Assembly: GCF_018304825.1 (NCBI RefSeq)
Contig: NZ_CP072649.1
Coordinates: forward strand, 62,001-126,000
DNA: 64,000 nt
Direction of reading: 5' to 3'
Origin: Chloracidobacterium validum
GTDB lineage: Bacteria > Acidobacteriota > Blastocatellia > Chloracidobacteriales > Chloracidobacteriaceae
Shown here: in pieces, positions 1-64,000 of the stretch
Numbering within the stretch: position 1 is the first letter of the stretch
Layout of the letters: every line of letters starts with the position of its first letter
Notes under the pieces: generated by a model
What the model was told of the DNA's origin: nothing
Databases searched by the model: none
The model's input: only the letters and a program-made list of their open reading frames with translations
Translations under genes and position numbers: made by a program

Positions 1-1444
1 CCGGTTTTTCAAAGGTCACCAGGCCGTCACGGTCGGTCGTGCCGGTCTGTGCCGTCCAGATGGACCGACTGCGCTGCCGGTCATAACCGTTGAACCAGAC
101 CCGGAGGCGCGCGTTGGGAAGGGGCGTGCCGTCCAGTGCCGAGCTGGCGAAGACGACCAGCCGGCGGCCGTCGGCTTTGGCAATCAGCGCGGCATCCGTG
201 ACCAGCACCAACTCCCGTGCCGTTTGCCGTCCGGCGCGGGCTTCGAGCAGGTACGCCCCCACGGGCAGCGGGCCGTCAAGGGTGATGAGCGCCTGCCGGG
301 GACGGTAATCGCCTTGGTCATCGCCGTCGCGGCTGAGTGTTTTGACCGGTTGGCGTCCGGTGAGGTTGACGCCCTGCGCGCCGCTGGCATCGGTATCGGT
401 CGGTTGCAGGTCCTGGGTCACATCAACGGCGTAAAGCGCCAGCTCGATGCGCTTGACGTTGCGCCAGTTCAGCCCGAAGCGAATTTCGGAGTCCGGGAGA
501 AACACATTGCCTACGCCCAAGGTCAGGGAAGGCTGGGTCAGTTCGGTGATGCGGTTTCGCGCGTCCTCGACGTAACGCGATTCCCCGGGCCGATAGGCCG
601 CGATGAGTTGTCGGTAGCGGGCCAGCGCCGTAGCGTAATCGGGACGCATCTGGAAGCTTCCATCGGGCTGTTGGAAGGGGCGTCCGGCCGATTCAAGCCA
701 CTGGGCGCTGTGAAAGAGGGCATCATCGTACCAGGGCGTCCGTTTGCCGATGGCGAGGGCGGCCGTGAATTCCTCGTCAACGCGCGCGCGGGATTCATAG
801 TCCCCGCCCTGTTGGCGCAAGCTCATCGCCGTCAGGTAATGCAGGTGCGCGCGTTCGTCATCGCTTTGGACCAGGCGCATGGCTTCATCGAGTGTGGCGA
901 TGGGAATGGGCTGGACGCGCTCGCCATACCAACCATCATCCGCCGCGTAGGCGGCTCTGAAGAGGAGCGTCAGATAGCGGTCGCGCGCCGTCGTCAGGTC
1001 TTTCGAGTGCGCCCACCAGTCGAGCGCCGCCGAGTAGTGCGGCCAGGCCTGGTACCAGTTGCGGCTGGCGCGGCGCAGCCACCAGAAGTCACCCAACGAC
1101 GCCTGGGCCTCAGCCCAAGTCAGGTCGCGGTCTTCCGGTTTGGGGGTTTCGCCAATCAGCTTGTCGAGCGCCGCGCGCGCCGGCTCAAAGTCGGACTGGG
1201 TCGTTGCGGCCCGCGCCCGCCAATCGGTATCCGCCAGGCGGAAACGCACCCACCGGGCTTCGCCGGCCGGCAGGGTGGACGGATCGAGCTGCGCGTAGCG
1301 TTGGCGCGCCAGCTCGTAAGACCCCTCGGCGTAAAGCCGTTCGGCTTCGGTCTTGAGCGTTTGGTAATCCATGACTTGGGCTTGCGTGAAGTTGCAGAAG
1401 AAACACAGCAGGGCGCAGTCGAGTAGGCAACGGAGTGTCCACAT
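1..1444 (-). CDS. alpha-2-macroglobulin-like protein, N-terminal part
   Basis: The gene runs off the left edge of the window, so only about 481 codons of the N-terminal side are visible. It begins with a hydrophobic signal-like segment (MWTLRCLLDCALLCFFCNF, ending near TQAQ), followed by a helical TPR-like region of roughly 300 residues (for example LYAEGSYELARQRYAQLDP). After that come beta-rich segments typical of bacterial alpha-2-macroglobulins: an MG1-like stretch and an MG2 domain with RLVVFASSALDGTPLPNARL. Bacterial members of this family are periplasmic protease traps or envelope proteins; some have a TPR-like front end. The thioester region, if present, is outside the window. The start at 1444 is the first ATG giving a signal peptide. 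Family is fairly sure; exact role is not. Confidence 0.72.
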   Translation of the reverse strand, partial: MWTLRCLLDCALLCFFCNFTQAQVMDYQTLKTEAERLYAEGSYELARQRYAQLDPSTLPAGEARWVRFRLADTDWRARAATTQSDFEPARAALDKLIGETPKPEDRDLTWAEAQASLGDFWWLRRASRNWYQAWPHYSAALDWWAHSKDLTTARDRYLTLLFRAAYAADDGWYGERVQPIPIATLDEAMRLVQSDDERAHLHYLTAMSLRQQGGDYESRARVDEEFTAALAIGKRTPWYDDALFHSAQWLESAGRPFQQPDGSFQMRPDYATALARYRQLIAAYRPGESRYVEDARNRITELTQPSLTLGVGNVFLPDSEIRFGLNWRNVKRIELALYAVDVTQDLQPTDTDASGAQGVNLTGRQPVKTLSRDGDDQGDYRPRQALITLDGPLPVGAYLLEARAGRQTARELVLVTDAALIAKADGRRLVVFASSALDGTPLPNARLRVWFNGYDRQRSRSIWTAQTGTTDRDGLVTFEKP

Positions 1445-1601
1445 GGTTGCGCCTTCGAGCTTGGTGATGAGAACGGAATGATTGACCATGACGATGTTTC
1501 CATCCAAACCGGTGCAGACAAACTATGGATGACGACCGTGACCATGGACGTGGCGCGGGAGGTTTGGTTCCCGGCTCGTAGCGCTGTTTTCACAAAGCAA
1601 A

Positions 1602-1630
1602 ACGGCAGACGCGCGTTAGGCGTCTGCCGT
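1602..1630 (-). terminator. Rho-independent terminator
   Basis: A perfect 11-bp inverted repeat (1602-1612 pairs with 1620-1630, 7-nt loop) is followed on the minus strand by TTTTGC. It lies just after the stop of the minus-strand choice-of-anchor gene and probably ends that transcript before the downstream macroglobulin-like gene. Confidence 0.75.
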
Positions 1631-1653
1631 CAGGTTGCTCGGTGGCGAAGGGG

Positions 1654-3027
1654 CTAGCGCCTGGCCGCGGCGGTGCTGCCTGGCGTGGGGGCCGCCGGCG
1701 TGGCCCGCCGGGGGGCTTCCGGCAAAAGCCGGTCAATGTCAACGACAATGGGCGCGGCAGCATCCGGTGTCCAGGCGCGCGTAGCCTGTCCCCGGCTGGG
1801 CGCCATCGGATTGGCATCTTCCGCGCCAAAGACATTGACATAAAACCGTAGGCTCCGGTTCACCGGACGCGCAATGCGGAAGGTAATGGGCTGTGTTGCG
1901 CCGGGCTGAATAAAGCCTTCGGCCGGCTGGCTACCAAGGTCAACGCTCTGCCGTGAGCCGACCAGTCCACCGGTCGTGCAGCTCGCGCCGTCCGCGGTGC
2001 GGAGGCGGTGCGGCGGGTCGGCCACGATGAAGTCAAATGGCCCGGCCGGTCCCGGCAGGCCCAGAATCGCAACTTCAACGAAAACGTTCGACAGCGTCAC
2101 TGGCGAGCCGGTGAGATTGACGAGCGTGCCGTTGAGGACGAGGTCATCCACATAGCCGCTACATGGCGCGGAAGCATCGAGTGTGGCGCTGTTGATGACC
2201 ACATTGACGCGGCCATTGACGAGCACTTGCCCCGGCGCAACGGCAATCGAGGAACGCACGATTTCATCCCCGACATCCGCGACGACAATCTTCAGCGTGT
2301 AGGTTTCCCCGGCCTGAACCGTCACCGGTTGGGTGAGGATCGGCGTCGTGATGAAGCTGTGCTCGGTATCTGGATCAGGCGCACCAATGAGTGCCGGCGA
2401 GCCAAACAGGTTGTTGACCGTGACAGGTGCGCCGCCCGGCAGCAAGGCAAGGTTTGGCCGTCCGGTAATGCCCGGACCCTCGATGAAGATCGCTGCCGCA
2501 TCGTTGAATTCAATTCCCCCCTCCGTTACCTCTTCATTCGTAGCGAACACAAACCGCAGGTTAAAGAGGCGTGTGGTTGCCGGGGTGAACTCCACCGTCA
2601 GTATCACCGCATCAAACGACGTTCCGCCGGAGATGGTGTCAATGTCTGAGTCGCCGGGCAGGCCAAGTGAAAACGGGACGATGGACCGCCCTCGGTCGCG
2701 CCGACGGTGGTCCGTCCGCCGTTGGCTACTTGGTTCTGGTGGTTCCTCACCGCCACCACCTTCCAGTCCACTATTGGAAAGCACGATACTACTGGACAGG
2801 CGGATGGTCGTTGGACCGGTGAAGGTCGGGTTGGAAAGCAACCCACTCGGGATTGGTTCAGCGGTGGTCACGGTGGCGGAGTTAATCGTGTAGCCGGGAC
2901 CTAGAATGGCACCGGCCAGCGTGCTGGCGCCAGTCTCTGGGGTAACGGTGACTTGGGCTGAACCGGTAAGGGTCGCCACGGCGGTCGCCAGGCATACACC
3001 CAGAACATAACGGGAAAGTTTTTTCAC
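1654..3027 (-). CDS. secreted choice-of-anchor L domain protein
   Basis: 457 aa with a clean signal peptide (MKKLSRYVLGVCLATAVATL, cleaved near GSAQ). The middle region has the pattern of choice-of-anchor L domains (SFDAVILTVEFTP, LRFVFATNEEV, FNDAAAIFIEGP). The C-terminal region, from about residue 290, resembles that of the secreted protein at 11448-12743 (CTTGGLVGS, LRFYVNVFGAEDANP versus CNTGGVVGS, FRFFVNVFAVLGP), so the two share a surface-protein module. There is a low-complexity Gly/Glu/Arg-rich insert near residue 90-115 (EGGGGEEPPEPSSQRR). No sorting tail is obvious. The start is preceded on the minus strand by AAAGGAGAAA, a good ribosome site. Probably an outer-surface or extracellular protein of unknown role. 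Confidence 0.75.
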   Translation of the reverse strand: MKKLSRYVLGVCLATAVATLTGSAQVTVTPETGASTLAGAILGPGYTINSATVTTAEPIPSGLLSNPTFTGPTTIRLSSSIVLSNSGLEGGGGEEPPEPSSQRRTDHRRRDRGRSIVPFSLGLPGDSDIDTISGGTSFDAVILTVEFTPATTRLFNLRFVFATNEEVTEGGIEFNDAAAIFIEGPGITGRPNLALLPGGAPVTVNNLFGSPALIGAPDPDTEHSFITTPILTQPVTVQAGETYTLKIVVADVGDEIVRSSIAVAPGQVLVNGRVNVVINSATLDASAPCSGYVDDLVLNGTLVNLTGSPVTLSNVFVEVAILGLPGPAGPFDFIVADPPHRLRTADGASCTTGGLVGSRQSVDLGSQPAEGFIQPGATQPITFRIARPVNRSLRFYVNVFGAEDANPMAPSRGQATRAWTPDAAAPIVVDIDRLLPEAPRRATPAAPTPGSTAAARR

Positions 3028-3352
3028 GAGCAGTTTCTCCTTTTGGCAGGGACGGCGCGGCCATCACTCGACAGGACGCTGCCAGAGCGGTTGTTTACCG
3101 ACGGGGAGTCGTTACCACGCGGGGTCTGAATGGCGCTCAGGCCGAGTGACTCTAGCAAAAAGCTAACTATTTCGAGTGAATTAATTGTTGGCAGGCTAAA
3201 AAAACGCCTGCCCAGCGCCAAAGGAAGGTAAACGAAAAGAACACAGACATGTTTAGTGTTTCTTTGGCGCGGTGTTTTTTTGCTACGCTCCGCGCTGGTC
3301 ACCCGGCTGGCTCCTGGCCCAAAGCGCAAGAACGTCGCCGGCTGTCCCAAAC
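3028..3352. other. intergenic divergent control region
   Basis: This 325-bp gap separates the minus-strand choice-of-anchor gene from the plus-strand carboxypeptidase, so it should carry both promoters. It is more AT-rich than its surroundings in the middle (around 3160-3290). A hairpin at 3190-3212 (GGCAGGC, 9-nt A-rich loop, GCCTGCC) is the only clear structure. I see no convincing gene in it. Confidence 0.5.
3190..3212. repeat. 7-bp inverted repeat in divergent promoter region
   Basis: GGCAGGC at 3190-3196 pairs perfectly with GCCTGCC at 3206-3212 around an A-rich 9-nt loop. Because both neighbouring genes point away from it, it may be an operator or leader hairpin rather than a terminator. 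Confidence 0.45.
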
Positions 3353-5353
3353 ATGCTCAACAAGCTTCAAACCATTGTGATACCGAGGGTGGCAACTGGT
3401 GAGCGCGGGCGACCCGCGCGAAAAACGTCACGGTGGCGCAAGCCCGCCTTGCTCCTGTATGGTGGGCTGGTTCTGGCCGTCTGGAGCCCTGCCGTCCGCG
3501 GTCAAATACCGAACGACGAATCGCTGCGACTCATGCCGAGCAAACCTGCGCCAATCAAACTTGAACCCATGCCGCCCCGGTCGGGCTACGAAGCCCCGGC
3601 GGCAGCTCTGGCCCGTTCCCTGGCGGAAAGCACTGCTGCTGCGCCCAAGGCATTTCTTACGCGCTGTGAAAAGACAGACTACGCCGAGACGGGCACCTAC
3701 GCGGAAACCGTTGCCCTGTGGAAAAAGATGGCAACGGCCTCGCCCTATGCCGAACTCGTCGCCATCGGCGAGACGGCCGAGGGACGAACGCTCTACGTCC
3801 TGGTTGCCTCAAAAGACAAAGCCTTCACGCCAACGCGCGCCCATAAAACTGGCAAGCCGGTGGTGTTCATTCAGAACGGCATTCACCCAGGGGAGATTTC
3901 GGGCAAGGATGCGACTTCGATGCTCCTGCGCGACATCCTCATCACGAAACGCCACGCGGCCATCCTCGATTCGGTCATTCTCGTGACGATGCCCGTCTTC
4001 AATGCGGATGGGCACGAACGCTTCAGCCCGTGGCACCGCATCAATCAAAACGGCCCGCGCGAGATGGGGTTTCGCGCAACGGCAACGCGCCTCAATCTCA
4101 ACCGCGATTACGTCAAGGCCGACGCGCCTGAAATGCGCGCCTGGCTGCGCTTTTTTACCGCCTGGAAGCCGGATTTCTTCATGGATAACCACGTGACGGA
4201 CGGCATGGACCACCAGTACGACGTGACGCTCGACATGCCAACCGAGCAAAACATCTGGCCGACGGTCGGCGCGTGGTCAAAGGAGACCTTCCTGCCCAAG
4301 CTTTACGAGCGGTTGGAGGCCGACGGTCACGTGGTCGGCCCCTACGCCGAACCACGCGACGCCCGCGATTGGTCAAAGGGCTTTGATGTGGGCGTCATCG
4401 AGCCGCGCTACTCGACAACCTATGTGGCGCTTTGGCACCGTCCGGCGCTCCTGGTAGAAACCCACAGCCTCAAGTCACACCGGACGCAGACTTGGGCGCA
4501 CTACGACCTCATGGTTCACGCCCTCGCCATCATCGGCGCCGAAGGCGCACGGCTACGCAACTTGGTGACGGAGGCCGAACGCGACATGGCGCGGCTTGCC
4601 ACGCGCGAGGGGCCAAGGAAAGCGTTTTTTCTGGCCGGAACGCCTGGCGACACCGGGACGCCGTTCACCTACAAGGGCGTCGCCTGGCGGGAGGAAACCA
4701 GCCTCGTCACGGGCCAGCCCGTCCGGGTGTACGAGTCCCGGCCGATTGACATCCCGACGACGTTGTTCACGAAACTCAAAACGACGGCGGCCGTCCCGCT
4801 CCCGGCGGGGTATCTCATTCCGGCTGCCTGGACGAGCGTCATTGAGGTACTGGCCGCGCACGGCGTCGAGCTGAGACGGCTGAGAAAGGCCGTGACCGTG
4901 ACCGGTGAAACTTATCGGTTGAGCGAGCCAATTTGGGCCGCGCGTCCGTTTGAAGGACGGCTGAGGCTGACCAACTTTACGACCCGGCGCATTCAAGTGA
5001 CGCGGACCTTGCCGGCCGGGACGGTGTACGTGCCGATGGACCAGCCAGCGGCGCGAGTCATCTTCAACTGGCTGGAACCGGAAGGGCCCGACTCGGCCGT
5101 TCGCTGGGGATTGTTCAACACGATGTTCGAGCAGAAGGAATACGCCGCCGATTATGTGTTCGAGCCGATTGCGCGGGAGCTATTGGCGCGCAATCCCAAG
5201 CTGAGGGCCGAGTTTGAACGCCGCCTGGCCGAAGATGCCGACTTTGCCGCCAGTCCACACGCGCGCTTTCAGTTTCTGTATGAGCGATCGCCCTACTACG
5301 AAACCGACAAGGACGTTTACCCGGTTGTGCGGGCGCTCGAACCGCTCCGGTAA
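3353..5353 (+). CDS. M14-family zinc carboxypeptidase, exported
   Basis: 666 aa from the ATG at 3353; an in-frame upstream extension to 3272 lacks a signal-like profile and is less likely. The N-terminus has a basic stretch and a hydrophobic core (PALLLYGGLVLAVWSPAVRG), suggesting export. Zinc ligands of the M14 fold are visible: NGIHPGEISGKD near residue 178 (H and E of HxxE), a later His in DNHVTDGMDH, and the catalytic Glu likely in LLVETHSLKSH. M14 enzymes remove C-terminal residues from peptides or amidated cell-wall peptides. The C-terminal about 200 residues after LPAGYLIPAAW form an extra beta-rich domain found in large bacterial M14 proteins. A terminator hairpin follows at 5389. Substrate unknown. 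Confidence 0.85.
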   Translation: MLNKLQTIVIPRVATGERGRPARKTSRWRKPALLLYGGLVLAVWSPAVRGQIPNDESLRLMPSKPAPIKLEPMPPRSGYEAPAAALARSLAESTAAAPKAFLTRCEKTDYAETGTYAETVALWKKMATASPYAELVAIGETAEGRTLYVLVASKDKAFTPTRAHKTGKPVVFIQNGIHPGEISGKDATSMLLRDILITKRHAAILDSVILVTMPVFNADGHERFSPWHRINQNGPREMGFRATATRLNLNRDYVKADAPEMRAWLRFFTAWKPDFFMDNHVTDGMDHQYDVTLDMPTEQNIWPTVGAWSKETFLPKLYERLEADGHVVGPYAEPRDARDWSKGFDVGVIEPRYSTTYVALWHRPALLVETHSLKSHRTQTWAHYDLMVHALAIIGAEGARLRNLVTEAERDMARLATREGPRKAFFLAGTPGDTGTPFTYKGVAWREETSLVTGQPVRVYESRPIDIPTTLFTKLKTTAAVPLPAGYLIPAAWTSVIEVLAAHGVELRRLRKAVTVTGETYRLSEPIWAARPFEGRLRLTNFTTRRIQVTRTLPAGTVYVPMDQPAARVIFNWLEPEGPDSAVRWGLFNTMFEQKEYAADYVFEPIARELLARNPKLRAEFERRLAEDADFAASPHARFQFLYERSPYYETDKDVYPVVRALEPLR

Positions 5354-5388
5354 GGCCCCAGCGCAAAAGAGTGGCGCAAAAAAATGAA

Positions 5389-5414
5389 GCACGCCCCAAA
5401 GGGCGCGCTTTTTC
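5389..5414 (+). terminator. terminator after M14 peptidase
   Basis: GC-rich hairpin GCACGCCCC-aaa-GGGCGCGC followed by CTTTTTC on the plus strand, 36 bases after the carboxypeptidase stop. One mismatch in the lower stem. Confidence 0.65.
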
Positions 5415-5426
5415 AGGCAACTGTAA

Positions 5427-5455
5427 AAAGCCGCAGGATGCTATCCGGCGGCTTT
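5427..5455 (-). terminator. terminator of the needle-like operon
   Basis: AAAGCCGC at 5427-5434 pairs with GCGGCTTT at 5448-5455; the loop contains a second short stem (GGAT/ATCC). On the minus strand it is followed by a T run (GCGGCTTTTTACAG). It sits right after the stop of the 135-aa minus-strand gene and so ends the operon coming from 7377. Confidence 0.75.
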
Positions 5456-5463
5456 CGGGGTGC

Positions 5464-5871
5464 TTACATCGCAATTTGCGCCTGCTTGACCTTGTCGGCC
5501 ACGGCATCGCGGCCGGTCACGGCATCCATCAGTGTCTTGAGCGCTTCGTTGAACTTCGTCAACGCAGATGAAATTTTCTGCAACCGGTCCGCAAAGCTTT
5601 GTAGCCGTTGGGCGAAACGGCCGATGCCATCGGCGGCGCGATCAATCGCGTTCGATGCCTGGCCAAAGGGCCCAAGCGGTGGATTCTTGGCAATGTTGGT
5701 GTTGCTGCCGTTGAGCAGGGATGAACCAATCCGCTGCACGAGGCTCGAAAGCGCGCCCTTGATGCCATTGCTCAAGAAGGACGTGGCCAAGCCTTTGACC
5801 GCATTCATCGCAACACCCTTCAGCATCGGAAGGGCAACTTTCGCAAGACCAGCAATAAGTGGGAGTGGCAT
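5464..5871 (-). CDS. amphipathic protein, paralogue of the needle-fusion protein
   Basis: 135 aa, no homologue recognised by name. It is closely similar to residues about 25-145 of the next gene upstream (5908-6609): shared blocks are NIAKNPPLGPFG, FAQRLQ, ALTKFNEALK and DAVTGR.AV.DKVKQAQ. The N-terminal third is hydrophobic and Gly/Ala/Leu-rich (LPLIAGLAKVALPMLKGVAM), the rest is a predicted long amphipathic helix or coiled coil. It is the last gene of a minus-strand set with a needle-like gene and a TPR chaperone, which suggests a type III secretion substrate or translocator-like component. That role is inference from context and shape; there is no recognisable catalytic motif. Confidence 0.6.
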   Translation of the reverse strand: MPLPLIAGLAKVALPMLKGVAMNAVKGLATSFLSNGIKGALSSLVQRIGSSLLNGSNTNIAKNPPLGPFGQASNAIDRAADGIGRFAQRLQSFADRLQKISSALTKFNEALKTLMDAVTGRDAVADKVKQAQIAM

Positions 5872-5907
5872 GACTGGGATACCTCCTAATGTATCAATGC
5901 GGTTTGC

Positions 5908-6609
5908 CTACCGCAGGTTGTTGAGCGCCTGCATCACGGCGTCGTTCATGGCTTTTTGCAGGTTTGACTTGGTCGCGCCTTCCTGCGTGATCGAGTTCAT
6001 CATCATCTGGAGCGCGAACTGGTATTCCTGCATCTTCTGCTGATAGCGCAGGCGGTCTTCATCGGAGGCATTTGGACCCGGCATGGACGGCTTTTCCGGC
6101 AAGCCAAACTCGCTGCTGTTGGCACGCGGCGCCACAGCGGTTGAAACCCCGGAAGAAGCGGGTGGTCCAGTTGCGGACGGTTGCCCCGTCGAAGGCGAAG
6201 TAACTTGCGCCTGCTTGACCTTGTCTTCCACTGCGGTGCGTCCGGTGACGGCATCCCGCAGGGCCTTGAGTGCTTCGTTGAACTTGGTCAGCGCGGTTGA
6301 AATGTTCTGCATCCGCTGGCTGATCTGCTGAAGTCGTTGAGCGAAACCGCTCAAGCCCTGTGCGGCCCGGTCAATGAAGCCAGTTGCCCGACCGAAGGGT
6401 CCGAGTGGTGGATTCTTGGCGATGTTGGCGCCAATCCCACGCATGAACGAGCTGCTGATGCGTTGCACCAGGCTGCCCAACGCCTGTCCGATCCCGCCAC
6501 CGCGCAAGAATGATGTCGCAATGTTGAGCAGTGGATTCGCGCCGGCAACGGTTCTGAGCAACGGCGTGGCAATCCGGGCAATTCCTTTGAAAATCTTTCC
6601 GATAGGCAT
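5908..6609 (-). CDS. fusion of amphipathic module and needle-like module
   Basis: 233 aa made of two parts that also exist as separate neighbouring genes. Residues about 1-145 match the 135-aa protein downstream (NIAKNPPLGPFG, ALTKFNEALK, DAVTGR). Residues about 165-233 match the 69-aa needle-like protein upstream almost throughout (FGLP.KP.MPG.NASD, RL.YQQ.MQ.YQFALQ, ITQEGATKSNLQKA). A Thr/Ser/Pro-rich linker joins them. No signal peptide. The arrangement is best explained by duplication plus gene fusion. If the short protein is a type III needle subunit, this one could be a tip, adaptor or needle-capping variant; this is inference. A perfect 8-bp inverted repeat lies just upstream. Confidence 0.65.
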   Translation of the reverse strand: MPIGKIFKGIARIATPLLRTVAGANPLLNIATSFLRGGGIGQALGSLVQRISSSFMRGIGANIAKNPPLGPFGRATGFIDRAAQGLSGFAQRLQQISQRMQNISTALTKFNEALKALRDAVTGRTAVEDKVKQAQVTSPSTGQPSATGPPASSGVSTAVAPRANSSEFGLPEKPSMPGPNASDEDRLRYQQKMQEYQFALQMMMNSITQEGATKSNLQKAMNDAVMQALNNLR

Positions 6610-6633
6610 GACGATGTCTCCTTGAACAAATCA

Positions 6634-6652
6634 GGCCTGGGTAACCCAGGCC
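6634..6652 (-). terminator. 8-bp inverted repeat between needle-like genes
   Basis: GGCCTGGG (6634-6641), 3-nt loop, CCCAGGCC (6645-6652). It lies in the 52-bp gap between the 69-aa gene and the fusion gene on the minus strand and lacks a strong T tract, so it may act as an attenuator or RNA-stability hairpin that makes the first gene more abundant than the second. Confidence 0.55.
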
Positions 6653-6661
6653 CCTATGCGC

Positions 6662-6871
6662 CTAGCGCAGGTTGTTGATCATCGCCATGATGGCGTCGTG
6701 GGCGGCTTTCTGAAGGTTTGACTTCGTCGCGCCTTCCTGGGTGATGGCGTTCATCGCTTGCTGGAGCGCGAACTGATAGTTTTGCATGTCCTGCTGATAC
6801 TTGAGACGGTCGGTGTCGGAAGCATTCGCGCCGGGCATGGTTGGCTTTGGTGGGAGTCCGAAGTTCGACAT
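6662..6871 (-). CDS. type III secretion needle-like protein (SctF-like)
   Basis: 69 aa, all helical after a short Pro-rich start. It has the size and layout of type III needle subunits (PrgI, MxiH, YscF): a helix, a Pro-Asx-containing turn (MPGANASD), then a long helix with LKYQQDMQNYQFALQQAMN and a C-terminal IMAMINNLR that resembles the conserved IIQNFR end of PrgI/MxiH. Those family features are from established knowledge; no search was possible. A near-copy forms the C-terminal third of the adjacent 233-aa protein. A TPR chaperone-like gene lies 48 bases upstream, as expected for needle subunits. RBS AGAAAGGAAC precedes the ATG. Assignment is likely but not certain. Confidence 0.6.
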   Translation of the reverse strand: MSNFGLPPKPTMPGANASDTDRLKYQQDMQNYQFALQQAMNAITQEGATKSNLQKAAHDAIMAMINNLR

Positions 6872-6918
6872 GGCGGTTGAGTTCCTTTCTCTAGGTGATG
6901 GTCGTAGAAGGTAGAAAG

Positions 6919-7377
6919 TTACTGTATGCTTTCACCGCCCTGCTCGGCGGCTTCCTGCACAATCTGGTGGATACCAAGCGCAATCGCTCGCGCCCGATTC
7001 GCGCCAGGGTCTTGCTCTTCCGGGTCGAGGTCTATGGCGCGTTGCAAGTCAGCAATCGCTTCCTCGTAACGCTCGCTTCGCAAAAACACTTCCGCGCGGT
7101 TGACGTAGGGGGCAATCATTTGCGGGTCGAGCGCAATCGCCTGCTCCAGACTGGCGAGCGCCAACGCATCTTCCTGGGTACGGGTGTAGAGTGCGCCGAG
7201 CGCGGCATGGGCCGCAGCACTGGTCGGGTCAACCTCAACCAGTCCCTCAAAAATCGTCCGGGCGCGCTTGAGATCACCTTGCTCGTAATACATCGCCCCG
7301 ATTTCGCCCATGCGCTGGAAGTCTTCGTCCGTAATACCGAGCTGCTGGCGTGGCGTTTCGTTTCCGTTAGCACTCAT
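6919..7377 (-). CDS. TPR protein, SycD/LcrH-like type III chaperone
   Basis: 152 aa with about three TPR repeats between residues 18 and 130 (MGEIGAMYYEQGDLKRARTI, ALGALYTRTQEDALALASL, NRAEVFLRSERYEEAIADLQ). Size and repeat layout match class II type III chaperones (SycD, LcrH, PscG), which hold translocators or needle subunits in the cytoplasm. It is the first gene of the minus-strand set leading to the needle-like genes. A related protein occurs at 13760-14290. RBS AGGAGATAGTCCC sits before the ATG. TPR fold is sure; chaperone role is inference from context. Confidence 0.7.
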   Translation of the reverse strand: MSANGNETPRQQLGITDEDFQRMGEIGAMYYEQGDLKRARTIFEGLVEVDPTSAAAHAALGALYTRTQEDALALASLEQAIALDPQMIAPYVNRAEVFLRSERYEEAIADLQRAIDLDPEEQDPGANRARAIALGIHQIVQEAAEQGGESIQ

Positions 7378-7694
7378 TGGGACTATCTCCTGTCATTCGT
7401 TCGTGTTATCGGATTCAGACGCGACTGTAGAGGCGTTCCCCGCTCGCATCCTCGTTATCGGAAGATGTTTTCTCGTGTTGCGTCCAAGACGGAAGAAAAT
7501 GTGGAAATTTTCTCCTTCGCGTTTGTGGCGCGAGTGATGAAAATCCAAGTTACGGCGGCGTAACATTGGCCATGACCTAACGTGAAGTTTACATGTAGCG
7601 CCTAGCATGACCGAACATCGGTTGGCGAGACAAGAGCGAAGCGGCGTCCAGCCAAGGCTTCCGCACTGGTGGTCGCCGGCCGGAGGAGTCCTGG
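7378..7694. other. divergent intergenic region of the type III genes
   Basis: 317 bp between the minus-strand TPR/needle operon and the plus-strand FHA-sctV genes. It is less GC-rich around 7470-7620 and should carry two divergent promoters. A ribosome site (GGAGGAGTCC, 7680-7689) precedes the plus-strand gene. No gene or strong repeat seen. Confidence 0.5.
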
Positions 7695-8912
7695 ATGGAA
7701 GTCAAACTCATCGTGCGTGAAGTCGGCGCTCCGCCGGCCGCCAAGCCTCTACTCGAAGACGTTTGGCGCACCAGTGTCATTAGTCTGGGCAGTAGTCCGC
7801 ACGCCACCCTGCGGTTGACTGGGTTGGGTATCGCCGCCGAACACGTCGTTCTGTTTGAGGAAAACGGCCACATCGCCTTCGCCAACCATGGGGATGGCAC
7901 ACGCCTGAATGGGCTGCCGGTGCGCAACGGAGACCGGCGCGCCATTACGTTTGGGGATCGGATTCACATCGGCAACTATGTGGTGACGGTGCTTGATGGC
8001 AACTCACTGGCGGTTCGCTTGGACGACCCCCGCGCCACCGGTTTGTTGCAGGCCGCGACGCGCGAGTTATTCACCAGTGGCTTGAAGTTTGACCTGGACA
8101 GCATCTTACCGGCGGCCTTTCGTTCTCCCGGCGGGCGGAAGTCGCTGGAAATTCCCGAAAACGCCAGCTTCGCTCAAATCCTTGACGCGCTGGTGACGAC
8201 GGAAGACAGCTTTCGTTTCGTCATCGAGGGCGGGTATCAGCCCAATGTGTCGTTGGCGTTGCCATCTGGCGATGCGGAAGCATCGTTGGGGTGGGAAGCG
8301 TCAGGGCTACGCATCACGATGAGCCAGTCAGAGATCGCCACCTACTGCGCGCTCGTCCGCAAGACCGGGGAGCAAGTCACGCTCCATCCGGTGACGGCCG
8401 AACACCGCCTGACCGTCAATGACGAGCTGGTGACCGAACCCCGCGCGCTGGTAGATGGCGACCGCATCCGATTCGCATCACCGTTGAATCGTCCGCTGGA
8501 TCGGCCCCTGCCAACGCTCATTTTCCGCACGCCGGCGACGCTCTCCCTGCTGGCCGAAGCAGTCGCGGCAACACCGCCCCCAGCCGTTGGGGTGACCTCC
8601 GCCAGTGCGGACGAAGCCGCCTCAGTGTCGGCGTCAGACCCCGAAACCAAGCTGCCTGTGGACCTGAACGGGGAGCCGCCGCTGCGGCAGGTGGTCGAGA
8701 TGCCGGCGCTGACGGAAGCCGATATGCGCTCGGCAACGCCCGAAGCCGCGTCTTCGGGAACCAGGTCTTCGGACGCTGCCCCGGCCGCCGCTCCTGCCAA
8801 GACTGGAAAGATTTACTACTTGGGCTATTTTACCGGCGTCGAGCTACTGGTCATGGTCGTTGGCACGCTGCTTGGCGCACTCGTCGTGTATGTCATCCTC
8901 GAAACACTATGA
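7695..8912 (+). CDS. tail-anchored protein with two FHA-like domains
   Basis: 405 aa. Residues 1 to about 105 form an FHA-like fold (ISLGSSPHATLRLTG, DGTRLNGLPVRNGDRRAITF, GDRIHIGNYVV). A second, more divergent copy lies at about 205-285 (LTVNDELVTEPRALVDGDRI). Then comes a Ala/Pro/Ser-rich spacer and a single C-terminal membrane helix (ELLVMVVGTLLGALVVYVIL) with only three residues after it. The usual SctD inner-ring protein has an FHA domain, one helix and a large periplasmic part; here the periplasmic part is missing, so this is a tail-anchored cytoplasmic protein. It is 39 bp upstream of sctV and likely co-transcribed, which argues for a type III role. RBS GGAGGAGTCC gives the start. Confidence 0.7.
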   Translation: MEVKLIVREVGAPPAAKPLLEDVWRTSVISLGSSPHATLRLTGLGIAAEHVVLFEENGHIAFANHGDGTRLNGLPVRNGDRRAITFGDRIHIGNYVVTVLDGNSLAVRLDDPRATGLLQAATRELFTSGLKFDLDSILPAAFRSPGGRKSLEIPENASFAQILDALVTTEDSFRFVIEGGYQPNVSLALPSGDAEASLGWEASGLRITMSQSEIATYCALVRKTGEQVTLHPVTAEHRLTVNDELVTEPRALVDGDRIRFASPLNRPLDRPLPTLIFRTPATLSLLAEAVAATPPPAVGVTSASADEAASVSASDPETKLPVDLNGEPPLRQVVEMPALTEADMRSATPEAASSGTRSSDAAPAAAPAKTGKIYYLGYFTGVELLVMVVGTLLGALVVYVILETL

Positions 8913-8951
8913 ACGCCTCACAGGCGGTGACTGGCTGATTTGGAGAAATCC

Positions 8952-11102
8952 ATGAATTCGCTGACCGACCGTGTAAAAAGCTTCAGCGGGATTGACTTTG
9001 CTACCGCGCTCTCGAAAAACAGCGACATGCTCATTGCCGCTGGGATGATCGTTCTCATCGGGACGATAATTGTCCCGGTGCCGACCTTCATCATCTCGGT
9101 GCTCATCGTCGTCAACATCACCATCTCGCTCGCGGTCATGATGGTGTCGCTTTACATTTCGAGTCCGCTTCAGCTTTCGACCTATCCAACGATCCTGCTG
9201 CTGACGACGCTGTTTCGGCTGGCGCTCAGCATTTCCTGCACGCGCAGCATTCTGACGAAAGGCGACGCCGGGGATGTCATCAGGGCGCTGGGCGAGATTA
9301 CCGCCCAAGGCAACCTGGTGGTCGGCTTTGTCATGTTTGTCATCCTGCTGGTCGTTCAGTTTTTGGTGGTAGCGAAAGGCGCGGAGCGCGTGGCGGAAGT
9401 CGCCGCCCGGTTTACGCTCGACGCCTTGCCCGGCAAACAAATGGCCATTGACGCCGATATGCGGTCGGGGCTGATCACCATGGAGGTCGCCAAGAAGCTG
9501 CGCTCCGACCTGGCCAAGGAGTCCCGCCTGTACGGCGCGATGGACGGCGCGATGAAGTTCGTCAAGGGCGACTCGATTGCCACCATCATTATTGCCGTGG
9601 TCAATATCGTGGCGGGGATGGCGATTGGCGTGCTGTACCGTGGCCTCGACCCGGCCGCCGCCGCCAAGAAGTACCTGATCCTGACCATCGGAGACGGGCT
9701 TGGGGCGATTTTTGCCTCAATTTTCATTGCTATCTCGGCCGGGTTGGTCGTGACGCGCGTAGCCGGTGACGATACGGACGAAAGCAGCAATGTCGGGGCT
9801 GACATGAGCGCCCAACTCCTTGCCAATCCCAAGCCGCTGCTGGTCGTATCCGGGCTGCTGGGTTCGATGGCGGTGGTGGCGGTCCTGGCCGGGAGCACCG
9901 TTGCCATCCCGGTGCTGATTGTCGCGGCCGTCGCCGCGCCGGTGGCCCTGAGCCTGCGGAAGCGTCAGCAGGCACTGGCCGCCAAAGCAGCCGAACGGCA
10001 GGCAGCCACGCCCGACCCGGCGGCCGAAAGTGATGACATTCAGCCTTCCTACACCGTGCCGATGGCCATCGTGACCAGCGCCGAGCTGGCTCCCTACATT
10101 GACCCGGAATTCCCCAGCGGCGCGAAGTTCCGCGAAGGGCTGACGGCGCTCCGCAACACGATGTACTACGACACCGGGGTGCTCATGCCGCAGATTTACG
10201 TCACCGGCAACGCACCGCTGGAGCCGTTTCACTACGTCTTTGCCGTCAAGGAAATTCCGGTCGCGCAGGGCGTCGTCAAGCCATTTCACTTCTACGTCAA
10301 CGACTCCGTGGAAAACATCAAGGTGTTCGGCATCGAGGGCGAGGAAGTGCGCAATCCGGCGGATTTACGCCCTGGCGCGTGGGTGCCGGATGACTATCGG
10401 CTGCTGGCAACGGTGGCGGGTCTCAAGGTTTGGGAGCCAAGCGACTTTTTGCTGCTGCACATCTCCAACATCCTGCGTCGCCATGCGCACGAATACGTCG
10501 GCATCCAGGAAGCGCAGGCGCTCCTGGATTTCGTTGGGCGCGGCGCGCCCAAGCTGGTCGAGGAAGTCGTCCCCAAAATCGTTTCACTTCATCTCTTTAC
10601 CGACGTGCTCCAGCGGCTCGTGCAGGAAGGGGTCTCGATTCGAGATGTGAAGTCCATTCTGGATGCCCTGGCCGAGTGGGGACGCATCGAGAAAGACCCG
10701 GCGCAGTTGACGGAATACGTCCGCGCCTCGCTCAAGCGGATCATTTCCTTCAAGGCGTCCGGTGGGCGCTCGACGCTTTTTGTCTATTTGCTCGACCCCG
10801 AGATTGAAGACATCGTCCGGGGTTCGATTCGGCGAACATCAACCGCCGCTTTCCTGGCGTTAGACCCAACCATCAGCAACGATATTCTGGCCTCCCTGCG
10901 GGAAGAAATCGGGCTGCTGCCGCCAACAGCTCAAAAGCCGGTCATCGTCACGGATATGGACATTCGGCGCTTTGTCCGCAAGCTGGTGGAAGTCGAGTTT
11001 CCAAACGTCTCGGTACTTTCCTACCAAGAGCTATCACCTGACTTAACGGTTCAGCCAATCGCACGGATCGCCTTGCCCCACGGCGGACGCCTGGCGGCAT
11101 AG
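8952..11102 (+). CDS. sctV: type III secretion export gate SctV
   Basis: 716 aa, the usual length of the FlhA/SctV family. Residues about 20-330 hold eight membrane helices and the conserved FHIPEP-region signature (LLTTLFRLALSISCTRSIL, ALPGKQMAIDADMRSG). Residues about 360-716 form the cytoplasmic ring domain (PSYTVPMAIVTSAELAPYID onward, with HEYVGIQEAQALLDFVG). SctV forms the nonameric gate that receives substrate-chaperone complexes. A TTG at 8940 is in frame, but the ATG at 8952 follows GGAG at a proper distance. There are no flagellar genes around, and the neighbours (SctL, SctI-like, needle-like proteins) indicate a non-flagellar system. The loop around residue 340-360 is Ala/Arg-rich. 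Confidence 0.93.
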   Translation: MNSLTDRVKSFSGIDFATALSKNSDMLIAAGMIVLIGTIIVPVPTFIISVLIVVNITISLAVMMVSLYISSPLQLSTYPTILLLTTLFRLALSISCTRSILTKGDAGDVIRALGEITAQGNLVVGFVMFVILLVVQFLVVAKGAERVAEVAARFTLDALPGKQMAIDADMRSGLITMEVAKKLRSDLAKESRLYGAMDGAMKFVKGDSIATIIIAVVNIVAGMAIGVLYRGLDPAAAAKKYLILTIGDGLGAIFASIFIAISAGLVVTRVAGDDTDESSNVGADMSAQLLANPKPLLVVSGLLGSMAVVAVLAGSTVAIPVLIVAAVAAPVALSLRKRQQALAAKAAERQAATPDPAAESDDIQPSYTVPMAIVTSAELAPYIDPEFPSGAKFREGLTALRNTMYYDTGVLMPQIYVTGNAPLEPFHYVFAVKEIPVAQGVVKPFHFYVNDSVENIKVFGIEGEEVRNPADLRPGAWVPDDYRLLATVAGLKVWEPSDFLLLHISNILRRHAHEYVGIQEAQALLDFVGRGAPKLVEEVVPKIVSLHLFTDVLQRLVQEGVSIRDVKSILDALAEWGRIEKDPAQLTEYVRASLKRIISFKASGGRSTLFVYLLDPEIEDIVRGSIRRTSTAAFLALDPTISNDILASLREEIGLLPPTAQKPVIVTDMDIRRFVRKLVEVEFPNVSVLSYQELSPDLTVQPIARIALPHGGRLAA

Positions 11103-11447
11103 GCTCACACCCTAGCGCGCGTGTGACAGCGTCCCGGCGGCAGGGTTTCAACCGGCGGGCGGGACGTTGCTTTGTGTGGTGGGGTTCTCGACCGTGGTGG
11201 GCGCTCGGCCCGCCGTGGTCATCCACGCCAGGCGGGCGGGGCTTTTACCCAGTCACACCAACCGCCAGGCCAGCCCTTGCGCCCGGCGGATTTTGTTTCC
11301 GTCTTCACATTATTTAGCTGGAGTTTTTTAGTGAGTTTATGTACAAACCCCACCAAGCCCACGTTGCTTTAGTCCATCAAGGTGTTTTTCAGCCCTACCT
11401 TCACGTCCACGATTGACAACCCAACAAACACAAAAGGAGATTTTCCA
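11103..11447. other. intergenic region with repeat copy 1
   Basis: 345 bp between sctV and the secreted-protein gene. It contains the first copy of a 103-bp direct repeat (11131-11233). After it the sequence becomes AT-rich (11290-11430), a likely promoter zone, followed by the ribosome site AAAAGGAGA at 11432-11440. No gene seen. Confidence 0.5.
11131..11233 (+). repeat. 103-bp direct repeat, copy 1
   Basis: Matches 12775-12877 in the same orientation with a handful of differences. It starts GTCCCGGCGGCAGGGTTTCA and ends CATCCACGCCAGGC. The second copy overlaps the 3' end of the flippase-like gene, so this copy looks like a stray piece of that coding end left by a duplication. It also holds GTCCCG/CGGGAC arms able to form a hairpin. 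Confidence 0.85.
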
Positions 11448-12743
11448 ATGCGATTCAAGCACTTGATGCACCATGTGGCCAGCGCCGTTCTATTGGCAGC
11501 GGCGTTGGTTGTTTCCTCCCCGCCTGTTTCGGGTCAGAAAACCGACCTCAGCCCCACCGTCGCGACGACACCGGGTCGCAACAACGGCAGTCGCGCAACC
11601 GACCTCCCCCCCACCACACTGTCCACCCTCCTCTGGGACAACGGGCCCTTCAACAATCTGGATGGATTGGCTTCAGAGGAAACCACAAGTATCTCAAACG
11701 CCCGCACCGCCGATGACTTCGTGATCACATCCGGCGCAACGATTGACACGATTACCTTTGATATTTACGTGGACCCCGCTGCAAGCTACACCGGCGCGGT
11801 GGATATCTACGCTGACAGTGGCGGGAGCGGTCCGGTCAACGCCCTGCCGCTGGCCACCTACACCTCGACCAGTTTCACCGTCGTGGGCAGCGGCTTTGGA
11901 CTCGACATTCGGCGCTACACGGTGACGCTGTCGCCGACGCTCACGTTGTCGCCCGGCCGCTACTGGGTCAGCGGCCACGTCATCGGCACGGGCAGTGGGC
12001 GGGGATTTTTCTGCACCTCCAATGGAGCATCGCCGAGTACAGAAGAGCCCGGCTACTTCCGCAGCACATTTTTTAGCGTCCCGAACTGGGCGCTGGCTAG
12101 TTCCTTTATTGGCGCTCCGCCGCACTTTGCCTTCACCGTGAGCGGGACGACATCCAGCACCAAGGTCAATGTCAACGCCAACGTCAACTTGGTGACGACC
12201 CTGACCGGGACGCTGGGCTCCGCTTGCACCCCAAACTACCTGAATCAGTTCAACATCAACGCCAACTTGGTCAACACCGGCACGATTGTCCTGGGCAATC
12301 CCGAGTTCCAGGTCGTCGAGCTACAGCACGCCAACGGCACACCGCCACCCAATCCCTACCGGCTCAAAACGGCGGATGATTATGTAGCCTGCAACACGGG
12401 TGGCGTCGTGGGTTCAATCCAGCAGGTGTCGCCGGCTCCGTTCAACCTCAACCCGGGGAGCGCCGTCCCTGTGGCGTTTCAGATTGACCTGCCCGGCCCG
12501 ACGCAGCCGCGACGGTTTCGGTTCTTCGTCAATGTCTTTGCCGTCCTCGGTCCGGTTTCCGACAGCACGCCCCGCCCGGAGAAAGGTCTCAAGAAGCACA
12601 AGCTCGGACAGCTTGCGATTGAGGTGACCGGGTATGACCAAGCCGGTGAGCCGGTGTTGGCGACGCGGTTTGTGCCGGAGCGGCATCTGCGGGGTACGCA
12701 GATTGGGATTCAGGGGGTGAAAGCCACGCTCGTACGGCGGTAG
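11448..12743 (+). CDS. secreted protein with choice-of-anchor-like C-terminal module
   Basis: 431 aa with a signal peptide (HHVASAVLLAAALVVSSPPV, then SGQ). The mature protein is rich in Thr/Ser/Gly/Asn and beta-strand-like (ADDFVITSGATIDTITFDIY, LSPGRYWVSGHVIGTGSGRG). Its last about 170 residues resemble the C-terminal half of the secreted protein at 1654-3027 (CNTGGVVGS, FRFFVNVFAVLG), so both carry one shared surface module. No enzyme motif seen. Start chosen at 11448, eight bases after AAAAGGAGA; the in-frame upstream ATG at 11382 lacks a signal profile. The gene is bracketed by two copies of a 103-bp direct repeat, which suggests that the whole segment was inserted or duplicated. Confidence 0.72.
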   Translation: MRFKHLMHHVASAVLLAAALVVSSPPVSGQKTDLSPTVATTPGRNNGSRATDLPPTTLSTLLWDNGPFNNLDGLASEETTSISNARTADDFVITSGATIDTITFDIYVDPAASYTGAVDIYADSGGSGPVNALPLATYTSTSFTVVGSGFGLDIRRYTVTLSPTLTLSPGRYWVSGHVIGTGSGRGFFCTSNGASPSTEEPGYFRSTFFSVPNWALASSFIGAPPHFAFTVSGTTSSTKVNVNANVNLVTTLTGTLGSACTPNYLNQFNINANLVNTGTIVLGNPEFQVVELQHANGTPPPNPYRLKTADDYVACNTGGVVGSIQQVSPAPFNLNPGSAVPVAFQIDLPGPTQPRRFRFFVNVFAVLGPVSDSTPRPEKGLKKHKLGQLAIEVTGYDQAGEPVLATRFVPERHLRGTQIGIQGVKATLVRR

Positions 12744-12771
12744 GCTAGTAGCCTTGTGGGCTCACAGAGAC

Positions 12772-12812
12772 AACGTCCCGGCGGCAGGGTTTCACCTTGC
12801 GGGCGGGACGTT
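12772..12812. terminator. hairpin at convergent gene ends
   Basis: AACGTCCCG (12772-12780) pairs perfectly with CGGGACGTT (12804-12812) across a loop that itself can pair. It lies at the meeting point of the plus-strand secreted-protein gene and the minus-strand flippase-like gene, overlapping the latter's last codons, and could end both transcripts. No long T run. Confidence 0.5.
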
Positions 12813-12877
12813 GCTTTGTGTGGTGGGGTTCTCAACTGTGGCGGGCGCTTGGCCCGCCGTGGTCATCCACGCCAGGC
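12775..12877 (+). repeat. 103-bp direct repeat, copy 2
   Basis: Second copy of the repeat at 11131-11233. From 12792 on it is also the 3' coding end of the minus-strand flippase-like gene, so this is likely the original copy. Confidence 0.85.
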
Positions 12878-13763
12878 CAACCAGCGCCGGGGCGAGCGTG
12901 TTGATGGCAAACAGCAAGAGCGAAGCGTTGACCGCCGTCGGGACGCCAACCCCATGCGCGTGCAGAATCACGGCGGCCGTTCCTTCACGAACACCGATGC
13001 CGGCTGGTGTTATCGGGATGAGGTTTGACAGCAAAATCCACGGAAAGGCGAAGGCAATCACGGCAAAGCCGACCGGCTCAAACGCCCGCGCCAACACATA
13101 CAGTGACACCACGTCTAACCCGGTGAGCAGGACGGCGGCTATCAGGTTAGCGGCAATGTCGCGGTGACGCAGACGCTTGAGCGCGGCCGCCGCCGGATAG
13201 AGCCGTTCCCGCAGCCACGCCGGAAGGTAACGCGCGGCCAACAGGGCCGGTAGTCCGACCGGCAAGGTGAACACCAGCAGTAACGCGCTGCACCCGGCTG
13301 CGGCCAACGGCCACCTCCAGTCCGGTGGGGCAACGGCCAGTGTCCCAAAACAGGCGGCGGCACCCAGGGCGGCAACGTCGGTTGCGCGGTCAATGAGAAA
13401 CAGTCCGGCAGCCGCCGTCCGCATTCCGGGTGGGAGAAAAGCCGCGCGCCCAAGTTCGCCGACCCGGCCGGGCGTGACCAAACCGAGCGCCATGCCACAC
13501 AGCAGCGAACGACTGGCGGTCAGCCGTGAAGTCTCCGCACGAACGCGCATCAGAAGCCACCGCCACTTGGCAGCGCGAATAACCAGCATCGCCCCACCCA
13601 GGCCCAGCGCCGCGCCAATCCAACGCCAATCAGCGTCACGAAAAGCCAGGCCCACGGCGGCAAGGTGGCCGGTTCGCGCCGCCAGCGCCAGCAGCCCCGC
13701 CAACGCCAGCCACTTGGCGACCGTCCAGGCGGTCTGGCGCGCCGACCGCGTCCCAGGTTTCAC
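12792..13763 (-). CDS. flippase-like membrane protein (LPG synthase TM region / YbhN family)
   Basis: 323 aa with about seven to nine hydrophobic helices and the pattern of the lysylphosphatidylglycerol-synthase transmembrane family (UPF0104): LVIRAAKWRWLLMRV, LCGMALGLVTPGRVGELGR, and FPWILLSNLIPITPAGIGVREG. Family members are proposed to flip lipids or lipid-linked sugars across the inner membrane; the substrate here is unknown. Its ATG overlaps the stop of the upstream TPR gene by four bases (ATGA), so the two are translated together. Its 3' end lies inside the 103-bp repeat. Confidence 0.8.
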   Translation of the reverse strand: MKPGTRSARQTAWTVAKWLALAGLLALAARTGHLAAVGLAFRDADWRWIGAALGLGGAMLVIRAAKWRWLLMRVRAETSRLTASRSLLCGMALGLVTPGRVGELGRAAFLPPGMRTAAAGLFLIDRATDVAALGAAACFGTLAVAPPDWRWPLAAAGCSALLLVFTLPVGLPALLAARYLPAWLRERLYPAAAALKRLRHRDIAANLIAAVLLTGLDVVSLYVLARAFEPVGFAVIAFAFPWILLSNLIPITPAGIGVREGTAAVILHAHGVGVPTAVNASLLLFAINTLAPALVGLAWMTTAGQAPATVENPTTQSNVPPAR

Positions 13764-14290
13764 AACTGAAAGCCGTCGCCCAACTGCCGAACCTCCCGCT
13801 GCGGCGCGTCGTGCAACGTCCGCGGGGCCGGACGGCCGCCGCGCTCGATAAACGCCAGCAAGGCGCGCGCGCGTTGGATGTAGGGCGGGGGACTAGGGTC
13901 AGGCACGAGCGCGACGGCGCGCTGCAAATCAGCGCGGGCGCGCGGCACATCGCCAAGGTAAAGCAGGACTTCACCCCGATTCACCAGCGCCACGGCGTCA
14001 TCCGGCGTCGCCGTCAGGACGCGGTTCAGGTGGGGCAACGCCCCGGCGTAGTCCCGGACACGCAGCTTGAGCGCGCCCAGCGCGGACTGAAAGTACACCG
14101 TCGCCGGAACCAGCGCGGCCAGGCCTTCAAAGACGGTAATGGCTTCGGCATGCCGCCCCTGCTCGGCCAGGCTGTAGCCCAAATCGGTCACCAGGCGAAC
14201 CTCTTCGGGCGTCCAACCGGTGGCCGCCGCCAGCGACAAGCCACCTTGCAACCAGTCGTGATCCTGTTTGGTGAGCATGGACAATTCCAA
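13760..14290 (-). CDS. TPR protein, second SycD-like chaperone
   Basis: 176 aa with about three TPR repeats (VTDLGYSLAEQGRHAEAITV, LGALKLRVRDYAGALPHLNR, NRGEVLLYLGDVPRARADLQ). It has the same layout as the TPR protein at 6919-7377, including the NR.EV.L....RA.ADLQRA block, so the two are paralogues. That, and the nearby type III genes, suggests a type III class II chaperone; the overlap with a flippase-like gene does not obviously fit and leaves the role open. The ATG at 14290 could also be replaced by the ATG at 14278. Confidence 0.65.
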   Translation of the reverse strand: MELSMLTKQDHDWLQGGLSLAAATGWTPEEVRLVTDLGYSLAEQGRHAEAITVFEGLAALVPATVYFQSALGALKLRVRDYAGALPHLNRVLTATPDDAVALVNRGEVLLYLGDVPRARADLQRAVALVPDPSPPPYIQRARALLAFIERGGRPAPRTLHDAPQREVRQLGDGFQL

Positions 14291-14467
14291 ATGCGAGCAG
14301 ATGGCATCGGTTTCCCAACGCTACCGATGGAAGCGAGTGACTGCAAGCTGGAAAACCCTGTCGGAAAAAGCCATGACCCTTTACTTTTTGGACCGGCTCT
14401 GAGAAAAACGATGGCTTCCATCCTCGTTGCGCGCAAACGTCACATCACGGCAGCGGCTGGTTTCTCT

Positions 14468-15787
14468 ATGCTGAAAAAAATTCCATTACACTGGCAAATC
14501 CTGGCCGGCATGGCGCTTGGGCTGGCCATCGGCTTTGCCGCGGATAGATTTGGCGCGCAACAGTTCGTCAAGCACTGGGTCAAGCCCTTTGGAACGATCT
14601 TCATCAACTTGCTCAAGATGATCGCCGTGCCGCTGATCATCGCGTCGCTCATCAAGGGCATAGCGGACATGAAGGACATCAGCCGACTGTCCCGGATGGG
14701 CTGGCGCACGCTTGCGCTCTACTTGTTGACGACGGCAGCGGCGGTGGCCATCGGCCTCGTCATCGTCAACCTCGTCAAGCCCGGCGCCGGCGTTGCTCAG
14801 GCAACCCGCGAAAAGCTCCTGCGAACCTATGCCGGGGAAGCCGAGCAGCGCATCAGCAGCGCCCAATCCGAGCAGGAAAAGGGCCCGCTTCAGCCCCTGG
14901 TGGACATCGTCCCGGACAACGTCTTTGCCGCCACGACAGACAATCGCCGGATGTTGCAGGTCATCTTCTTTGCCCTCCTGGTTGGCGTCGGACTGATCCT
15001 CATTGCGGAAGACCAGGCCAAGCCCGTCAAGGCGGTCGTTGACGGGCTGAACGAAGTAATCCTCAAACTGGTGGACTTGATCATGCTGGCCGCGCCGGTT
15101 GGCGTCATGGCGCTGCTGGCCGCGCTGGTGACGGAATCACCAAGCGCCGACATCCTGACCAGTCTGGTCTGGTACGCCGCCTGTGTCGTAGCCGGCATTG
15201 CCCTTCTGGTGCTGGTGTTCTACCCCCTTTTGGTGCGGCTTCTGGCGGGCAAGTCCTATCGGTTTTTCTTCCGGGGCATCATGCCGGCCCAGTTGGTGGC
15301 CTTTTCGACCAGTTCGAGCGCGGCGACCCTGCCCGTCACCATGGAGCGGGTGGAAGAACACCTCGGCGTGTCGGAAGAAGTCGCCAGCTTCGTACTGCCG
15401 ATTGGGGCAACGATGAACATGGACGGAACGGCGCTTTACCAGGGCGTGGCCGCCGTCTTCATTGCGCAGGTGTTGGGCCTGAATCTCAGCCTGGGCGATC
15501 AGTTGGGCATTCTCCTGACGGCAACGCTGGCCTCGATTGGCGCGGCCGCCGTCCCCAGCGCCGGGCTGGTCGTGCTGGTCATCGTCCTCGGCGCGGCCGG
15601 CATTCCACAGGCAGGACTGGCGCTCATCTTTGCCATTGACCGCCCGCTGGACATGTGCCGAACAGTCGCCAACGTGACGAGTGACGCCTGCGTTGCCATG
15701 GTTGTCGCCAACACCATGGGGCTCCTGGGTGAGCCACACGAACGCCGACTGGACGACTTTTACCCGAAGCCACAGGAACCGGCCTAG
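14468..15787 (+). CDS. dicarboxylate/amino acid:cation symporter (GltP/DctA family)
   Basis: 439 aa inner-membrane carrier that couples uptake of C4-dicarboxylates or acidic amino acids to protons or sodium. The family start KKIPLHWQILAGMALGLAIG fixes the ATG at 14468. Conserved motifs are visible: the serine-rich hairpin AFSTSSSAATLPVT, the GATMNMDGTALYQGVAAVF helix, and the C-terminal DRPLDMCRTVANVTSDA segment with the substrate-binding Asp and Arg. No clear ribosome site was seen before 14468, and an in-frame ATG at 14410 remains possible. It is followed by a short gap and the FliG/SctK-like gene; no functional link is evident. Confidence 0.92.
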   Translation: MLKKIPLHWQILAGMALGLAIGFAADRFGAQQFVKHWVKPFGTIFINLLKMIAVPLIIASLIKGIADMKDISRLSRMGWRTLALYLLTTAAAVAIGLVIVNLVKPGAGVAQATREKLLRTYAGEAEQRISSAQSEQEKGPLQPLVDIVPDNVFAATTDNRRMLQVIFFALLVGVGLILIAEDQAKPVKAVVDGLNEVILKLVDLIMLAAPVGVMALLAALVTESPSADILTSLVWYAACVVAGIALLVLVFYPLLVRLLAGKSYRFFFRGIMPAQLVAFSTSSSAATLPVTMERVEEHLGVSEEVASFVLPIGATMNMDGTALYQGVAAVFIAQVLGLNLSLGDQLGILLTATLASIGAAAVPSAGLVVLVIVLGAAGIPQAGLALIFAIDRPLDMCRTVANVTSDACVAMVVANTMGLLGEPHERRLDDFYPKPQEPA

Positions 15788-15958
15788 CGCGTCACCGACC
15801 ACATCACAAGTGACGGGCACGGCTTTTCCCACGGCCAGTGCCTTTGAAAAAACCGGCACTTCGCTGCAAAAGCGGCTCCAGGTCTTGAAAAGCCTTGCGC
15901 GCCGGCCGCCGCCGCATAGCATGCCGGTTGTTTCACAAATCTGAGGACCTGGTTTCGC

Positions 15959-16951
15959 ATGGCTACGCAAACGGACTGGTTGCTCGCGCTTGCCCTCGCC
16001 TACGAACGCAATACCAGTCAAAACCCCATTCCACCGGCCGAACTGTTCGCACTCTTGCCCGAAGAAGCGCGGCAGGCATTGGAACAGCGGCAAGCGGGTA
16101 TTCTGGCGGGTGACGACGCGGCCGTGACCGCCTGGCTGGCCCCGACCCTGGATGACCTGCGCCGCCGCGTTCGGCAGAAGCCGCTCACGCTGGATGCGCG
16201 CATTCACCCATCCCACATTGCGGCCGTCCTGCGCGACGAGCCGCCCTACATTCAGCGGTTGCTCCTCGCCACCTTGCCGGCGCCAACCGGGGCATCCGTG
16301 GCGCGCGCGCTCCGGCAAGGGCAAGCCCGCCTCAACCCAGACGACCTAGCCCCGGTGGCACCGGTGCTCAACGCCGTCCGCCAGCGATTTTTGGAGCACT
16401 TCGTCAGCGCCGACCAAATCGCGCCATTGACCGCGTTTGACGAATTGACCGAAGCCGAGTTGCACCAGGTCGCCCAGGCGGTCGGGATTGCCGAGTTGGC
16501 GCTGGCCGGCTATGACTTGCCGACGACGGAAGCCGTCACGGCCCTGCTGCGGCGCTTTGCCGAAACCGAGGCCCGGGCGATTGCCGAGCAGATAGCGGCC
16601 CTGCGCGTACAGCCAAAGGCTCCGGCCGTGGCGCGCCGCGAGTTTGCCCGCCAGATCGTCCGCTCCGCCATGACGCATCACAAACGCGACCCAGAACTGA
16701 CCACGACCCTCGGCTGGCAGGTGGTGATGACGGCCGTGCCGGCCGCCTGCGAAGCCAACCGCCTTGCGTTCATGTTCCAAAAACTGACGCCCAAGTTGGT
16801 GCGGCGGCTCCAGGAATGGCTCGATGCGCCACCGGTAGCAGCACTGCCCGACTTGCAGCGACAACTGTTTCAGGGGATTTTGCGGATCGCGCAACACCAT
16901 CGTAACGGAACCATGCCCGACTTGTCGGCAAAAGCCGTGCCGTTGGCATAG
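15959..16951 (+). CDS. FliG/SctK-like type III accessory protein
   Basis: 330 aa, soluble and helical, no name recognised with certainty. The block HPSHIAAVLRDEPPYIQRLL near residue 82 resembles the flagellar FliG middle domain (HPQTIALVLS...). The gene is 27 bp upstream of the stator gene sctL; in flagella fliG precedes fliH, and in Yersinia-type systems yscK precedes yscL. I therefore infer that it belongs to the cytoplasmic sorting platform. The ribosome site GAGGACC is 16 bases before the ATG. If not type III related, it would be an uncharacterised helical protein. Confidence 0.5.
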   Translation: MATQTDWLLALALAYERNTSQNPIPPAELFALLPEEARQALEQRQAGILAGDDAAVTAWLAPTLDDLRRRVRQKPLTLDARIHPSHIAAVLRDEPPYIQRLLLATLPAPTGASVARALRQGQARLNPDDLAPVAPVLNAVRQRFLEHFVSADQIAPLTAFDELTEAELHQVAQAVGIAELALAGYDLPTTEAVTALLRRFAETEARAIAEQIAALRVQPKAPAVARREFARQIVRSAMTHHKRDPELTTTLGWQVVMTAVPAACEANRLAFMFQKLTPKLVRRLQEWLDAPPVAALPDLQRQLFQGILRIAQHHRNGTMPDLSAKAVPLA

Positions 16952-16978
16952 CCTGCCCCGGCCAGTCCACATCAGCCC

Positions 16979-17626
16979 ATGCTCATCGTCAAACCTTCCA
17001 GTTCCGACTTCGTTCCCCTCACAGGCGGCATCGTCAAACGCCCGATGGTCGAGGCGCGCGCCGAAGCCCGCCGGCTCATCAACGAAGCCCAGGCTGAAGC
17101 CAGGCGGCTCGTGGATGCCGCCCACGCCGAGGTGGAACGGGTTCGCTCCGAAGCCTATGCGGCCGGCTACGAAGCCGGCCTCAAAGAACTGACCACCCAC
17201 CTGCTCGACGCGCAACGCCGCCGTGACGCTTTGCTGTCCAGCGTGGAGCGCGAAGTGCTGCGCCTGGCGCTGCGTATCGCGGAAAAAATCATTGGGCGTG
17301 AGATTGAAACCCAGGACACTACACTGCTGGACATCGTCCGGGCCGCGCTACGCAACATTCGGCAGGCGAGTGCCGTGACGATCTGCGTCAATCCGGCCGA
17401 CGTGCCCAAGCTCGAGCGCCACCGAGAAGCCATCGAAACACTCCGGCGCGGACAGTTTGTCAATATCGTTCCAGATACGCGGGTGTCGGTTGGAGGCTGC
17501 ATCCTGGAAAGTGAGTCCGGTATCGTGGACGCTCAACTTGACACCCAACTGCGCGTGCTTGAGCAAGCGCTGCTCGACCTACACGATATGCAGCGGCGTG
17601 ACGCGCGGCCTGGTTCGCTCGAATGA
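16979..17626 (+). CDS. sctL: type III secretion stator SctL (FliH/YscL family)
   Basis: 215 aa. Residues about 20-75 are a Glu/Ala/Arg-rich helix with AEARRLINEAQAEARRLVDA and GYEAGLKE, the hallmark of FliH/SctL. The C-terminal half (VLRLALRIAEKIIGREIE, ILESESGIVDAQLDTQLRVL) is the conserved domain that binds the type III ATPase and regulates it. The ATPase gene itself is not in the window. The stop overlaps the start of the next gene by four bases (ATGA). Confidence 0.88.
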   Translation: MLIVKPSSSDFVPLTGGIVKRPMVEARAEARRLINEAQAEARRLVDAAHAEVERVRSEAYAAGYEAGLKELTTHLLDAQRRRDALLSSVEREVLRLALRIAEKIIGREIETQDTTLLDIVRAALRNIRQASAVTICVNPADVPKLERHREAIETLRRGQFVNIVPDTRVSVGGCILESESGIVDAQLDTQLRVLEQALLDLHDMQRRDARPGSLE

Positions 17627-18579
17627 ACTTTCGGACACAACAGAAACCTTCGGAAAGCGCACGCTTGATTGCGTTGGGGGTGGCTACGGCCGTTTGCCTC
17701 CTACTGTCCATCGCTCTAGGCGGAGGACTATGGTTGTTTTTTGGTGCCTTGCCGACGCCAGCGCCCAGCCCGCCAGTGAACACACCAGCCAAGCAGCCGG
17801 TTCTGGTCGAACCGTCAGCGGCGCCGGCTCCCCCGCCGCCAACCCCACCGACACCAGTCATTGGAACGGTTCTGATCCCGGCCGGCCTCGTCGCGCTCGG
17901 CGGTGTGGATGGGGTTCCTCCACGTAAGGTCGCCGTCGAGACGTTCTTTATCTTGGAAACTGAAGTCACCAACCAGCAGTATCAAGAATTCATCACCGCG
18001 ACGCGCCATGCTGCGCCGTCCGGGTGGGCCAACGGCAACTTTCCGGTTGGAGCCGCCATGCAACCCGTGACCAATGTCTCCTGGCACGACGCCAACGATT
18101 TTTGCGCCTGGTACAGCGCGAAAATTGGGGCAAAAGTGCGCCTCCCGACTGAAGCCGAATGGCTGCGCGCGGCCCAAGGGGATGACAACCTGACATATCC
18201 CTGGGGCAAGGACTGGCAAGACAACGTTGCCGCCTCGAAGCAAACCGGCGGGAAAATTTTTCCGGTCAAGAGTTTTCCGGCCGGCCGCAGTTCCTACGGG
18301 GTTTATGATTTGGCCGGCAATGTCTGGGAGTGGACAAACGACGTTGAGTTAGACGCACAGGGCGCACCCAAAGCCGATGACAAGGGACAAACCCGGCGCA
18401 TCATCAAAGGTGGTTCGGCGGATGAAGACCCCCGGACACTGATCCTGAGCGTGCGCAAAGCCGTTCCACCCACGGTCACGGACCCCCTGCTCGGCTTTCG
18501 TTACATCGTTGTGCCAAACTCGGCACCGGCGGCTGGTGCGACGGCAGCCGGTTCGCCACCAAGCGCATCCAAGCCCTGA
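17623..18579 (+). CDS. membrane-anchored FGE-sulfatase-domain protein
   Basis: 318 aa. One membrane helix near residues 15-40 (LGVATAVCLLLSIALGGGLW), then a Pro-rich linker and a formylglycine-generating-enzyme-like fold from about residue 85 (ILETEVTNQQYQEFI, VSWHDANDFCAWYSAKIG, LPTEAEWLRAAQG, GVYDLAGNVWEWTND). Many bacterial members do not activate sulfatases but act as structural or sensory modules; the two active-site cysteines of true FGE are not apparent, since only one Cys is visible in the domain. It overlaps sctL by four bases, so it belongs to the same operon, a placement I cannot link to known type III parts. Confidence 0.82.
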   Translation: MNFRTQQKPSESARLIALGVATAVCLLLSIALGGGLWLFFGALPTPAPSPPVNTPAKQPVLVEPSAAPAPPPPTPPTPVIGTVLIPAGLVALGGVDGVPPRKVAVETFFILETEVTNQQYQEFITATRHAAPSGWANGNFPVGAAMQPVTNVSWHDANDFCAWYSAKIGAKVRLPTEAEWLRAAQGDDNLTYPWGKDWQDNVAASKQTGGKIFPVKSFPAGRSSYGVYDLAGNVWEWTNDVELDAQGAPKADDKGQTRRIIKGGSADEDPRTLILSVRKAVPPTVTDPLLGFRYIVVPNSAPAAGATAAGSPPSASKP

Positions 18580-18613
18580 ACTTGCCTTGAAGGCTTGTTG
18601 TGGAGGTACGCTT

Positions 18614-19900
18614 ATGACCAAGCCATCCGGCATCTGGCCCGTGGGGCTGGCCCTGCTGCTCTGTTGCACCATTGGCGAGCTGTGCCGCGCCCAGGAATCC
18701 AACATCGAGCGGCGCCTGAAGGGCGAACCCAAACCGGTGGAATCGCACTCTGAGCCGGACGCCACCCTGCCAAAGGAAAGGAAACCGCCATCGCGTCCAC
18801 GGTTGGCGCATCCATCGTCCAAAAGGGTCATTCCGGCGACTGACCCGACACCTACCCCACCAACCGGCGAAACTCCGCCGAAACCGATTGACATCTTGGT
18901 AGCCGTCAATGTCACCCAGGCCGCTATCTCCATCGGGGAGGAGGAAGTCGGCATCGCCCGCTGTGACCAGCCGCTCAAACTCCGGTTGTCGCCGGGTGTC
19001 GTCCGCATCAGTGCCACGAGTGACAACTATTTGCCGTTTTCCCAGGAAGTCCAAATCGCTCCCGACACAAAGCGCCTGGAAATCGCGCTGGACTACGACA
19101 TCGAAGCGCTCTTCGCCCGTTACGAGAACCCGCGCACGACTAACCTAGTCACGGCCGAAGAATGGGAGGCGCTGGTTGATACTGCCAATCGGCACATCGA
19201 GTCAGGCGACCTGCGCGTCGAGTACCGCGCGCTGGAACTCCTCGGACAGGGCATGCTGGCCCTGCGCGTGGGGGATACGGCCAGCGCGTTATCCCGATTG
19301 TTGGGAGCCACTCGACTGTTTCCGACCTCTGCCGTAGCCAATTACGCGCTCGGGCAAGCTTATCTGGCCGCCAATCAGCCGGCCGAAGCCATTCCGGCCT
19401 TCCAGCGGTCCATGGCCGCCAACCCGGTGCTGGCCATGGCGCATTATGGCTTGGGGGTTGCCTTGCTACGGCGCGGGCAGGCACGCGAAGCCGTGCCGAG
19501 CCTGGAACGGGCCGAAGCGCTGGGTTATGCGCCGCCCGACCTGCCGGTACAGCTTGCCCGCGCGCTCGTGGCGCAGCGGTCGTACGGCGCGGCCATCGAG
19601 CGGTTGCGCCCGTTGATGCTGTCGCCTTCGGTGGACGTACTCATCACCCTGGGCGACGCCTACGCCGGACAAAAAAAAGCCGACGCGGCGCGCGAAGCCT
19701 ACGAAACGGCGCTCCAGCGCGACCCGGCGTCACCACTCCCGCCGGCCCGCCTTGGAGAAATGTTGTTCCGAGCAAAGAAATACCAGGAGGCGCTCCCTTA
19801 CTTGCAGCAGGCCCTGGACCTTGACCCCAATGGTCAACTCGTTGACGTCGGCGCGTTGCGCGCCATGCTTCAAAAGACTGTAGACAAGAAGAAAAAGTAA
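18614..19900 (+). CDS. exported PEGA-like/TPR protein
   Basis: 428 aa with a signal peptide (GIWPVGLALLLCCTIGELCR, then AQES). Residues about 95-155 look like a PEGA domain (LKLRLSPGVVRISATSDNYL). From about residue 210 to the end there are around six TPR units (NYALGQAYLAANQPAEAIPA, HYGLGVALLRRGQAREAVPS, ARLGEMLFRAKKYQEALPYL). Such periplasmic TPR proteins scaffold envelope complexes. RBS GGAGG at 18602 places the start at 18614; the in-frame upstream codons overlap the previous gene. It is 34 bp downstream of the FGE-domain gene and likely in the same transcript. Confidence 0.75.
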   Translation: MTKPSGIWPVGLALLLCCTIGELCRAQESNIERRLKGEPKPVESHSEPDATLPKERKPPSRPRLAHPSSKRVIPATDPTPTPPTGETPPKPIDILVAVNVTQAAISIGEEEVGIARCDQPLKLRLSPGVVRISATSDNYLPFSQEVQIAPDTKRLEIALDYDIEALFARYENPRTTNLVTAEEWEALVDTANRHIESGDLRVEYRALELLGQGMLALRVGDTASALSRLLGATRLFPTSAVANYALGQAYLAANQPAEAIPAFQRSMAANPVLAMAHYGLGVALLRRGQAREAVPSLERAEALGYAPPDLPVQLARALVAQRSYGAAIERLRPLMLSPSVDVLITLGDAYAGQKKADAAREAYETALQRDPASPLPPARLGEMLFRAKKYQEALPYLQQALDLDPNGQLVDVGALRAMLQKTVDKKKK

Positions 19901-19969
19901 GTCATTGGGCAAGCGCCTCGCTCGCGTCTGCCCCAGAGGTCGTCTGCCACCTTCCTTGACGCAAAAAAA

Positions 19970-20002
19970 AACACTATATGCTGCAAATGAAAAAATAGTG
20001 TT
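19970..20002. repeat. 8-bp inverted repeat in promoter-like gap
   Basis: AACACTAT (19970-19977) and ATAGTGTT (19995-20002) flank an A-rich 17-nt spacer in the AT-rich gap before the gene at 20044. Could be an operator or weak terminator of the upstream gene. Confidence 0.4.
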
Positions 20003-20043
20003 CGGATTTCCAAATCAAAATTGTGTTTTTGGAGGTCACCGTC

Positions 20044-20757
20044 ATGCCACACGCCCACTTCGAGACAACACCGGCCAGCGCCCGTCGGCGGCAACCTTCT
20101 GGCTTTGGCAAACCCGTAGTCAGCCTGGCATTCGGGCTTTTCTTGTTGCTGTTCCCAATGTCCGGTTATGCCCAGCCTCGTCACCAAGCTGAAGAAAGCA
20201 CCGGCTGGCTTACGGCCATGCCAGATGTGTCAGCGGACGGATTTGCTGCGGATATTCAAGTTTCGGCGGTGACAAGCGAGGCGCAGCCCTTCCGAGTCAC
20301 CTACGTCCAGACCCGCAATCTCACCAAGCGCCGTCCTGCGGAACTACAACTCAAGTGGTTTCTGGTTGAAGCTGGTACCACCCAGCGCGTGCTTGCCAGC
20401 GGTCAAGTCAGCGCAAAGCGGCTGCCCCGGGAAGTGGCTCAGGCGCTCCAGGAAGGCAAGCGAGCTGATGTCGAAGCCGTTGTCGGCCGACGCGAGTATG
20501 GCCTACCACTGGGCGCATGTTTGGAAGCGATACGCCAGGCGCAGGCAAAACAGGCCTGCCTGCTGCTGGTGGCGGAGCAGGTCAAGTTTGAAGACGGTGA
20601 AAGGTGGCAACGCACCGTAACCTCAGCGTCCGTTCTGACGGGGTTAGGAAGCGCGCCCCCTCACTCAGCACACAACGTAGGTTGTCCCGACCAAGTTACC
20701 AAGTTGGCGCTATGCGTTACGACGTTGACGGCAATCCAGTTGGCTATAAATGTGTGA
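20044..20757 (+). CDS. secreted hypothetical protein
   Basis: 237 aa, not recognised. A long n-region is followed by a signal core (VVSLAFGLFLLLFPMSGYAQ). The mature part is mixed alpha/beta without known motifs; two cysteines near the end (NVGCPDQ, LALCVTT). RBS TTGGAGG at 20029-20035 supports the ATG at 20044. The C-terminus is close to a degraded region, so the last residues may be a frameshifted tail: the +2 frame just downstream encodes a Cys-rich stretch. Confidence 0.5.
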   Translation: MPHAHFETTPASARRRQPSGFGKPVVSLAFGLFLLLFPMSGYAQPRHQAEESTGWLTAMPDVSADGFAADIQVSAVTSEAQPFRVTYVQTRNLTKRRPAELQLKWFLVEAGTTQRVLASGQVSAKRLPREVAQALQEGKRADVEAVVGRREYGLPLGACLEAIRQAQAKQACLLLVAEQVKFEDGERWQRTVTSASVLTGLGSAPPHSAHNVGCPDQVTKLALCVTTLTAIQLAINV

Positions 20758-20873
20758 GTCCTGGGCCGTTGTCGGGTGGACAGCTTTGTCAAAACGCGGG
20801 CACAGCCTGCCCCAATAAACTTTGCCATCCCAAGCAAGATGATGGTGATGACTGGTGGGTGCTTGTGCTTTAG
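20712..20873 (+). CDS. possible small Cys-containing protein
   Basis: 53 aa starting MRYDVDGNPVGYKC with four Cys in a spaced pattern (C, then LCQNAGTACPNKLCHPKQ) and an acidic, aromatic end (DDGDDWWVLVL). It overlaps the 3' end of the secreted-protein gene in another frame and the end of a methyltransferase remnant on the other strand. It may be a small peptide gene or the real tail of the upstream protein after a frameshift. No ribosome site seen; low confidence. Confidence 0.25.
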   Translation: MRYDVDGNPVGYKCVSPGPLSGGQLCQNAGTACPNKLCHPKQDDGDDWWVLVL

Positions 20874-21074
20874 CCAGTGCTGAAATTCCAGACCCGAAAA
20901 ATGGGTCAACCACCAGCCCGCCTTCCGGACACAGATGTTGAATTGGTTAACGCATCGGCTCAGCCAGCTTCTTGCCCCAGTCTTTGTGGAAGGCGTAAAG
21001 CCCGCGATAGGCCGCTGGATCAGCAAGAGCATTGGTTAAAGGTGGAGTGCGAATTCAGGCAGGTTAAGTTGCAT
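20862..21074 (-). pseudogene. DNA methyltransferase 5' fragment, broken
   Basis: On the minus strand a start MQLNLPEF at 21074 leads, after a one-base shift near 21040, into YRGLYAFHKDWGKKLAEP, an in-frame TAA, and then HLCPEGGLVVDPFFGSG and ALAKAQA. FHK.WGKK and the DPF.GSG motif I (S-adenosylmethionine binding) are typical of N4/N6-type DNA methyltransferases. Homology stops near 20862, so only the front of the gene remains. Found by joining frames by eye. Likely a decayed remnant of a mobile or integron-borne gene. Confidence 0.6.
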
Positions 21075-21158
21075 TTCTGAGAGCGTGAAGCAACGCAAGA
21101 CCGTGCGTACCAAATGTACTGGTCAGACGATTCGAACGGGGTTCCCACCATCTTGAGC

Positions 21159-21205
21159 GCCTAACGATTGCAGTCAGCGGCGCCCGCTGCACTGCCTTGT
21201 TGGGC
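21159..21205 (-). repeat. integron attC-like recombination site
   Basis: On the minus strand it begins GCCCAAC and ends GTTAGGC, which fit the attC core boxes RYYYAAC and GTTRRRY. Between them GCAGT-G-CAGCGG, a GCG loop, and CCGCTG-ACTGC form a folded stem with one extrahelical G, plus unpaired spacers (AAG/AATC) next to the core boxes, as in single-stranded attC hairpins. At 47 bp it is shorter than the usual attC range of about 57-141 bp. It lies directly after the antitoxin-like gene, where a cassette attC should be. Confidence 0.6.
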
Positions 21206-21227
21206 CGCAGTGATAGTCCACGGCCTA

Positions 21228-21490
21228 ATCTTCCGTAGCATCGGTCCAACTCACGTTCAGCCACTTCCGTATCGTGTGCCACTTGGTCACGCAACCAGTA
21301 ACCGCTAGACAGACCAAAGAACCGACAAAGGCGCAAGTCGGTGTCCGCGGTTATGGTGCGCTTTCCAGCAACGATCTCGCTGGTGCGCTGCGCCGGTACG
21401 TCGATCTCCTTGTCCAGTCGGTACTGAGTAATCCCCATAGGAGTAAGGAACTCCGCCAACAGAAGTTCCCCGGCGTGATTGGCTCGATCT
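21228..21490 (-). pseudogene. higA: HigA-type antitoxin, frameshifted
   Basis: The reading starts MSKIEPITPG at 21490, then a one-base loss in a G run (near 21471) shifts it into ELLLAEFLTPMGITQYRL and on through VPAQRTSEIVAGKRTI, DTDLRLCRFFGLSSGYWL and DTEVAEREL. This is the XRE helix-turn-helix antitoxin of HigBA modules. The end reads on past its usual stop into the attC-like site (giving NKAVQRAPLTAIVRR). A TTG at 21459 after the shift could still give a shortened protein. It follows the HigB remnant as in intact modules. Confidence 0.7.
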
Positions 21491-21519
21491 TGCTCATAGT
21501 CCTTGCAACCTAGTGATAG

Positions 21520-21720
21520 GCGACAATCTCAACGTCGTCGGCACTTGCGTCTGACCAACGGAAACACACACGCCACTGATCATTGACGCGGATGCTGTAC
21601 TGCCAGATCGCCGTCCTTTCAGCGCCTCAAGGCGCTTTCTAGGCGGCACCCGCAGGTCTTCGAGACGGGATGCGATCCCATCTGACGCAGCTTACGTCTC
21701 GCAACAGCCTCGATGCTTCA
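21520..21720 (-). pseudogene. higB: HigB/RelE-type toxin remnant
   Basis: Joined frames on the minus strand give SIEAVARRKLRQM, then ASRLEDLRVPPRKRLEALKG, then QYSIRVNDQWRVCFRWSD and DDVEIVAYH before TAG at 21520. These are the conserved blocks of HigB/RelE toxins, in order, but separated by at least two frameshifts (near 21605 and 21665), and the first residues are lost. The stop lies 27 bases before the HigA start. The gene is dead. Confidence 0.7.
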
Positions 21721-21762
21721 CGAAGCGCTGACCCAAATGCCTTTAGCCAGTCTAGTGCGCAG

Positions 21763-22017
21763 TTAGCCGACGATCTTGTCGTACTCCGCATGCGTGCCGA
21801 TCCAGAACCAGAGTAAGCCGTCGGGGGCTTCGACAGCGACAGCCCGATAGTGCAGCCCGACACGAGCAGACCAGAACCGGCCGACCTTCTTGAAGTGAAG
21901 GGACGGGTGCCGCGAATCAGTCTTGAGAAGGGAAAAGGACTTGTCAGCGAGCCCCTGAACCTCAGCGGGAAGAGCCCGATAGCAGGACCAGAAGTCGGGG
22001 GACGCATAGTGATTCAA
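21763..22017 (-). CDS. RelE/ParE-like toxin of a toxin-antitoxin pair
   Basis: 84 aa (TTG start) with the RelE/ParE-family pattern of small ribosome-dependent RNases or gyrase toxins: SFSLLKTDSRHPSLHFKKVG, FWSARVGLHYRAVAV and FWIGTHAEYDKIV. The substrate is not certain from sequence. Its start overlaps the antitoxin stop by three bases (TTGA). The stop codon TAA lies within GGCTAAC, an attC-core-like sequence, and its complement flanks the other side of the pair. Unlike the neighbouring higBA pair it has no frameshift and may be active. Confidence 0.75.
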   Translation of the reverse strand: MNHYASPDFWSCYRALPAEVQGLADKSFSLLKTDSRHPSLHFKKVGRFWSARVGLHYRAVAVEAPDGLLWFWIGTHAEYDKIVG

Positions 22018-22214
22018 AGTTTCGTGGACTGACCTGCTACATGAGCGCGAAGTGCTTTCTCGGCGAGCGCATCAAGTTTTCCTGATCTCACGTCCAACTC
22101 GAATTGGCGGTCCCAGCGGTCGGCATCGAACTCGGCGTACCAGCGTCGGAACTCAGCTAGCTCATCAGGGGAAAGCTGCTGGATCTGCTTCTCTAGATTT
22201 TCAACTTTGCTCAT
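22014..22214 (-). CDS. antitoxin partner of the RelE-like toxin
   Basis: 66 aa starting MSKVENLEKQIQQLSPDEL, acidic and helical, with EFRRWYAEFDADRWDRQFEL and a C-terminal KALRAHVAG. This is a common antitoxin type found directly before RelE-like toxins. A longer in-frame reading to 22337 is unlikely, as the ATG at 22214 follows GAGGTGCATC. Overlap with the toxin indicates coupled translation. It should neutralise the toxin and repress the pair. Confidence 0.72.
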   Translation of the reverse strand: MSKVENLEKQIQQLSPDELAEFRRWYAEFDADRWDRQFELDVRSGKLDALAEKALRAHVAGQSTKL

Positions 22215-23095
22215 GATGCACCTCAGCGACTTGGCGCCAGTGTACGTGCGCCCCTGCCATTTGGCGGCTAACCAAGAATTAAACTGCACGATTAAGTTGC
22301 ATCGGTAGAATATCCCCCAGCCCGTAAAAATAAACAACCAAAACAGCCCATATCCAGTCCCTGCCAGTTATTCGAATGCACAGACATTACCAATCCGCTG
22401 TCGTGCGGCAAGCGCCGCGTCACGCCCCCGAACCGGCCCGGTCGTATGCAAGTGCTCGAACGCAAATGGCGTATCCCTCCGGCGCAGCGAGCAGTCGCTT
22501 ACCGTCAGGGTTTCGATGGTGATCGTCCCGGCGTCGGCTGGCGCCGCGGCGTCAGTTGCGGACAGAAATGCCGTGGCGGTATGGGACGAAACCGAAGTTC
22601 CCGAAGGCGAGCTTGCCGGGCCGGCCGTGAGGCCGGTGGCGGACTCTTCCACGGTCAGGTGCGTGAACGTCGGGGGCTGGCGAAAGCAGTTGAGCCATCC
22701 AATATGGAATTCGCCTACGGAACTCGCCGCGCCGATGGGTGGCGGCAAGTAGCTCTTCCGGGCGGTTCTGACCGAGGGTGGCATCTTGAACGGCCATCGT
22801 CAGCGGGAGAAACGACGTAGCTTGCGCCTTCGCCAGTTGGACTGGCGCGCCGAGGGCGACTTTCCGCCATGACACCAGCGATTCTGGTCGCCCTGCTCCG
22901 CCAGAAGTTGACAGCGGAACAAAAGCTCACGGCGGAGTCCTCGCCCTCCTCTCGCCCCCGACGCTTATGCGGTGGCGGCGGCTCGCCCAGTTCCTGCGCC
23001 TCAACGACCGGATGCCCGCGCCGCCCCATTCTTCGTCTCCCAAGCTTCATCCGGCGGGTGTTTCCAAGACGCCGGACAGTGTGGGAAGTCGCGCC

Positions 23096-23142
23096 TTACC
23101 GCTTTCACCTGAGTTACAGCTCAGGTGAGGCGTCTGCGGTAA
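23096..23142. repeat. nested palindrome
   Basis: TTACCGC (23096-23102) pairs with GCGGTAA (23136-23142); inside, CACCTGAG (23106-23113) pairs perfectly with CTCAGGTG (23120-23127), 6-nt loop. A two-tier hairpin upstream of the sctP-like gene; could be an RNA leader element or the remains of an insertion. Confidence 0.6.
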
Positions 23143-23171
23143 GAGCCTTGTGATACGACTCGCCTTCGTGA

Positions 23172-23200
23172 CCACCCGGCTACATTTTTTAGCCGGGTGG
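23172..23200. terminator. strong hairpin with T-rich loop
   Basis: CCACCCGGCT (23172-23181) pairs perfectly with AGCCGGGTGG (23191-23200) around ACATTTTTT. No T run follows on either strand. It lies about 80 bases before the sctP-like ATG and may insulate that gene or act in its leader. Confidence 0.5.
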
Positions 23201-23281
23201 ACGCAACATGCCGGATGGTTGCCCGAAAACCTGGATAGGTGGCACTCCGCCGCCATGCCTTAGTTTACGGAGCCATGCGTC

Positions 23282-24058
23282 ATGAAAGTCAATCCATCGG
23301 CAACGCCGGCGGCGTCATCCCAAGTGAAAACCAAACCGGCCGCACAACAGGCGCGGTCCCAGGATTTCGATGCCTTGCTGAACCTGCCGGATGACCTCAC
23401 CGACGCCGATGCGCAAGCCTCGGATGCGTCGGCTGCGGCGGCCATGTCTCCTCTTGGCGGATACGGCGCAGCCGACGTGAGCGCCGACGGACGTGACGCC
23501 GAACAGACCAGGCAGCCAACCGATGATCCACCGCCGCCGCTGACGGCCGCGGAAGAGGCAGCCCAGGCGGCCATGCTGCCGGGCAATCGGGAACTGCGCC
23601 CCGAAGCCACTTCCGACGTGACGCCGCGCCGCATCCTGCACGTCGTGGACATGGAAAAAATCGTCGCCACGGTCCGTACGCAAACCTTTTCCGGGAATGA
23701 AGCCCAGGCCACGATTCAGCTTAGTCATTCAATCCTCGACGGACTGAGCATCAAGCTGCAAACCGACGCCCGTGGGCGCGTCTCGGCGGAAATCACGGCG
23801 ACGACCGAAGCCGCCAAGCGCATCGTGGATGCCCACGCCCGCGAACTCAACGACCTGCTGCGCATGCGCGGCCTCGATGTCACGTCCTTCTCGACGAAAC
23901 TGGCCGAAGGTGACGCGGGGACGGCCGCCGGTGACGAAGGCGGCGCATCGCCGCAATCGTCGGGGGGACGGAGGGCCTTTGCCGACTTCGCCACGGAAGC
24001 GGTCGAACCGGAACCGAAGGCATCGGCGGCGGATGGCGAGGGCATCTACACGGCCTAG
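23282..24058 (+). CDS. FliK/SctP-like needle-length control protein
   Basis: 258 aa. The first about 125 residues are Ala/Asp/Pro-rich and disordered; residues about 120-200 resemble the C-terminal domain of FliK/SctP proteins: QATIQLSHSILDGLSIKLQT, GRVSAEITATTEAAKRIVDA, LNDLLRMRGLDVTSF. In this family the domain binds the export switch protein and the long front part measures hook or needle length. The tail after residue 205 is again low-complexity. The stop overlaps the stop region of trpA on the opposite strand. Assignment rests on the domain pattern plus the other type III genes nearby. Confidence 0.6.
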   Translation: MKVNPSATPAASSQVKTKPAAQQARSQDFDALLNLPDDLTDADAQASDASAAAAMSPLGGYGAADVSADGRDAEQTRQPTDDPPPPLTAAEEAAQAAMLPGNRELRPEATSDVTPRRILHVVDMEKIVATVRTQTFSGNEAQATIQLSHSILDGLSIKLQTDARGRVSAEITATTEAAKRIVDAHARELNDLLRMRGLDVTSFSTKLAEGDAGTAAGDEGGASPQSSGGRRAFADFATEAVEPEPKASAADGEGIYTA

Positions 24059-24861
24059 GGCGTTGGCGCGTCTATCGCCTGCCGCATGGTTTCACAAAAC
24101 TGCTGCACGGCCGCCGGGAAGTCATCACCGGCAGCCTGGATGATTTCGATGATCCGGGAGCCGGTCACGACGCCGTCCGCGCCCAGTTCGATCATGCGTC
24201 GGGCAGCGTCCGGTGTCGAAACGCCAAACCCGACGCACAGCGGCAGGTTGACGGCCGCCCGCGCCCGCGCCAGCACTGACTGAAGCTGGTTGTCGAAGTT
24301 CGTTTCGCTGCCCGTAATGCCCAAACGAGAGACGACGTAGAGAAACCCTTCGGCGACTTCGCCGATGCGGCGCAGTCGTTCGGCATCGGTGAGCGGCGAG
24401 ACCATGAAAATTGGGGCAATGCCGGCCGCCTTCGCGGCCGCCGCCGTTTCAGTCGCAACTTCCGGCGGCAGGTCGGCAACCAGAACGCCATCCACGCCAA
24501 CGGCTTTGGCTTCGGCAAAGAAGGTCTCGGCACCGCGCGCCGCCACGACGTTGTGATACACCAGGAGTCCAATCGGAATGTTGGCGTCCCGTCGCCGCGC
24601 GTCGGCAACGAGCGCCAGCGCATCCCGGACGCCAAAGCCGGCGGCCAGCACATCGTGGGTGGCTTGCTGGATGACCGGCCCATCGGCAATCGGATCACTG
24701 AAGGCAATGCCCAGTTCGAGCGCGGCAGCGCCGCCGGCGAGCATGCGTTCGATGCTGGTCAGGCAGCGCGCGCGGTCGGGGAAACCAAGCACGGTGAAGG
24801 GAATGAACGCTTTGCGATTGGCTTCGCGGAGACCGGCGAAGCGCACGTCATAACGATTCAT
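24055..24861 (-). CDS. trpA: tryptophan synthase alpha subunit
   Basis: 268 aa, normal length. It cleaves indole-3-glycerol phosphate to indole and glyceraldehyde 3-phosphate in the cytoplasm. The catalytic Glu49 and Asp60 are present in LELGIAFSDPIADGP, and the phosphate-binding glycines appear in CVGFGVSTPDAARRM and GADGVVTGSRI. No trpB neighbour; instead it follows queC with a one-base overlap (TGATG), so the two are co-expressed although their pathways are unrelated. Its end overlaps by four bases the end of the convergent sctP-like gene. Confidence 0.97.
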   Translation of the reverse strand: MNRYDVRFAGLREANRKAFIPFTVLGFPDRARCLTSIERMLAGGAAALELGIAFSDPIADGPVIQQATHDVLAAGFGVRDALALVADARRRDANIPIGLLVYHNVVAARGAETFFAEAKAVGVDGVLVADLPPEVATETAAAAKAAGIAPIFMVSPLTDAERLRRIGEVAEGFLYVVSRLGITGSETNFDNQLQSVLARARAAVNLPLCVGFGVSTPDAARRMIELGADGVVTGSRIIEIIQAAGDDFPAAVQQFCETMRQAIDAPTP

Positions 24862-25577
24862 CAGGCGGTTGGGTGCGAGGCATAGCGCAGGGGATCGGGG
24901 ACGCCAGCCTCGGCAAATCCTTTCAGGCGAAGTACACAGCTATCACAGCGGCCGCAGGCCAGTCCGTCCGGCGTTGGATCGTAGCAGCTATGCGTCAGGC
25001 TGTAATCCACCCCAAGCGCCAGTCCGCGCCGGATGATCTGGGCCTTGGTCAGTTCGATGAGGGGCGCATGGAGTGTCCAGGACCGACCACCTTCCACCCC
25101 GGCGCGCGTGGCCAGGTTGGCCATGGCTTCGTAAGCGCGCAAGTACGCCGGCCGGCAGTCGGGATAGCCGGAGTAGTCATACACGTTCACGCCGAGAAAA
25201 ATGTCGGTCGCGTCAAGGGTTTCCGCCCAGGCCAGCGCGAACGAGAGAAAAATCGTGTTGCGCGCCGGGACGTATGTTACCGGGACGCCCGCCGCCATCG
25301 CTTCGGGCAGCCGGTCCTTCGGCACGGGCAGGTCAGAGGTGAGCGCCGAGCCGCCGATGGCGCGCAGATCGAAGGTGACAACCAAGTGCCGGACGACGCC
25401 AAACGCCGCGGCCACCCGTTGCGCCGCCGTCAGCTCGCGCCGATGCCGCTGTCCGTAGTCAAAAGACAAGGCGTGACAGGCGAAGCCTTCCGCCTGGGCA
25501 ATCGCCAAGGTGGTGGTCGAATCCAGTCCGCCGCTGAGCAAAACCACCGCCGGACGCGGTGAAGCCGATGTCGGCAT
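24861..25577 (-). CDS. queC: 7-cyano-7-deazaguanine synthase
   Basis: 238 aa. QueC converts 7-carboxy-7-deazaguanine to preQ0 using ATP and ammonia, for queuosine tRNA modification. The PP-loop SGGLDSTTT is at residue about 15, the [10 protein letters not shown] motif follows, and the zinc-binding cysteines are in [19 protein letters not shown]. No other que genes are nearby. It overlaps trpA by one base. I saw no convincing preQ1 riboswitch in the 158-bp upstream gap. Confidence 0.96.
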
Positions 25578-25735
25578 GGCCTAAAACCTCACGGGTGCGC
25601 TGCGGGGCTATGGTGTTGATCGTAATCCGGCTTGTCCACGAACGCCGGGAGGCAAAAGGGAGCGTCCGGGATCGCCGGCCGTCGGCAGGCGACGATGCGT
25701 ACCGTCCGGGATTTCGGAATTCGGCGCATGGCGCG

Positions 25736-27130
25736 TCACTGACGACTGTCGAAGACAACCTTTCCCAAGTCCCGATCGACCACCCGTTGTGCCCGCAGCC
25801 GCGTGGCTTCTTCGAGTTCGAGCGTGATGACGGGAAACTCATACCACACCTCACCCCGGTCGTCAGTGCGAATGTCACCCGGCAGGTCACGCACGAGCTG
25901 CGCCAGGATGTTCTCAACCGTGGCCTTTGACAGCGGTTCGGGCGACCCCGGTTCATTGACCAAGCGCAACACTTGGTCGGCGGTTTGCGGACGCCCACGG
26001 TTGGCAAAAATCGCCTTCATGACCCGCTTGCGACGGTTTTCGGCATTGCGACGGATGTTGCTGGCAATGACGCCGGGCAGGCGCAACAGCGGTACGGCAA
26101 AGAAGATAAGTGAAAATGTAAAGGGGACGATACCCAACCAAGTGGTCAAAAACTCATCTTGTCCACCAGCCAGCATGATCAGCGAGAACACCAAGTTGAA
26201 GCCGTTGAGAAAGATAATCAACCCATTCATGTTGGGCGTATTGCCGGTGAGCAAGTAGGGCGGTTCGTACTCATCCCAGTAGTACTGAATCCGGTCTTCG
26301 GTCTGCTCACCGGCCGTGCGCAAGAGCCGATCGAACTGCCCGTACATGAGCTTGCGGTCACTGATGCGGATGTCGCCCTGAAAGCGCCCGATGCAGTCGG
26401 AAAAAAAGAGCGCGGCCGGGGTGGAGTTCATCCCTGTGAGCGCCTTGATTTCCGAAACCATGAGAATGCCCTTGTTGCGGCGCAAATAAGCCGCGACTTC
26501 TTTTTGGTTCTCCAGTGGGTCGCGCTCGACACGCGGTGGACCAAACACAAAGTCATACACCGAGGCAATGAAGTTCTTGGCGTCTTTCTTGTCCTGCAAC
26601 AAGGCGGGCTGGGGCTGATAGGCGGCATACCGGTAGCCCTGGCGGTCGGTCCGGTAGGTCTTTGCCTGACGCGCGGTATTCCACTCAAAGATAGCTAGAA
26701 ACAGCCGAAACAAGGCCAGAGGGAAGCGACCGGCGGAGCTTCGGCGTCGGCGACTGTTCTTTCCATCCGACAGCACCGCCACGATCATCATCACCAGGAT
26801 GACCAGGAAGATGAGAAAATAGACAACCAGCGTGATGGCAATCCACGCCTTGAAGCACAATACAAAGCCTTTCCACAGCAGCTTCAGGGCGTCGTCGAGG
26901 TATTCACGCAGAGACTTCTCATCGCGCCGGTGCAGGCGCGGGCCGAAGTCGTAAATGATGTCGCCGTTTTCTGTGACCTGAAGGATGCAATCGTAGCGCG
27001 TCAGCAAGGCGCGCAACGCCGCTTCGGCTTCATCAACCGACAGGCCGGTAACAGCCGCCGCTTCGGTCAGCGTCAACCGCTTGGTCGCAGTCGCCAGACG
27101 GCGCTCCATCACTTCCACAGAGACAGACAT
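25736..27130 (-). CDS. membrane protein with winged-helix-like ends
   Basis: 464 aa from ATG 27130 (a longer frame to 27223 has no support). The first about 75 residues form a winged-helix-like unit (LTLTEAAAVTGLSVDEAEAA, LLTRYDCILQVTENGDIIYD). Two hydrophobic segments follow near residue 100-125 (AWIAITLVVYFLIFLVILVM) and two more near 300-350. A further winged-helix-like unit lies at 370-435 (RGRPQTADQVLRLVNEPGSP, VRDLPGDIRTDDRGEVWYEF). Similar proteins of unknown function occur in cyanobacteria and other phyla. Likely inner membrane with cytoplasmic ends. Function unknown. Confidence 0.7.
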   Translation of the reverse strand: MSVSVEVMERRLATATKRLTLTEAAAVTGLSVDEAEAALRALLTRYDCILQVTENGDIIYDFGPRLHRRDEKSLREYLDDALKLLWKGFVLCFKAWIAITLVVYFLIFLVILVMMIVAVLSDGKNSRRRRSSAGRFPLALFRLFLAIFEWNTARQAKTYRTDRQGYRYAAYQPQPALLQDKKDAKNFIASVYDFVFGPPRVERDPLENQKEVAAYLRRNKGILMVSEIKALTGMNSTPAALFFSDCIGRFQGDIRISDRKLMYGQFDRLLRTAGEQTEDRIQYYWDEYEPPYLLTGNTPNMNGLIIFLNGFNLVFSLIMLAGGQDEFLTTWLGIVPFTFSLIFFAVPLLRLPGVIASNIRRNAENRRKRVMKAIFANRGRPQTADQVLRLVNEPGSPEPLSKATVENILAQLVRDLPGDIRTDDRGEVWYEFPVITLELEEATRLRAQRVVDRDLGKVVFDSRQ

Positions 27131-27253
27131 ACATTCGACAACGGCCCGAGAAAGTGTTGCTTGCAGCGTGCCACAGGCGGTGGTTCGGGCCAAGCGTCGG
27201 TCAGGGAAACGTCCGGCCTGCACTTCCGGGTTGAAGTCGTGCCGCGCCGGCGC

Positions 27254-28690
27254 TTACCGGGCCAACACCCGAACGAGAATGCCAAGGCGGTCGGCCAGGG
27301 TGCGCGCCGCCGCGCCAAACCCAAAGCGCAGGGTGTCCACGAAACGGTCGAAGGGCGAAGCCACGCCGTCCGGCGGGCCGTCAAGCACAAAGGCCGCAAA
27401 GGCGGCTGTCAGCCCTTGTCCGCCGTCCGCGACGACGTTCCAGCCAGGACGGAAGTTAGACGCCACGCCTTCGAGCATCTGCACTAGCCGGAAGGCGTAG
27501 AGCAAGTCGGGCGGAATGATGAACTTGAGATTTGGGGAACCGCGCAGGAGGTCTTCCAGCGCCGTTACCCGGCCGCGGGTGTCGTGATTGAACGCGACGC
27601 TCAACCGCGCAAAGGCGGCCACGAACCGCTCGGCTTCGGCGCGGGGGGCGTCCGGAGGCAACATCCCTGACGCATACAGGCACTCGACCACACGTCCGAT
27701 GTCGCCGCTCAGGGCCGCGCGCGCGGCATCGTAGAGCGTGCGGCGGGTCCGTTCCGACAACTCGCGCACGAGCCCGAAGTCCAGCAACACCAGCGTGCCA
27801 TCGGGCTGCACCAGGAAGTTACCGGGATGGGGATCGGCGTGATAGTAGCCATCGAGCAGCATCATCCGCGCATAGAGTTCGACCAGCCGATTGAGCAAGG
27901 CGTCGGTATCAATGCCCCAGGCGCGGATTTGTTCCACGTTGGCAATGCGAACGCCGGAGCAAAACTCCAGCGTCAGCACATTGGCCGTGCAGCGCGCCGG
28001 GACGGTGTAGGGCACGTACACGCCCGGCAGTCCCGCCAGTTGTTCGCGCAGCCGCTCGGCATGGTCGCGCTCGGCGGCAAAGTTGGCTTCCTCGAAAAAC
28101 CCGGCTTCGATGGCGTCCAGAATGTCATCAATCAGCTTCCACTGGCGGCGGGGATCAATCCGCCGGCCCAGCCCGGCCCACAGGCGCAGCAGACGTAGGT
28201 CGAGCGTAAGGAGTTCGCGGGTGTCTGGACGCAGGAACTTGACCACGACGTCCCGCCCAGCGTACCGGGCGCGGTGGACCTGCCCAATGCTGGCCGTGGC
28301 GAGGGGCGTTTCATCGAAAGCGTCAAACGCGAGGTTCAGCGGCAGACCGAACTCACGTTCGAGCGTTGGTTTGACTTGGTGAAAGGCAACCGGCGTGACG
28401 CTATCCTGGAGCCGTGCCAGTTGGGCAACGTAGGGAGCCGGGAGAAAATCGGCCCGCACACCCAAAAGCTGGCCCAGTTTGACGAAAATGACCCCCAGGC
28501 GTTCGCAGGCTTCCCGCAGCCGCCGCGCGGCACGGGCGTCGAGGGCGGCCAGGTGCGGCGGCGCGGACCCCAATGTCGCCCAGAGCAACCGGCGCGTCAC
28601 CAACCACAGAACCGGCAGGAACGTGAGTAAAATGATCAGCGTGCGCCCCAGCAGGCGGAGCGGCCGCGCGGCTTTGGCAGGCGATGACAT
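27254..28690 (-). CDS. ABC1/UbiB-family atypical kinase
   Basis: 478 aa. The family motifs are in place: KLGQ at residue 71-74, the Ala-rich loop ATASIGQVH at about 131-139, the invariant Lys in DVVVKFLRP, HADPHPGNFLV and the DFG-like LLDFGLVREL. There is a hydrophobic N-terminal segment (LGRTLIILLTFLPVLWLV). UbiB-type proteins act in quinone biosynthesis or lipid handling at the membrane as ATPases. No ubiquinone or menaquinone gene is adjacent, so the exact role is open. Confidence 0.9.
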   Translation of the reverse strand: MSSPAKAARPLRLLGRTLIILLTFLPVLWLVTRRLLWATLGSAPPHLAALDARAARRLREACERLGVIFVKLGQLLGVRADFLPAPYVAQLARLQDSVTPVAFHQVKPTLEREFGLPLNLAFDAFDETPLATASIGQVHRARYAGRDVVVKFLRPDTRELLTLDLRLLRLWAGLGRRIDPRRQWKLIDDILDAIEAGFFEEANFAAERDHAERLREQLAGLPGVYVPYTVPARCTANVLTLEFCSGVRIANVEQIRAWGIDTDALLNRLVELYARMMLLDGYYHADPHPGNFLVQPDGTLVLLDFGLVRELSERTRRTLYDAARAALSGDIGRVVECLYASGMLPPDAPRAEAERFVAAFARLSVAFNHDTRGRVTALEDLLRGSPNLKFIIPPDLLYAFRLVQMLEGVASNFRPGWNVVADGGQGLTAAFAAFVLDGPPDGVASPFDRFVDTLRFGFGAAARTLADRLGILVRVLAR

Positions 28691-28703
28691 GGCGGCAACA
28701 GGT

Positions 28704-29705
28704 TCAGTCCCTTCCTTTGACGGCCAGCACCATCAGCCGCCGCCGGCCGTCGTAAAGCGTTAGTCGGCTGCCTTGAATCTCAAACTGATTGACGCGCGCG
28801 AGCGCCCGGTTGAAGCGGGTTTCCAGCTTGCGCACCGCCTCGTCGAGACACGCCCGCTTGGTGCCGACCGGCCGACCCAGCGTGAGACTGGTCCCACGAA
28901 CGGTATAGCTGCCCGAAAAACGGTTGCAGCCATCCGAACCGGTAAAGCGCCGAGTCCTCACATCGAACTCGATGAACGGTTCGTCAACGTTGACCGACTC
29001 GCCTTCGATTTCAATCAACGTCCAGCGTTTGCCGGTCAGGTCGCCCGGCGCGCCCACCGGCGGTTCGGGAGCCGGATTGACCGGCTCGACGGGTGGTTCT
29101 TCTGAGGCGCGTGGGCAAGCCGCGCGATGCGTCACGGATTCAGCCTGGACGGTCGGTGAAGCATCAGGTTGCAGGCTATAGGTAACGGTGGCTGTGCGCG
29201 AGGGGCAGCAGGCCGCATCCCCAGCCGCATACCGACTGAACTCGGCAACGATGCGGGTTGCCGAAACCAGATGCACATCAATAAGCGCGCCATCGGCACG
29301 GGCGTTCATGGCGACCGGTGAAAGCGTGCCGGCGTAGCGCCCATCCCAATAGATAAATGCCTGGTAGCCCAGTGGACGACACATGCCGTCCAGGCCAGTG
29401 GTCGCCATGACGACTTGCAGCCGGTCAAAGGTCTGGGTTGCGCCATAGAGTTTCCAGCCACGACTCAGAATCGCCCGCTCGGCGGTGCTCATGGGCTTGC
29501 GCAGTTGCTCATTACAGATCGCCGGAGCGGCGATGTCCGGCACAGGGGGCGGTTCGGGCAGGGTCGCCGGGCGACCGGCGGGGCGGTTCCAGTTTGTGAG
29601 TGGACGATCCAACCAGCTTCCGGGCTGGCCAAGGACGGCGGCCGGCATTGCCGCCGTAAACAGAAGCAAACTCAAATACCGCGCAGCCCGGTCGCTCAGA
29701 CGCAT
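28704..29705 (-). CDS. exported META-domain protein
   Basis: 333 aa with a signal peptide (YLSLLLFTAAMPAAVLGQ). The last about 110 residues are a META/HslJ-type domain (LTGKRWTLIEIEGESV, FTGSDGCNRFSGSYTVRG, LTLGRPVGTKRACLDEA). The middle has paired cysteines (DAACCPSRTA). META domains occur in lipoproteins linked to stress or antibiotic tolerance in other bacteria. Start at 29705 chosen for the signal peptide; an ATG at 29720 is in frame. Confidence 0.78.
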   Translation of the reverse strand: MRLSDRAARYLSLLLFTAAMPAAVLGQPGSWLDRPLTNWNRPAGRPATLPEPPPVPDIAAPAICNEQLRKPMSTAERAILSRGWKLYGATQTFDRLQVVMATTGLDGMCRPLGYQAFIYWDGRYAGTLSPVAMNARADGALIDVHLVSATRIVAEFSRYAAGDAACCPSRTATVTYSLQPDASPTVQAESVTHRAACPRASEEPPVEPVNPAPEPPVGAPGDLTGKRWTLIEIEGESVNVDEPFIEFDVRTRRFTGSDGCNRFSGSYTVRGTSLTLGRPVGTKRACLDEAVRKLETRFNRALARVNQFEIQGSRLTLYDGRRRLMVLAVKGRD

Positions 29706-29758
29706 GGGGACCTCAATCAACCTTACAGATGGCTAGAACACGGCCGATCAGACAGGCA

Positions 29759-30058
29759 TCAAGCGCCTTCAGCGTCACCGGCCTTGGCGGCTGGCTTGGG
29801 CGCGGGCTTGGCCGCCGGTTTTTCCGCTCCCGGTGCCTTGGGTGCGGCGGCGCGCGGCGCGGCGCCACTGCCCATGGTTCCGGCCTTGCCCGGATCGAAG
29901 TCGGCCAGGTCATTGTAGAGCCGGATGTAAAAGTTTGGGAAGAAACTCGAAAACTGGAACGTCGTCACGTAAAAAATCCCGGTTCCGGCAATGGCTGCCA
30001 GGCGCACCAGTCCTTCGAGCGGCTTCAGGTCGTCGCGGTCAAACTTGAGTAAATCCAT
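29759..30058 (-). CDS. small protein with hydrophobic head and Pro/Ala-Lys tail
   Basis: 99 aa, not recognised. Residues 1-55 (FDRDDLKPLEGLVRLAAIAG, FYVTTFQFSSFFPNFYIRLY) are hydrophobic and aromatic; the last about 40 are Ala/Pro/Lys-rich (EKPAAKPAPKPAAKAG). The next gene upstream has the same plan on a larger scale. RBS-like CTGGAGGACGGCTCGC before the ATG. The pair may encode structural proteins of a membrane or organelle surface; that is inference. Confidence 0.55.
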   Translation of the reverse strand: MDLLKFDRDDLKPLEGLVRLAAIAGTGIFYVTTFQFSSFFPNFYIRLYNDLADFDPGKAGTMGSGAAPRAAAPKAPGAEKPAAKPAPKPAAKAGDAEGA

Positions 30059-30087
30059 GCGAGCCGTCCTCCAGGAAGTTGGTTAGG

Positions 30088-31044
30088 TTATTTGTTGTCT
30101 GGCTTTCCAGCCGGATTTGGACGCGAACCGCCGCCAAAGGGAGGCGGCGCGGTAGGCCTTGGACGCGGCGCGGCCGCCGGAGGTGGCACAGGCGACGTCA
30201 TCTTTTGGGTTTCTTCGAGGGACTTGGTATCTGGAGGCGGAGAAACCAGCCTTTGCGTTTTCTCCACCGAGACACTTTCCGTTGGTTTGGCAGACGGCAA
30301 CGGCGTGGTCGGACTACTCTCAGGTGGTGTGGATTCCCTCTTTTGGACAGGTGTCTCCGCCACCGCCGCGGGTGGTGGCGCGGCCGGTTTCGGCGGCGGT
30401 TCTGGCTTTGGCGCGGGTGTCTCCGCTGCTGGTGCTGGAGCAGGGACAGCCGGTTCCGGCGCGGGCGCTGGTGACGGAGCTGGTGACTTAGTCGCTGGCG
30501 CGGGTGGTGGCGCGGCCGGTTTCGGTGGCGGTTCTGGCTTTGGTGCAGGCGTCTCCGCTGCTGGTGCAGGGACGGCCGGCTTCGGCGCAGGTTCCGGCGC
30601 AGGTGCTGGTGACTTAGCCACTGGCGGCGGCGCGGGCGTCTCCGCTGCGGGCGGTGGGGCCGGCGCCGGGTCCGCGGGTTTGGGGGCCGGGGCAACCTTG
30701 GCTTCCGGCACCGACGGCGACTCGGACTTCGGTGCCGGTTCAGATTTTGGGGGCGGCGTCACCGCCTCCGCCTTGGGTTCAGGTTTTGCCGGTTCAGGTT
30801 TTGGCGCTGGCTTGGCGGCCGAAGCGGTCATTTTGGGCGCTGCCGGCTTGGGCGCTTCCGGGGCCGGCGCCGGGATCGGCAGCTCATCCACATCCGCCGA
30901 CAGATCGGGGAACATGGTTTTCTGAACCTTGATGAATGCGCCGGCAAACGCCGTGTAGGTGTTACCGACATTGTCAATGTATTCGGCGAGCGCGTTTTCA
31001 AAATCACCGAAACGCTCATTGATGACGGAGCGAAACAGTCCCAT
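30088..31044 (-). CDS. Pro/Ala-rich repeat protein
   Basis: 318 aa starting MGLFRSVINERFGDFENALA, a helical head of about 60 residues (YIDNVGNTYTAFAGAFIKVQ), then about 240 residues of Pro/Ala/Glu/Lys low complexity with repeated units such as ETPAPKPEPPPKPAAPPPA. The RBS AAGGAACG precedes the ATG at 31044; in-frame codons further upstream are unlikely. The tail DNA repeats also create long meaningless frames on the other strand. No known function; neighbours suggest a two-gene unit with the 99-aa protein. Confidence 0.6.
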   Translation of the reverse strand: MGLFRSVINERFGDFENALAEYIDNVGNTYTAFAGAFIKVQKTMFPDLSADVDELPIPAPAPEAPKPAAPKMTASAAKPAPKPEPAKPEPKAEAVTPPPKSEPAPKSESPSVPEAKVAPAPKPADPAPAPPPAAETPAPPPVAKSPAPAPEPAPKPAVPAPAAETPAPKPEPPPKPAAPPPAPATKSPAPSPAPAPEPAVPAPAPAAETPAPKPEPPPKPAAPPPAAVAETPVQKRESTPPESSPTTPLPSAKPTESVSVEKTQRLVSPPPDTKSLEETQKMTSPVPPPAAAPRPRPTAPPPFGGGSRPNPAGKPDNK

Positions 31045-31316
31045 GGCAGGTTTAGCGTTCCTTTCGAGACAGCGGTGCCGCGCCCCGGCACCACTCAACG
31101 GGGACTGAAGCGGGGGGAACTCGCAGCAGTGGGCGCTTTGTCTCCACTGTAAGCTGCCACGCCGGTAAGTGTCAATTTGGCTTTGACTTTGGCCTGGCTG
31201 CGTATGTTTTCAGACAAAGCTTGCCGAGCCGCTCAAAATCCACCACGATAGAAACCCACTCCCCGCGTTTTCGCTACAGCCAATCGCTTCGCTAGTTCTC
31301 AGTCGGCCGTCATCCC

Positions 31317-32492
31317 ATGCGTATGTCTCGTCCATTGCATCGTTCATCCTTGCCCATCGGCGTTCTCGTACTGTTTGCCATGCTGGGCGGGCTGCTAGCC
31401 GCTTGTTCGCGGAACACACCAACGCCGCGCCCACCAAAGCCGATTCAGGCCGACACGTTTGAAATCGGTCCGTTGACGCCGGTGACGATTGCTCCGGGCA
31501 AGGACTTGACGAAGTTTCTGCACAGCGACCATACCGAACAGGTAGATGCCCGGCTGAACTGTAACTACTGCCACGGCGTCGAAGCCAACCTTCAGAAGAT
31601 GGCGCAGTATGCCGACAACCCCAAAGAAGCCAACAAACCCCCTTATCCGGGCCACGCCAGTTGTATGGCCTGCCACATGGCCGAGTTCACCCAAACGCAA
31701 GCCACGCCGGGTGGCACAGCCTCCGTGACAACGAAAGACGGACGAACCGGGCAGTGGTCAGGCATGTGCTATGTCTGCCACCAGCAGGTCGGGCTTGACA
31801 AGGAAGGGGTCAATGCCATGGACGTGTTCCCCGGAAGACTCAGCCACAACATCATCTTCACGGCCGAGCAGCACCGGGAACACATGGCTTACAGCTATCC
31901 ATCCGACGTGCCAGACCAGAAACGGGCCGGTCAGAAGATGGACGACAAAACCTGCCAGGATTGCCACACCGTGCTACCGCGTCCGCAGCCGGGCGTGAAC
32001 TTCGAGGCGCACACGACCTGCTACGCCTGCCACCGGACGAGCGCGTACCAGCCGCCAGCGCTCGGCGTCAAAAGCGAGGTCCAGCCGGGCGCCCAGGCTT
32101 CCGGCGCGTGCAACACCTGCCATGTGGCGACGACCGACCCCAAGGCGCTTCGGCCGCTCGAGGCTAAAATGCAGGGCGTACGGTCCTATTCGTTCAAATT
32201 CACGCACTACGCCCACCAGCAGGGCAAGTGTACGGATTGCCACAACCTCAACGGCACGTATGCCAACCAAGTTGGCACGCCACGCGCCAAGCAGCATCTG
32301 AGCGGCACGCGCTCATCCATCGGGCAAGGGTGTTTCAGTTGCCATGATGGCAGGCGCGTCTTTGGCGACCTCGATGCGAATGGGCAGGCGACGCAGGCGC
32401 ACTGCTTGAAATGCCACACGCCTGGGCAGCTTGGTCCGCTGTTTGGCTCGCCAACCGCCGCCGTCAGCGGCGCGCGCGAAACCATCCGTTGA
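31317..32492 (+). CDS. nine-haem c-type cytochrome lipoprotein
   Basis: 391 aa. A lipoprotein signal ends in LLAACS. Nine CxxCH haem sites can be counted: CNYCH, CMACH, CYVCH, CQDCH, CYACH, CNTCH, CTDCH, CFSCH and CLKCH. Such proteins carry electrons in the periplasm or at the outer membrane. The spacing does not match a family I can name, and it is not the usual five-haem ActA. It is followed 270 bp later by a four-haem cytochrome, so the two may form one electron-transfer chain. Confidence 0.85.
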   Translation: MRMSRPLHRSSLPIGVLVLFAMLGGLLAACSRNTPTPRPPKPIQADTFEIGPLTPVTIAPGKDLTKFLHSDHTEQVDARLNCNYCHGVEANLQKMAQYADNPKEANKPPYPGHASCMACHMAEFTQTQATPGGTASVTTKDGRTGQWSGMCYVCHQQVGLDKEGVNAMDVFPGRLSHNIIFTAEQHREHMAYSYPSDVPDQKRAGQKMDDKTCQDCHTVLPRPQPGVNFEAHTTCYACHRTSAYQPPALGVKSEVQPGAQASGACNTCHVATTDPKALRPLEAKMQGVRSYSFKFTHYAHQQGKCTDCHNLNGTYANQVGTPRAKQHLSGTRSSIGQGCFSCHDGRRVFGDLDANGQATQAHCLKCHTPGQLGPLFGSPTAAVSGARETIR

Positions 32493-32540
32493 CAGTGCGC
32501 CGCCGGGCCGGCATCACCGGCCGACGGCAAGTATCCAACC

Positions 32541-32582
32541 CCTTCTTTTCTGGCCCTTCTTTTCTGGCCCTTCTTTTCTGGG
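32541..32582 (+). repeat. three tandem 14-bp units
   Basis: CCTTCTTTTCTGGC occurs three times in a row (32541, 32555, 32569; last copy ends TGGG) in the gap between the two cytochrome genes. A simple tandem repeat, possibly changing promoter spacing or transcript stability. Confidence 0.8.
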
Positions 32583-32762
32583 CATGACAGGCAAGCGGCG
32601 ACTCGTGTATTGTCACTCACGCTTTGACCTGACCAACGTCGTCACCCCGGCAAGCATCAGATAGGGCGTCCATTGCGTGGATGTTGAACACGATGGTGAT
32701 GCGTGTGGGTGAACCCTCCCCCGTCTGTGGATTTTCCCGCCCAGAGGAGCCAAAACAACACT

Positions 32763-33332
32763 ATGAAACGATGGTTGATTGCGGTTTATATGCTCAGCGC
32801 CGGCTGGTTAGTGCTGGCACCAACGATGGCCCGGCTCACCATTGCGGCTGCGCCATCCCTGACGAACGAAGATGCCAGCACGAAAATGCCGGGGAAAATG
32901 GTGTTTGACAACACCGAGAGCGACCCGCCGTTTTCAAAGTATGCCGGTTACAAGGACGACAAAGGCAAAGCGCCCTTTGATCACCAGCAGCACGTGGACT
33001 ACCAGGGGTCAACCTGCGTCGTTTGCCACCACACCAACTCGAAAACACTGGTTGCCAAGGGTGACACGGCGAGCGAGCCGGTGATGAAGTGCACCGTGTG
33101 TCACACGGATCAGGACAAAGCCCCATCACCCGTCGAAGGCACCAACGAAGATCACAAATTCAAAGATGTACCGGCCGTAGAAGCCGAGACGGCCTATCAC
33201 GGCGCTGACAACTCGAAGAGCGCCGCCAGCGAAGCCGGGTGTATTACGTGTCACAAGCGCCTGACCAAAGAATTTCCGAAAGCCGGTAAAGTGGTGTCAT
33301 GTAGCAGTTGCCATACCGGGCAGGACTCCTAA
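32763..33332 (+). CDS. four-haem cytochrome c3-like protein
   Basis: 189 aa with a signal peptide (LIAVYMLSAGWLVLAPTMA). Four CxxCH sites: CVVCHH, CTVCHT, CITCHK and CSSCHT, with extra His residues (FDHQQHVDY, DHKF, YHGAD) able to be distal ligands, which is the class III cytochrome c pattern. A periplasmic electron carrier. Start ATG 32763 follows GAGGAGCC. The gap before it contains tandem repeats but no gene. Confidence 0.87.
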   Translation: MKRWLIAVYMLSAGWLVLAPTMARLTIAAAPSLTNEDASTKMPGKMVFDNTESDPPFSKYAGYKDDKGKAPFDHQQHVDYQGSTCVVCHHTNSKTLVAKGDTASEPVMKCTVCHTDQDKAPSPVEGTNEDHKFKDVPAVEAETAYHGADNSKSAASEAGCITCHKRLTKEFPKAGKVVSCSSCHTGQDS

Positions 33333-33414
33333 CCGGTTTAGCACCGCGCTGGGTTCTGCCATCGGCGTCAGGCCGTTCATCGGCATCGGGCGCTATGGCA
33401 GCCCAGCGTAACTG

Positions 33415-34200
33415 TTGGCACAGGAAGCCGTGGGTACAGTCTCCTTCAAAACCTTCCTCCTCGGTCTCGTGGTTGGCGCAGCGGGTGGTTATGGGGTGGG
33501 GCGGTGGTTGCCGTTGGATAGTGCAATCACCACCTCATCGCCACCGGCCGTCAGTTCGCCAGCAACGCCGCCACCGCTGGCCCCAGACCAACTCGGCGCA
33601 CTACCGGCCAAACATCCACCGTTGGTTCCAGGTGGTGACGCCACCGAGTCGCCGGCCGTTGCGGCCGCCCGCCGGACGGCAGATACCGACATTGGCAACT
33701 ACCTGGCGCAAATGGATGCGGCGGCCGCACTGTACCAAGCCGGACGCTTCGCTGACTCACTGGCCTACGCGCAGCGGGCGCGCAATCTTCGCCCTGACAG
33801 CGTGGATGCCCTGCTGGCCATCGGCGTGTCCCAAGCCGAGCTTGGGCAGTATGACGCCGCCGTGAAAACCCTCGAGCAAGCTGTGGCGCGGCGACCCACC
33901 GACGCCGACACCCAAACCGAACTCGCTTACGTTCATCTTCGCCGGAAAGCTTTTCGAGAAGCATTGGCAACGGCTGAACAGGCAGCCCGGCAAGCTGGCT
34001 ACTCGGAGCGCGCCCTCGAAATCATCGCCCAAGCGGCTCTGGCGCTAGGCGAGCCGGCGCGCGCGCGGGCAGCGGTGGAGCGGCTCGCCGCCGTCAATCC
34101 GGGCAATCCGCGCCTTGCCGAACTGACGCGGTCGCTTGCGCCAGACAAAACGACGCCAGACAAGACGCCAGACAAAACGACGAAAGGAAAACCATCATGA
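33415..34200 (+). CDS. membrane-anchored TPR protein
   Basis: 261 aa. One membrane helix at residues 10-30 (FKTFLLGLVVGAAGGYGVGR), a Pro-rich spacer, then about three TPRs (AALYQAGRFADSLAYAQRAR, GVSQAELGQYDAAVKTLEQA, VHLRRKAFREALATAEQAAR) and a Lys/Thr/Pro tail made of TPDKT repeats. The start is unclear: TTG at 33415, or GTG at 33430 after AGGAAG; no ATG is available before the helix. Stop and next start overlap (ATGA). TPR proteins like this assemble or mature respiratory complexes; here near cytochromes. Confidence 0.68.
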   Translation: MAQEAVGTVSFKTFLLGLVVGAAGGYGVGRWLPLDSAITTSSPPAVSSPATPPPLAPDQLGALPAKHPPLVPGGDATESPAVAAARRTADTDIGNYLAQMDAAAALYQAGRFADSLAYAQRARNLRPDSVDALLAIGVSQAELGQYDAAVKTLEQAVARRPTDADTQTELAYVHLRRKAFREALATAEQAARQAGYSERALEIIAQAALALGEPARARAAVERLAAVNPGNPRLAELTRSLAPDKTTPDKTPDKTTKGKPS

Positions 34201-34781
34201 CCGACCACGCCGAGATCAATGCTGTAGTGCGTGCTCTGGCCAGGTCGCGGCGCGCGGTGCTCCGCCTGGGACTGACCGCCGGGGTCGGAAGTTGCCTGAG
34301 CAGTCTGGCTGCCGCCGGACAGCGCAGCCCACGTAACACCGATGCTGCCCTGCTCAACGCCGCCCTCGCGCTCGAACACGAGGCGATTGCGGCCTATGAC
34401 GCCGGCGCGGGAACCGGGTTACTCAAAGGCGATATGCTCGACCTGGCCGCGCATTTTCAGAGCCAGCACCGCGCGCACCGCGACCTCCTCGTTGAAGAAG
34501 TCCGTAAACTCGGTGGTACACCGGCCGTCGCGCTGGCGAGCTACAGCTTCAAAGGCAAGGACGGCGCCCCGGTCGAACTCAAAACGGCCGAAGCCATTCT
34601 GGTGTTTGCCCTAGGCCTGGAAGCCGGCGCGGCGAGTGCCTACCTCAAGCTCCTCCCACAGTTGACCTCCAAACCCATGCTGCCCATCATCGCCGGTATT
34701 GCCTGCGACGAAGCCCAGCATGCAGCCGCCATTCGCCTCTTGCTGCGTCAGCAGCCGGCCCCGGATGCGGTGGTCAAATAG
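34197..34781 (+). CDS. exported ferritin-like protein
   Basis: 194 aa with a Tat-like N-terminus (ARSRRAVLRLGLTAGVGSCL), then a four-helix ferritin-like domain with metal-ligand-like residues: ALEHEAIAAYDAG, HFQSQHRAHRDLL, LEAGAASAYLKLL and ACDEAQHAAAI. This resembles the DUF4439/ferritin-like family. Possible role: iron handling or a di-iron enzyme in the periplasm, in keeping with the cytochromes upstream. Overlaps the TPR gene by four bases. Confidence 0.75.
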   Translation: MTDHAEINAVVRALARSRRAVLRLGLTAGVGSCLSSLAAAGQRSPRNTDAALLNAALALEHEAIAAYDAGAGTGLLKGDMLDLAAHFQSQHRAHRDLLVEEVRKLGGTPAVALASYSFKGKDGAPVELKTAEAILVFALGLEAGAASAYLKLLPQLTSKPMLPIIAGIACDEAQHAAAIRLLLRQQPAPDAVVK

Positions 34782-34822
34782 CCCTACGTTCCTTGAGCTA
34801 ACTTGCGATTGAGCTGCCTTGT

Positions 34823-36745
34823 ATGTCTGCCAAAGTCCTCATTGCCGAAGACGACCCCGCCTCGCGTACGCTTTTGCAAATTTGGCTGCGCCGGGATGGT
34901 TACGAGATCACCAGCGTCGATAATGGAAAAGCCGCGCTGGAAGCCGCTCGCCAGATACTGCCCGACCTCGTTCTATCGGACGTGATGATGCCGGAAATGG
35001 ACGGCTTCGAGCTGTGTCGTCAGTTGCGCGCCGACCCACAGCTCGGCGAAGTGCCGATCGTACTCGTCACGACGTTGGCCGACAAAGCGTCACGCCTGCA
35101 GGGCATCGAGGCCGGCGCAGACGACTTTCTCAGCAAGCCGTACGACAACGCCGAGTTGCGTGCGCGCGTCCGCACGATTGCGCGGCTCAATCGCTACCGC
35201 TTACTGCTCCAGGAGCGCGAACAGCGCGCCGCCGAACGGGCGCAAGCTCAGTCCCGGCTCAAGGAACTGGCCGATTTGCTTGACCAGACGCATGATGCCA
35301 TCGTGCAGATTGACGACCAGGGCAACATCGCCTTCTGGAGTGCCGGCGCGGCGCGGTTGTTTGGCTGGTCGCCCGATGAAATCCACGGACGCAATGCGGC
35401 CAAACTGCTCTTTCCCAAGGGTGACGGCCTGCCGCGGGATGCCTTGGCAGCAGTTGTCAGCCAGGGTGAGTGGACGAGCGAATACACGACCTACCGCCGC
35501 GATGGGCAGGAAATCACCTTGATGACGCGCTGGTCACTGGTGGCGCGCGCCGAAGACGGCGCGCGGTCGACACTGTTCATTGCCACCGACGTGACCGAGC
35601 AACGGCGCATCGAGCGCCAGTACTTGCGCGCGCAACGCATGGAAACCATCGGCATGCTGGCAAGCGGTATTGCCCACGACTTGAACAACATGCTGACGCC
35701 CATCGGCATTGGCATCGATCTGCTCCGGCAGCAGGGACTGGGCACTTCCATAGAGGATTTGCTGGACATGATGAACAACAGCGTCGAGCGCGGCGCGGCA
35801 CTCATCAAGCAGGTGCTGTCCCTCGCGCGCGACGGCGGTGGTTCAGCAACGCTTGTGCAACCCAAACACATCCTGCGCGAAGTGGCGACTCTGGTCCGTG
35901 AAACCTTTCCCAAAACCATCACCATCCGGACGGACTTCGACGCTGACCTACGCCCCATCGAGAGCGATCCAACCGAACTGACCCAAGTGCTGCTCAACCT
36001 CTGTGTGAACGCCCGCGACGCGATGCCCGACGGCGGGGTTCTCACCATTCACCTGTACAACTTCGCCCCGGACGACGCCTGGCGCGCCGCTCAGCCAAGC
36101 GCGGTGTTTGACCAGTATGTCGTCATCGAGGTGGCAGACACTGGGATCGGCATTCCCTCGGAAATCCAACCGCGTATCTTTGAACCGTTGTTCACAACCA
36201 AGTCGCCGGATAAAGGCACCGGCCTAGGGTTGGCAACGGTTGCGTCAATTGTCGAGAAACGTCAGGGGGTCATCTCACTGGAAAGCGAGGTCGGCAGGGG
36301 AACGACCTTTCGCCTGTACTTTCCAGCCGCAGAAGTGTCTGAAACCAGTGCCAGTCCCACGCAAACCATTCCAACCGGCCGGGGTGAACTCATCCTGATT
36401 GCCGACACGGAAGCCTCGACGCTCGACCTGCTGCGCAACGTTCTCGAAACCAACGGCTACCGGGCCATAACCGCCCGGGATGACACCGAGCTGCTGACCG
36501 GTTTGCGCCAAAAACCGGCGGCGGCCATCATAGACGCCGATTTGCCCACGACCGGACCGGTCACCCTGGCGGATACGCTAGCGCACTACCCTGAGATTCC
36601 GATCATCGGGGTTTGCCCTGACACCACCGAAGCCTGCCGACACCGCCCCCAGGCGCTCACGGCCCAGAGTTGGCTGGGCAAGCCTTTCACGGCATTGCAG
36701 GTCTTGCGCGCCTTGCGGGATGTCCTGACCGGGCCGGCGGCGTGA
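34823..36745 (+). CDS. hybrid sensor histidine kinase (REC-PAS-HisKA-HATPase-REC)
   Basis: 640 aa, cytoplasmic. Residues 1-125: receiver domain with AEDDPASR, the phospho-acceptor Asp in [14 protein letters not shown] and the Lys in FLSKPYDN. About 145-265: PAS domain. About 275-340: HisKA with the phospho-His in [17 protein letters not shown]. About 380-500: ATP-binding domain ([33 protein letters not shown]). The last about 115 residues are a divergent receiver ([10 protein letters not shown]). A phosphorelay sensor without membrane part; the input at the front receiver suggests it is controlled by another kinase. Confidence 0.93.
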
Positions 36746-36841
36746 CGGTCCTGGCGGGGCTGGAAACAGGCCGCTCGTGGACGGCAGTGGCTCGTTGCCG
36801 GCGGCGAGTCGGGTTTCCCACGCGCAGCGGCAAACCGCAAA

Positions 36842-38503
36842 CTAATCGGCCGGCTTGGTGCCAATGATGTCCTCTGGCTTGACGCCGCGCGCGATGCACC
36901 AGTCGGCGAACGGCTCGACGGCCGCTTCCGCCAGCTTGCGCCCAACCAGCCGCCGGAGGTGTTCGTCCAGCATGTCTGGCTCCCATCGCGCGTACACTTT
37001 CCGCCGATCGGAAGCCAGCAACGCTTCACGCTCTTTGGCGACCAGTTCTTTGAGTTCCGTTTTCTTGAGTTGCGCCAGCAACGCTTCGCCGGTCCGTTCG
37101 AGATGATCGAGATACCCCAGCTCGAGGTCCTGGACGCGCTCCTGAGAAGGCGAAGGAAAGAGCGGGCCGGCCTCACCCGCACCAACTCCCACTTCAGGGG
37201 CTTCCGACGCCTCAGCGGGCTTCTCAGCGCGAACGGAGGGCATCTTACCCGCCGGTCGGCGACGCTTCGGAGGTAGCTTCGGCAGGGCGTCCTGCCCGTT
37301 GACGATGAGCGTGTAAAGCAACCCGCCCGGATTGGCGAGGTCGCGCTGGCGGTATTGCCGGTCAAAGGTGGTGATGGCCTGCTCAATGGTTTCCAGCTTG
37401 CCCTGTAGCTCGAAGCTCTCCACCAACTTCTTGGCCACCGACCCAATCATGCCGCGCGCCATGAGCTGGCCCTCCAGGTGGAGCGCGACATCACGCACCG
37501 CGCGTTCTTCAGGCGAGAGGTCATCGTCGCACATGGCATCCATCACGTCGTAAATGGGCAGGGCCATTTGCTGGATGCGCGCCCCGAAGTCGAGGTTCTT
37601 GCGGAAGTGAATGGTTTCTTCCGCCAGCGTCCACTCGATCAAGAACTGTTTGGCCACCAACTCGTTCAGGGCCGGTTCGAGGCGCTGCATGATTTGCGAG
37701 ACGTAGAGCAACTCGCGTGACATGCCGACGTGCTCAAATGCCAGCTTGCGCACATTGATGACGAAGTAATCGCCGCTGCCAAATTTCTTGTCGAGGTAGC
37801 GAAACAGACGCTTGGCAATCGGCGAGGTCAGGTTGAAGTAAAAATCCGCGTCGAGCTTTTTGAACAGCTTCTCACTCAGGCTCTGGGCAACCCGGTCGCT
37901 CCACATGACATAGCTTTTGGCTCCGGTGCGCTTGCCGGCGCCCTCGTCAAAAATTTTGAACTCCTGGATGATGCTCATCCCCACATCCACCAACCGGCCG
38001 CTGTGGCGGTCCACGTAGGCGTTTTTGGCTTCGATTCGGACGGCAGCCAGCTTGCGGAGCGAGCTTTCGAGTCGCTCATAGTGTTTGGCGTTCATGGGCC
38101 AGCCCAGCCGCCGGATGAGGTCATACCGGCTGAAGTACACCTTCTTTTGAGCGCCCTGTTCGTAAGAAAGCTCCATCAACGCCACATACACGTCTTCATC
38201 GGTGGTGCTGGGCAAGCCTTCAATGGGGTGCGGCATGACCGTCCACACCCGCTGGATTTCACGCCCATTCGACGTGATGTGCTCGGTGAAGGTCAGGTAG
38301 TTCTTGCTTTTCTGGGCGCGCTTGTCGAGCACGGCAATGGGGAACACAGCCAAGTTGAACTCATCCTGGGCAATGCGGATGACCTCTGGCTTTTCCCCAT
38401 CCTCGCCGTCGCCGTGGGCTGTGGACGTGGCGAGTTCGGTTACAGGCAAACCTTCCGTCGCGCTTGGCTCACGTTTCTTTCGACGGCTTTGTTTTTCTGC
38501 CAT
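36842..38503 (-). CDS. RepA-like replication initiator protein
   Basis: 553 aa. The middle of the protein has the pattern of plasmid/chromid replication initiators (RPA/TrfA-like): NYLTFTEHITSNGREIQRVW, GLPSTTDEDVYVALMELSYE, FSRYDLIRRLGWPMNAKHYE, and LTSPIAKRLFRYLDKKFGSG, corresponding to tandem winged-helix DNA-binding domains. A basic, Lys/Arg-rich N-terminus and a long helical C-terminal extension (EALLASDRRKVYARWEPDML) are added. The gene points away from the iteron array at 38705-39245, the classical layout of an iteron origin, where the protein binds the repeats, starts replication and represses its own promoter. No parA/parB gene is in the window. Confidence 0.88.
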   Translation of the reverse strand: MAEKQSRRKKREPSATEGLPVTELATSTAHGDGEDGEKPEVIRIAQDEFNLAVFPIAVLDKRAQKSKNYLTFTEHITSNGREIQRVWTVMPHPIEGLPSTTDEDVYVALMELSYEQGAQKKVYFSRYDLIRRLGWPMNAKHYERLESSLRKLAAVRIEAKNAYVDRHSGRLVDVGMSIIQEFKIFDEGAGKRTGAKSYVMWSDRVAQSLSEKLFKKLDADFYFNLTSPIAKRLFRYLDKKFGSGDYFVINVRKLAFEHVGMSRELLYVSQIMQRLEPALNELVAKQFLIEWTLAEETIHFRKNLDFGARIQQMALPIYDVMDAMCDDDLSPEERAVRDVALHLEGQLMARGMIGSVAKKLVESFELQGKLETIEQAITTFDRQYRQRDLANPGGLLYTLIVNGQDALPKLPPKRRRPAGKMPSVRAEKPAEASEAPEVGVGAGEAGPLFPSPSQERVQDLELGYLDHLERTGEALLAQLKKTELKELVAKEREALLASDRRKVYARWEPDMLDEHLRRLVGRKLAEAAVEPFADWCIARGVKPEDIIGTKPAD

Positions 38504-38610
38504 GGCGGACAGTCCCGGTGATTGTCGTTCAGATGGCTGCTGCGACCAAGTTGGCGGTGGCCGCCGGGGCTTGCCACCGGTGCCCGAACAAGACCGAGCG
38601 CAGGGCTGTT

Positions 38611-38692
38611 TTTGCTTTAATTATCATCATTATCATTAATTATCATTAATTAGTTAATGGCAGCCAAAAGTTCTTTATTTTCAATAGTTTAC
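38611..38692. other. AT-rich putative unwinding region and rep promoter
   Basis: Sharp local drop in GC in a GC-rich genome, with a tandem 10-mer TATCATTAAT (38631-38640, 38641-38650) and a related TTATCATCAT before it. Likely the DNA unwinding element. On the minus strand GATAAT-type boxes could serve the rep promoter. Confidence 0.6.
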
Positions 38693-38704
38693 AGGCGAAT
38701 TTTT

Positions 38705-38745
38705 ATGTCAAAGGTCAATAGTCCCCATGCCTTGACCTTTGACAT
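38705..38745. promoter_or_regulatory. inverted iteron pair, putative rep operator
   Basis: A forward iteron ATGTCAAAGGTCAATAG (38705-38721) faces an inverted copy (38730-38745, CCTTGACCTTTGACAT) with an 8-nt gap, nearest to the rep gene. In iteron plasmids such palindromes bind Rep dimers and repress rep; here that is inference. Confidence 0.65.
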
Positions 38746-38769
38746 AAGCGCCAAAAAGACCGGTTTTTT

Positions 38770-38872
38770 ATGTCAAGGGTCAATAGTTTTATGTCAAAGG
38801 TCAATAGCGTTTATGTCAAAGGTCAATAGTTTTATGTCAAAGGTCAATAGCGTTTATGTCAAAGGTCAATAG
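38770..38872 (+). repeat. iteron cluster 1, five direct copies
   Basis: Core ATGTCAAAGGTCAATAG at 38770 (with AAGGG), 38791, 38813, 38834 and 38856, spaced 21, 22, 21 and 22 bp, that is two DNA turns, so all face the same side of the helix. Preceded by TTTT or CGTTT spacers. Confidence 0.95.
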
Positions 38873-38983
38873 TTCTTCATCCAGCTCACGTAACGTCGGC
38901 ACAAAAACCCCAGAAATTGCACAAGACACAAGATGTTGTGGTACTTGGTGCTATATCTAGTGGTTTAGCCCAGGGGAATTTTT

Positions 38984-39107
38984 ACGTCAAAGGTCAATAG
39001 TTTTATGTCAAAGGTCAATAGTTTTATGTCAAGGGTCAATAGTTTTATGTCAAAGGTCAATAGTTTTTATGTCAAAGGTCAATAGTCTTTACGTCAAAGG
39101 TCAATAG
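38984..39107 (+). repeat. iteron cluster 2, six direct copies
   Basis: Cores at 38984 (ACGTC), 39005, 39026 (AAGGG), 39047, 39069 and 39091 (ACGTC), spaced 21-22 bp. Separated from cluster 1 by about 110 bp of non-repeat DNA. Confidence 0.95.
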
Positions 39108-39228
39108 CACAAGATATGGGTTTGACAGACGCGATGCAGGGTGCAAAATAGCCCAACGCTTTGTTTTACTCAGTCGGCCTTCAAGTGGCGGTTTGAGATG
39201 ACCGGCGACCATCACCGGCAAGCGTTTT

Positions 39229-39245
39229 ATGCCAAAGGTCAATAA
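39229..39245 (+). repeat. outlying iteron
   Basis: ATGCCAAAGGTCAATAA, two changes from the core, about 120 bp beyond cluster 2. May mark the far edge of the origin. Confidence 0.7.
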
Positions 39246-39411
39246 GCATTCTGACCTAGTGAAGCTTGCTTGGCGCGTGTCGCCGGCCGGGTTGGCGTCT
39301 CAAGTCAGCGTCGGGGCGAACGGCGACCGGACGCGATGTGACTGGAGACTCACTGTGGTGACGCGGCGAGCCGGGCAACTTGACTAGGTTCGTCTTGAGG
39401 AGGTGGCGGCT

Positions 39412-40173
39412 ATGCGGGTGCGGGTATTGCCGAGTTTGGCTGATCCACGAAGTCAGTTGTTGATTACCTTCGTGGTCAATGACTGCCTGGCAATTGACGC
39501 CGGGGCGCTGGCGTTCCATTTGACCGGCGATGCGCTGTTGGCGGTTGAAGACATTGTGCTGACGCATGTGCACCTGGATCACATTGCCTCACTGCCCTTT
39601 ATTTTTTCGGAGATGTTTGCTGACATCCGAACGCCGGTGCGCATCCATGCGACGGCGTCTGACATCGAGCGATTGCGGCGACACATCTTCAACAACGTGA
39701 TTTGGCCCGATTTTACCCAAATCCGCAACGCGCATGGCGAATTGCTGACCTTCGTGCCTTTCGTGTGGCGACAGCCTTTCGAGGTAGCTGGTCTGCGCGT
39801 GACATCCGTTCCGGTCACGCATACCGTAGATACGGCTGGGATTATCATCGAAGACGCGCAGGGCGCGTGTGTGGCTTTTACCTCTGACACGGGGGTGACG
39901 GATGAGTTTTGGGAAGTGCTCAACGGATTGCCCCGGTTGGACGCCGTGTTTGTGGATGTGGCCTTTGACAACGCCAACGAGCCAGTGGCGACGGCTTCGC
40001 GCCATCTGTCGCCGCGGTTACTGGCCGCGGAGTTGGGCAAGTTGCAGTGCCAGCCGCAGGTGCTGGCCGTGAATTTGAAACCCTTTTGTCGCGAGCGCGT
40101 CACACGTGAGGTGATGGCGCTTGACCTGCCCAACGTACGGGTGGCGGCGCTGAACGTGGATTATACTTGGTAG
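39412..40173 (+). CDS. metallo-beta-lactamase-fold, class II cyclic-nucleotide phosphodiesterase-like
   Basis: 253 aa. The metal-binding motif THVHLDHIASLPF near residue 52 matches the class II 3',5'-cyclic-nucleotide phosphodiesterase signature (HxHLDH). Further ligands: His in VPVTHTVDTAG, Asp in FTSDTGVTD and a late His in ASRHLSP. Likely hydrolyses cAMP or cGMP in the cytoplasm. The next gene, 71 bp downstream and same strand, is an adenylate cyclase, which supports this. RBS TGAGGAGG (39396-39403) sets the ATG at 39412. Confidence 0.78.
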   Translation: MRVRVLPSLADPRSQLLITFVVNDCLAIDAGALAFHLTGDALLAVEDIVLTHVHLDHIASLPFIFSEMFADIRTPVRIHATASDIERLRRHIFNNVIWPDFTQIRNAHGELLTFVPFVWRQPFEVAGLRVTSVPVTHTVDTAGIIIEDAQGACVAFTSDTGVTDEFWEVLNGLPRLDAVFVDVAFDNANEPVATASRHLSPRLLAAELGKLQCQPQVLAVNLKPFCRERVTREVMALDLPNVRVAALNVDYTW

Positions 40174-40244
40174 CGTGCCCGGTAGGGCGCGCCAGGGGGG
40201 ACGTTCCGGCGGCAGAGACTGGTGACCTGTGGAGAGGCAAATTT

Positions 40245-42320
40245 ATGGGGTTTCCAAAAATCATTGTGACCGGTCCATCCGTTAGTGGGCGGGTTGATGA
40301 GTGCCGCAGGTTTCCGCTGGTGATTGGCCGCGCGACGAGTAGTGATGTCATCATTTCGGATGAACGGGCTTCGCGCTCGCATGCCAAGATCGAAGCCCTG
40401 CCGGACGGTAGCTATCGGTTGATTGATCTGGAAAGTCGCAACGGGACGATGCTCAACGACAATGTGATCGCAGGGTCGGTCCGCTTGCGAGATGGCGATA
40501 CCATTGTCATCGGCAGCCACCGATTGGTTTTTCAGTTGCCGTCCAAAACGGTAGATGTGCGGTATGATGACAAGCCACTTTCAGGCACGGTTAGGCTTCA
40601 GAATGCGGCTGAGTTATTGGCGCTCGGGCGTTCGGGGGACGTGACCGGCAAGCCATCGAGCAGTTTTCGCGCGGTCGCCGCCCCCAACCCGCAAGACGTT
40701 ACCCTGAGCGCCAAACAGCTCCATCTGCTTGAAAAGCGAAGCCAGATTCTCAGTTTGTTTTATGACTTCAACAAGCGCGTGGCGCGGGAGTTTGACATTG
40801 CCACGATCTATGCGGAGGTGGCGCGTCAGGTGTTTGAAATCTCGAACGCCGGACGGGTTATCATCGGAAAGATTGGCGCCGATAACCTGCCCACCGTCGA
40901 GTGGGGGACGTATCGGGATGATCTCATGCGCGCCACCTACGCCTCGGTTCCGATTAGCCGGACGGTCATTCGCACGGTGATGCAGGAACGGGTTTCCCTT
41001 TTGAGTCGGGACATGAGCAATGTCAAGGGCACCGCGATTCTGGGCGTCCAGTCACTGATGTGCGTTCCGATGTTGGGACAGGAAGACACGCCGCTGGGCG
41101 TGATTTATGCCGACAGCCTGCATTTGGACGGCTTCACGGAAGACGACGTGGATTACCTGACCGGGTTGGCTTCGACGGTGGCGCTCACGCTCGAAAACAT
41201 CATGGCGCACGAGCGGCTCTTGCACGAGGCGGAGGCGCGCACGGCCTATCGTCGGTTTTTGCCGCCACATGTCGTGGACCAGATCATGGAAGACCCGGAC
41301 AGCCTTCAGTTGGGCGGAGTCAACCAAGTCGTGACCACCATGTTTGCCGACATCCGTGGTTTCACGACGCTTTCCGAGCGCAAGTCGCCCCATGAGATTG
41401 TCGCCATCTTGAATAACTACTTCGAGCGGGCAGCCACGGCGATCTTTCGCCATGGCGGATCGCTCGACAAGTTTATTGGCGACGGCATCATGGCGTTGTT
41501 TGGTGCGCCCCAGCCGAGCGACCGTGACCCGGTCAACGCCGTTCAAGCGGCGATAGCGCTCCAGGAAGTCATCGAGCAGGTCAACGCTGACCTTGCCGCG
41601 CAAGGCTCGGATTTGCGCCTGAGTATTGGCATTGGCATCAACACCGGAGAAGTCACGGCCGGCTACATTGGTTCCAAGCTGCGGACGGATTACACCGTCA
41701 TTGGCGATGCCGTGAACTTGGCCGCGCGCTTGGAATCCAACGCCAAGCCAGGACAAATTTTGATGGGTGAGACGACTGCCCAGTGTTTGCGCGCGCTGGC
41801 GCGCCAGAGTATCGAGTTTGCCGAGGGCGAACGCGAGTTCGCCTTTGTCCCACTGGGGGGAATGAAGGTCAAGGGGAAGCTCAACGAAGTCAAGGTCTAT
41901 CGCGTCTTGTGGGGCGAGGAATTGGCTACGCTTGGGGACACTTCAGAAAGCGGAACGCCGCCAGTGCTTTTCCGCAGCGCCACGACGAATCCGGTTTTTC
42001 TGGAGTCCGAGACGATTGCGCGTCCGCAGTTGGACTGGGGTACCATCCGGCGTGATCCACGCCGCCAAGTCTCGATTCCGGTGGTGGTGACGGGCGCGGA
42101 CGCGCATGGAAACACTTTCGAGCAGGCGACCGAAACGATTGATGTCAGTCCGTCCGGTGCCTGTATTCGGCTGGCGCAGCCGCTCACCATTCCTTCGTCG
42201 CTATCGCTTTTGGTGCCGAGCTACGGTTGGCGCGGAGAAGTAATTGTGCGCAAGCTGACCCGTGACCCACAGGGGTATCTCGTGGGCGTCGAGATCGTTG
42301 GTCAGGGACCTCAGTGGTAG
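40245..42320 (+). CDS. class III adenylate cyclase with FHA, GAF and PilZ domains
   Basis: 691 aa. Order: FHA at about 20-95 (FPLVIGRATSSDVIISDERA, ESRNGTMLNDN), GAF at about 170-315, cyclase catalytic domain at about 345-525 and PilZ at about 595-690 (RRDPRRQVSIPVVVTG, IDVSPSGACIRL). The cyclase has metal Asp residues in MFADIRGFTTLSER and KFIGDGIMALFG, whose Lys fits adenine recognition, and DYTVIGDAVNLAARLES. It should make cAMP under control of a phospho-Thr partner, a small molecule and cyclic di-GMP (PilZ, inferred). The RBS GGAGAGG gives the start at 40245. Confidence 0.92.
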   Translation: MGFPKIIVTGPSVSGRVDECRRFPLVIGRATSSDVIISDERASRSHAKIEALPDGSYRLIDLESRNGTMLNDNVIAGSVRLRDGDTIVIGSHRLVFQLPSKTVDVRYDDKPLSGTVRLQNAAELLALGRSGDVTGKPSSSFRAVAAPNPQDVTLSAKQLHLLEKRSQILSLFYDFNKRVAREFDIATIYAEVARQVFEISNAGRVIIGKIGADNLPTVEWGTYRDDLMRATYASVPISRTVIRTVMQERVSLLSRDMSNVKGTAILGVQSLMCVPMLGQEDTPLGVIYADSLHLDGFTEDDVDYLTGLASTVALTLENIMAHERLLHEAEARTAYRRFLPPHVVDQIMEDPDSLQLGGVNQVVTTMFADIRGFTTLSERKSPHEIVAILNNYFERAATAIFRHGGSLDKFIGDGIMALFGAPQPSDRDPVNAVQAAIALQEVIEQVNADLAAQGSDLRLSIGIGINTGEVTAGYIGSKLRTDYTVIGDAVNLAARLESNAKPGQILMGETTAQCLRALARQSIEFAEGEREFAFVPLGGMKVKGKLNEVKVYRVLWGEELATLGDTSESGTPPVLFRSATTNPVFLESETIARPQLDWGTIRRDPRRQVSIPVVVTGADAHGNTFEQATETIDVSPSGACIRLAQPLTIPSSLSLLVPSYGWRGEVIVRKLTRDPQGYLVGVEIVGQGPQW

Positions 42321-42472
42321 CCGCAGTAGAAGACAGAACAATGACGTCAACCGGGCGGCTTTTCTCAAAGCGGAAAAGGCGCAACCTGCCTGTGGGCCAT
42401 CCCAGATGGCGGCGTGAAGTTTCAACCTAGCTGCCTTACGAGCCAAGGCGAACGCGGACCTTGCGGAGGCGT

Positions 42473-44431
42473 TCAGGGACTTTTGAAAGAACCTCTTTCA
42501 AGGAAGGGCCGGGCCTGGACGATGTAGAGCCGCCCCTGGTACGTCAGCCACTCAATATCCTGAGTGACACCGCCGAAAAGTCGTTCGATGGCGCGGGCCG
42601 TCTGTCCCAGTTGGCGAATCATCGCAGCCGTCAGGACGGGCTGATCAGAAACACCCGGCACTTCCTTCAATCCGCCTTTTATATCAAAGGTCAATATGGC
42701 TTCATCATCGGCGCGGGTCAGCACCAGCGCCGAATCGCTTTGCGGGCGGTAGATGATCTGTTCGGGAACCCGGCGACCTTCGACGACCCGCAGCCCCAAG
42801 CCGCGTTTGGCGTTGATGTAAATGCCCTCGGTGTCACGTCGGTCAAAGGGGTTGGTGGTCACGAGGACACCGGCGCTATCCGCGTTAATGCCTTCCTGAA
42901 TGAGAACGGCCGGATACACGGCCAAGTGGTCAATCCGGGCGGCTTCACGGGCTTCAAAGGCTTCAAAGTTCCAAATCGAGGCCCAGACCGTCTTGATGGC
43001 CGTAATGAGGGCTTCGTCATCGCGGACGTTAGGGACCGTCGTGTAAAGTCCGGCTCCGCTGAAATCCGGCAGGTCCTCGGCATTGGTCGAGCTACGCGCG
43101 AAAAGCCCGACGCCGCGATACTCACGGCGAACTTTGGTCAAAATTGCCCGCCGGAGTGCCGGATCAAATGGCGCGGCGACCATGAAGTCGCGCAGCTTGG
43201 CCAGTTCGACCTGCCGGGTTTGCGGGTCGTGATGAAATTGGTCGTCGTTGAGCAGCGCCAGCACGCGGTCTTCAATGCCATGCCGGTCGGCAAACGCTTT
43301 GTAGTGCGCGAAGGGAATGGAGAAGCCACGCGGCACGGTCACGTTCGGAAGCCGTGCCTGGGCCACTTCGCCCAAGTTGGCCGATTTCGCGCCGAAACGA
43401 ATGACATCCTGCGCCCGCTGGCGGTGCAGGTCGGTCAGGCTTCGCCACCGGAGGTCGGCGCGTGGCAGGCGCAGTTCGCGGCTCAGGGCGCGTTCCCGTT
43501 CGGATTCGACGATTTGCTCGGCGGGTTCAATGGTGATGCCGTCCTCGGTAACGACGACCGTCACCCACCGATCAACTAGGCTGCGAAAGCGCGTGTCGGC
43601 GTCCTTGACGTAGGCATTGGGAATGCCCCACCCTTTCGCCAAAAGATTCAAGTGCGACAGTGGCGCGCCCGGCTGCGTTACGATGATGCCCCGCAGGGGG
43701 GTGGTCGAAAGCGGGGTTTCCTTGAAAATCACGATGTCTTCGCGCTCAAAGGGCTGTGGCGGCGGCAACTGCTCGACCAGCCGCAGAATGCCGACGGCCT
43801 GACCAGGGTTGAGTGGAAGAAAGGTTGTTGCGGGGAGCGCTTCCTCGGCGCGGACGCTTGGCACGTCAGGCAGATGCGCCGCAATTTCCTCGTGCCGCCG
43901 GGCGTTGGCCTTGAACGTCAAGGGCGCGAAGAACGTGGCCGTCAGCCGTTCGTGAGCGTAGGCCAGTAGCCCCGGCGTCAGCAGGTCGCCCTCCCAAAAC
44001 TCATACGTGAACCGCTCCAGGCGCGGCTGCCAAGCCATCGTGCCAAGCAGAAACCGGCGCCGCTCGTTGGTGTAGTTCTTGCGCAGAAACACATCGCCGG
44101 CGTCAAGCGTCAGGTACGTCGCCCGCGCAAAATCGCTGTGAAACCGAAAGCGCCTTGAGTTGGCGTAGTACACCTGGCCATCCGCGCAGTTGATGACGAA
44201 CAGGATGCTCGGCGCGGTGGCGTTTCGGCCCGATGGCGTCAACCGCGCCAGCCGGTCGAAGTCGGCGCGTGTCATCTGGGTAACGTAGTCCGGGGCAGAT
44301 GGGTCGTCCGGTTCGGACGCGCGGTTGTCCATCACTGGCGCTTGCGCGGTCGTCTGACCGGTGAGAGCCAGCGGGAACAGCGCGCCGAGCGCGACCACCA
44401 AGCTGAAGACACAGTGCAGCGCAACGCTCAT
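42473..44431 (-). CDS. exported PEP/pyruvate-binding protein
   Basis: 652 aa with a signal peptide (CVFSLVVALGALFPLALTGQ). A swivelling phosphohistidine-like segment lies near residue 250 (PLRGIIVTQPGAPLSHLNLL). From about 335 to the end is the ATP-grasp pyruvate/PEP-binding domain of PPDK/PEP synthase (KSANLGEVAQ, GLFARSSTNAEDLPDFSGAG, IDHLAVYPAVLIQEG, QDIEWLTYQGRLYIVQARPF). The domain order is reversed compared with PEP synthase and the protein appears exported, which is odd for an ATP-dependent enzyme. It overlaps mogA by one base (TGATG). An iteron-like 17-mer lies in its 3' part. Confidence 0.83.
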   Translation of the reverse strand: MSVALHCVFSLVVALGALFPLALTGQTTAQAPVMDNRASEPDDPSAPDYVTQMTRADFDRLARLTPSGRNATAPSILFVINCADGQVYYANSRRFRFHSDFARATYLTLDAGDVFLRKNYTNERRRFLLGTMAWQPRLERFTYEFWEGDLLTPGLLAYAHERLTATFFAPLTFKANARRHEEIAAHLPDVPSVRAEEALPATTFLPLNPGQAVGILRLVEQLPPPQPFEREDIVIFKETPLSTTPLRGIIVTQPGAPLSHLNLLAKGWGIPNAYVKDADTRFRSLVDRWVTVVVTEDGITIEPAEQIVESERERALSRELRLPRADLRWRSLTDLHRQRAQDVIRFGAKSANLGEVAQARLPNVTVPRGFSIPFAHYKAFADRHGIEDRVLALLNDDQFHHDPQTRQVELAKLRDFMVAAPFDPALRRAILTKVRREYRGVGLFARSSTNAEDLPDFSGAGLYTTVPNVRDDEALITAIKTVWASIWNFEAFEAREAARIDHLAVYPAVLIQEGINADSAGVLVTTNPFDRRDTEGIYINAKRGLGLRVVEGRRVPEQIIYRPQSDSALVLTRADDEAILTFDIKGGLKEVPGVSDQPVLTAAMIRQLGQTARAIERLFGGVTQDIEWLTYQGRLYIVQARPFLERGSFKSP

Positions 44432-44967
44432 CAGGCTTTTGGGCGAAACACGGTGATATGGGCGGCATTGCCAGTGATATAGGGGCCGCCAATCAGGTCA
44501 ATACAGTAGGGAATGGCTGGAAAGACGGCTTCAAGACATTCCCGAATGGACTTGGGCTTGCCCGGCAGGTTGACGATCAGGCAACGCCCGCGAATCCCAG
44601 CCGTCTGACGGGACAAAATGGCCGTCGGCACATACTTGAGCGATACGGCACGCATCAGCTCACCGAACCCAGGAAGCATTTTGTCGCAGACGGCTTCGGT
44701 CGCTTCTGGTGTGACATCGCGTGGGGCCGGACCCGTGCCGCCGGTCGTGACAACCAGACAGCAACCCTCCACGTCGGCAAGCTGCCGGAGTTCGGCTTCG
44801 ATACGGGGCTGCTCATCGGGCACGAGGCGCGGCAGGGGCGTCCAGTCGTCGGCAATATAATCGCGCAGAACGGCTACAATGGCCGGGCCAGACTCATCTC
44901 GATATACGCCCTGACTGGCCCGATCCGAGATGGTCAGAATGCCGATGGTAATGGTGGGGTGCGCCAT
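44431..44967 (-). CDS. mogA: molybdopterin adenylyltransferase (MogA/MoaB-type)
   Basis: 178 aa. Mog activates molybdopterin by adenylylation in molybdenum-cofactor synthesis. Motifs: ITIGILTISDRASQG, the nucleotide-binding VVTTGGTGPAPRD, PGFGELMRAVSLKY and the end IVNLPGKPKSIRECL. The length fits Mog better than MoaB. The partner gene in the operon (PEP-binding protein) has no known link to the cofactor. Confidence 0.92.
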   Translation of the reverse strand: MAHPTITIGILTISDRASQGVYRDESGPAIVAVLRDYIADDWTPLPRLVPDEQPRIEAELRQLADVEGCCLVVTTGGTGPAPRDVTPEATEAVCDKMLPGFGELMRAVSLKYVPTAILSRQTAGIRGRCLIVNLPGKPKSIRECLEAVFPAIPYCIDLIGGPYITGNAAHITVFRPKA

Positions 44968-45117
44968 AGACTGCTGCTTTGCCTTTAATCTGTCTGTGTG
45001 TTGCGATATTCATTTTGCCAGCGCGATCAAGTCATATGCTCAGAAACACCGGCTTTGATTGTCGGGTAGAATGCTTTAGAGTGCGCCTCAATTCTAGCTT
45101 TTGATCGGGATTGTGCC

Positions 45118-46146
45118 ATGTCTAAGTTGTTTCAGACCATTTGCCTTGGGTTGCTTCTCGGATGTTCGACCAGTGGCTTGGCCCAGGAAGCCGAGCCGTC
45201 TCCTGCGCCAACGCCGCTTTCGCTGCCGAGTCCGGCCGTCCGCGCAACGCAGACCTATGCTGCCCCGGTTGGCGATTACGTGATTGGGCCGGGCGATGTC
45301 GTGGACATCAAGGTTTTCAAGCAACCAGACCTGACGGGACGCTTCCGCATCGGCGACACCGGCAGCGTCGAGCTGTTGTTCATTGGCAAACAGCAGCTTG
45401 CGGGTTTGACCGAGAGCGAGGCTGCCGATTTGCTGCGGCAAGAGCTACGGAGATACTTGCGGCAGCCCGAAGTGAGCGTGACCGTGACGGAGTTCAACTC
45501 GCGGTTGGTCACGGTGATCGGTGCGGTGCGCTCGCCGGGCCGGCTGCCGCTGCGGCGCGCGATGCGCTTGCTGGATGTGATTGCCTTGTCGGGCGGCCTG
45601 GTTGAGGACTCCAGCCGGTTCGTCAACATCATCCGCTACGTACCCAAGCCGGCGACGGATACCCCGGCCACCCCCGATGAGGATGTTCCCCCAGATGTCG
45701 AAATCATCCCCATCAACATTGACGACCTCATCGCCGGCAACGCCCAGAACAATATACTGCTACAAACGGGCGACATCATTTCGGTTCCACGGGCCGATGT
45801 CATTTACCTGGCCGGGAACGTCCGCAAGCCTGGTCCGCTGACGGCGCGTAATCCGATTACCGTCACGCAGGCGATTGCGATGGGCAGTGGCCTGATCGAG
45901 GGCGCAAAGCGCAATGACCTGCGGCTCTACCGAACGGTGCCCGGCAAGCTCGAACGGGAAGAAATCAAAGTCAGTCTGGCCGCGATTCAGGCTGGAAAGC
46001 AAAAGGACTTGGTTTTACAGGCCAATGACGTGCTCTATGTGCCCCATTCCGAGCTACGGTCGGCGGGCACGGCGTTGATGCGTAACTTGCCCACACTGGT
46101 GACCTCGGCGTTGATACCGATTTTGACCACGTCGCTCATCCGCTGA
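45118..46146 (+). CDS. polysaccharide export lipoprotein (Wza-like, SLBB)
   Basis: 342 aa. A lipoprotein-type signal ends LLLGCS. Residues about 55-145 are a Poly_export domain (DYVIGPGDVVDIKVFKQPDL), followed by two SLBB domains (VTVIGAVRSPGRLPLRRAMR, VIYLAGNVRKPGPLTARNPI). Forms the outer-membrane channel for capsule or exopolysaccharide. Other export genes (Wzc, glycosyltransferases) are not adjacent. Followed by an MFS exporter on the same strand. Confidence 0.9.
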   Translation: MSKLFQTICLGLLLGCSTSGLAQEAEPSPAPTPLSLPSPAVRATQTYAAPVGDYVIGPGDVVDIKVFKQPDLTGRFRIGDTGSVELLFIGKQQLAGLTESEAADLLRQELRRYLRQPEVSVTVTEFNSRLVTVIGAVRSPGRLPLRRAMRLLDVIALSGGLVEDSSRFVNIIRYVPKPATDTPATPDEDVPPDVEIIPINIDDLIAGNAQNNILLQTGDIISVPRADVIYLAGNVRKPGPLTARNPITVTQAIAMGSGLIEGAKRNDLRLYRTVPGKLEREEIKVSLAAIQAGKQKDLVLQANDVLYVPHSELRSAGTALMRNLPTLVTSALIPILTTSLIR

Positions 46147-46202
46147 AAATGGGGTAGCGGCGATGTGGCTACCTGCCAGTTGCGCGCTGGTCACGAGATG
46201 TG

Positions 46203-47552
46203 ATGCGGAATATCCACGACACAACCAACTTTCGGGCCCTCGACCCCAGCTTGGTGCGGGATTTACTCGAAGACCTCGACCGCGACAAGCCGCCTGCCAA
46301 AAACTGGCAAGCGCTCCAGCATCGGTCATTTGCCTGGCTGTTGGGCGCGGCGTTGTTGTCCAACATCGGCACGTGGATGCAAAACACCGCGCAGGCGTGG
46401 TTCATCTATGAAACGACACGCAGTCCGCTCTACCTTGGGCTGGATACGTTTCTGATGTTATCGCCGCTGTTTTTGCTGGCGTTTCCGAGCGGCACGATTG
46501 TGGATCGGTTTGACCGGCGGCGCGTATTCTTGGCCGCTTCGCTGGCGCAGATTGCGTGTACGGCCTGTGCCGCGATGTTGTTTTTGACTGGTCGGCAAAC
46601 GGTGTGGGCGCTTCTGAGCTTGTCATTCGTGGCCGGCGTCGGACAGGCTTTTGCCAACGTGGCCTACGTTGCGCTCATTCCCCGTTTGGTGCCTACCCGG
46701 GCGCTACCCCAAGCCACAGCACTCAACTCCCTTCAGTTGAGCTTGGCGCGCATGGTCGGCCCCCTCGCCGCCGGTGGCATCCTGCTCTGGCTTGGGCCGG
46801 CTGCCTGCTACGCGGCCAATAGCCTGTCGTTCATGGTCTTGTTGGTCATGGCGTTGCGGGTGAAAGAACGTCCGCCGGAAGCGCCAACCATGGACGCCTT
46901 CGCCAAGATCACGCGGCCGCTCCAGCCGTTGCGGGAACTGTCCCTGTGGCAAGCGCTGGCGCAGGAAGTCCGGCAGTTGCGGCACTACCTGAAGCGTCGT
47001 CCCGGGTTGATTGAAGTGTATGCCCTATGCTTCGTCGTGACGTTTTTTGGGGGGTGCGTCCCGGTGCTGCTGCCAAGTCACGTCCGTGGCGTATGGAATG
47101 GCGCGGCGTGGCTTTATACGGTGCTTTTGGGGCTTTACGGGCTTGGCACGGTGCTTGGCTCGCTCTATATCGCCCAGCGACCGAAGCCAATCGGCGGCGG
47201 CCGGCGGGCGCTGTATCTCACCGGTGTGACGAGCGCGTCGTTGCTGGCCTTTGCGCTCATGCCGTCACCTCTGATGGGCGCGATGGCCATAATCGCCATT
47301 GGCGGGGCGCTAATTGCGCTGCTTAGTCAACTGACGGCACTCGTGCAGTTCGGTTTGGTGGATGAAGTGCGCGGGCGGGTGATGAGCTTGTTTTTGGTGA
47401 CGTTCCAGAGCGGTTACGCACTGGGCGGGCTGGCCGTCGGTGCCATTGCCACCCGGATGTCAACCGCCACAACCATCTTGGCCTGTGGCGTGGCATTGGC
47501 CGTGGTGGCCGTTGGTGGCCGCTGGCTTGATTCGCGCTTGAGCGAGTCATAA
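46203..47552 (+). CDS. MFS exporter (EntS/MFS_3-like)
   Basis: 449 aa with about 12 membrane helices. The loop motif DRFDRRRVFLAASLAQI and the start of the membrane part FAWLLGAALLSNIGTWMQNT are typical of the EntS/MFS_3 group, which exports siderophores or drugs. A cytoplasmic N-terminal piece of about 35 residues precedes helix 1. Start at ATG 46203; GTG 46200 is equally possible. Confidence 0.87.
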   Translation: MRNIHDTTNFRALDPSLVRDLLEDLDRDKPPAKNWQALQHRSFAWLLGAALLSNIGTWMQNTAQAWFIYETTRSPLYLGLDTFLMLSPLFLLAFPSGTIVDRFDRRRVFLAASLAQIACTACAAMLFLTGRQTVWALLSLSFVAGVGQAFANVAYVALIPRLVPTRALPQATALNSLQLSLARMVGPLAAGGILLWLGPAACYAANSLSFMVLLVMALRVKERPPEAPTMDAFAKITRPLQPLRELSLWQALAQEVRQLRHYLKRRPGLIEVYALCFVVTFFGGCVPVLLPSHVRGVWNGAAWLYTVLLGLYGLGTVLGSLYIAQRPKPIGGGRRALYLTGVTSASLLAFALMPSPLMGAMAIIAIGGALIALLSQLTALVQFGLVDEVRGRVMSLFLVTFQSGYALGGLAVGAIATRMSTATTILACGVALAVVAVGGRWLDSRLSES

Positions 47553-47592
47553 GCCTGGTCGCCTACAACTAATAAAGCCGCCGCTTCGTAAG

Positions 47593-47961
47593 CTACGGCC
47601 AGGACGCCAAACCGAGTAAGACGAGTCCTAGTGTGGCCGGTACGGCCTGAATGAACAGGATACGTCGGCTGGCGGTTGCGCCGCCGTAGAGTCCGGCAAT
47701 GAGCACACACGACAGAAAGAAAACTTTGACTGGTCCACCCAAAGCGCCAAGCCACAGTCCCCAGAAAAGCCCCGCCGCAAGGAAGCCGTTGTAAAGTCCC
47801 TGGTTGGCCGCGAGCACCTTGGTCTGCGCCGCGAAGTCTTTGGTGATCCCAAAAGCTTGGAGTCCTCTGGGTTTATCCCAAAGGAACATTTCGAGTACCA
47901 GAATGTACACATGCACGCTGGCAATGAGAAAAACGACCAGATTGGCCACGAACACAAGCAC
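47593..47961 (-). CDS. DUF1304 membrane protein
   Basis: About 122 aa with four membrane helices: VLVFVANLVVFLIASVHVYI, the family motif EMFLWDKPRGLQAFG, NQGLYNGFLAAGLFWG, and a C-terminal pair. The GTG at 47961 after TTGAGG gives the usual family length; a TTG at 48030 would add 23 residues. Function of DUF1304 is unknown. Confidence 0.8.
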   Translation of the reverse strand: MLVFVANLVVFLIASVHVYILVLEMFLWDKPRGLQAFGITKDFAAQTKVLAANQGLYNGFLAAGLFWGLWLGALGGPVKVFFLSCVLIAGLYGGATASRRILFIQAVPATLGLVLLGLASWP

Positions 47962-48050
47962 GGAAACCTCAAACGTTGCCGGAAGGCGTTGACGTTCGCG
48001 CACTTGCCGGTTGCCAGTGGGCGGTACCAAGGTGGCCGGTCGGCACGTTT

Positions 48051-48443
48051 TTATGGTGCGCTGATATAGGCGTCGATCTGGCGACGGATGCGGTAGTAAT
48101 CTTCAAGTAGGCGGTTGATCCCTACTACAAAGGGAATCTGAGCTGCGGCAGCTTCTTCGATGCGAGCCGCCAGCGCCAGCGCTTCTGGCGTGTCTGGCGC
48201 GGTTTTCTCTTCAAGCGCCATCAGTTCATAGACGTTCTCGCCGCGTGGGTGGTGGTGGTAACAGTGCGTCACAAACGCAAGTGTCAACCCATCCGCAATC
48301 TGATGAAGCAAATCCACATCCGCCAAGTGGAAGTCAGCCAGGAGAAAAGAATCCGATTCAACCCCAAGCGAACGGGCCAGCTCGTGGATGCGACTGACAA
48401 GGGATTCATCGAGAGCTACTGGCACGGATGCCCCATTGGTCAT
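48051..48443 (-). CDS. hypothetical protein, coupled to upstream gene
   Basis: 130 aa, soluble, helical and rather acidic (VSRIHELARSLGVESDSFLL, ARIEEAAAAQIPFVVGINRL, LLEDYYRIRRQIDAYISAP). A His-rich patch HCYHHHPRG lies in the middle. No family recognised. Its ATG overlaps the stop of the 142-aa gene (ATGA), so the two products are probably partners. Confidence 0.6.
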   Translation of the reverse strand: MTNGASVPVALDESLVSRIHELARSLGVESDSFLLADFHLADVDLLHQIADGLTLAFVTHCYHHHPRGENVYELMALEEKTAPDTPEALALAARIEEAAAAQIPFVVGINRLLEDYYRIRRQIDAYISAP

Positions 48444-48868
48444 GGCAGGTTGGTGTCAATCATGAGCTTTTCAGACATGGCAAAGAGCAACTTTTGCCGC
48501 GCACTCACCCCGTTCCGCCGGGATGATTGCCACAGCGCGACGGCCTTGGTGTATTGCTCCTGGACTTGCGGGGCGTGGCCTTCGTGGGCTAGCTGTTCGC
48601 CAAGCGCGCGGATTTGCCGTAGTGCGCGCTCTTGCTCTTGCCGGGCATGAATGAGCAACCGCATCTGTGTCGCCAGATAGGCTTCCAGCTCGGCCGGCGA
48701 CTGGGGAGCAACGGCCGTTTCGTACACTTCGTCAGCGTACTGCGGTAAGCCGTTCATCTGGTTGGACTGTCCTGTGCGTTTGCCTTTGGCACTCTTGGCA
48801 ACATTGCCGTTCTGGTTGCCGTTGTGGCTTCCACCTCGGCGGGGTCTGCGGTGTGGCTTCATCGGCAC
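48440..48868 (-). CDS. hypothetical helical protein
   Basis: 142 aa (GTG 48868, or ATG 48862 after AAGGGC). A basic Asn/Gly-rich start (KPHRRPRRGGSHNGNQNGNV) is followed by a helical, coiled-coil-like body (LEAYLATQMRLLIHARQEQE, ALRQIRALGEQLAHEGHAPQ). No family recognised. With the coupled 130-aa gene and the SctI-like gene 216 bp upstream, a type III accessory or chaperone role is possible but unproven. Confidence 0.6.
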   Translation of the reverse strand: MPMKPHRRPRRGGSHNGNQNGNVAKSAKGKRTGQSNQMNGLPQYADEVYETAVAPQSPAELEAYLATQMRLLIHARQEQERALRQIRALGEQLAHEGHAPQVQEQYTKAVALWQSSRRNGVSARQKLLFAMSEKLMIDTNLP

Positions 48869-49084
48869 AATGCCCTTCGTGTCGAGTGTGGTCAGGTGGC
48901 GTGCGGCGCAAGCGCCCTATCGAAGTGGCACGCACCCCATGGCAAGTACGATAACCCTAGATTTGAAAAGCACTTGCCACGTCTGAGGGGGTAGCTCAGC
49001 GAACCGATTGTAGCGGTTCCAACCCGTCTGTCAACTTACCAACTGGCGCGCGCACCGGTTCGGCGCGCTGCCCGCTGGCGCGAT

Positions 49085-49609
49085 TCAAACGTTTGTTTGA
49101 AGGATTGTCTTGATGCCGCCCGTGACTTGGTCCACGACCTTGCTCAAGATTTCAATGTTTTGCGTGAGTTGGTACATGCGCGCTTGCAGTCCAAGCAGTT
49201 CACCCTGCGACAGCTCACGGTCGGAGTTGAGCATGGCTTCAATCTTCTCCCACTGATGTTCCACCTGTGAGAAGCGGGCCATCAGGTCTGGCGGGCGCTG
49301 TTCGGGCGAAAGGCCGTGAACCCCATCCCGCAGCGCGGAAATTCGTAGCCGCGCACTATCAACCTGCAACCCGAAGTCACTGAGGCTTGGATTTGCCAGG
49401 CGGTGCATCAGGTCGGCGCGGAGTTGCTCCAAGGTGAGCCCTGACGTGCCACTGCCCTGCTGAAAGACATCCGTTGGTTGCCCGGCGGTCTGCTGCATCA
49501 CCGACTCAAATGACTTGCCGCCGCCGGCGCCCGGCTGGGCTCCCGTTGGTTGGGTTGGTACGCCAGTTGTCTGTGCGCCACCCGGAATGCCCCCAATCTG
49601 TCCGCTCAT
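49085..49609 (-). CDS. sctI: type III inner-rod protein SctI-like
   Basis: 174 aa. The first half is Gly/Gln/Pro-rich and disordered. The last about 45 residues (ELSQGELLGLQARMYQLTQN, then IEILSKVVDQVTGGIKTILQ) match the conserved C-terminal pattern of SctI/YscI/PrgJ rod proteins: a LL..Q...Y.L....E..SK......G...L motif. The rod links export gate and needle across the periplasm. The C-terminal position fits the family, though the protein is longer than usual (about 100-130 aa). The neighbouring upstream gene is a peptidoglycan hydrolase. Confidence 0.72.
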   Translation of the reverse strand: MSGQIGGIPGGAQTTGVPTQPTGAQPGAGGGKSFESVMQQTAGQPTDVFQQGSGTSGLTLEQLRADLMHRLANPSLSDFGLQVDSARLRISALRDGVHGLSPEQRPPDLMARFSQVEHQWEKIEAMLNSDRELSQGELLGLQARMYQLTQNIEILSKVVDQVTGGIKTILQTNV

Positions 49610-49672
49610 GATTTGCCAATCCTTTCTTGATGACGATCCGCGCCAGGCCCTCGCAAGTTTGTCAAGACGGCC

Positions 49673-51586
49673 TTAGCCGACCGTGACGAGAACGTACTGG
49701 AACCGCTGCTGATTGCCAAGCGATGACCAGAAGCGATTGAATTCGCTCTGCGGCATGGTCTGGCATCCGGCCGAATAGGTGTTGGTCGTGCCGCCACGGT
49801 GGAAATACATCGTCCGTCCCTCGAAGCTGTTCCGGTTCCGGTCACGCTCGTCAAAGACGCCGTCGTGGTTGGTGTCGCGGACGACCGGGCGGCTCGTCGT
49901 GGGCATGAGGATGTTGTTGCCGTCGGGTTGCGTCGGTCCAAAGTTAGGGCCAACGTTGGCGCGCATATATTCGTGCGTGCCGTCCACCAGCCGGCCCAGG
50001 TCGAGGCGGCCGTCACGGTTGCTATCCACGCCCATTGGACGGCGCGTCCGGCCTGACCAGCCATCTTCGTACTGGCTGCTTGGTTCGGTATTGCCACGCA
50101 ATTCGGTCACCTGGAACTGGCCGTTAGGTAGCTTGCGCAAGGTCACGAAACGGTCATCATAAACGCCTTGTCCACCATTGGCGCGGGTGTTGGTTTGGAC
50201 GCGCAAGCCCAAAATCACGGTCCGGCCGGCTGCCAGATCGGCTTTGGCCTGCTCGGAGCCATGACGTTCGATGTAGTTGGCGTACAGGGCAAACTTCTGG
50301 GCGGTGGTCATGCCTTCCGTCCGTGGTAGGCCCGTCCGAGGCGGCGTGGGAGCACTTGGCTCTGAAGGTGGGCGCGGGGTGGGCGCGGGCGCAGGGGAAC
50401 TACCACTGCCGGGGATCACGATGCGCTGGCCCGGGTAAATGCGGTTTGGATTCGTGATGCTGGGGTTGGCGCGTTGCAGGGCGGCGACCGTCGTGCCGTA
50501 TTGCTGGGCGATGCCCGACAAGGTATCGCCAATCCGAACGCGATGCTCCCGCGTACCGGCCGCCGGCGGGTTGGACGGCGCGGGTGCCGCGGGCGGCTGG
50601 CTCGGCACGGTGTTGCCACTCCGGGCGATGGCGTCAAAGCGCGTCAGGTCATGCTCGCGCATGATGCGGTGCAGCAAGTTTGTGTAGTTTGGGTCGGTGG
50701 CATACCCGGCGCGGTGAATCTCGGCCGCGAAGCGGAAGGCGTCATTCGTGTGCCGCATCGCCGTGGCATAGCGCGGGTTGCGGATGAAAAACTGCGCGTG
50801 ATCGGCGAATGACTCGGCGGCGGAGTTGTATTTGCGGAACTGGGCATTGACATAGACTTCGCGCCCGTTGAGGACTTCGCGCGTGCGCATCGTGACCGAG
50901 CCGGCCGGGCCCGTTCCCTTGATCCCGAAGTAGTTGTTGGCCTGGCGCGTCAGAGCCGAGCGTCCCCAGCCGCTTTCGAGAATGGCCTGCGCAATCGTGA
51001 CCGATGCCGGAACGCCGGTGGCGCGCTGGCTGCGGATGGCATCGGCAGCGATGGAGTCAATGAAAGCATTCCCGGTGCGCGGGATGGAGCCGACTGGCGT
51101 CGTCGTGTCCACCCGGGGTGGGTTGGGTGTGGTTGGCGGTGACGGGGGCGGCGTCGGACGGGTTGGGGTTGGAACCGATGGCGCCGGCGCGGCCGGTTGG
51201 CGGCCAGGTAGGTTGACGACCTGGCCCGGATAAATGAGGTTTGGGTTCCGAATCTGAAGATTGGCTTTGACCAGTTGCGACAAGTCAATGCCATTGCGGG
51301 CCGCAATATCGGAGAGCGTGTCACCGGCGCGGACCACATACTGGCCGGTGTTGGTCTGGGGCGGCGCGGTCGTGCTGCGTGTGGACGGAATGGTGAGCGT
51401 TTGCCCAGCGTAAATGAGATTCGGGTTGCGAATTTGCCGATTGGCCCGCATCAGGGCATCCACCGTCGTCCCGTAGCGTTGGGCGATGCCGGAGAGTGTC
51501 TCGCCACGTCGAATCAAATGCTGCGTGCCGGTCGTCGGATTGGGGGAAGGGCTGGGTGTCCGTGTGACGCCGTTCATCCGTGCCAT
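49673..51586 (-). CDS. LysM-glucosaminidase cell-wall hydrolase, no signal peptide
   Basis: 637 aa from ATG 51586 (TTG 51637 is also in frame). Two LysM domains (about 20-67 and 80-128: RRGETLSGIAQRYGTTVDAL, RAGDTLSDIAARNGIDLSQL), a FlgJ-like N-acetylglucosaminidase at about 170-320 with the catalytic Glu in ILESGWGRSALTRQANNYFG, a third LysM (RIGDTLSGIAQQYGTTVAAL), then a C-terminal domain of about 200 residues with YSAGCQTMP. That resembles an L,D-transpeptidase-type HxxxxSxGC motif. There is no signal peptide; like flagellar FlgJ it may leave through the type III channel. It sits 63 bp upstream of the sctI-like gene. Confidence 0.8.
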   Translation of the reverse strand: MARMNGVTRTPSPSPNPTTGTQHLIRRGETLSGIAQRYGTTVDALMRANRQIRNPNLIYAGQTLTIPSTRSTTAPPQTNTGQYVVRAGDTLSDIAARNGIDLSQLVKANLQIRNPNLIYPGQVVNLPGRQPAAPAPSVPTPTRPTPPPSPPTTPNPPRVDTTTPVGSIPRTGNAFIDSIAADAIRSQRATGVPASVTIAQAILESGWGRSALTRQANNYFGIKGTGPAGSVTMRTREVLNGREVYVNAQFRKYNSAAESFADHAQFFIRNPRYATAMRHTNDAFRFAAEIHRAGYATDPNYTNLLHRIMREHDLTRFDAIARSGNTVPSQPPAAPAPSNPPAAGTREHRVRIGDTLSGIAQQYGTTVAALQRANPSITNPNRIYPGQRIVIPGSGSSPAPAPTPRPPSEPSAPTPPRTGLPRTEGMTTAQKFALYANYIERHGSEQAKADLAAGRTVILGLRVQTNTRANGGQGVYDDRFVTLRKLPNGQFQVTELRGNTEPSSQYEDGWSGRTRRPMGVDSNRDGRLDLGRLVDGTHEYMRANVGPNFGPTQPDGNNILMPTTSRPVVRDTNHDGVFDERDRNRNSFEGRTMYFHRGGTTNTYSAGCQTMPQSEFNRFWSSLGNQQRFQYVLVTVG

Positions 51587-51736
51587 AGCCTGCCTTGCTC
51601 CCTGCGCTGGAAAAATTTCGACCCCTTCGGTCTTCAATCCACGTTATCGGCAGCGCGTGCCAGATGTTGCGTTTTAGGTGAATTTTTAGGTGAAAAAGCC
51701 ACCAGCCCGGTGGGAAGGGCAGCCATGACGCTTGGC

Positions 51737-52234
51737 TTAGGCGTCCGCGATGGCGATCCGGCGCAGTCGCAGGGCAAAAGGGCCGAACTGCTTGCCGGCT
51801 ATCATCAGGCCCAAGGTCGTGATGGCGGCTGAGTTCAGCGGTGGCGCGGAAACCGGTCGCCCACGGAACGTCGGTGTCAACTCGGTAGCCGCAAAACGAT
51901 AGGTTTCCCAGCATTCCGCTCTGGGGGTGAACGTCGCTTGGTAAGCAACCCCGTCGAAGCCGCCGTCGGTGCGCGCGACAAACTTGTAGGTTTTCCCATC
52001 GCCCTGCGCCTCCACGATGAACTCGGCATTTGGGGGAAGCGTTCGGTCGAGTGGCTGTGAGCGGATGGAGGCAAACCCACCGTTGTTTTCAAACGAGACA
52101 AACCCTTCAAAAATGGCATGACCCTGTCCGGTTGGCCGCAACTGCCCAACTGAACGGCCACCCATCACCCGGTCGCCGAGGGCATACCAGGCTTCGATTG
52201 CTGGCGGATGCGTGAAATCAAAGAGCACCGTCAT
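51737..52234 (-). CDS. CIA30-domain protein
   Basis: 165 aa: the complex I intermediate-associated protein 30 domain (AWYALGDRVMGGRSVG, GFVSFENNGGFASIRS, YKFVARTDGGFDGVAY). A carbohydrate-binding-like beta fold; in bacteria its role is mostly unknown. No signal peptide. Overlaps the DUF6702 gene by four bases, so the two are one operon. Confidence 0.87.
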   Translation of the reverse strand: MTVLFDFTHPPAIEAWYALGDRVMGGRSVGQLRPTGQGHAIFEGFVSFENNGGFASIRSQPLDRTLPPNAEFIVEAQGDGKTYKFVARTDGGFDGVAYQATFTPRAECWETYRFAATELTPTFRGRPVSAPPLNSAAITTLGLMIAGKQFGPFALRLRRIAIADA

Positions 52235-52749
52235 GCTGCTGGAATGAGCGGTTTGAAGCCACTGTCGCTCGGACGAAACAGAATATCGTGGCGTTTGCCG
52301 CGTTCGTCCTTGCTCGACACGTTATTTTTCTGATCCCGGAACAACTCGAAAAAGACCGTCACCAGCGCCTCGATCCCGCCTGGCCCATCTGGGGCAGACG
52401 CTTCAACATAGACCCAGGTCATATCTACCCGTTGCTCCATCCCGACCCACGCCAGGCGCAGTGGCTCGCCACTGGCGCGCCGGAGCTTGAGCCGCTCGCG
52501 GACATAAGCGCTGACCATCTCCGCAGCCTCCGGCGCGCGGTCGAGTTCAATCCGTCGCCGTGCTTTGCGACTCAGCGCGTTTTCCAGATCGTCACTGAAC
52601 ACGCGCAGGGAAATCTCCAGCGACCCGGACTCCGGGTTGAACTCGATCGTGGTGAAGCTGGCATGAAACTTGTGGGCAGCCCCGGCCGTCCGAACCACGC
52701 CGGCCGCCAGCAGCCACGCCGTGGAAAGAAATGCCCGCCGTGAGGTCAT
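52231..52749 (-). CDS. DUF6702-family exported protein
   Basis: 172 aa with a Tat/Sec-like signal (TSRRAFLSTAWLLAAGVVRT). The mature part follows the DUF6702 pattern: AHKFHASFTTIEFNPESGSL, EISLRVFSDDLENALSRK, and a conserved Trp in DMTWVYVEA. Function unknown. Start at ATG 52749 after AGGAGATACA; a longer frame to 52812 has no signal. Confidence 0.8.
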   Translation of the reverse strand: MTSRRAFLSTAWLLAAGVVRTAGAAHKFHASFTTIEFNPESGSLEISLRVFSDDLENALSRKARRRIELDRAPEAAEMVSAYVRERLKLRRASGEPLRLAWVGMEQRVDMTWVYVEASAPDGPGGIEALVTVFFELFRDQKNNVSSKDERGKRHDILFRPSDSGFKPLIPAA

Positions 52750-52929
52750 CAAATGTATCTCCTGAGTTCGGCCCGTGCGACGCTGTGCCAAGCGCGTGGC
52801 ATCGGTTGTCATCGGCGCGCCAAATGACTTGACAAGCTACACGATGTTGGCAAGTAGTTGGCACTTGTGCAATCCATTCAAGCCTAATCTCCGATTCCTC
52901 CGTCTTTCGCCGACACACGGTTTATTGCT

Positions 52930-54015
52930 ATGCCGGTTCCAGTTTCTGCTCTCGATACCGCCCACCCACCACGACCGGGCGAAACCCTTGACCCGGCCGC
53001 CCTGCTGGACTGCTTGCAGCCATACTTGCCTGAGCTTGCCGGTCCGCTCGTGATTGAACAGTTTCCGGCCGGCCACTCAAACCTGACCTATGCGATCACC
53101 GGTGGCGGACGTGAGTATGTCTTGCGCCGGCCGCCGTTTGGGGCTGAACACATCCGGGCCGGCCACGACATGCAGCGCGAGTTTCGCGTACTGTCGGGAC
53201 TGTATCCAGTCTATGGGCGCGTGCCGCAACCGGTGTGCTACATCCCGGCGGAAGCTTCCCCCTTTGGTGCGCCGTTCTACGTGATGACGCGCATCCGGGG
53301 CATCATTTTGCGGACGAGTGTGCCGGAGGGCGTTGTGCTCGAGGCGGACACCATGCGTCAGCTTTCGATCAACTTCATGGATAACTTGGCTCACTTGCAT
53401 GCCGTGGATGTGACGGCTGCCGGATTGCAGGACCTCTACCGGGGGGCGGGGTATGTCCGGCGGCAGGTGGAAGGGTGGGTCAAGCGCTATCGCGCAGCTC
53501 AGACGGATGACGTTCCGGTGATTGAAAAGGTTATTGCCTGGGTGACCGCGCGGATTCCCGAAGACAGCGCCGCCACACTCATTCACAACGATTACAAGTA
53601 CGACAATGTCATCCTCGACCCAACCGACATCACGCAGATTCGCGCCGTGTTGGATTGGGAAATGGCGACGGTGGGTGATCCGTTGACGGATGTGGCGACA
53701 GCGTTGGCGTACTGGGTGGAGCGCGATGATCCACCTGAAGTTCATGCGATGAGCTTTGGACTGACGGCCCTGCCCGGCAACCTGACCCGGACGGAACTGA
53801 TGGCGCGCTATGCAGAAGTAAGCCGGCGTAACCTGCGCGACATGCAGTGGCACCAGGCGTTCGCCTATTTCAAGGTGGCCGTCATCGTGCAGCAGATTTA
53901 CTTTCGCTACGCCAAAGGCTTCACCAGGGATGAACGCTTCGCCCGGATGGGGGATATGGCGCGGTTGTTTGCCGAGTTGGCGCAGCGTGTGCTGGATGGA
54001 GGCGCGACTGGCTGA
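52930..54015 (+). CDS. APH-like phosphotransferase (ACAD10/YcbJ type)
   Basis: 361 aa, protein-kinase-like fold. Motifs: FPAGHSNLTYAITGGGREYV with the ATP-binding strand, YVLRRPPFG, the Brenner motif LIHNDYKYDNVILDP and the metal Asp in AVLDWEMATVGDPLTD. Related proteins phosphorylate hydroxyacyl-CoA or small molecules before lipid breakdown rather than antibiotics. Substrate not known here. The decayed Rpn gene follows directly. Confidence 0.9.
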   Translation: MPVPVSALDTAHPPRPGETLDPAALLDCLQPYLPELAGPLVIEQFPAGHSNLTYAITGGGREYVLRRPPFGAEHIRAGHDMQREFRVLSGLYPVYGRVPQPVCYIPAEASPFGAPFYVMTRIRGIILRTSVPEGVVLEADTMRQLSINFMDNLAHLHAVDVTAAGLQDLYRGAGYVRRQVEGWVKRYRAAQTDDVPVIEKVIAWVTARIPEDSAATLIHNDYKYDNVILDPTDITQIRAVLDWEMATVGDPLTDVATALAYWVERDDPPEVHAMSFGLTALPGNLTRTELMARYAEVSRRNLRDMQWHQAFAYFKVAVIVQQIYFRYAKGFTRDERFARMGDMARLFAELAQRVLDGGATG

Positions 54016-54024
54016 GGCAATGCG

Positions 54025-54853
54025 ATGGCAGATGCCGCTCAACGCAACGCCTACGACCAAGCGTTCAAGTCCCTCGCCGAGGCTGACCCCCGCGCGCTAC
54101 TCGCTCTGATCGGCGCGCTTCCTGCCGATGCTCCGGCGGCGGTCGCCCCGCTCTCCAAGGAACTCATTGCCTCGACACGCATCGCCGACGAAATCTTCTT
54201 GGTTGAAACCAGTATGAACGCTGGATTGCCCACAACCTGCCCGTGCAGGCGTTTTTGTTGCTGCTGACGCCGCGCGGCGTGCCGGACCCCGTCCCGACGG
54301 AGGCCACGCTCGAGTCGGGATGGCTGCGGATGCGTTTTGGGTACACCGTCGTGAAGCTTGGGAACTGGCAGCAAGTGAGGTATTGGCGGCAGAGCGGTCG
54401 TCTCTGCTCCCGCTCGTGCCGCTGATGCGTGGAGACCGGTTGGATTTGGCGCGGGCAGCGGAGCGGTTGGAAGCCATGATGAACGAGACACAAAGGCGGG
54501 AGCTACAGTTGCATTTTCTGGTGTTTGGAGGACTCCGGCATGATGTGGCGGAGCTTGTCGGTATTTTGGAATGAACAGCTATGATCCAGTTGGAGCAGCT
54601 TCGGGAATCGAGTGTGTATCAGCTCATCCTGCAACAAGGCCGAGTTGAAGGTTTGGAGCGGGGACTCGAGCATGAGCGTCTTTTGATGACACGCCTGCTG
54701 CGCCGCAGATTTGGCGCGTTGGCACCGGAAGTCACGGCTCGCATTCAGACCCTGGGGCGCGAATCGTTGGAACGGCTGGCGGATGCGCTTTTTGACCTTG
54801 CCGATGCCCTTGCCGTCTGGCTTGAACGTGCTGCGTTGGATGCCGAGCAATGA
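54025..54853 (+). pseudogene. Rpn/DUF4351 nuclease-like gene, broken
   Basis: Pieces of one protein in three frames: MADAAQRNAYDQAFKSLAEA to EIFLVE; then from 54213 YERWIAHNLPVQAFLLLLTP to RMRFGYTVVKLG; then from about 54370 AASEVLAAERSSLLPLVPLM to LVGILE, a TGA at 54572, and in the same frame MIQLEQLRESSVYQLILQQG and a DUF4351-like end (LMTRLLRRRFGALAPEVTARI). Part of the PD-(D/E)XK core is missing between the first two pieces. Such proteins (Rpn family) promote recombination. The gene is dead, though the last 90-aa piece could still be translated from ATG 54581. Confidence 0.72.
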
Positions 54854-55007
54854 TCCACAGGTATGAAACCGCAGACCGGCTGGTGGGAGGAACTGGAAAG
54901 TCGAGAACAGGATGCCGGGGAGAGCGCGGCAACACCGCCTGGCAGTGGTGAAATCCGCCAAAAACTCGTCCGGTTTCTGGTTCGGTGTCCACCGCGCTCA
55001 ACGTGTC

Positions 55008-55418
55008 TCACTGTTCTTGGGACGGCTTCTTGCGGGTCGCCACCCAGGTGCCGGCGTAGCCCGAAATGTCAAACTCGCCTTTCATGGTGTCGCCTTCCAC
55101 CACGCCCTTGAATTCAAAATCCATCCCCTGGTAGTTGCCGGTCAACGTGACATGTCCGGCTTCATCCACGGCGATGCCCGTGATCGAAACGCCGATTTGA
55201 TCCTTCGACTCACAGACCAGCTTGCCTTCGTCGTTGCGAGTCACTTTCAGCTCGACGGGAAAGATGCCCGCGCCGGTCACGGTGATTTCCATGTCGTATT
55301 CGCCTTCGACGGCCGGGGCCTTTTTCGGCTCATCGAGCAGCCGCGCCACGGCCGCCATGTGAAGCAACCCGGCGACCGCCCACAGGCACAGGGCATAGCG
55401 TATCCAGTTCTTGCGCAT
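55008..55418 (-). CDS. small exported protein of unknown function
   Basis: 136 aa with a signal peptide (NWIRYALCLWAVAGLLHMAA). The mature part is beta-rich (GEYDMEITVTGAGIFPVELK, LTGNYQGMDFEFKGVVEGDT, ISGYAGTWVATRKK), like a small lipocalin- or calycin-type beta fold. Start ATG 55418 follows AAAGGAG; the longer frame to 55553 is unlikely. No family recognised. Confidence 0.65.
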   Translation of the reverse strand: MRKNWIRYALCLWAVAGLLHMAAVARLLDEPKKAPAVEGEYDMEITVTGAGIFPVELKVTRNDEGKLVCESKDQIGVSITGIAVDEAGHVTLTGNYQGMDFEFKGVVEGDTMKGEFDISGYAGTWVATRKKPSQEQ

Positions 55419-55684
55419 GTTTAGATAACTCCTTTGTTCAGATGGCTTCTTTGGTTTGGTAGGTTGTTGCGCGACAGAAGCGCGGGAGCACAAACGCACC
55501 CTGAGGCTAGCATGCCGAGTCTGCTCAGTCGCGTGTGTCTTGTCACGGAACAAGCGCCATGTGTCGAGGCGCGAATAAAGGAAGCCTGGCGCAACATTGT
55601 CCGGTGTTCAACGATAACTATAATGGGGGTTCTGTGTGGACCCGCCCAAGTTTGGGCCTAGGTTTGGAACGACGGGATTGCGCC

Positions 55685-56770
55685 ATGGCAACTGACCAGA
55701 CGATTCAACGCACCGACCCATCGCGGATACGACCGGACGCCCTCTTGCGACAGCCGGCATCCACTCGTTCGGTTGGGAAAACTGCCTTTGAAACCCGCCT
55801 TGAACAAGCGTTGGGGGCGGATTCGCAAGTCCAACGCCGCACCCGCGAAGAACTCAAGACCATTGTCATGGCGGTGCAGTCGGGCTTCACCGATCCCTGG
55901 CAGTTGACGGACCTTATCTTCCAGGCCCGCCACCCAGAACTGATCGGCGCTGACCTGTCACAGTCGCCCGAACTCCTCGATGAGTGGAACGAAATCAGCG
56001 CCCAGCTCGTCCAGCCGACGCTGAATGACTTGGTGGCGCTCCAGTCGCAAGCCCAACCATCCGCACCGGCGGCGCCAGTGTCCTCGGCCTCCACGGTCGC
56101 CGCTGGAACCCGCGTCACAGGGAAGGACAAGCTGGCCGCTGCCAGCGCCCTGGATCCGATCATCGAGCAAGCCGTGGCCTTGTGTCCGGGGCTGCCGCCG
56201 CAGTTTCTCAAAAGCCTATTGGTGCAGGAGTCAGGGCTGCGGACGGATGTCGTCAATCAGTATGGCTATGCCGGCGTTGCCCAGATTGGCCGCCGCGAAG
56301 CGCGTGAGTTAGGGCTGGCAGTGGGCGTGCCGGGGACGGAAAGCGACGAACGCCTCAACCCAAGTCTGGCCATTCCGGCAGCCGCGCGACTGCTGCACGT
56401 CAAGGCGCAACGCCTGACGGAAATGGCTTTTTCGCGCTATGGGACGCCCCAGGGAGCCGAATACTGGAAGTTCGTCATGGGGGCCTACAACGGCGGGGAA
56501 GGCACGATTACCGTTGCCATGGGGCATGCGTACCGCGATGGTCTGGCGCGCGCGCGGGAGGAAGGTCTGGCCGGACCGGAAGCCGTGGCCTTTGCCCGCG
56601 AATGGGCGACCAAGTGGGAACACCTCGCGCTTGGCGGTGAAGACGCGCCGTTGGCGTTGGCCGCCGCGCGGTACTTCCCTAAACTGGCAGCCCAGAAGTT
56701 CGTTGAGATTCGAAACTACCCCGAACAGATTGTCGCTCGCGTCGCGCGCCGCCGTACCGCCGCCGGGTGA
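55685..56770 (+). CDS. SLT-type lytic transglycosylase, no signal peptide
   Basis: 361 aa from ATG 55685. The first about 150 residues are helical and polar (FETRLEQALGADSQVQRRTR) without signal peptide. The C-terminal half is a soluble lytic transglycosylase fold: LLVQESGLRTDVVNQYGYAG with the catalytic Glu in QES, VAQIGRREARELG, LNPSLAIPAAARLL and MGAYNGGEGTITVAMG. It cuts peptidoglycan glycan strands. Lacking a signal peptide, it may be a type III substrate that opens the wall for the needle. Followed 36 bp later by a FliA-type sigma factor gene. Confidence 0.85.
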   Translation: MATDQTIQRTDPSRIRPDALLRQPASTRSVGKTAFETRLEQALGADSQVQRRTREELKTIVMAVQSGFTDPWQLTDLIFQARHPELIGADLSQSPELLDEWNEISAQLVQPTLNDLVALQSQAQPSAPAAPVSSASTVAAGTRVTGKDKLAAASALDPIIEQAVALCPGLPPQFLKSLLVQESGLRTDVVNQYGYAGVAQIGRREARELGLAVGVPGTESDERLNPSLAIPAAARLLHVKAQRLTEMAFSRYGTPQGAEYWKFVMGAYNGGEGTITVAMGHAYRDGLARAREEGLAGPEAVAFAREWATKWEHLALGGEDAPLALAAARYFPKLAAQKFVEIRNYPEQIVARVARRRTAAG

Positions 56771-56806
56771 CGGTGACGGTTTCTCCGTACGGTGGCGCGA
56801 AACGGC

Positions 56807-57529
56807 ATGAGCGGAACGCAGCCATCCTTTCCAAACGTCAATCGTGACGCGCTCATCGAGCAGCACCTGCACTACGTGCGGACGATTGCCTATGACATCG
56901 TCCGCAAGTTGCCGCCGAGCGTCGAAATTGACGACCTGATTGCCTACGGTAATCTGGGGCTAGTGCGCGCCGCGGAGAAATACAACCCGGCGCGGGGCGT
57001 GTCGTTCGTGACCTTCGCGCACTACTACATCAAGGGCGCGATTTGGGATGAAGTGCGCAAAATGGCGAACTTTGCCCGTGTGGATGGCGGACGGGCGCGC
57101 GCCGAAGCCAATGCGACGGACTTCCTCCACAGCCTGGCGGAAGAAGACCCCGGTGGCCCAACTCCTGGGGCGACGCTCGATGACGATATTGCCGACGCGC
57201 GCGCGCAACTCGAAAGCCTCATTCCAATTTACTTGCTGTCACTCGACCACGAGGAACTCACCATTGCCGATGACAATAGCCTGGACTTTGCGCGGGCGCT
57301 GGAGCGCGACGACCTCATCGGCCGTATGATGCGGCTGGTTGCGCAGCTTCCTGATGAAGATCGCGCTACCATCGAGGCGCTCTATTTCAAGGGACGGAGC
57401 GCCGCCGATTATGCGGCTGAACTAGGTCTGTCGCGGTCGTGGGGCTCGCGCCTGCATGCGCGGGCCATCAAACGTTTGCGCGAGGCAATGCAGCGTGAGG
57501 GGCTGCTGGTGGCCGAGGACGTGACCTGA
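56807..57529 (+). CDS. FliA/WhiG-type alternative sigma factor
   Basis: 240 aa, the size of FliA/WhiG sigma-28 factors. Region 2: LIEQHLHYVRTIAYDIVRKL, IDDLIAYGNLGLVRAAEKYN, VSFVTFAHYYIKGAIWDEVR. Region 4: LPDEDRATIEALYFKGRSAA and ELGLSRSWGSRLHARAIKRL. The insert between the regions is acidic. Such factors run late flagellar or spore genes; with no flagellar genes here, it may drive the scattered type III and wall-hydrolase genes. Start ATG 56807 or GTG 56792. Confidence 0.88.
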   Translation: MSGTQPSFPNVNRDALIEQHLHYVRTIAYDIVRKLPPSVEIDDLIAYGNLGLVRAAEKYNPARGVSFVTFAHYYIKGAIWDEVRKMANFARVDGGRARAEANATDFLHSLAEEDPGGPTPGATLDDDIADARAQLESLIPIYLLSLDHEELTIADDNSLDFARALERDDLIGRMMRLVAQLPDEDRATIEALYFKGRSAADYAAELGLSRSWGSRLHARAIKRLREAMQREGLLVAEDVT

Positions 57530-57557
57530 GTGAAAAGTCTCGTATGACGTGGTGTGC

Positions 57558-57589
57558 GACAAGCCCCGCCGTTCAGGGTGGGGCTTGTC
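57558..57589 (+). terminator. hairpin between convergent genes
   Basis: GACAAGCCCC (57558-57567) pairs perfectly with GGGGCTTGTC (57580-57589), 12-nt loop, just after the sigma-factor gene. It faces the end of the receptor gene on the other strand and may stop both; no strong T tract. Confidence 0.65.
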
Positions 57590-57699
57590 AAAGTTCGCGC
57601 CGGATTCGCGGGCGCGGCACGCGCAGCCGACCCGGACCAGCTCAACGTTTGGCCGCGCAGAAGCTTTTGATTGACGCGCCCAGACGTTTCACCCCAGCC

Positions 57700-60600
57700 C
57701 TAAAACACCAGCCGCAGTGAGAACTGAATCGAGCGCGGGCCGCCAAACTGGAAAAGCTGATTGAAGCCGTTCGCCGGGCCGGTCTGCCGCGTCGCGGTCG
57801 TCCCAGCCCCGGCTAGCGCCCGGCCCAGCATGCTAGGTGATTCACCATTGATGGACAGGCTTCCATTGGGCAACCGCGTCGGACTTGGCGCGCTGAAGTT
57901 GGCCTGGTTGAACAGGTTGAAGAACTCGGCCGCGAACTGCAACCGCAACCGCTCATAGAGCGTGAACGTCCGCCGCACGGAGAAATCCAACTGGTTGGCG
58001 CCCAGCCAGCGCAGGCTGTTGCGACCCAGCGTGCCCTGCCGATTCCGCGTCGGCTCGGCGAAAGCCGCCGGATTGAGGCGCTGACCACCCGGCGCATTCC
58101 CGTCGCGGATGAACACCGGCTGCCCTGGCACGAGGTCCACGCGGCGCGTCGTGCCGATGTTGAACACGTCAAATGACTGAGAAATCACATTGAGCGGTTG
58201 TCCTGACCGCGCGCGGAAGATGCCGTTGACCGACCATCCGCCAAAGATGCCCTTCACGAGCGCGTTGTCAGAAAAGGATGGAATGTCATACGTCACGGCC
58301 GCCGTCAATGTCTGTCGAATGTCGAAATCCGATGGACCGCGCTCCAACCGCTGGTTGAAGCCTTCCAGGGGAATGCCCTGAAAAGCTTCGTCTGACACAT
58401 CATCAATGGACTTCGACCATGTGTAAGATGCCAGCGCCTGCACGCCGCGTGCCAATCGCCGCCGGTACTGCATTTGTAGCGCATTGTAGTTCGACGACGT
58501 GGCGTTGCGGGTGACGTTGACCGGCGACCCGGCCTGCGGAGATGTCGCCGGCGCGGGGCCAAAGACGGCCGGATTGATGACGATCACGGCGCGGTCGAGG
58601 CCGAAATTCTGGCGCGCAAAAGCTTCGTTGTAGTTGCGGAGCTGCTCGCTGCGCAGCAGCCGCCGCGCTGCCGCGCCGACATAGGAGATGGTCACCGCGT
58701 TGTTGCGCCCGATGGCCCGCTCCAGTGTGACGTTCCAGTGATGGGTGTAGGGCAAGCGCAAGTTCCGGTCAAAGACAAAAAAGCTGGAACTGATGGGCAG
58801 ATTGTTCGGATTGAGAAACGGCGGCGGTTGCAGGTCGGCTTCGTTAGCCGGGAAGCGCAACTGCGCGGGATTGGTAATCGTCCGAAACGTGTTGTAGGGG
58901 AAGCTATTGAAGCCGCGCAGCGCCGTTCCCGTGCCGAGGTCATAGAACAGGCCGTAGCCGCCGCGTATGATCCAGCCCCCCACCAGTTGGTTGAGCGCCG
59001 AACCGGACCGTTCGGCAAACTGGTAGGCGATTCCAAACCGTGGCGCGAAGTCTATGTAGCGCGTCCGCCACTGGCGGGTCCCCGCCGGAGCGAGCGTAGC
59101 CGTCAGCGGGTTATCCAGGCCATCAATCGAGAAGGGCAGCCGGTCGCCGGCCAATGGTGGGTTGAGTTCATGCCGCAGTCCGAACGTCAGCGTCAAACGC
59201 GGCAACACGCGCCAAGTGTCCTGAATGAACGATGAAACGTTGTGAATGCGAAAGCCCGTGACCGGCGCAAACGCTTGAATCGAAATTGACGTTGGCACGC
59301 CATTGGCCCGGCTGGCCGGCGTGCTAAAGACATAGCTGATCGAAAGCGCCCGCGTGTCCTGAATCGGACGCAACAGGCGGTAATCCGCGCCGGCCTTGAT
59401 TTCGTGATTGCCGACGATCCAGGTCACACTCCCAACCAAGTTGAACTGCCGCTGAAGTTGGCCCAGCGTCCGTCCCTGCGTGAGGTTGGCGGCTGAAATG
59501 CCAGATACGCCGGGAATGGTCTGAAGGCTGACCGCCGTCGAAGCCCGTGGCGCAAACGATGGGAAAATGAGTGAGTCCGGCGGCAGGACGGCCCCATCCC
59601 GTTCGACGCCCCGGAAGTCGAAGTTGCCCCGCGACCGCCCGAAGTTCAAGCGCGCGTCCAGGACGAGGCTGGGCCGAATGGCCCAGGTCGCGCCACCGGT
59701 GAAGCTCCGATTGTTCCGCTCAAAGGCGTTTTCCTGGCTGGGGAACGACCGGAAACGACTGCCCGACGGCGAGTTGAGAAACGTGAAGAACAGGTTGGCC
59801 GTCTGCCCGATTTTCTGATCGAGGCGCAGGTTGAAGGTATCCACCTCCGACGGGTCGGAAATGCCGGTGAGGTAGCGCGCCGCATCGGCCGGATCGCCGG
59901 GCTGCGCCGGGGCGTTGGGGAGCGGAAAGGCATTGAGCACGGCCCGGAACGGCTCCGGTGCGGCCTGGCGGGCCGCCAGCGACGGCACGCGGGCAACGAA
60001 GGTCGTCCCCGGCACGAGTAGCCGCAGTCCCTCGTACGTCGCAAAGAAAAACGACCGATTGCGCCCGTCGTACAGTCCCGGTATCCGGATCGGTCCGCCG
60101 AACGTGCCGCCGAACTGATTGAGCCGCAACGGCAGCCGCGGACGCCCGTCCCGATTGTTGAACCAATCGTTGGCGTCAAGCTTTTCGTTGCGCAGGTAAT
60201 GGAACAGCGAGCCGGTGAAGGCATTGGCTCCGCCGCGGGTGGAAATCGAAATTTGTCCACCCGGCGTGCGGCCATACTCGGCGGCGAAACTGGAGGTCTG
60301 GACGCGAAACTCCTGCATGGCATCGGCCGGAACCAGACTGTTCGTGCCGCCCAGAATCGTCAGCGCCGGTTGTGTCCCGGCCCCCTGCTGGAAGGATTGG
60401 GCCGTGACGGCCGCGCCAAAGTTGGCGCTTACGCCGTCCACCATGAAGTAGTTGGCATTGGTGCGCTGACCGTTGATGCTGAACTGCCCGGTCGAAGTGA
60501 TACTCGGCGCGGCGAGCACAGTGCCGGGCGTCAGCTCAATCAGGGCCTGAAAGCTCCGTCCGTTGAGCGGAAGATTCTCGACAAATTTGCGCTCGACGAC

Positions 60601-61056
60601 CGTACCCAGCGCACCGGATTCCCGGTTGACCAAGTCGCTGTCGCTTTCGACGGTGACGGTTTCACTGATGGCTCCGGCGGCCAGCGTGAAGTCCTTGGCA
60701 ACCGTCGCCTCGACGTTGACGATGACGCGGGACTCGACGGCGGTTTGGAAGCCATCGCGTTTGACTTCAAGCCGGTACTCACCCGGCAGGAGTTCGGCGA
60801 TGACGTAGCGCCCGGAAGCATTGGTGGTGGCCGTCCGGGTGAAGTTGGTGGCAAGGTTCGTGGCGGCGACTTCCGCGCCGGCAATGAACGCCCCGCTGCT
60901 ATCCCGCACGACACCGGTAATCGTCCCGGTTGGGCCTGCGGCCCGCGCCGCGGTCGCGGCCGGTCCCACCGTGATGACGAAGAAGGTCAAGGCGATGGCG
61001 AAGCGCATGATCCACCCGATTTGGCCACCTCGCCGGTGAAACATCCTGTTCTGCAT
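57700..61056 (-). CDS. Oar-like TonB-dependent receptor with carboxypeptidase-regulatory domain
   Basis: 1118 aa outer-membrane protein. N-terminal membrane-like signal (IMRFAIALTFFVITVGPAAT), a carboxypeptidase-regulatory-like domain (TGTITGVVRDSSGAFIAGAE, GRYVIAELLPGEYRLEVKRD), a plug (VVERKFVENLPLNGRSFQAL), and a long beta-barrel ending SIQFSLRLVF with a terminal Phe. This build is very common in Acidobacteriota (Oar family) and transports large molecules or has surface roles. ATG 61056 after GAGGACTTTCCT preferred to ATG 61083. Confidence 0.92.
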   Translation of the reverse strand: MQNRMFHRRGGQIGWIMRFAIALTFFVITVGPAATAARAAGPTGTITGVVRDSSGAFIAGAEVAATNLATNFTRTATTNASGRYVIAELLPGEYRLEVKRDGFQTAVESRVIVNVEATVAKDFTLAAGAISETVTVESDSDLVNRESGALGTVVERKFVENLPLNGRSFQALIELTPGTVLAAPSITSTGQFSINGQRTNANYFMVDGVSANFGAAVTAQSFQQGAGTQPALTILGGTNSLVPADAMQEFRVQTSSFAAEYGRTPGGQISISTRGGANAFTGSLFHYLRNEKLDANDWFNNRDGRPRLPLRLNQFGGTFGGPIRIPGLYDGRNRSFFFATYEGLRLLVPGTTFVARVPSLAARQAAPEPFRAVLNAFPLPNAPAQPGDPADAARYLTGISDPSEVDTFNLRLDQKIGQTANLFFTFLNSPSGSRFRSFPSQENAFERNNRSFTGGATWAIRPSLVLDARLNFGRSRGNFDFRGVERDGAVLPPDSLIFPSFAPRASTAVSLQTIPGVSGISAANLTQGRTLGQLQRQFNLVGSVTWIVGNHEIKAGADYRLLRPIQDTRALSISYVFSTPASRANGVPTSISIQAFAPVTGFRIHNVSSFIQDTWRVLPRLTLTFGLRHELNPPLAGDRLPFSIDGLDNPLTATLAPAGTRQWRTRYIDFAPRFGIAYQFAERSGSALNQLVGGWIIRGGYGLFYDLGTGTALRGFNSFPYNTFRTITNPAQLRFPANEADLQPPPFLNPNNLPISSSFFVFDRNLRLPYTHHWNVTLERAIGRNNAVTISYVGAAARRLLRSEQLRNYNEAFARQNFGLDRAVIVINPAVFGPAPATSPQAGSPVNVTRNATSSNYNALQMQYRRRLARGVQALASYTWSKSIDDVSDEAFQGIPLEGFNQRLERGPSDFDIRQTLTAAVTYDIPSFSDNALVKGIFGGWSVNGIFRARSGQPLNVISQSFDVFNIGTTRRVDLVPGQPVFIRDGNAPGGQRLNPAAFAEPTRNRQGTLGRNSLRWLGANQLDFSVRRTFTLYERLRLQFAAEFFNLFNQANFSAPSPTRLPNGSLSINGESPSMLGRALAGAGTTATRQTGPANGFNQLFQFGGPRSIQFSLRLVF

Positions 61057-61256
61057 AGGAAAGTCCTCAGAAACACAAGCCAAATTTCACGATGATTCCT
61101 ATTTACTATGATCAGGTTTGGGCTGTCCATCCACTGAGGCAATTTGGATTTTGGCTGGAAATACTTGACGGTGGGAGCTTTGGGCAGCTAGCTTCGGTGT
61201 ACATAAATCGTATTATTACGAATAAAGGCAATTGGCAAGGCAGGGAAAGCTTCAAC

Positions 61257-62468
61257 ATGCTCGATTGGCTCATCATTGGTGGTGGAATCCACGGGACGCA
61301 TGCGGCGCTCCGGCTGACGGCGCAGGCCGGGGTTGCCGCCGACCGGGTACGCTTGCTTGACCCGCAGCCGTCGCTGCTGGCGCGCTGGACGCAGTGCACC
61401 GGCAACGTCCAGATGCCGTTTCTCCGCTCCCCGGTGGTGCACCACATTGGTCTGAGCGCCTTCGAGCTGTTCGAGTTTTCGCGTACGCCGGAGGGAAAGC
61501 GGTTCGCGGCGTTTGCTCCGCCCTATGACCGCCCTGCATACGCCTTGTTCCAGGCCCACTGCCACCACCTGTTGACGCAACACCGGTTGCCTGAGCTGCA
61601 CATTCAGAGCAAAGCGGTTGGTTTGCATCGGATGGGCGAACGCGGCTGGCGCGTCGAAACCCCTGCCGGAGGACTTGACGCGCGTCGGGTGGTGCTGGCG
61701 CTCGGGTTGAGTGACCAACCGGCGTATCCGGCGTGGACCGCCGCGCTTGCGTCAAGCGGCGCGCCGGTACGGCACGTGTTTGATCCAAACTTTCGCGCGG
61801 CCGAGTTAGGGGACTGGCAGCAGGCCGTCGTGTTCGGAGGCGGGATTTCCGCCGCCCAACTGGCGTTGGCGCTGGCGGCGCGGCAACCCGGAACGGTGAC
61901 GCTACTTTTGCCGCATCCCCTTCGCATCCATCAGTTTGACAGTGATCCCGGTTGGCTGGGGCCAAAGTACATGCGCGCTTTTGAGGCGGAGCGCTCGCTT
62001 GACCGCCGCCGGCGCATGATCCGTGAGGCGCGGCATCGTGGCTCGGTTCCAAAGGATGTCGCGCAGAACTTGCGACTCGCTGCGCAGCGCCGTGAACTGC
62101 GCCTGTGTGAAGCCCAGGTGCTGGATGCCCAGCCGACGGACGCGCACCGGATTCAACTTCACCTCAGCCCTGGGGACAGTCTGGAAACGGATTGCTTGCT
62201 TTTGGCGACGGGCTTTGATGGACGACGTCCAGGCGGCGCATGGCTGGATGCGGCGGTCGCCACTTACGAACTCCCCATCGCCCCCTGCGGTTATCCGGTG
62301 GTTTCTAGGGCGTTGCGGTGGGCGCGAGGGCTGTACGTGATGGGTCCACTGGCCGAACTCGAACTCGGCCCGACGGCGCGCAACATTGCCGGCGCGCGCA
62401 AAGCAGCCGACCGCCTAGCGCAGGTTGCCGAGCGCCGGCGCACCGGGCACCAGGTGACTGCGGCCTGA
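61257..62468 (+). CDS. FAD-dependent oxidoreductase (monooxygenase-like)
   Basis: 403 aa. FAD-binding GxGxxG in DWLIIGGGIHGTHAALRL, a second dinucleotide site VVFGGGISAAQLALALAA, and the C-terminal ATGFDGRRPGG. The pattern is that of the lysine/ornithine N-monooxygenase-like FAD/NAD(P) group. Substrate unknown. The ATG at 61257 fits a family N-terminus; a frame from 61092 includes AT-rich upstream DNA and is not used. Confidence 0.85.
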   Translation: MLDWLIIGGGIHGTHAALRLTAQAGVAADRVRLLDPQPSLLARWTQCTGNVQMPFLRSPVVHHIGLSAFELFEFSRTPEGKRFAAFAPPYDRPAYALFQAHCHHLLTQHRLPELHIQSKAVGLHRMGERGWRVETPAGGLDARRVVLALGLSDQPAYPAWTAALASSGAPVRHVFDPNFRAAELGDWQQAVVFGGGISAAQLALALAARQPGTVTLLLPHPLRIHQFDSDPGWLGPKYMRAFEAERSLDRRRRMIREARHRGSVPKDVAQNLRLAAQRRELRLCEAQVLDAQPTDAHRIQLHLSPGDSLETDCLLLATGFDGRRPGGAWLDAAVATYELPIAPCGYPVVSRALRWARGLYVMGPLAELELGPTARNIAGARKAADRLAQVAERRRTGHQVTAA

Positions 62469-62550
62469 GCGCCGGATGCTGTCTTCAACCGTGGAAGCCG
62501 AGCGGCCTGGACTTCGCCGGAATACGCGCCGGGAAGAAGCCTGGCGCGGC

Positions 62551-63786
62551 TCAGTTCACCACGTACAGATGAAACCCGCCATAAATGGCGAAGCGGTCGC
62601 GCGTGAAGAGTTCGGCCGACTGCTCGCGCTCATACCGGACACGCGCCCGCAAATCCGGCGGAAGGGCGTTCTCAACCGGCGAGGTTTCCGGGGCCGTGCG
62701 GAAAATGACCCGCGAACCCGGCGGCGCCACCCGCACGACCTCCCGCCACAGCGCCGTAATCTCGTCGTCTTTCATCCAGTCTTGGGAATCAAGAAACACG
62801 AACCGGTCGTAGGCTCCGGCTGGCTGCGCACGCAAATGCGCGGTCAGCGAGGTGACTTCGGTCGTTACCCGCGAGACGTTGGCGCGCAGCACATCGAAGT
62901 GCTCGGCTTTGAGATATTCGGGAATCGCCCGCCGGTTTTCGAGGTCATAACGGCGCGCCAGCGCCTGCCAGGCAAAGTAGTTTTCCTCGATGGGGAAGTC
63001 ACAGACGAACCGCCGAACCCGCTTGCGGTACATCGCCAGGATGTTTTCCGGTGTCTCCCGGCGCATGGCTTCATACTGCCGGGGAGGAATCCCTAACCCA
63101 AACACGATGAACGGCAGCTTCGACAGGCTGCGCACCAGCCAGTTGTCGAAGTAGCGCCCAATCGTGGCGTCAAACACCTGCGCGCGCTCGGATGGATCGG
63201 TCAGGGTCACCAGGCGGTCGGGATAAATCCCCATCATGTGAGCGAGTTTTTCAAGAAAGCGCAGATAGAAGCCGTTCCGGGCGTGGTCGTAGAGGTTGTC
63301 GGCAAAGAAGTGGATGCGCCGCTTGCCAAACATCGTCAGACCTTCCCAAAAGGCGCGGGTCGCGTCGTCAAGATGCGTACTCAAGTAGGTATCGTAAGCC
63401 TTGACGTTCCGTAGGTCATTGGCCGCGCCAAACATCCGAAAGAACGCTTCGTGGTCCGGCAAATAACGCACTGCCGCCAGCTTCAACCGCAACAGCGCCA
63501 GGTGGTAGCGGTTCAAGTCAACCGCCGTGATATGCGCCGGTGCGTGAACCAGATAGTTGAGAACGTTACAGCCCCCCGAAGAAATCGTCAGGATGCGGCT
63601 ATCGGGCGTCAGCTCCAGCGCCGCGAGATCAACCTCAGGGTCTTCCCAAATCTGGTTATAGACGAAAGCATCGAAGTAGAACGTAAACAGCCGCTCCAAC
63701 ACTCCCTGTTTCGAGGTGAGCGGGCTTTGGTGAACTGCCGCGCGGAGCAGTTGGGCAGTGTCAGTGGCCACGGGAATACGCCTCAC
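62551..63786 (-). CDS. btaA: betaine-lipid synthase, aminocarboxypropyl transferase BtaA
   Basis: 411 aa DUF3419/BtaA family. BtaA moves the 3-amino-3-carboxypropyl group from S-adenosylmethionine to diacylglycerol, the first step to the betaine lipid DGTS. Motifs: FVYNQIWEDPEVDLAALELT, the SAM-binding ILTISSGGCNVLNYL, ITAVDLNRYHLALLRLKLAA and late VFLDSQDWMKDDEITALWRE. No BtaB methyltransferase is visible next to it; the following small gene is partial. Known betaine lipids in Chloracidobacterium fit this gene. Confidence 0.9.
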   Translation of the reverse strand: MRRIPVATDTAQLLRAAVHQSPLTSKQGVLERLFTFYFDAFVYNQIWEDPEVDLAALELTPDSRILTISSGGCNVLNYLVHAPAHITAVDLNRYHLALLRLKLAAVRYLPDHEAFFRMFGAANDLRNVKAYDTYLSTHLDDATRAFWEGLTMFGKRRIHFFADNLYDHARNGFYLRFLEKLAHMMGIYPDRLVTLTDPSERAQVFDATIGRYFDNWLVRSLSKLPFIVFGLGIPPRQYEAMRRETPENILAMYRKRVRRFVCDFPIEENYFAWQALARRYDLENRRAIPEYLKAEHFDVLRANVSRVTTEVTSLTAHLRAQPAGAYDRFVFLDSQDWMKDDEITALWREVVRVAPPGSRVIFRTAPETSPVENALPPDLRARVRYEREQSAELFTRDRFAIYGGFHLYVVN

Positions 63787-63794
63787 AAAGACAT

Positions 63795-63995
63795 TCAGAA
63801 TGGATGGGCCACCCCAATCGAGTTGGAGCCGGCGGTTTCAAAAAGCGCAATGAAAGCATAGCGTCCACCAACGGATTCAACCGTGAGCTTTCCGGCCCCA
63901 CGGTCCCGGTAGGCGGCAAGTTCATCGAGGATTTCGGGACGCGGCGTGACATCAAAGCGGCGTACCCACGCGCCAAGCAGCTTCTCGAACCACAT
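63795..63995 (-). CDS. hypothetical protein, possibly cut by the window edge
   Basis: 66 aa from ATG 63995, five bases from the right edge, so the true start may lie outside. Text: FEKLLGAWVRRFDVTPRPEI, LDELAAYRDRGAGKLTVESV, RYAFIALFETAGSNSIGVAH. The stop is eight bases before the btaA start, so it is likely co-transcribed. No family recognised. Confidence 0.5.
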   Translation of the reverse strand: MWFEKLLGAWVRRFDVTPRPEILDELAAYRDRGAGKLTVESVGGRYAFIALFETAGSNSIGVAHPF

Positions 63996-64000
63996 CGGCA

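What the first reader, a model, noticed from the sequence alone, without database searches (positions are those of the whole stretch)
5464..6871. Needle-like gene, a partner gene and their fusion side by side
Seen: the 69-aa protein is nearly the C-terminal third of the 233-aa protein, and the 135-aa protein is nearly its N-terminal part (shared NIAKNPPLGPFG and QEGATKSNLQKA blocks). Known: needle subunits (SctF) are about 70-80 aa helical hairpins ending like IIQNFR, with TPR chaperones. Inference: a type III needle subunit duplicated and fused to a new amphipathic module, which could make a needle tip, adaptor or translocator not yet described.
Basis: partly seen in the sequence, partly recalled or inferred. 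Interest (0 to 1): 0.82.

Follow-up and report, generated by a model that had tools for sequence, protein, structure and literature searches.

The report
Split needle-family genes in bacterial syringe
A hot-spring photosynthetic bacterium carries, beside genes for a type III 'molecular syringe', a chaperone gene and three related genes: one full-length protein that ends like a syringe-needle subunit, plus its two halves as separate genes, and the needle proper is probably encoded elsewhere.

Summary
The trio is real and lies where stated. 69 aa matches residues 166-233 of the 233-aa protein (75%), and 135 aa matches residues 1-136 (61%). With an LcrH-like TPR chaperone they form one operon beside sctD-like and sctV genes in Chloracidobacterium (Acidobacteriota). 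All are under strong purifying selection and conserved in 6 of 7 genomes of the genus; the seventh lacks sctV too.

The C-terminal module is a distant SctF-needle relative. Long proteins of the same family in other Acidobacteriota match Pfam's needle model there, next to LcrH-like chaperones. A separate 121-aa gene with SctE- and CdsG-like partners is the better needle candidate. In the 69-aa model a polyproline arm replaces the needle's first helix (pancreatic-polypeptide-like fold).

A sigma-28-type promoter precedes the operon, the 121-aa gene and cargo-like genes (glucosaminidases, lipase-like, nuclease).

Most likely role, inferred: T3SS-exported needle-tip or translocon subunits, docking through the needle-like helix and using the amphipathic module at a membrane. 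No secretin of the known T3SS type was found.

The parts
6662..6871 (-). 69-aa protein: stand-alone C-module (polyproline arm 5-14, helix 19-68, SctF-like C-terminus SNLQKAAHDAIMAMINNLR)
5908..6609 (-). 233-aa protein: N-module (1-136), Pro/Ser/Thr-rich linker (137-165), C-module (166-233)
5464..5871 (-). 135-aa protein: stand-alone N-module, amphipathic and cationic first 70 residues
6919..7377 (-). LcrH/SycD-like TPR chaperone, first gene of the operon
   Evidence: TIGR02552 E 1.7e-18; LcrH-like profile 190 bits vs CdsG-like 43 (this sequence was in the training set)
7455..7482 (-). sigma-28-type promoter CGCAAC-N15-CCGATAA, 77 bp upstream of the TPR start
   Evidence: conserved in all six species with the trio; one of five exact matches in the 3.66-Mb genome
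6633..6653 (-). conserved hairpin between the 69- and 233-aa genes, possible attenuator or stoichiometry element
5387..5460 (-). terminator-like hairpin (5410-5387) and a further stem (about 5430-5460) after the 135-aa gene
7695..8912 (+). FHA-domain protein, SctD-like, divergent from the operon
   Evidence: PF00498 8e-10; PF16697 1.7e-5, below its cut-off
8940..11102 (+). SctV export gate
   Evidence: TIGR01399 717.7 bits, cut-off 692
13760..14290 (-). second LcrH-like TPR protein
16979..17626 (+). SctL/FliH-like stator
   Evidence: PF02108 4.9e-23, PF06635 4.1e-8
23282..24058 (+). FliK/SctP-like protein with a 1-mismatch promoter motif at 23202-23229
   Evidence: PF02120 3e-8
56792..57529 (+). 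FliA/WhiG-family sigma factor, candidate regulator
   Evidence: TIGR02479 8.6e-32, below its cut-off

Best explanation
The locus is a type III secretion operon: LcrH-like chaperone, then three members of one family found across Acidobacteriota. The full-length member (233 aa) has an amphipathic N-module, a linker and an SctF-like C-module; the 135-aa and 69-aa genes are its two halves, made by duplication and loss. Proposed working: the sigma-28-type factor turns the operon on together with the needle gene (121 aa, elsewhere); the chaperone holds the N-module in the cytoplasm; the T3SS exports the proteins; the SctF-like helix docks them on or into the end of the needle; the amphipathic N-module sits at a membrane as tip or translocon. 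Splitting the modules would let the cell change their ratio, possibly tuned by the hairpin after the 69-aa gene. Shown by computation: gene structure, conservation, module homology, chaperone pairing, promoter sharing. Inferred: export, docking, membrane action, stoichiometry.
For: Needle relation: long proteins of the family match PF09392 at their C-termini (G072 40.1 bits against a cut-off of 29.4; G067, G093, G105 at 31.3-31.6). A profile of long C-termini finds PrgI (E 0.005) and MxiH (0.016) among solved structures. The 69-aa family aligns with those C-termini at P 96.3%, E 1.9e-9, and with short needle candidates at 95.4%; the N-module as negative control gives 1.8%. A 69-aa-only profile finds the 121-aa gene first (5.6e-8), then long C-termini. 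Chaperone pairing: long genes sit beside LcrH-like TPRs, short ones beside CdsG-like TPRs, including genes not used for training (G067, G085, G120 twice, G081). Needle elsewhere: SctE-like 94 aa, 121 aa, CdsG-like 134 aa (NF052304 2e-9), then SctU. Shared promoter; enrichment before needle-family genes outside the genus p 9e-11. Fused form in the sister family: the 233-aa query finds the G010 199-aa protein across residues 63-231, E 3e-5.
Against: No window protein matches PF09392 directly. N-modules show no clear transmembrane segment; hydropathy is mostly no higher than shuffles, and the PxLxxP chaperone-binding motif is not conserved. The 233-aa model is poor (pLDDT 46.7), so the N-module fold is unknown. 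No T3SS-type secretin passes its cut-off in the genus or in 17 other genomes, so an exit through the outer membrane is not accounted for. The hhalign and HMM alignments cover only about 45-50 helical residues.
Confidence: 0.5

Rival explanations
1. The 69-aa protein is itself the (or a second) major needle subunit, and the 233-aa protein is its cap or base adaptor.
For: It is the most conserved of the three (dN/dS 0-0.11), precedes a conserved hairpin that could make it the most abundant product, has needle size and ends NNLR; its C-module relates to SctF.
Against: Its chaperone is LcrH-like, not an SctE/SctG pair; another gene has that pair and ends IQNLK. It lacks the first needle helix. In the tree it groups, weakly, with long proteins.
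Confidence: 0.22
2. The family is a filament or tip protein of the EspA/SctA kind: hydrophilic, coiled-coil, extending the needle, with no role in membranes.
For: Long predicted helices in both modules (low confidence); a needle-like C-terminal helix; no clear transmembrane segment.
Against: No match to tip or filament Pfam models in the searches run; the chaperone is of the translocator class; the N-module is amphipathic and glycine-rich, cationic in this genus.
Confidence: 0.13
3. The family is an inner-rod (SctI) or SctX-like export component rather than an extracellular tip.
For: No SctI was recognised in these loci; SctX also pairs with a TPR chaperone (PMC9163089), and the TPR has weak SctY similarity.
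Against: The match is to SctF, not to SctI models; SctX/SctY are reported only from the Ysc family (PMC9163089); LcrH similarity is much stronger than SctY.
Confidence: 0.08
4. The trio does not belong to the type III system and the neighbourhood is coincidence.
For: Needle-like C-terminal signatures also occur in a signal-peptide protein family in genomes without SctV.
Against: Every genome with the trio has SctV; chaperone, promoter and synteny agree; the look-alikes lack the promoter motif.
Confidence: 0.03

Closest known systems
SctF needle subunits (PF09392: MxiH, PrgI, YscF, EscF)
   Same: C-terminal helix with the SN..K..(H/K)D....I..N(L/I/F)R signature, recognised through long relatives in the phylum; size of the 69-aa protein
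   Different: No direct model hit for the window proteins; polyproline arm in place of the first helix; LcrH-like rather than SctE/SctG partner; fused to an N-module in the 233-aa protein
Hydrophobic translocators (SctE/SctB: YopB/YopD, IpaB/IpaC, CopB/CopD) with class II chaperones
   Same: Adjacent LcrH/SycD-like TPR chaperone; amphipathic, glycine-rich N-terminal part
   Different: No translocator model match, no clear transmembrane segment, no conserved PxLxxP; carries a needle-family C-terminus
Chlamydial CdsE-CdsF-CdsG needle operon
   Same: Same arrangement as the separate 94 aa - 121 aa - 134 aa group elsewhere in this genome
   Different: The 121-aa candidate has an extra glycine-rich hydrophobic stretch; the window trio is not in this arrangement
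Pancreatic-polypeptide / PP-alpha fold (1ppt, 5lo2, 6gwx)
   Same: Residues about 5-39 of the 69-aa protein in sequence profile (5lo2 E 6e-4) and in the model (rmsd 0.6-1.2 A over 30-34 residues)
   Different: Analogy of fold only; the best sequence matches are designed miniproteins and a hormone; no homology claimed

Membership tests
SctF needle family | Direct match to PF09392 or TIGR02105 | tested here: not met
   no hit at E<=1 for the 69, 233 or 135 aa and none in the genome at 0.01; only relatives in other families match
SctF needle family | C-terminal helix homologous to needle helix 2 | tested here: met
   profile-profile link to long C-termini that match PF09392; negative control fails
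SctF needle family | Two-helix hairpin subunit | tested here: inconclusive
   69-aa model has one helix (19-68) and a polyproline arm, mean pLDDT 73.9 from 7 sequences
SctF needle family | SctE/SctG-type chaperone pair in the operon | tested here: not met
   the trio has an LcrH-like TPR; the 121-aa gene elsewhere has the SctE/CdsG-like pair
SctF needle family | Forms the needle filament | not testable with these tools
   needs biochemistry or cryo-EM
Type III translocators (SctE/SctB) | Class II (LcrH/SycD) chaperone gene adjacent | tested here: met
   TIGR02552 E 1.7e-18, below the curated cut-off; pairing held in independent long genes
Type III translocators (SctE/SctB) | Match to known translocator families | tested here: not met
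   no such Pfam or NCBIfam family listed
Type III translocators (SctE/SctB) | Transmembrane segment(s) | tested here: inconclusive
   maximum 19-residue hydropathy 1.06 (233 aa) and 1.54 (135 aa), not above shuffles; strong amphipathic moment 0.77
Type III translocators (SctE/SctB) | PxLxxP chaperone-binding motif | tested here: inconclusive
   135 and 233 aa have PPLGP (PxLxP) only; not conserved in the family
Non-flagellar type III secretion system | Core export and ring genes (SctV, N, Q, J, S, U, L) | tested here: met
   SctV, SctN, SctQ over cut-off; SctJ E 6.5e-28 below cut-off; SctS (PF01313) and SctL (PF02108) over cut-off; SctU by sequence inspection
Non-flagellar type III secretion system | T3SS-type secretin SctC | tested here: not met
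   only partial secretin matches on the other replicon, about 127 bits or less against a cut-off of 238

The most novel reading that the evidence does not exclude
Acidobacteriota injectisomes build their tip or translocon from needle-family subunits: an SctF domain fused to an LcrH-chaperoned amphipathic module, split into separate halves in Chloracidobacterium. The same sigma-28 regulon delivers cell-wall, lipid and nucleic-acid degrading enzymes, which suggests an antibacterial or antimicrobial type III system in a photosynthetic mat bacterium.
Probability: 0.25. Interest if true: 0.87.

Novelty: new variant of a known kind. Interest (0 to 1): 0.6.

Why it matters
How type III tips and translocons arose is open, because these proteins share little detectable sequence between systems (stated in PMC3459982). 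A family that carries a needle domain on a chaperoned amphipathic module gives a direct route from needle subunit to tip or translocon, and Chloracidobacterium offers both halves and the whole as separate genes to test. That survey found non-flagellar T3SS only in Chlamydiae, Proteobacteria and Verrucomicrobia, so the Acidobacteriota systems appear little studied. The shared sigma-28-type promoter gives a simple way to list the system's parts and cargo.

Tried and rejected
Pfam and NCBIfam on the trio itself: only weak coiled-coil noise. PDB sequence search with the 233- and 121-aa profiles: nothing relevant. AlphaFold of the 233-aa protein: unusable (pLDDT 46.7). Second-look structural alignment of the 69-aa model: no needle among the listed rows and long-helix matches uninformative. 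PxLxxP as a family-wide chaperone motif: not conserved. Transmembrane helices in N-modules: not supported. The search for related loci reached only three genus loci. A secretin of the T3SS type: none over cut-off. Literature: no paper found on T3SS in Chloracidobacterium; no paper joining PP-fold and type III secretion. Some hits of the C-module profile (G118, G214, G217, G218) are in genomes without SctV and were set aside as a different, signal-peptide-bearing family or chance.

Full report
Observation. The three ORFs are at the stated coordinates on the minus strand, in the order TPR (6919-7377), 69 aa (6662-6871), 233 aa (5908-6609), 135 aa (5464-5871), with gaps of 36-52 bases, ribosome-binding-like sequences and a terminator-like hairpin after the last gene. 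The likeness is beyond chance: 69 aa vs residues 166-233 is 75% identical (E 4e-36), 135 aa vs residues 1-136 is 61% identical (E 2e-51). The window lies in a 3.66-Mb, two-replicon genome; related loci are named Chloracidobacterium.

Conservation. The trio is in 6 of 7 genomes of the genus; the seventh (G006) lacks the trio, SctV and a close match to the neighbouring M14 peptidase, though its assembly is rated 99% complete and it keeps SctS, SctN, SctU and the 121-aa gene. All three genes are under purifying selection (dN/dS about 0-0.16). A hairpin between the 69- and 233-aa genes is present in all six species.

The system around it. SctV (above the SctV model's cut-off) and an FHA protein resembling SctD lie beside the operon. 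SctN and SctQ pass their T3SS cut-offs, SctS and SctL pass Pfam's, SctJ is recognisable and SctO-like and FliK/SctP-like genes exist, scattered over the small replicon. Described Chloracidobacterium isolates are non-motile (PMC8245765). No secretin passes the T3SS secretin cut-off in the genus or in 17 other Acidobacteriota searched.

What the C-module is. A phylum-wide search with the C-module found matches in 25 of 396 genomes. They fall into two kinds in T3SS loci: short genes (81-154 aa) and long genes (163-304 aa). Long proteins match the needle family PF09392 at their C-termini: 40.1 bits for G072 against a cut-off of 29.4; 31.3-31.6 for G067, G093 and G105 in the genome search, though the single-protein scans of two of these fall just under the cut-off (28.5 and 29.3). 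A profile of the long C-termini lists PrgI and MxiH among solved structures at E 0.005-0.016, mixed with unrelated helical proteins. The 69-aa family aligns to the long C-termini at 96.3% and to the short ones at 95.4%, with 1.8% for the N-module control. A profile of only the six 69-aa proteins finds the 121-aa gene (5.6e-8), long proteins of G120 (2e-5) and the short gene of G116 (8e-5) above background. No window protein matches the needle model itself, so this is remote homology.

Where the needle probably is. On the same replicon, about 514 kb away, lie a 94-aa SctE-like gene, a 121-aa gene ending IQNLK, a CdsG-like TPR gene (NF052304 2e-9) and SctU, the arrangement of the chlamydial needle operon. 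Profiles built from the two TPR types separate them: long genes pair with LcrH-like TPRs and short genes with CdsG-like TPRs. Some of these TPRs trained the profiles, but those of G067, G085, G120 (two) and G081 did not and agree.

Direction of change. A 233-aa query alone finds the G010 199-aa protein over residues 63-231 at E 3e-5, and a profile of 233-aa proteins alone does the same; in G010 this is the only such gene beside the LcrH-like TPR. A weak N-terminal match links the 135-aa protein to 272-273-aa proteins of another class (E 0.006-0.04). In a tree of C-modules the 69-aa proteins group with 233-aa and sister-family long proteins, though with too few columns for firm support. A fused ancestor that was later duplicated and trimmed is therefore favoured.

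Structure. The 69-aa model has a helix over residues 19-68 and high confidence (pLDDT 84-90 by block) over about residues 11-40. Its best structural matches are pancreatic-polypeptide-type miniproteins and avian pancreatic polypeptide (rmsd 0.6-1.2 A over 30-34 residues for several), and the sequence profile alone had already picked a designed miniprotein of that fold (5lo2, E 6e-4). Two different methods thus agree that the proline-rich N-terminus folds back on the helix; Foldseek E-values are weak (0.7 or more) because the fold is tiny, and no homology to hormones is implied. The 233-aa model is not usable.

Regulation. Between the TPR gene and SctD a block CGCAAC-N15-YCGATAA is conserved in all six species. 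Its -10 half matches the FliA consensus as I recall it (GCCGATAA). It has five exact matches in the genome: before the TPR operon, the 121-aa gene, a LysM-glucosaminidase gene (window 51644-51671), a 596-aa and a 391-aa gene. One-mismatch matches precede the SctP-like gene, an SLT transglycosylase gene followed by the sigma factor, and a 608-aa gene; with one mismatch allowed, the reversed-pattern control gives 11 matches against 18, so these are weaker. Outside the genus, 10 of 19 needle-family genes have a site with two or fewer mismatches within 200 bases, against 4 of 268 other genes, of which one is a needle-family gene and two are DUF1521-type genes (p 9e-11). FliA/WhiG-type sigma genes lie in the window and in T3SS loci of other genera.

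Mechanism. Shown by computation: one operon, module homology, chaperone type, shared promoter with the probable needle gene. Inferred: export by the T3SS, docking of the C-module at the needle end, membrane contact by the N-module, and tuning of ratios by the hairpin. The N-module is amphipathic, with net charge +8 (233 aa) and +6 (135 aa) over the first 70 residues, but has no clear transmembrane segment. Because no T3SS secretin was found, action at the bacterium's own outer membrane cannot be excluded.

Novelty. The parts are of known kinds; the architecture (needle domain on a chaperoned amphipathic module, plus both halves as separate genes, with a polyproline arm) was not found in the papers searched, which cover open-access papers only.

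Noticed in passing
window 49673-51637 (-), 55685-56770 (+); L109:1415-3205, L110:1044-2219, L112:1098-2924: Genes behind the sigma-28-type promoter encode a LysM-glucosaminidase, an SLT transglycosylase, a LysM/PG-binding glucosaminidase, a lipase/cutinase-like protein (below Pfam cut-off) and a P-domain nuclease, with no obvious signal peptide by eye and disordered-looking N-termini: candidate T3SS cargo, more like antibacterial than anti-eukaryotic enzymes.
   Followed up: partly
L078:13752-14783, L079:3951-5012: In two other genomes the gene beside the LcrH-like TPR encodes a different protein with a sigma-28-type site; the L079 one has a DUF1521 domain (5.6e-14), a domain known to me from rhizobial T3SS proteins, and the L078 one looks alike.
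   Followed up: partly
L055:1498-2109, L044:1234-1689, L054:1162-1617, L043:1498-2160: Proteins, three with apparent Sec signal peptides, ending in a needle-like SNIMK.KHDT...N.R helix; three of the four genomes have no SctV; no promoter motif.
   Followed up: partly
G006 (same genus): Has SctN, SctS, SctU and the 121-aa gene but no SctV, no trio and no close match to the neighbouring M14 peptidase in a 99%-complete assembly: locus loss or assembly gap.
   Followed up: partly
genus and 17 other Acidobacteriota genomes: No secretin passes the T3SS secretin model; these systems may use another outer-membrane exit.
   Followed up: partly
window 13760-14290 (-): A second LcrH-like TPR gene with no evident client gene beside it.
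   Followed up: no
L021:9431-9796 and short needle candidates L078, L079, L081, L049: Several short needle candidates carry a glycine-rich hydrophobic stretch (e.g. KFKSVLGGIAGAASSFIPGAGIISGLL) that ordinary needle subunits lack.
   Followed up: no

Follow-up and report, generated by a model that had tools for sequence, protein, structure and literature searches.

The second chromosome of Chloracidobacterium validum carries, next to its replication origin, two genes that probably form a unit for the turnover of cyclic AMP (cAMP). One encodes a predicted phosphodiesterase and the other a class III cyclase, whose activity would be controlled by cyclic di-GMP (c-di-GMP) and a phosphorylated partner. 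Both lie across an iteron array from the initiator gene rep. We assign this reading a probability of roughly 0.7. The genes, their domains and key residues, their conservation and their linkage to rep and the iterons are direct observations, and they are laid out below.

Results

The gene pair adjoins a probable iteron-type origin

The C. validum genome consists of two replicons of 2,659,040 and 1,000,103 bp. The stretch analyzed here, called the window, covers 64,000 nucleotides of chromosome 2 (G000:C2:62001-126000). Strain BV2-C is described in passages of PMC12816986 as a green phototroph, piliated and non-motile.

The phosphodiesterase gene is followed on the same strand, after 71 nt, by the cyclase gene. 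Their ATG starts, at 39412 and 40245, are exactly where an initial annotation of the window had placed these two neighbors. That annotation also put the pair at an origin, and this holds up. The divergently transcribed rep and the iterons lie alongside, and GC skew switches locally at ~38 kb of the window, in support of an origin position. In 19 stretches sampled over the replicon, skew is mostly positive as far as 500 kb; from 550 kb on, most samples are negative, with those at 140, 240 and 290 kb running opposite to the overall trend.

The iteron, ATGTCAAAGGTCAATAG, occurs between rep and the phosphodiesterase gene in 13 direct copies and 1 inverted copy (up to three mismatches). No copies appeared in 300 composition shuffles of this stretch, so the iterons reported beside the pair are real. 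Spacing within the array is 21-22 nt, save for gaps of 65 and 128 nt. The core sequence is common to all family genomes examined, with mismatches in single copies, and each genome has 12 to 23 direct iterons. An initiator gene and direct iteron repeats, the two marks of an iteron-type origin, are thus both present. Judged from its sequence, the array beside rep is probably the replication origin of chromosome 2. The iteron origins of plasmid-like second chromosomes, studied in Vibrio (RctB/ori2), likewise have an initiator gene adjoining direct iteron repeats; here, in contrast, the initiator is of the RPA/TrfA type and a second-messenger gene pair stands across the array.

Table 1. Features of the rep-iteron-cyclase region, in window coordinates.
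Feature	Position	Strand	Basis
rep, replication initiator (RPA/TrfA type) of chromosome 2	36842..38503	-	PF10134 2.7e-13, PF07042 1.5e-7
Fully conserved AT-rich block, rep side	38638..38659	.	Identical in 6/6 aligned genus members
Iteron array, 12 direct copies in two blocks (38705-38872, 38984-39107)	38705..39107	+	Repeat scan
Inverted iteron, rep side	38729..38745	-	Also in G001, G002, G005 (≤3 mismatches)
Conserved palindrome between iteron blocks, NrdR-box-like	38926..38941	.	Genus alignment
Promoter-like TTGACA-16-CAAAAT before the pair	39122..39149	+	Consensus match only
Lone iteron past the array, 166 nt ahead of the phosphodiesterase start	39229..39245	+	Comparison of 9 genomes
Metallo-beta-lactamase-fold cyclic-nucleotide phosphodiesterase (predicted), class-II-like, 253 aa	39412..40173	+	Pfam, PDB sequence match, model
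FHA-GAF-class III cyclase-PilZ protein, 691 aa	40245..42320	+	Pfam, alignment, Foldseek
FHA domain, residues 26-90	40320..40514	+	Pfam 4.8e-17
GAF domain, residues 184-317	40794..41195	+	Pfam 2e-8
Class III cyclase domain, residues 361-552	41325..41900	+	Guanylate_cyc 5.4e-32
PilZ domain, residues 602-684	42048..42296	+	Pfam 1.3e-4, motifs, model

The intergenic region has further conserved elements (Table 1). The AT-rich block would be either the rep promoter or an unwinding region, and minus-strand promoter-like sites fall between 38667 and 38629. The inverted iteron, which the alignment finds weaker in G003 and G004, is likely the rep operator. The palindrome between the iteron blocks fits the NrdR consensus well, and its half-site also adjoins the rep homologue of an order-level relative (G012, L099). 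As a canonical NrdR site it was rejected: a second, weaker copy lies only 6 bp off, and NrdR needs a box spacing of 14-17 or 24-27 bp according to passages of PMC12051234.

On the side of the pair, the promoter-like site stands between the array and the lone iteron, and its TTGACA is kept in 4/6 genus members. The promoter scan exceeds chance by little: it found 4 sites against a shuffle mean of 1.9 (sd 1.5). The lone iteron lies 132-142 nt past the array in all eight genomes in which the phosphodiesterase gene adjoins the array; two stand in tandem in G004 and two, 134 nt apart, in G007. The last iteron ends 84-349 nt ahead of the phosphodiesterase start in these genomes. No lone iteron was found in G009, where the phosphodiesterase gene has left the array. 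This arrangement suggests that Rep may act on transcription of the pair.

The block is conserved in the family

Rep, the iteron array and the cyclase gene occur together in all nine family genomes that have the cyclase, from four genera (9/10 if every family genome searched is counted). The full order rep, iterons, phosphodiesterase, cyclase is found in eight of these nine. The exception is G009, where the cyclase gene is still beside the iterons and the phosphodiesterase gene lies ~115 kb off, near a different cyclase gene. The surroundings are less stable. A gene on the far side of rep, HK, is kept within the genus only; HK and the downstream genes are not kept in G007-G009, and the gene that follows the cyclase in the window is ~15 kb distant from it in G001. 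The C. validum genome is extensively rearranged relative to the Yellowstone strains and shares no synteny with them over most of its length, as reported in passages of PMC8245765; against this background, retention of the block says more.

The remaining family genome, G006, yielded no match to rep, the phosphodiesterase, the cyclase or any PF00211 protein. The HK neighbor of rep is also missing in a DNA search, while contigs C15 and C4 do carry genes from farther out. The simplest reading, and a likely one, is a single unrecovered contig in this 90-contig draft, and G006 was therefore left out of the nine-genome counts. Among order-level relatives, the rep homologues of G011-G013 sit on contigs that lack cyclase matches, and G010 has no rep homologue. 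By its conservation, the pair is not a chance neighborhood, and the linkage of rep, iterons and cyclase is ancestral to the family.

The first gene encodes a predicted class-II-like phosphodiesterase

AGGAGG stands upstream of the phosphodiesterase ATG. Two Pfam models match the protein above cut-off, Lactamase_B_2 (6.4e-15) and PDEase_II (7.4e-12; PF02112, 45.5 bits vs 23.7). The protein has the HxHxDH motif and the downstream His/Asp/His metal ligands of class-II phosphodiesterases, and these residues (H52, H54, D56, H57, H137, D159, H198) are invariant in 28/28 aligned relatives. The metallo-beta-lactamase fold with HxHxDH is common to yeast PDE1 and to the atypical class II proteins Rv1339, YhfI and CpdA; the protein is smaller, with 253 aa where the PDE1 structure has 363.

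Yeast PDE1 (4ojv) is the top PDB sequence match (E 4.3e-7). The AlphaFold2 model has a mean pLDDT of 95.6, and VIA-align also ranks PDE1 first (Z 26.3, rmsd 2.1, 243 residues aligned), ahead of a Bacillus anthracis ELAC homologue (Z 25.4), YhfI (25.3), RNase Z (25.0-24.8) and PhnP (23.6). This agreement of sequence and predicted structure favors the class-II-like assignment made at first reading. In Foldseek, YhfI, PDE1 and RNase Z share the top of the list. Apyc1, a phage enzyme for breaking down cyclic nucleotides, has a structural score near-equal to the others and a sequence match at E 0.015. RNase Z and PhnP score near PDE1, so the fold alone leaves the substrate unfixed. NCBIfam equivalog models all score far under cut-off; the cyclic-nucleotide phosphodiesterase model NF041851 reaches 34 of 400 bits. 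The best reading of the first gene is a cyclic-nucleotide phosphodiesterase, with its probable substrate assigned by homology. PF12706 proteins such as Rv1339 are cyclic-nucleotide phosphodiesterases with a broad substrate range (PMC9293780, in part).

The second gene encodes a predicted multidomain class III cyclase

The cyclase domain matches PF00211 with 111 bits against a cut-off of 21.9. We compared the nine family cyclases, of which the other eight are 48-82% identical to the window protein. Residues D369, K409, D413, T484, N491 and R495 are invariant in all nine. They include the two metal-binding Asp (D369, D413) and the transition-state Asn/Arg (N491, R495) of class III enzymes. Cya2 (2w01), CyaB (3r5g) and CyaC (1wc0) have a similar catalytic domain with these metal and transition-state residues; their regulatory domains differ from those found here.

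ATP-type specificity in class III cyclases goes with a Lys together with a Thr or Asp, and K409 and T484 are present in 9/9. The Lys409 position is Glu in the guanylyl cyclase Cya2 and Lys in the engineered enzyme 6fht, so an ATP substrate is favored. Thr484 matches the adenylyl cyclase CyaB. It is well supported by homology that the second gene product is an adenylyl-type class III cyclase, with its activity predicted on that basis.

FHA loops that bind phospho-threonine have conserved Arg, Ser, His and Asn. R29, S43, R44, H46 and N66 supply them here, and these residues, with S64, R65 and G67, are invariant in 9/9 family members. Foldseek matches the FHA part to the DgcB FHA domain (6hc0). 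The whole-chain model is poor (mean pLDDT 51.2) and usable for the FHA and PilZ parts only. The domains and invariant residues bear out the predicted combination of an adenylyl-type cyclase with FHA and GAF in one chain.

A C-terminal PilZ domain has the c-di-GMP motifs

By Pfam the PilZ tail of the window protein is borderline, with PF07238 at 22.7 bits in one scan and 26.5 in another against a cut-off of 22.5. Six of the nine family tails are over the cut-off; the tail of G002 is under it, and those of G004 and G008 gave no Pfam match at E 0.001. The receptor motifs RxxxR and D(V/I)SxSG, the latter an instance of D/NxSxxG, are present in 9/9. In the model, ten-residue blocks from residue 611 on are confident (pLDDT 74-91), and Foldseek matches this part to 8u0i, a c-di-GMP complex (TM 0.78 on target), and to BcsA 5ej1. 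The domain most likely binds c-di-GMP. At the threshold used, C. validum has one PilZ match in its genome; most relatives carry a second PilZ protein of ~208 aa, and our argument is therefore not based on a sole PilZ protein.

The pairing appears older than the PilZ tail

Relatives of the cyclase (E 1e-20 or better) occur in 48/58 related genomes and of the phosphodiesterase in 42/58. The phosphodiesterase gene is directly upstream of a cyclase gene in 22 of the 42 relatives with both, across seven families of the class, the two matches being separated by 12-200 nt. The genes are apart in the other 20, including 14/14 of family f4, 3/3 of f2, and G009, so they need not be neighbors to work. 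Conservation of the pair, the check proposed at the outset, is accordingly mixed: adjacency holds in eight of nine family genomes and fails in G009 and in these relatives. The pairing is old but dispensable in the class.

An older form, the FHA-GAF-cyclase without PilZ, is widespread in the class, often beside a phosphodiesterase gene that lies upstream as here. None of the 21 class cyclases examined outside the family has a PilZ-size tail. We also examined 80 of 575 GTDB loci. Among these listed matches, FHA-GAF-class III cyclases of Acidobacteriota, Gemmatimonadota, Myxococcota and others have the same domain order as here, whereas they have no rep match and mostly no PilZ tail. In total 78 of the 80 lack a PilZ-size tail, and the flanks of the 80 loci, as searched, contain rep in 0/80 and the phosphodiesterase in 1/80.

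PilZ-tailed cyclases among the listed matches come from two contigs, one of Candidatus Riflebacteria (L157) and one of Planctomycetota (L191), so the architecture is rare but not unique. Both contigs encode GAF-cyclase-PilZ proteins like the one here, and in one of these proteins an FHA domain precedes the rest as it does here. The Riflebacteria contig has two open frames, of which one is the FHA-GAF-cyclase-PilZ protein, its PilZ at 20.6 bits and under cut-off. Both loci are distant from the window protein (best locus segments 32% and 40% identical), and the flanks searched, unlike those here, match neither rep nor the phosphodiesterase. They are likely separate fusions. The PilZ tail and the origin linkage look like features of the family.

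Other parts of the messenger network

PF00211 has one match in the C. validum genome, and thus no second class III cyclase was found there. It also has one match in each of G001-G005, G008, G010 and G012; this survey covers class III (PF00211) only. With no other class III enzyme detected, the cyclase at the origin is probably the main cAMP source of the cell. With seven GGDEF matches in the genome, c-di-GMP is plausibly made in the cell. Candidate receivers of cAMP are present as well, with five cNMP_binding matches in four proteins. Two of these proteins, one an MscS-like channel and the other an iron-sulphur protein that carries its cNMP domains in tandem (names read from sequence), have an RSAT stretch, which we take to be typical of nucleotide (phosphate) binding.

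Discussion

From these features we infer the enzyme activities, the ligands, the direction of regulation, co-transcription of the two genes and any coupling to replication. The two genes read away from rep, from which the iteron array of chromosome 2 separates them. The second gene product would be a class III adenylyl cyclase making cAMP, and the first a metal-dependent phosphodiesterase of the metallo-beta-lactamase fold that resets the cAMP pool. In the cyclase, FHA would bind a phospho-threonine partner and GAF a small ligand. The level of c-di-GMP, via PilZ, and the phosphorylated partner, via FHA, would set cyclase activity. The cAMP would then act through the proteins with cyclic-nucleotide-binding domains.

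How much the position at the origin means is less certain. We see even odds that the linkage is passive, with the pair and rep neighbors by descent since the family ancestor and Rep and cAMP uncoupled. Short-range gene order can last by chance, and the HK gene across rep also stays put within the genus. The outer flanks change, however, and the genome of C. validum has been rearranged (passages of PMC8245765), yet the core is intact in 9/9. In G009, moreover, the cyclase gene stayed by the array after the phosphodiesterase gene left, and it is there that the lone iteron is missing. A role for the position has been framed in two ways. As in the initial annotation, position could matter because the copy number of the pair follows initiation of chromosome 2, and the pair does adjoin the iterons and the GC-skew switch. 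We consider this the least probable of the ideas weighed here: dosage applies to any origin-proximal gene, would raise synthesis and breakdown together and so largely cancel, and leaves the lone iteron and the divergent arrangement unexplained. The sharper hypothesis is that Rep acts on the shared intergenic region. It is more specific than dosage because the conserved region is shared with rep and a lone iteron stands before the pair. In its fullest form, Rep on the lone iteron and the array end would set transcription of the pair, and the c-di-GMP/FHA-controlled cyclase would feed back via cAMP on initiation at this origin, as a lifestyle-dependent checkpoint for the second chromosome. That complete loop is speculative and improbable, by a narrow step less so than dosage.

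The turnover reading itself could fail at the hydrolase. Its substrate may be something other than cAMP, such as a different cyclic nucleotide, an RNA end or a substrate of the PhnP type, so that the neighborhood of the cyclase would be only partly functional. The near-equal structural scores of RNase Z, PhnP and Apyc1, the weak Apyc1 sequence match, the NCBIfam scores far under cut-off and the broad substrate range of the related Rv1339 (PMC9293780, in part) all point this way. Against them, the cAMP phosphodiesterase PDE1 is the best match both by sequence and by VIA structure alignment, and the hydrolase-cyclase pairing recurs in seven families of the class. We therefore hold a different substrate to be unlikely and retain cAMP turnover as the preferred reading.

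All parts of this system are known. What is unusual is that an FHA-GAF cyclase has a PilZ tail and keeps a fixed position at the origin of a second chromosome; what is new is a family-wide rep-iteron-cyclase block in four genera, kept despite changing outer flanks. Within the portions of the literature that our search covered, we found no published report of such PilZ-cyclase wiring or of coupling between messenger genes and an origin. Neither of the two Chloracidobacterium genome papers uses the word "cyclic" in its main text, and "cAMP" and "c-di-GMP" are absent from one of them, PMC8245765.

If the cyclase is under the control of PilZ, a single polypeptide would link the level of cAMP to that of c-di-GMP, which would determine it. 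Such two-messenger wiring, in a cell where just one class III cyclase was detected, would be simple and testable. The rep-iteron-cyclase block offers a defined locus at which coupling of second-messenger genes to replication of the second chromosome could be examined.

Iteron-like sites outside the array

Five iteron-like sites with at most two mismatches lie outside the array in C. validum, all five on chromosome 2 and all within long open frames; loci L113-L116 belong to this set. At this threshold the 2.66-Mb chromosome 1 contains none, its best match having three mismatches, and a backward-pattern control search also returned zero sites. The outlying sites may serve to titrate Rep. The PPDK-domain gene behind the cyclase contains an iteron-like site (window 42681-42697, L105:4294 and L106:8092) in three genomes where it adjoins the cyclase gene.

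Coordinates of iteron-like sites and second PilZ-bearing open frames
Feature	Position	Mismatches
Iteron-like site	G000:C2:58207-58224	<=2
Iteron-like site, in PPDK-domain gene	G000:C2:104680-104697 (window 42680-42697)	<=2
Iteron-like site	G000:C2:305077-305094	<=2
Iteron-like site	G000:C2:530140-530157	<=2
Iteron-like site	G000:C2:936505-936522	<=2
Iteron-like site in PPDK-domain gene	L105:4294	
Iteron-like site in PPDK-domain gene	L106:8092	
Second PilZ-bearing open frame	G001:C1:2281280	
Second PilZ-bearing open frame	G005:C1:2250204	
Second PilZ-bearing open frame	G006:C1:338490	

Between the iteron blocks (window 38926-38963) lies a conserved palindrome, ACACAAGATGTTGTGG, which resembles an NrdR box. 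A half-site, ATATATTGTGG, also occurs in G012, an order-level relative, next to its rep homologue (L099). The spacing is wrong for an NrdR pair.

Phosphodiesterase, PilZ and cyclic-nucleotide-binding proteins

The phosphodiesterase has left the origin in the family relative G009. It now lies at L112 (G009:C91 134000-146000), about 2 kb ahead of another cyclase match within an 860-aa open frame. In most genus members a second open frame, some 208-236 aa long, bears PilZ; a search of the C. validum genome at E 0.001 did not find it. Two convergent genes for PilZ-tailed cyclases, one with FHA, occupy a 5.1-kb Candidatus Riflebacteria contig (JACQZM010000657.1; L157).

On chromosome 1 of C. validum, an MscS-like channel (L085, about 1921466) ends C-terminally in a cyclic-nucleotide-binding domain, in which the RSAT stretch is retained. 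Another open frame (L087, about 2013546) has two cyclic-nucleotide-binding domains followed by ferredoxin-type cysteine motifs; it may encode an iron-sulphur electron carrier under cAMP control.
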